Positions 1 through 9,350 of a stretch of DNA of 9,350 bases are shown piece after piece. The stretch is from an uncultured Bacillota bacterium (GTDB lineage: Bacteria > Bacillota_I > Bacilli_A > Erysipelotrichales > Erysipelotrichaceae). A model generated the notes under the pieces. That model saw only the letters and a program-made list of their open reading frames with translations. It did not search any database and was not told where the DNA came from. The position numbers and the translations under genes were made by a program. The stretch lies in NCBI GenBank assembly GCA_900321955.1, contig ONXX01000040.1, forward strand, positions 1-9,350, in the 5' to 3' direction. Position 1 is the first letter of the stretch. Each line of letters begins with the position of its first letter.

Positions 1-43
1 CGGTAATAAGAAAAGGACTGCGTTTCGTTTTCTTTTCTTCGGT

Positions 44-55
44 TATAATAGTTTT
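44..55 (+). promoter_or_regulatory. -10 element abutting the LD-carboxypeptidase start
   Basis: A perfect TATAAT at 44-49 is followed by six bases (AGTTTT) and then the ATG at 56. By standard sigma-70 geometry +1 falls on the A of the ATG. No good -35 is visible 16-18 bp upstream and no Shine-Dalgarno exists. The site predicts a leaderless transcript. Confidence 0.65.
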
Positions 56-1036
56 ATGAAATATCCTGATTTTATAAAGAAAGGCAGCCGGATCGGCATC
101 TGTGCGCCAAGCGCCGGTGTCGGTAAAAAGCTGGAAGAATTTGAACTTTCCAATGAAGTATTGGCTTCAAAGGGCTATCGCATAAAAGAGACGGCTTCGG
201 TACGGGTCAACAATGAACGTTCCGCCAGTGGCAAGAAAAGGGCGGCTGAGCTGGATGAACTCGTCCAGGACAAGGATGTCGATATGATCCTTTGTGCAGC
301 CGGCGGTGATTTCATGCTGGAAATGATGCCGTATGTGAACTTTGATCATATCCGTGAAAATCCGAAATGGATCTGTGGCATGTCCGATCCGACCAATCTT
401 CTTTTCCCGGTCACCACGATGCTGGATATCGCAACGCTCTATGGCACAAACGGGGCAGGTTTCACCTATGACCGTTCAAGACCGCAGTCGACCTTTTTCC
501 GCTATATCGAAGGGGACATTGTCAAACAGAATTCCTATAACCGCTACATGACCTTCTTGGATATGATCAATGAAAATCATGTCTACTATCCGGTGAAGTG
601 GCAAAGCAAGAAAGAGGAATTACAGATTGAAGGACGTCTGATCGGCGGTTGTCTGGAATGCATTGAAAAGCTGATCGGTACCAGATTCGATCATGTCAAC
701 GAGTTCATCGATCGCTATAAGGGTGATGGCATCGTGTGGTTCCTTGATGTCTTCAATATGTCTTCCTACAATTTCTATCTGACCTTGTTGCAGATGGAAA
801 ATGCAGGCTGGTTCCGTCATTGCAAGGGCATACTGATCGGCCGGATCTGCTTCCCGAATGTGGAGGATCCAAAGCTTGACTATATCAAGGCAGCCGATAA
901 GGTCTTGAAGAAGATCCCACACATTTGCGAGATGGACATTGGTCACACCACACCTTATATGACACTGATCAACGGTGCTTTGATCGATGTGCGCTACAAG
1001 CAGGGAAAGGGCTCTATTGCCTTCAAATTAAAATAG
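56..1036 (+). CDS. S66-family LD-carboxypeptidase (LdcA/MccF-like)
   Basis: A serine peptidase of family S66. LdcA members cut the L,D bond in muropeptide tetrapeptides during cell-wall recycling; MccF members cleave microcin-type acyl conjugates. The 326 residues match the family length. The N-terminus (KKGSRIGICAPSAGV, residues 8-22) is the usual opening strand. The GMSDPTNLLF segment holds the probable nucleophile Ser110, GGCLE gives Glu201, and DIGHTTP gives His297, so the Ser-Glu-His triad looks complete. There is no signal peptide or membrane segment, so it is probably cytoplasmic. The start fits the family N-terminus and lies 6 nt after a TATAAT with no Shine-Dalgarno, so the mRNA is probably leaderless. 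It stands alone and ends in a terminator. I infer LdcA-like wall recycling, but MccF-like self-immunity or peptide hydrolysis cannot be excluded from sequence alone. Confidence 0.88.
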   Translation: MKYPDFIKKGSRIGICAPSAGVGKKLEEFELSNEVLASKGYRIKETASVRVNNERSASGKKRAAELDELVQDKDVDMILCAAGGDFMLEMMPYVNFDHIRENPKWICGMSDPTNLLFPVTTMLDIATLYGTNGAGFTYDRSRPQSTFFRYIEGDIVKQNSYNRYMTFLDMINENHVYYPVKWQSKKEELQIEGRLIGGCLECIEKLIGTRFDHVNEFIDRYKGDGIVWFLDVFNMSSYNFYLTLLQMENAGWFRHCKGILIGRICFPNVEDPKLDYIKAADKVLKKIPHICEMDIGHTTPYMTLINGALIDVRYKQGKGSIAFKLK

Positions 1037-1060
1037 GACTTGCGTCCTATTTTTCTTTTT
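1031..1060 (+). terminator. Rho-independent terminator containing the LD-carboxypeptidase stop codon
   Basis: Arms AAATAGGAC (1031-1039) and GTCCTATTT (1044-1052) pair perfectly around a TTGC loop and run into TTCTTTTT. The TAG stop (1034-1036) lies inside the left arm. The unit separates two convergent genes. On the minus strand the hairpin is followed by only a weak T-run, so it may also partly terminate the aldolase transcript. Confidence 0.8.
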
Positions 1061-2090
1061 ACTGTTTGTTTACGTAGCTTACGAGATCGTTGTAGAAGTC
1101 CTGTATATCGCTCTTTTTCGTTGCCCAGGAACAGACGAAGCGCACGATCGTGTGGTCCTTGTCGTAAGGTCCCCATTCGGTTACTTCATAGTTGGTCTTG
1201 ATGCGTTCGTAGAGGCGGTTTTCCAGGATCGGGAAGATCTGGTTGGTTGGCGAATCGATATACATCGGAATCGAGAACTGGGTTAAGATGTATTTCAGGG
1301 CCTGGGCCATGATGTTGGCGTTGCGGGCGTTGTCGAAGTAGTCTTTTTCTTCGAATAAGGCTAAGAACTGTACACCCAGCAGTCTTCCTTTTGCCAGCAT
1401 GGAACAGTGCTGCTTGATCAGGTAACGGAAATCCGGTTTGAGTTCATCGTTTTTGATGACCATCGCTTCGCCCATCAGGGCACCGTTTTTCGTGCCGCCG
1501 ATGTAGAAGATGTCGGTGAGGTCACAGATGTCTTTCAAAGTCAGATCGTTGCCCGTGGCAACTAAGGCGTTGCCAAGTCTGGCACCGTCAAGATATAAAT
1601 ATAAACCGTATTCCTTGCAAACATTGGAAATGTCGGTCAGTTCCTTTTTGCTGTAGATCGTGCCGAATTCGGTCGCGTTGGAAACAAAGACCATCTTAGG
1701 CTTGACCTTGTGTTCATCGGTGTGTTCCGACATGACGGTGCGGATCTCTTCGGCAGTGATCTTGCCGTCTTTTCCTTTGACCGCAATGATCTTGTGGCCG
1801 GTTGCTTCCACAGCACCGGTCTCATGAACGTTGATGTGACCGGATTCCACGGAGATGACCGCTTCGTGGGAGCGCAGCATGGAGATTGCCACGACGTTGC
1901 ATGGCGTACCGCCGGTAATGAAGTGAACATCGACATCTTCGTGTTCGATCACGCGTTTGATGAGATCTGCAGCAGCCAGACAGTATTCATCCATGCCGTA
2001 CCCGGCGGATTGAACGTTGTTAGTCTGGATCAGGGCACGCAGTACTTTCGGACAGGCACCCTCGGAATAATCGTTCGCAAAAGAATACAT
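1059..2090 (-). CDS. Threonine aldolase / beta-eliminating lyase family PLP enzyme
   Basis: A fold-type I PLP enzyme of the threonine aldolase group, which typically cleaves L-threonine or L-allo-threonine to glycine and acetaldehyde in the cytoplasm. Seen in the 343-residue protein: opening MYSFANDYSEGACP, the GGTPCN phosphate-binding turn (60-65), SGHINVHE with probable ring-stacking His85, LDGARL with Asp168 and Arg171, and GGTKNG with the Schiff-base Lys201. Length and motif order are normal and no key residue is missing. It follows the CRP-type regulator by 21 bp on the same strand. It has a good Shine-Dalgarno (GAAGAGG, 8 nt before the ATG) and possibly its own -10. The exact substrate and stereospecificity cannot be read from the sequence; several relatives are annotated only as beta-eliminating lyases. 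The regulator pairing suggests, but does not prove, metabolic control of the gene. Confidence 0.88.
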   Translation of the reverse strand: MYSFANDYSEGACPKVLRALIQTNNVQSAGYGMDEYCLAAADLIKRVIEHEDVDVHFITGGTPCNVVAISMLRSHEAVISVESGHINVHETGAVEATGHKIIAVKGKDGKITAEEIRTVMSEHTDEHKVKPKMVFVSNATEFGTIYSKKELTDISNVCKEYGLYLYLDGARLGNALVATGNDLTLKDICDLTDIFYIGGTKNGALMGEAMVIKNDELKPDFRYLIKQHCSMLAKGRLLGVQFLALFEEKDYFDNARNANIMAQALKYILTQFSIPMYIDSPTNQIFPILENRLYERIKTNYEVTEWGPYDKDHTIVRFVCSWATKKSDIQDFYNDLVSYVNKQ

Positions 2091-2116
2091 GTTGTTAACC
2101 TCTCTTCCTAATTATA
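2091..2116 (-). promoter_or_regulatory. Possible internal -10 and Shine-Dalgarno for the aldolase gene
   Basis: On the minus strand TATAAT spans 2116-2111 and overlaps the TAA stop of the upstream regulator gene (2114-2112). Twenty bases separate it from the ATG and include AGGAAGAGG, a good ribosome binding site. The -35 is poor (AGACGG at the expected place), so this may be a secondary promoter inside the operon. In contrast to five other genes here, this start has a real Shine-Dalgarno. Confidence 0.45.
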
Positions 2117-2693
2117 ACAACCTCACAGTCTTTCCGTCTTTGATAACGACTTTATTTTTGATCAGCTTACTCAAAAGGCGGGATAAGGTTTCTCTTCTGA
2201 TAAATAAGTCATCGGCCAGATCGGAAACAGAGCTGTAAGTAATCTTGTTTCCGTTTTCGCGCAGGTAGGTGATGAAGCGCTCTTGCGCCGAATCGATCGA
2301 CAAAAGGCGTATGCGGCTGTGCAGCCGCTTGCCGGAATCGGCCTGGATCTGCAGATAGGCGAGAAGAAAATCGGTGTTTTCTTCCAGAAAACCGATCAGA
2401 ACATCTTTTTTAATAAGGATGATGCCGCTGTCGCTTTCGGCAATCACATCACCTTTGTAAAAAGGCTGTGACGAAAACAGAAGATTGTTTCCGAACATGT
2501 CATCTTCCTTTAATCGGTTATAGATGATGGGGTTTCCGTTTTCCGGGTAGGAAGTAATGAGCAGCTTGCCGTATTTGACGATGCCGATCTCTCCGCAGCG
2601 GTCATTCTCATAAAACAAAGTTTCTCCTTTGCGGAGTTCCTTATAGATCAGTCTTTCTTTTTCTTTCTCATTTAAGAGGGCAATAATGTTCAT
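2112..2693 (-). CDS. CRP/FNR-family transcriptional regulator
   Basis: A 193-residue regulator, shorter than E. coli CRP (about 210). Residues about 10-115 form the cyclic-nucleotide-binding-like beta-roll (KGETLFYENDRCGEIGIVKYGKL region, then DDMFG near 64-68). A dimer helix follows at about 108-145, and a winged helix-turn-helix at about 150-193 with recognition helix RRETLSRLL (166-174). There is one cysteine (Cys33), so an FNR-type iron-sulfur cluster is excluded. The cAMP-binding signature is not obvious, so the effector is unknown. It is divergent from a transporter operon, with a CRP-like box between them, and is followed by the aldolase gene in the same direction. The box sits inside its own leader, which predicts autorepression. 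The ATG lacks a strong Shine-Dalgarno (CGGAAA just upstream). Family assignment is firm; ligand and regulon are unknown. Confidence 0.88.
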   Translation of the reverse strand: MNIIALLNEKEKERLIYKELRKGETLFYENDRCGEIGIVKYGKLLITSYPENGNPIIYNRLKEDDMFGNNLLFSSQPFYKGDVIAESDSGIILIKKDVLIGFLEENTDFLLAYLQIQADSGKRLHSRIRLLSIDSAQERFITYLRENGNKITYSSVSDLADDLFIRRETLSRLLSKLIKNKVVIKDGKTVRLL

Positions 2694-2697
2694 TTTC

Positions 2698-2713
2698 CGT
2701 GATCCAGGTCACA
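2698..2713. promoter_or_regulatory. CRP-like operator between regulator and transporter
   Basis: The minus-strand sequence TGTGACCTGGATCACG matches the E. coli CRP consensus form TGTGA-N6-TCACA with one end base changed. Its centre is 2705.5. Relative to the predicted transporter start near 2747 it is at -41.5, the class II activator position. Relative to the predicted regulator start near 2722 it is at about +17, a repressing position. The regulator's recognition helix carries Arg167-Glu168-Arg172 in the register of CRP Arg180-Glu181-Arg185, which fits GTGA half sites. Confidence 0.7.
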
Positions 2714-2728
2714 TATTTTTACATTTCT

Positions 2729-2740
2729 ATTATATATAAT
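2729..2740. promoter_or_regulatory. Palindromic bidirectional -10 element
   Basis: ATTATATATAAT is a perfect 12-bp palindrome. It reads TATAAT at 2735-2740 on the plus strand, serving the transporter, and TATAAT at 2734-2729 on the minus strand, serving the regulator. The two hexamers are adjacent, so one polymerase probably excludes the other. No convincing -35 hexamer is found on either side, consistent with activator dependence toward the transporter. Confidence 0.65.
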
Positions 2741-2763
2741 ATTCTTCTGTGAGGTATTGGAAA

Positions 2764-3732
2764 ATGAAAAAAGTATTACTTATCTTAGCTGTCCTTCTCA
2801 TGCTTTGCGGCTGTGGTGCCCAGAAGCAGGAAGAGACGGTTCCCGAAACAGTTGTTGATCCTTCGACGCTGACAATTGTCACACCGAAGGGCGCTCCGGT
2901 CTTAGCTTTCTATGACCAGATCGAAAACGCAAACTACACACGTGTTACTGCTGATGCCATCTCCGCTTTATGGACCGGCGATCAGTCTCCGGATGTTCTG
3001 GTCGTTGACCTGACCAGTGGTGTCAAGGCCATTGAAAACGGCGCAGAATACAAGCTTGCGGCCATCATCACCTTCGGTAACTTCTATCTGGCTTCAACCG
3101 GCCACGATGAAAACGAAACAATGGATGCTGACGACAAGATCGTCTTATTCGGCAATGAAAACATGCTTCCAAGCAGATTATGGCACTATCTGTATGGCAC
3201 AGACTATGATGCAAGTTTAGTTTATGAAGCAGACGCACAGCAGGCTGCTGCGGCACTTGCTTCCGGCAAGGCTTCTGATGGCAGCGATGTTGATTACGTC
3301 TTCCTGGCACAGCCGGCTTTATTCGGTTCTTTGAAGAAGAATGAAAACGCCAAGATCTATGCTGATATTCAGGAAGAATACAAGAACAAGTCCGGTCAGG
3401 ATATGATCCAGGCTGCTGTCTTCATCAAGAACAGCGTCGATGCAGCTACCGGCAATGCTTTCTTAGAGAAACTGCAGGCTTCGATCGAAGCAGCCATCGC
3501 TGATCCGACCGTAGTCGAATCCGGTCTGTCCGTCTTCAAGGATGATGAAGCGACTGCACAGTATGGCTTCAATCCGACGGTTGTCGTCAATGTATTCAAA
3601 CAGAAGAACGCTTTAGGAGTCAACGCCATGGGCTTAGGCTTTAAGAAGGCGATCGACATCAAGAGCGATATCGATGCATTCCTTTCGATCTTCTCAATCA
3701 ATCAAACCAGTGAAGAGATTTATTTCAAGTAA
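2764..3732 (+). CDS. ABC transporter substrate-binding lipoprotein (NitT/TauT-like)
   Basis: An extracytoplasmic solute receptor of the type paired with nitrate/sulfonate/taurine or thiamine-precursor permeases. I place the start at ATG 2764 (322 residues), 8 nt after GAGGT, rather than at GTG 2749. This gives a clean signal MKKVLLILAVLLMLCGC with a lipobox (LCGC) and lipidation at Cys17. A Glu/Thr-rich linker (20-35) follows, then the periplasmic-binding-protein fold starting TLTIVTPKGAPVLAFY (35-50) and ending near MGLGFKKAIDIK. The end overlaps the permease gene, so the two are co-translated. The promoter carries a CRP-like box at -41.5, suggesting activation by the divergent regulator. 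The ligand cannot be determined; SsuA, TauA, NrtA and ThiY/NMT1-like proteins all share this fold. No ATPase gene accompanies it. Confidence 0.82.
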   Translation: MKKVLLILAVLLMLCGCGAQKQEETVPETVVDPSTLTIVTPKGAPVLAFYDQIENANYTRVTADAISALWTGDQSPDVLVVDLTSGVKAIENGAEYKLAAIITFGNFYLASTGHDENETMDADDKIVLFGNENMLPSRLWHYLYGTDYDASLVYEADAQQAAAALASGKASDGSDVDYVFLAQPALFGSLKKNENAKIYADIQEEYKNKSGQDMIQAAVFIKNSVDAATGNAFLEKLQASIEAAIADPTVVESGLSVFKDDEATAQYGFNPTVVVNVFKQKNALGVNAMGLGFKKAIDIKSDIDAFLSIFSINQTSEEIYFK

Positions 3733-4471
3733 AAAAACCATCTTTATTATCGGAATTGCATTACTTGCCACGCTGTGGCAAGTTTTGTCATTTTATATCG
3801 GTGAAGATACGATGGTCTTCCCGGGACCAGTCTCAACACTTCGCTATGCCTTTTATCTTTTAGGCAAGGAATATACCTACCGTTGCATCGTTTCGACGAT
3901 GTGCAGGATGCTGATGGGCTTTGGCTTTTCTCTTCTTGCCGGTCTGCTTCTTGGCGTCATTGCCGGGAATTTTGAAGTGTTTGGTCAGCTGTTACAGCCT
4001 TCGATCATCATGCTCAGAGCGATCCCGACAGCATCGTTAGTCTATCTGTTTATCGTTCTGGCCGGTTTTAAAAACGCACCGATCTATCTGGTCTTTCTGA
4101 TCAGTTTTCCGATCATTTATGAGGGCGTGAAGACCGGTGTGGCCAATGTATCGCCGGCAATCATCAATGCCACCAGGCTGGACGGCGCTTCCTTTGTCAA
4201 GGAAAATCTGAAGATCCGGCTTCCTTTGGCCTTTCCGTATATTGCCGCTTCGATGGCTTCCGCCTTTTCTCTGTGCTTCAAGATCGAGATCATGGCGGAA
4301 GTGATCACCGGTTCTTCCGTGGCGGGATTAGGTTCAGCCATACTTGGCGTGCGTTCCTCTGATCCGACCAATATGATACCGGTCTTTGGCTATTCGGCGA
4401 TTGCCGTCGCTTTGATGCTGGTGATCGATCAGCTTGCTTCTTTGATCCGGGATAAAATCAGAGTGAATTAG
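3674..4471 (+). CDS. ABC transporter permease (SsuC/TauC-like)
   Basis: The inner-membrane channel subunit of a BPD_transp_1 ABC importer, about 265 residues, near the usual 250-270. A short polar N-terminus is followed by a first helix (about 21-41), the family FPGPVSTL motif (49-56), further helices at about 77-97, 105-131, 135-148 and 190-210, and a last one at about 236-256. The cytoplasmic EAA-type loop reads NATRLDGAS with IRLP 16-19 residues on (165-184), the docking site for an ATPase. It overlaps the binding-protein gene by 59 bp from ATG 3674. A GTG at 3710 (MKRFISSKK) would cut the overlap to 23 bp and is a good alternative; neither has a strong Shine-Dalgarno. Translational coupling is likely. 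No nucleotide-binding subunit is encoded next to it, so it must borrow one encoded elsewhere. Substrate is unknown. Confidence 0.85.
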   Translation: MHSFRSSQSIKPVKRFISSKKTIFIIGIALLATLWQVLSFYIGEDTMVFPGPVSTLRYAFYLLGKEYTYRCIVSTMCRMLMGFGFSLLAGLLLGVIAGNFEVFGQLLQPSIIMLRAIPTASLVYLFIVLAGFKNAPIYLVFLISFPIIYEGVKTGVANVSPAIINATRLDGASFVKENLKIRLPLAFPYIAASMASAFSLCFKIEIMAEVITGSSVAGLGSAILGVRSSDPTNMIPVFGYSAIAVALMLVIDQLASLIRDKIRVN

Positions 4472-4473
4472 TT

Positions 4474-4484
4474 TATAATAGTTA
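4474..4484 (+). promoter_or_regulatory. -10 element abutting the deacetylase start
   Basis: TATAAT (4474-4479) begins two bases after the permease stop and ends 5 nt before the first ATG (4485). A second ATG follows at 4488. +1 would fall at the first ATG or just before the second, so the message has essentially no leader and no Shine-Dalgarno. No good -35 is seen. TTATAATAGTT is shared with the site before the first gene of the window. Confidence 0.6.
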
Positions 4485-5780
4485 ATGATGAAAAGAAATA
4501 AGCGAGCGAACTTAAGATCGCTGGTCATCATTGCGGTGCTTTCGCTGCTGGTGATCGCCGGCTTCTTTGCCCTGACGACGAATTTTGCGTTTGTCGGCAA
4601 GAAGTCGATCCATGAGGACGCTAAAAAGTATATGACGCGGCATTGTCTGGCTTTTTACCCCGATTCCAAACAGGGGTTTTCTTTCGCTAAGGACTTATGC
4701 AAAGGGGAGAAGAACGACACGATCTATGATTACACGCTTGTCCCGTACGGCGATTATTATCTGGTCAATTACGGCATGGACCGAAAGTATTTTGCCGATG
4801 CCGATTTTGAACCGGTTGTCATCGATCAGATGAGCGAGGACGGAAAGAAGATCATTGTTGATTATCTTCGCTATACCTATAAAAAGGAAAAACCGGACCA
4901 GTATTACAACGCGGATTTTCTGTCCAAACTGCAGCTGGAAAATATCGATTTTTCCAATGTGACCTATTCAATCAGTGAAGAGAACGTTCTGGTGGATCTG
5001 CCGCAGTATCAGTTGCAGATCGAGGTTCCTTTGAAGTATATGCAGAAAGAGATCGGCATGAATTTCGGTTTTCCGGATGAGATTTACCGCAAGCCGGTCT
5101 ACATCGATCCCGATCCTGCCCATCCGATCGTCTGTCTGACCTTTGATGATGGTCCGCAGCTCAATTTTGATCCGGGCGAGTCCAGCTCTGAAGCAATCGT
5201 CGATCTGCTTTACAAGTATGATGCGTCCGGTACTTTCTACGTCATCGGCAACATGATGGAAAACCGGGAAATCTGGGCGGATTATCAGTTCTATGCGCTG
5301 ATGAAAAGATCGATCAATCAGGGAAACGAATACGGTTCCCACACCCAGACCCACGAACAGGCTTTGACGGATCTAAGCGGCAGCGAAACGATACGCAAGC
5401 AGATCGAGGGACCATCTGAGTATCTTAAGGATTTTATGGGCTATCAGATGGCAACATTTCGTCCGGTGGAAGGCTCTTTCAATGATGAAGTGCTGAAATC
5501 GACGACGATGCCGGCCATCCTGTGGGATGTTGATTCGGAAGACTGGCTGACCCGGGATCCGGAGCAGATCGTTGCACAGGTCTTGAAATATGAATATGAT
5601 TCCGGTGATATTGTCCTGTTCCATGATATCTATGACGAGACGGTGGAAGCACTTGAAAAGATCCTGCCGGAGCTGATCAACAGAGGCTGTCAGCTTTTAT
5701 CGGTAAGTGATATGCTTCGCTTCTACAATATCGAGCCGACTTCAATCGATTATTTTTATTCGCCTAAGTATTACGAGTAA
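4485..5780 (+). CDS. Membrane-anchored polysaccharide deacetylase (PgdA-like, NodB domain)
   Basis: A 431-residue carbohydrate esterase family 4 enzyme. Such enzymes remove N-acetyl groups from peptidoglycan GlcNAc (lysozyme resistance) or from surface polysaccharide. A single membrane anchor (about 11-31) places the rest outside. Residues about 40-200 form an unassigned extracellular region. The NodB domain (about 213-415) shows TFDDGP (219-224; base Asp221, metal Asp222), metal ligands His286 and His290 in HTQTH, FRPVEG (325-330) for motif 3, DVDSEDW (348-354) for motif 4, and LFHD (378-381) with catalytic His380. Motif 3 is unusual: the family norm is RxPY/FG. It follows the permease by 13 bp but has its own -10. 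Its 3' end overlaps the convergent regulator by 17 bp, and its terminator lies inside that gene. Peptidoglycan as substrate is inference. Confidence 0.87.
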   Translation: MMKRNKRANLRSLVIIAVLSLLVIAGFFALTTNFAFVGKKSIHEDAKKYMTRHCLAFYPDSKQGFSFAKDLCKGEKNDTIYDYTLVPYGDYYLVNYGMDRKYFADADFEPVVIDQMSEDGKKIIVDYLRYTYKKEKPDQYYNADFLSKLQLENIDFSNVTYSISEENVLVDLPQYQLQIEVPLKYMQKEIGMNFGFPDEIYRKPVYIDPDPAHPIVCLTFDDGPQLNFDPGESSSEAIVDLLYKYDASGTFYVIGNMMENREIWADYQFYALMKRSINQGNEYGSHTQTHEQALTDLSGSETIRKQIEGPSEYLKDFMGYQMATFRPVEGSFNDEVLKSTTMPAILWDVDSEDWLTRDPEQIVAQVLKYEYDSGDIVLFHDIYDETVEALEKILPELINRGCQLLSVSDMLRFYNIEPTSIDYFYSPKYYE

Positions 5781-6669
5781 TAATCCTGTTTAAGAATTCG
5801 ATATATCTTTCAGCGACTTTCGGGTCGCTGATTTTTATTTGGTCATAAAAAGAGGTCAGCCTGGAGAAGAAGGCATCGGAGATGCTGACTTTGGCAGAAA
5901 AACCGTTCTTAGTAAAGACGATGCCGGGGAATTCATCTTCCAGACGGGCACGCAGGTAGGGAGAATCTTCGATGATTTCAAAGGTCAGGATGCGGCTTTC
6001 TGAAGAATGGAAGGCCGAAGAGCTTTCCTGAATGTTGGCGATGACGGCGGAAACCGGAATAAAAACCTCATCCTTTTGATCCAATAGAGTCATGGAGACG
6101 ATATTGTCAAAGCGGGCATGATAGATCTTCTCGCTTTGCGGATAATGATAATAAAGATAGTAGAAATCATTTTCCCGATATAAGAACAAAGGCGCGATCT
6201 CTTCTTCCTTGTTTTTGCCCTGACGGCTGATCGAAAGAAGTTTTCTCTTGCGTATGGCTTCCAAGGCATCTTCCAGCCGGTTGATAAAATGAAGGTCCTT
6301 ATGTTTATTGCGGTATTCCAGTTTCTTGAGATCTTTTTCTTCATAGATCGAGATAAAGGAATAGAGTTTGTCTTTTAGTTTTTTTAAAAAGCGGTCATCC
6401 AGATTCTTTAATGAATTCAAAGAATCGATGATGATCTTGATCTCCGAAACGGAAAAGGGCGCTTCCGAAAGGTAATAGCCGTTTTCGTATTCCACATCAT
6501 AGCCGAAGATCTCCATGGAACGAAAGTCGTCGTAAAGAGTCTTCCGGTTGACGGAGGTGATACCTTCTTTTTCCAAAAGGGCACAGATCTCGCCGATCGA
6601 AAGCTTATGGTCCATATCGGAGTATTCCTTCATGATGGAAACAAGGGAAAACAAACGCTGTTTATTCAT
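5764..6669 (-). CDS. WYL-domain transcriptional regulator with HTH
   Basis: A DNA-binding regulator of the WYL class (301 residues). The N-terminal helix-turn-helix (about 1-67) includes LSIGEICALLEKEGI and the wing-type sequence NRKTLYDDFRSMEIFGYDVEY (41-61). The WYL domain (about 130-200) contains FYYLYYH (169-175) in place of the eponymous Trp-Tyr-Leu, and YHARFDNI (183-190) with the conserved Arg. A WCX-like C-terminal region (about 225-297) follows. An upstream ATG at 6717 is open in frame, but 6669 gives the family-typical MNKQRLFSLVSIM start and lies 6 nt after a perfect TATAAT, so I prefer it. WYL domains are thought to sense ligands such as nucleic acids; the target here is unknown. 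It is divergent from the membrane-protein gene, which it may regulate. Confidence 0.82.
   Translation of the reverse strand: MNKQRLFSLVSIMKEYSDMDHKLSIGEICALLEKEGITSVNRKTLYDDFRSMEIFGYDVEYENGYYLSEAPFSVSEIKIIIDSLNSLKNLDDRFLKKLKDKLYSFISIYEEKDLKKLEYRNKHKDLHFINRLEDALEAIRKRKLLSISRQGKNKEEEIAPLFLYRENDFYYLYYHYPQSEKIYHARFDNIVSMTLLDQKDEVFIPVSAVIANIQESSSAFHSSESRILTFEIIEDSPYLRARLEDEFPGIVFTKNGFSAKVSISDAFFSRLTSFYDQIKISDPKVAERYIEFLNRIITRNT
5810..5840 (+). terminator. Deacetylase terminator embedded in the convergent WYL gene
   Basis: TCAGCGACT (5810-5818) pairs with GGTCGCTGA (5823-5831), with one T-G wobble, around a TTCG tetraloop. It is followed by TTTTTATTT. On the minus strand the same bases encode ISDPKVAE near the C-terminus of the WYL regulator. 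The minus side has no T-run, so the signal is one-way. Confidence 0.8.
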
Positions 6670-6704
6670 AATTCCATTATATATGTGTCCAAAAAAACGG
6701 ACAA
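6670..6704 (-). promoter_or_regulatory. Promoter of the WYL gene with overlapping inverted repeat
   Basis: On the minus strand TTGTCC (6704-6699), 17 bp, TATAAT (6681-6676), GGAATT, then ATG at 6669. This is the most canonical promoter in the window, and +1 falls on the A of the ATG. An inverted repeat, TGTCC-N8-GGACA (6686-6703), covers the -35 and most of the spacer and could be an operator, possibly for the regulator itself. Confidence 0.65.
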
Positions 6705-6735
6705 TGTTTTCCTTCAAAAAGAATAGTATGAAATC

Positions 6736-6741
6736 AGGAGG
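6736..6741 (+). promoter_or_regulatory. Strong Shine-Dalgarno of the membrane-protein gene
   Basis: AGGAGG lies 8 nt before ATG 6750, the best ribosome binding site in the window. It fixes the start and contrasts with the leaderless neighbours. A weak -10 (TAGTAT, 6724-6729) is the only nearby promoter candidate. Confidence 0.75.
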
Positions 6742-6749
6742 AAAGAAAG

Positions 6750-7286
6750 ATGAAGAAAGTTCTGATTGAAAATCTCTGGCTGATGGCTATCGGGTGGTGT
6801 CTGTATCTCAATGATCACATCCTGGCCAGTGCGGCGATCATGTGCTTTGCGGCACTTTACAGCCTTTACGTCATTGGTGAGGTAGACGTATTGCGCTGTG
6901 CTGTGACATTTATCGGCATCTATATCCTGACCTTGTGTCTGTATCTTGCCGGTAATATTCCATACTTTTTCCCAAGTCTTCATACATTCGGCGCAATGAT
7001 TGCCTTCGATGCGGCGATTCTTCAGGAACTCATGTATAAGATCAGACGAAAAGAAATGCTGACGATATTATCATTTATGCTGATGGCGTATCTGCTCATC
7101 ACTCTCTTAGTCATCTTCGTTGACGAAAGTGACTACGCATTATTCGGCAAATCTTCACTCTTCTTAATGAATGCCTTCATCTTTCTGCCTTTCCTCATAC
7201 CTTCCGTCCTGGTCTATGTCCATCGTACGGAACAGGCAATTGTCAGGAAACAGCAGAAAGCGACAGGAAAGATTGCCGATATCTGA
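6750..7286 (+). CDS. Hypothetical polytopic membrane protein
   Basis: I do not recognise this 178-residue protein. It is strongly hydrophobic, with about six predicted membrane helices (roughly 4-20, 23-43, 48-68, 76-95, 103-124 and 134-156). Short charged loops separate them, and a basic, soluble C-terminal tail (158-178, rich in Arg/Lys/Gln) follows that by the positive-inside rule should be cytoplasmic. The YKIRRKE loop (96-102) would also be inside. There is no signal peptide, lipobox or clear catalytic motif. A strong AGGAGG site supports translation. It is transcribed alone, divergent from the WYL regulator 80 bp away, and ends in its own terminator. Divergence hints that the regulator controls it, but no function should be assigned; a small transporter-like or energy-coupling membrane subunit is possible and unsupported. 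Confidence 0.75.
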   Translation: MKKVLIENLWLMAIGWCLYLNDHILASAAIMCFAALYSLYVIGEVDVLRCAVTFIGIYILTLCLYLAGNIPYFFPSLHTFGAMIAFDAAILQELMYKIRRKEMLTILSFMLMAYLLITLLVIFVDESDYALFGKSSLFLMNAFIFLPFLIPSVLVYVHRTEQAIVRKQQKATGKIADI

Positions 7287-7314
7287 TCAGCAATGTACTG
7301 TTTGTTTCATAGAT

Positions 7315-7341
7315 GACTGTCCTTTGAAAGGACAGTCTTTT
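7315..7341 (+). terminator. Terminator of the membrane-protein gene
   Basis: GACTGTCCTTT (7315-7325) and AAAGGACAGTC (7327-7337) are perfect complements, folding as an 8-bp GC-rich stem with a TTTGAAA loop, followed by TTTT. It lies 28 bp after the stop. The T-run is short, but there is no downstream plus-strand gene until 8481. Confidence 0.72.
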
Positions 7342-7344
7342 CAT

Positions 7345-7379
7345 AAAAAAAGATTGAAGCTCTTAGAAGGCTTCAATCT
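7345..7379 (-). terminator. Terminator overlapping the ispG 3' end
   Basis: On the minus strand AGATTGAAGC (7379-7370) pairs with GCTTCAATCT (7360-7351), followed by seven Ts (7351-7345). The left arm encodes the last ispG codons and the TAG stop (7365-7363) lies in the 9-nt loop, so coding and termination signals are merged. Confidence 0.82.
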
Positions 7380-8397
7380 CTTCTTTCAATGTCTTGATGA
7401 TTTCATCCTGGGGAATAGCTCTGATGATCTGTCCTTTCTTAAACAGGATGGCCTGGTCTTTGCCGCCGGCTACACCGATATCGGCACGGGAGGCTTCCTG
7501 CGGTCCGTTGACCGGGCAGCCCATGATGGCGACACTGACATCCTTGTGGACGTTTTCCAGATAGGCTTCCATCTCCTTGACGATCGGCAGCATGTCATAC
7601 TGTATTCTGCCGCAGGTCGGACAGGAGATGAGGTTTGGCACATCCCGTTTCAGATTGCAGGCTCTAAGCAGCATCTTGGCAACTTTGATCTCTTCAACCG
7701 GATCATCGGAGATGGAAATGCGGATCGTATCGCCGATGCCGTTTAAAAGCAGATTGCCAAGTGCCAGGGAGGACTTGATTGTGCTGTTGAGAAGACCGCC
7801 GGCTTCCGTGACACCCAAATGGAGCGGATAGGGGAAGGTCTTTGCGGCCAGTCCATAGGCCTTAATGCATTCTAGCGGATCGGAAGATTTAAAGGAAAGG
7901 CAGACATCATGGAAGTCAAGAGCTTCCAGAATGCGCAGATGATCTTTGGCGGATTCGATCATCGCTTCTTCCGAGTGCTGATATTTACGGTTAAGACTGC
8001 CGGCATTGATGCCGATACGGATCGGGATATGCCGTTCTTTGCAGGCTCTTACGATCTCTTTGATCTTGTCTTCGTTTTCGATATTGCCCGGATTGAGACG
8101 GATCTTATCGGTGCCGTTGGCGATGGCTTCCAATGCGAAATCGGGATTGAAATGAATGTCGCAGACCAAAGGGATGGAAATTCTTTCCTTGATCTGTTTC
8201 ACCGCTTTGGCGTCTTCCATATCGAGTATGGCGACTCTGATGATTTCGCAGCCGGCTTCTTCCAGTCTTTTGATCTGACTGACTGTCGCTTCGACATCTT
8301 TTGTTTTGGTGTTTGTCATCGACTGAATGATTACTTTATTCTGACCGCCGATCTGAACACCGCCGACCTGGATCGGCCTGGTTTCTGTTCTTTTCAT
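7363..8397 (-). CDS. ispG: 4-hydroxy-3-methylbut-2-enyl diphosphate synthase (IspG/GcpE)
   Basis: The iron-sulfur enzyme of the MEP isoprenoid pathway. It reduces and ring-opens methylerythritol cyclodiphosphate to HMBPP, the penultimate step before IPP/DMAPP. The protein has 344 residues. The N-terminal TIM barrel (about 5-245) contains VIIQSMTNTKTKDVEATVSQ (22-41), ADIH-type VCDIHFN (78-84), IRLNPGNI (99-106) and PLHLGVTEAG (191-200). The C-terminal domain provides the [4Fe-4S] ligands Cys259, Cys262 and Cys294, plus Glu301 in GPQEASRADIG. All key residues are present and the protein aligns closely with B. subtilis IspG from its start. I place the start at ATG 8397 (MKRTETRPIQVGG); the longer frame up to 8526 runs into the divergent promoter and dnaE. 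The ATG follows TATAAT by 6 nt, predicting a leaderless message. It shares an 83-bp divergent region with dnaE. Confidence 0.96.
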   Translation of the reverse strand: MKRTETRPIQVGGVQIGGQNKVIIQSMTNTKTKDVEATVSQIKRLEEAGCEIIRVAILDMEDAKAVKQIKERISIPLVCDIHFNPDFALEAIANGTDKIRLNPGNIENEDKIKEIVRACKERHIPIRIGINAGSLNRKYQHSEEAMIESAKDHLRILEALDFHDVCLSFKSSDPLECIKAYGLAAKTFPYPLHLGVTEAGGLLNSTIKSSLALGNLLLNGIGDTIRISISDDPVEEIKVAKMLLRACNLKRDVPNLISCPTCGRIQYDMLPIVKEMEAYLENVHKDVSVAIMGCPVNGPQEASRADIGVAGGKDQAILFKKGQIIRAIPQDEIIKTLKEEIEAF

Positions 8398-8409
8398 ACG
8401 TTCATTATA
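8398..8409 (-). promoter_or_regulatory. -10 element abutting the ispG start
   Basis: On the minus strand TATAAT is followed by GAACGT and the ATG at 8397. The 6-nt gap puts +1 on the A of the start codon. No Shine-Dalgarno and no clear -35 are visible. Confidence 0.65.
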
Positions 8410-8468
8410 AAACAAAAGGCCGTGAGCGATGCGCACAGTTTTGAAAGGCAATGCATTCACCGATAAAG

Positions 8469-8480
8469 TATAATGAAGAT
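8469..8480 (+). promoter_or_regulatory. -10 element abutting the dnaE start
   Basis: TATAAT (8469-8474), GAAGAT, then ATG 8481; +1 falls on the A of the ATG. TTGAAA at 8441-8446 resembles a -35 but is 22 bp away, too far for a canonical promoter. GAAGA between the -10 and ATG would lie upstream of +1 and so would not serve as a Shine-Dalgarno. Confidence 0.62.
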
Positions 8481-9350
8481 ATGAGCTGTCCCTTATATAT
8501 AAGAAGCGTTTATTCACTGCTGTCATCGATGTGTACGATCGAATCGATCGTTTCGTATGGCAAAAAATACGGATATACGCATCTTGGCCTGGTCGACCGC
8601 AATGTTCTGGCCGGTGCCATGGCTTTTAAGAAGGCCTGTGAAAAAGCCTCGATCAAACCGGTCTATGGACTGGAATTTGATCTGGAAGCAGAAGAAAGAA
8701 TCTATACGATGATCCTCTATGCCAAAGATGACGAAGGCTATAAAAACCTGATGGGTTTGTCCAGCCATATCTGTACGAAAGAGATAAAGGCCATTGACCT
8801 CAAGACCCTTCATATGTATAAGGAACACAATATCCTGTGCCTGCTTTCCGACAACATGCCTTTGACCCGGGTGATCGATAAAAAGGAAGATCCATCGGAA
8901 ACGCTGGAAAAGCAGAAAATGTGGTTTGGCGATTATATCGTCGGTCTTGTCGACCACGACATCGCTTCCAATGCCTATCGGGACAGGCAGATGAAGCCGA
9001 TCCTAAAAAACGCAGGCATCAAAACGATCGCTTTGAGCAGGACATTCTATCTTGACAGAGATGATCATGAAGAATTCAACGTCCTAAAATGTATCCGTGA
9101 CAAGCAGATCCTTAGTGCCTCTGACAGCATCGAAGAAGTCGGACGCCATTTCATGAGCATGGAGGAATACGACTCGCTTTATGAAAAAGAGGATCTGATC
9201 AATACCGATCTGCTGGCTTCCCGCACAGATGTGAAGATGGCTTATATGACTTCGCTCCCGGTTTATGAAAACAACAAGGGTGTGGCTTCCAAAGATTATC
9301 TGGTTTTGTTATGCAAAGCCGGCCTCAAGCGCCGTTTAAAAGACAGAGTT
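8481..9350 (+). CDS. dnaE: DNA polymerase III alpha subunit DnaE, N-terminal part (cut by window edge)
   Basis: The first 290 residues of a replicative C-family DNA polymerase; the frame is open at the right edge, so the catalytic palm and fingers lie outside. The start MSCPLYIRSVYSLLSS aligns with the B. subtilis-type DnaE opening (LQVHSGYSLLNS). GLVDRNVLAGAMAFKKACEKA (36-56) and IKPVYGLEF (58-66) continue the PHP domain. FYLDRDDHEEFNVLKCIRDK (189-208) and KDYLVLLCKAGLKRR (271-285) match the PHP-to-palm linker. PHP metal-site residues are lost: HxH is YxR (6-8), and the usual TDH is VDR (38-40). The domain is therefore probably structural and without exonuclease activity, as in many DnaE proteins. 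A Firmicutes cell usually also has PolC; which one this organism relies on cannot be told here. It is divergent from ispG, with a probably leaderless start. Confidence 0.88.
   Translation, partial: MSCPLYIRSVYSLLSSMCTIESIVSYGKKYGYTHLGLVDRNVLAGAMAFKKACEKASIKPVYGLEFDLEAEERIYTMILYAKDDEGYKNLMGLSSHICTKEIKAIDLKTLHMYKEHNILCLLSDNMPLTRVIDKKEDPSETLEKQKMWFGDYIVGLVDHDIASNAYRDRQMKPILKNAGIKTIALSRTFYLDRDDHEEFNVLKCIRDKQILSASDSIEEVGRHFMSMEEYDSLYEKEDLINTDLLASRTDVKMAYMTSLPVYENNKGVASKDYLVLLCKAGLKRRLKDRV

Follow-up and report, generated by a model that had tools for sequence, protein, structure and literature searches.

The -10 element of leaderless genes in Actinobacteria and Deinococcus-Thermus is a loose TAnnnT. 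Genome-wide predictions gave mean leaderless shares of 19.2% for Actinobacteria and 39.4% for Deinococcus-Thermus, and they also placed leaderless genes in 56 of 209 Firmicutes genomes, with a mean share of 4.2%, and gave an average of 18.3% for five Mycoplasma genomes (Zheng et al. 2011, PMC3160421); the main text of that report contains neither 'Erysipelo' nor 'Clostrid'. Mapping in M. gallisepticum recorded only nine leaderless transcripts and a leader-length mode near 15 nt (PMC4245973). In streptococci, leaderless mRNAs amount to 8.6% in S. pyogenes and about 9% in S. agalactiae and S. pneumoniae, and they are conserved between species (PMC6431027); given these shares and the Mycoplasma predictions, the preliminary description of the DNA studied here overstated its case in calling leaderless genes not typical of Firmicutes. 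The bidirectional promoters described by Warman, Grainger and colleagues have divergent start sites served by one -10 element, most commonly spaced 18 bp apart, with 10 and 23 bp also common (PMC12825309, PMC10268837), and neither paper uses the word 'leaderless' in its main text.

The window, by which we mean the whole stretch of 9,350 nt that was analysed, was placed by an ispG tree among Erysipelotrichaceae MAGs that form a supported clade, and the genome-scale evidence comes from relatives. Ten ORFs were tested as genes, compared with nine in the preliminary description, which had named five TATAAT hexamers lying directly before start codons. All five were confirmed, with a slight correction for ispG, whose element lies at 8409-8404 of the minus strand and not at 8408-8402. 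Four of them stand exactly 6 nt before an ATG (gap 6). The first, at 44..49 on the plus strand, precedes ATG 56, also the predicted +1, of an S66 LD-carboxypeptidase-like gene (56..1036, plus strand; PF02016 and PF17676 above cut-off). The second (6676..6681, minus strand) precedes ATG 6669 of a WYL-like transcription regulator (5764..6669, minus strand), for which PF13280 scored below cut-off, at 15.7 versus 21.8 bits. The third (8404..8409, minus strand) precedes ATG 8397 of ispG (7363..8397, minus strand; PF04551, NF001540 and TIGR00612 above cut-off), and the fourth (8469..8474, plus strand) precedes ATG 8481 of dnaE (8481..9350, plus strand), a gene cut by the window end and identified by TIGR00594 and PHP-domain matches in a fragment too short to meet full-length profile cut-offs. 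Visual inspection of the window and of alignments of upstream regions showed no Shine-Dalgarno (SD) sequence before these four genes, all predicted to be leaderless. Their number exceeds chance, as had been claimed: dinucleotide shuffles of the window held on average 0.10 copies of TATAATN6ATG and at most two, and none of 200 reached four.

The fifth hexamer (4474..4479, plus strand), which lies before a polysaccharide deacetylase gene (PF01522), had been taken as a case of gap 5. The gap is 5 to ATG 4485 and 8 to another ATG in the same frame, 4488. Because a start stands at gap 7 in 13 of 21 orthologue rows, the gene is better read from the second ATG (4488..5780, plus strand), as a near-leaderless gene whose leader is predicted to span 0 to 2 nt and not as a gap-5 case; gap 5 was also rejected as a leaderless class of its own, with 4 sites in 2 families. 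Other genes of the window start differently. A membrane protein gene (6750..7286, plus strand) provides the contrast, with an SD (aggagga) that is kept in relatives, so that the two start modes do stand side by side as first described. The palindromic double -10 ATTATATATAAT (2729..2740, no strand assigned) is common to a divergent pair of Crp-like and binding-protein genes, both of which are predicted to have leaders. In the spacer of the WYL-like promoter lies a palindrome, TGTCC-N8-GGACA (6686..6703, minus strand), found in 22 of 31 orthologue rows, which is probably an autoregulatory operator.

Orthologues often keep TATAAT-N6-start although the surrounding bases drift. Gap 6 is found in 21 of 27 dnaE rows, with GTG in the same position in L001-L003, and the exact hexamer at gap 6 occurs in 21 of 31 rows of the WYL-like gene, in 5 of 13 S66 rows (the window, L002, L003, L005 and L021), and in 21 of 81 ispG rows, 41 of the loci in the ispG rows lying outside the clade. 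Before the S66 gene of L001, L006, L012, L013 and L020, an SD replaces the hexamer at gap 6. A sharp peak at 6 nt outside the window had been proposed as the check on the leaderless interpretation, and it was present in the close relatives L001-L028, where TATAAT-ATG gave 67 matches at gap 6 versus about 8 per other gap, and 59 versus about 2 when an open frame of at least 80 codons was required. No gap-6 peak appeared at loci outside the clade, including AT-richer ones. In whole genomes, the pattern outnumbered its reversed form by 70 to 6 in G001 and by 69 to 4 in G005, a control that inflates the signal in AT-rich genomes and for which other spacings were used instead. By that measure, TATAAT stood at gap 6 in 24 genes of a G005 sample versus about three per other gap, the sample being 20 stretches, 18 of them runs along two contigs and 2 chosen for containing a match. 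Start codons were assigned by simple ORF rules. The leaderless share was estimated at about 9% of genes in the G005 sample and at 3.0% in G001, and the window looks richer in leaderless genes than the average. The border of the clade is blurred, with spacing ratios of 1.6-2.1 in the outside genomes G021, G023 and G025, and of only 1.6-1.8 in G009, G014, G015 and G016 within it. The 16S 3' end was searched for and found in none of 12 clade genomes and in none of 20 genomes of the order, the only matches being elsewhere.

The base directly before the start codon carries a second signature. All 98 gap-6 ATG sites, counted here in 36 families, have a pyrimidine at -1, compared with 55% of SD-led ATGs (p ~4e-10 for the 36 family representatives against 55%). 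With the pattern-picked loci L121-L140 added, whose selection pattern fixes positions -16 to -13 and leaves -1 free, the count was 134 of 135. Since purines at -1 are absent from the 98 sites, the A of the ATG is the natural +1 at gap 6, the pyrimidine-purine step pointing to a start site there, in agreement with the preliminary description. Leadered promoters in the same DNA have G at the sixth base after the hexamer in only 5%, a purine at the seventh in 68% and the same T upstream; since they have a pyrimidine at the sixth base in only 59%, the putative leaderless set is stricter at this position than ordinary start sites. Transcripts that begin one to a few nucleotides before the start codon would be the nearest competing explanation, and a gap-7 class with G at -1 in 16 of 25 ATG sites does speak for such ultra-short leaders; this class is smaller, however (29 sites in 15 families), and in the main class, at gap 6, -1 purines number 0 of 98 (1 of 135 with the pattern-picked loci), which makes us regard the explanation as improbable.

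Gram-positive sigma-A promoters combine TATAAT with an upstream TRTG and with a TTGACA -35 box at a spacing of about 17 bp. Promoter-logo figures that included L121-L140 were set aside because of the fixed positions -16 to -13, and in a family-weighted recount of 31 families, from which palindromic sites and pattern-picked loci were left out, we found T at -17 in 58%, A/G at -16 in 60%, T at -15 in 62% and G at -14 in 32%; thus both T of TRTG are enriched while R and G hardly are. TTGACA-like boxes (at least 4 of 6 matches) were most frequent at spacer 17 (16 of 99 sites), followed by 13 of 99 at spacer 21, and a match of 5 of 6 at spacer 17 occurred at 1 of 99 sites. As a separate observation, a terminator-like hairpin adjoined the promoter at 6 of 35 sample sites versus 19 of 356 other TATAATs (Fisher p ~0.02), a hint only.

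In 23 of 294 genomes of the order, two such starts are arranged back to back as CAT-N6-ATTATATAAT-N6-ATG, with one palindromic -10 between divergent start codons that lie 23 bp apart (A to A) and are separated by 22 bp. The 21 distinct pair places that could be checked, out of 31, have ORFs of at least 91 codons in both directions, and a control with spacings of 9 and 9 occurred in none of the 23 genomes. In the phylum set the pattern was found in 7 of 392 genomes, namely two known clade members and five others, among whose loci L147 and L150 have long ORFs both ways and L146, L148 and L149 do not. Spacing ratios were compared in a partial and selected set from the 294 genomes, 61 in all (the first 40 rows plus another 21 chosen for their pairs), in which the 23 pair-bearing genomes had ratios of 1.32-5.29 and three of the 38 pairless ones reached 2 (G018, G019 and G051). 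A motif-free histogram of divergent ATG distances was uninformative, being dominated by spurious overlapping frames. Symmetric -10 promoters have been defined as having divergent start sites at distances of 7-25 bp and a -10 that is shared or overlaps (PMC10268837), and ATTATATAAT, whose predicted start sites are separated by 23 bp, falls within this range.

These pairs bear on whether the real leaders could come from promoters farther upstream, with the TATAAT before the ATG serving as a secondary promoter or as an A/T-rich tract for ribosome access. In several relatives ispG closely trails an upstream gene and read-through is possible there; however, an access tract could do without a perfect hexamer at precisely 6 nt and without a -1 pyrimidine, and since only 22 bp separate the paired start codons, a leader would lie within the opposite gene, so that we consider upstream leaders quite unlikely. 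The idea that the peak arises from base composition, or from sampling three families around ispG again and again, can be dismissed almost entirely: L001-L080 were all retrieved together with ispG and three families account for 52 of the 98 gap-6 sites, but the 98 sites still form 43 families, the G005 excess at gap 6 stands against this reading, and so do the AT-richer loci outside the clade that lack a peak.

The DNA itself shows a peak in spacing and its conservation, a pyrimidine rule at -1, a promoter signature in common, SD genes alongside the putative leaderless ones, and genes paired back to back. These findings support the leaderless interpretation first given for the window. With a probability of roughly 0.92, leaderless mRNAs serve the Erysipelotrichaceae clade as a second regular route of gene expression, for which we infer where transcripts begin and how they are translated as follows. 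A strong sigma-A -10 element (TATAAT), directly preceded by T-rich positions and accompanied by a weak -35, would lie 6 nt before the start codon, and because of this distance RNA polymerase would set +1, at a pyrimidine-purine step, on the A or sometimes the G that opens the start codon. Ribosomes would then engage the 5'-terminal start codon without SD pairing, via a 70S or IF2-dependent route known from other bacteria.

For the pairs, we lean towards the joint reading that the clade has evolved an extreme gene-packing unit, in which two divergent leaderless housekeeping genes would be served by one 10-bp palindromic -10. As parts of this reading, the 22 bp would be the whole intergenic region and the first codons of each gene would form the -35 region of the other; polymerase could load in one direction at a time, making expression of the two proteins mutually exclusive per loading; and the purine-free -1 position would suggest that, in gap-6 genes, selection acts against leaders as short as one base. 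To our knowledge, the pairs would be the most compact divergent control regions, and they would allow polymerase competition and SD-free translation to be tested directly. More generally, a clade of gut and rumen bacteria would be added to the groups that have a leaderless mode, and its contrast to near relatives would make gain or loss of this mode traceable. The S66 gene, whose mode differs among close relatives, would be a natural experiment on gene switching if the compared genes are orthologues. Annotators of these genomes should use a leaderless model to call start codons.

Compared with known systems, the clade resembles Actinobacteria and Deinococcus-Thermus in having predicted leaderless genes, which are of high frequency there (PMC3160421), with mean shares above our estimates. 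As in the predictions for Mycoplasma and Lactobacillales, a TA-like signal lies at a fixed distance before the start. Like bidirectional promoters, the back-to-back pairs would have one -10 for both directions and a known start-site spacing of 23 bp; unlike in those promoters, both predicted start sites here are start codons too. The streptococci are likewise Firmicutes and have a similar leaderless share, although their leaderless mRNAs were mapped by dRNA-seq whereas ours are predicted from sequence in another group, in which back-to-back pairs are found as well. Because leaderless mRNAs are known elsewhere in Firmicutes, namely in streptococci, the mode proposed for this clade is best regarded as a variant of a known phenomenon.

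We found an exact TATAAT hexamer directly before the start codon at five genes in the window, with the spacings given in the preliminary description. The gap between box and start is 6 nt at the S66 peptidase gene (TATAAT 44-49, ATG 56) and dnaE (8469-8474, 8481) on the plus strand and at the WYL-like regulator gene (6681-6676, 6669) and ispG (8409-8404, 8397) on the minus strand, which puts the predicted +1 on the A of the ATG; at the deacetylase gene the first ATG (4485) lies at gap 5 and the second (4488) at gap 8. The products were identified as S66, deacetylase, GcpE/IspG and a PHP-domain dnaE piece, and the match behind the WYL label was below threshold. TATAATN6ATG occurs four times in the window against a shuffle mean of 0.10, and 0 of 200 shuffles reached four. 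Upstream of the aldolase-like gene, TATAAT stands 20 nt before the ATG with a Shine-Dalgarno (SD) motif between (2091-2116), so the predicted leader is only ~14 nt. In its listed form the permease ORF shares 59 nt (3674-3732) with the binding-protein gene, and its true start probably lies further downstream.

To place the window, the best 80 of 226 ispG relatives were retained; among these the closest was L001, a Solobacterium sp. MAG (89% identity); next came Erysipelotrichaceae MAGs, many of which carry sample names that refer to ruminants. The 81-row ispG tree contains a clade of 40, the window plus loci L001-L039, with support 100/99. In L001-L028 (437 kb) TATAAT-ATG matches numbered 67 at gap 6, 19 at gap 7 and ~8 at other gaps, and requiring an open frame of at least 80 codons left 59 and 15 against ~2; the sharp peak at a 6-nt gap anticipated by the preliminary description is thus present in close relatives. 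L029-L039 gave 14 matches at gap 6, 10 of them open, and the loci outside the clade (L040-L080, 690 kb) had no peak, their 20 gap-6 matches being fewer than the mean of other gaps. Genome-wide, the gap-6 pattern outnumbered its reversed version by 70 to 6 and 69 to 4 in two clade members, G001 and G005. The ratio of gap 6 to the mean of gaps 9-18, worked out by hand for genomes with both counts, was 1.6-4.8 in 19 clade genomes and 0.90-2.1 in eight placed outside; five outsiders lie at 0.90-1.07 and three (G021, G023, G025) at 1.6-2.1, so the clade edge of the signal is graded.

In clade DNA (the window, L001-L039 and samples of G001 and G005), the base before the start was a pyrimidine at 98 of 98 gap-6 ATG sites (77 T, 21 C), which form 36 families, and in all 36 representatives (p ~4e-10 against 55%). 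Including 20 loci picked by a pattern that leaves this base free made it 134/135. SD-led ATGs are preceded by a purine in 46% (n=385), and in TATAAT promoters with leaders the sixth base is G in 5% and the seventh a purine in 68%. T is enriched among the representatives at -17 (22/36) and -15 (24/36), and the -35 of gap-6 promoters appears weak. In the gap-7 class (L001-L028 and both genome samples) G stands at -1 in 16 of 25 ATG sites, perhaps reflecting one-base leaders.

The extent was estimated from boxes matching at least 5/6 with a pyrimidine at -1 and gap 6, observed against expected. The G005 sample (353 genes) had 36 such genes against 3.7 expected, an estimated leaderless share of 9.1% of genes and 14.1% of first-in-unit-like genes; for G001 the shares were 3.0% and 5.5%. 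L001-L028 gave 16.1%, a figure biased because these loci surround ispG, L029-L039 gave 11.3%, and L040-L080 none. SD motifs in the same genomes peak at the usual distance, so both start modes coexist, as had been proposed. With GTG and TTG starts included, 98 sites make up 43 families; judged by eye from their N-termini, these presumably include ffh, rimM, rnc, ligA, dnaX and holA. At 6 of 35 sample sites (L084, L089, L095, L103, L108, L120) the leaderless -10 is immediately preceded by a hairpin and T tract resembling an intrinsic terminator. Taken on sequence evidence, leaderless initiation in the clade is very likely real and widespread.

Exact TATAAT-N6-start was kept in aligned upstream regions of orthologues in 21/27 rows for dnaE (start GTG in L001-L003), 21/31 for the WYL-like gene, 5/13 for S66 and 21/81 for ispG, where 41 rows are loci outside the clade and ispG lies close behind another gene in some clade loci; flanks and the six spacer bases vary. 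S66 genes carry the gap-6 box in the window, L002, L003, L005 and L021 and an SD instead in L001, L006, L012, L013 and L020, which would represent mode switching if they are orthologues. Deacetylase orthologues have a start at gap 7 in 13/21 rows, and the second ATG is favoured for this reason. A palindrome, TGTCC-N8-GGACA (6686-6703), ends 4 nt upstream of the WYL-like gene's -10, recurs in 22/31 orthologue rows and is a probable autoregulatory operator. Elsewhere, a palindromic double -10, ATTATATATAAT (2729-2740), is shared by two divergent genes, a Crp-like one on the minus strand and that of the binding protein on the plus strand. Between this element and the start of crp stands a Crp/Fnr-type palindrome, TGTGA-N6-TCAC (2698-2713), in 11/13 orthologue rows.

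The pattern CAT-N6-ATTATATAAT-N6-ATG, in which divergent genes would have a palindromic -10 in common, has 31 occurrences, spread over 23 of the 294 genomes surveyed from the order; the reversed version had no match in the same survey, and N9 spacers occurred in 0 of the 23 genomes. Among genomes placed by the ispG tree the pattern was present in 10/19 clade members and 0/8 outsiders, the other 13 pair-bearing genomes being without such placement. ORFs of at least 91 codons flank both sides at 21/21 distinct places examined (22 matches, one place twice). Among the pairs are ung and folC; a HIGH-type nucleotidyltransferase opposite a YceD-like protein (PF02620 below cut-off); and murE and truB, whose respective partners, a 1-phosphofructokinase-like and a TtcA-like gene, both match below cut-off. 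Seven such palindromes occur in the clade DNA examined; the gaps are 6,6 in two of them and 7,6 in a third, which was counted as 4,6 as well. Of the 12 in L040-L080, none lies within 20 nt of a start in either direction. The median spacing ratio was 3.27 in the 23 pair-bearing genomes versus 1.01 in the 38 genomes that make up the remainder of the first 40 survey rows, a comparison covering a subset of the survey. A phylum sample showed the pattern in 7/392 genomes, and three of the five non-clade or unplaced ones lacked long ORFs; two AT-rich loci from unplaced genomes, L147 (28% GC) and L150 (22% GC), have the layout with long ORFs both ways.

The preliminary description regarded leaderless genes as not typical of Firmicutes, yet such mRNAs are established there: dRNA-seq puts them at 8.6-9% in streptococci (PMC6431027), and they are predicted for Lactobacillales and Mycoplasma (PMC3160421). 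A survey cited in PMC9581028 predicted leaderless transcription for 21.6% of bacterial species. Literature joining 'leaderless' with 'Erysipelotrich' yielded nothing on this clade, subscription papers being mostly outside reach, and in the Bulleidia genome paper (PMC12786226) 'leaderless' and 'promoter' occur nowhere. Within the same reach, none of the listed titles and abstract openings on leaderless genes and bidirectional or divergent promoters described a leaderless pair with a common -10. Leaderless initiation here would be ordinary in kind and, as far as searched, new for this group, and the predicted back-to-back pairs are a notable variant of it. In bidirectional promoters with a common -10 the most frequent distance between start sites is 18 bp, and distances of 10 and 23 bp are common too (PMC12825309); the start codons of our pairs, 23 bp apart from A to A, match one of these common spacings.
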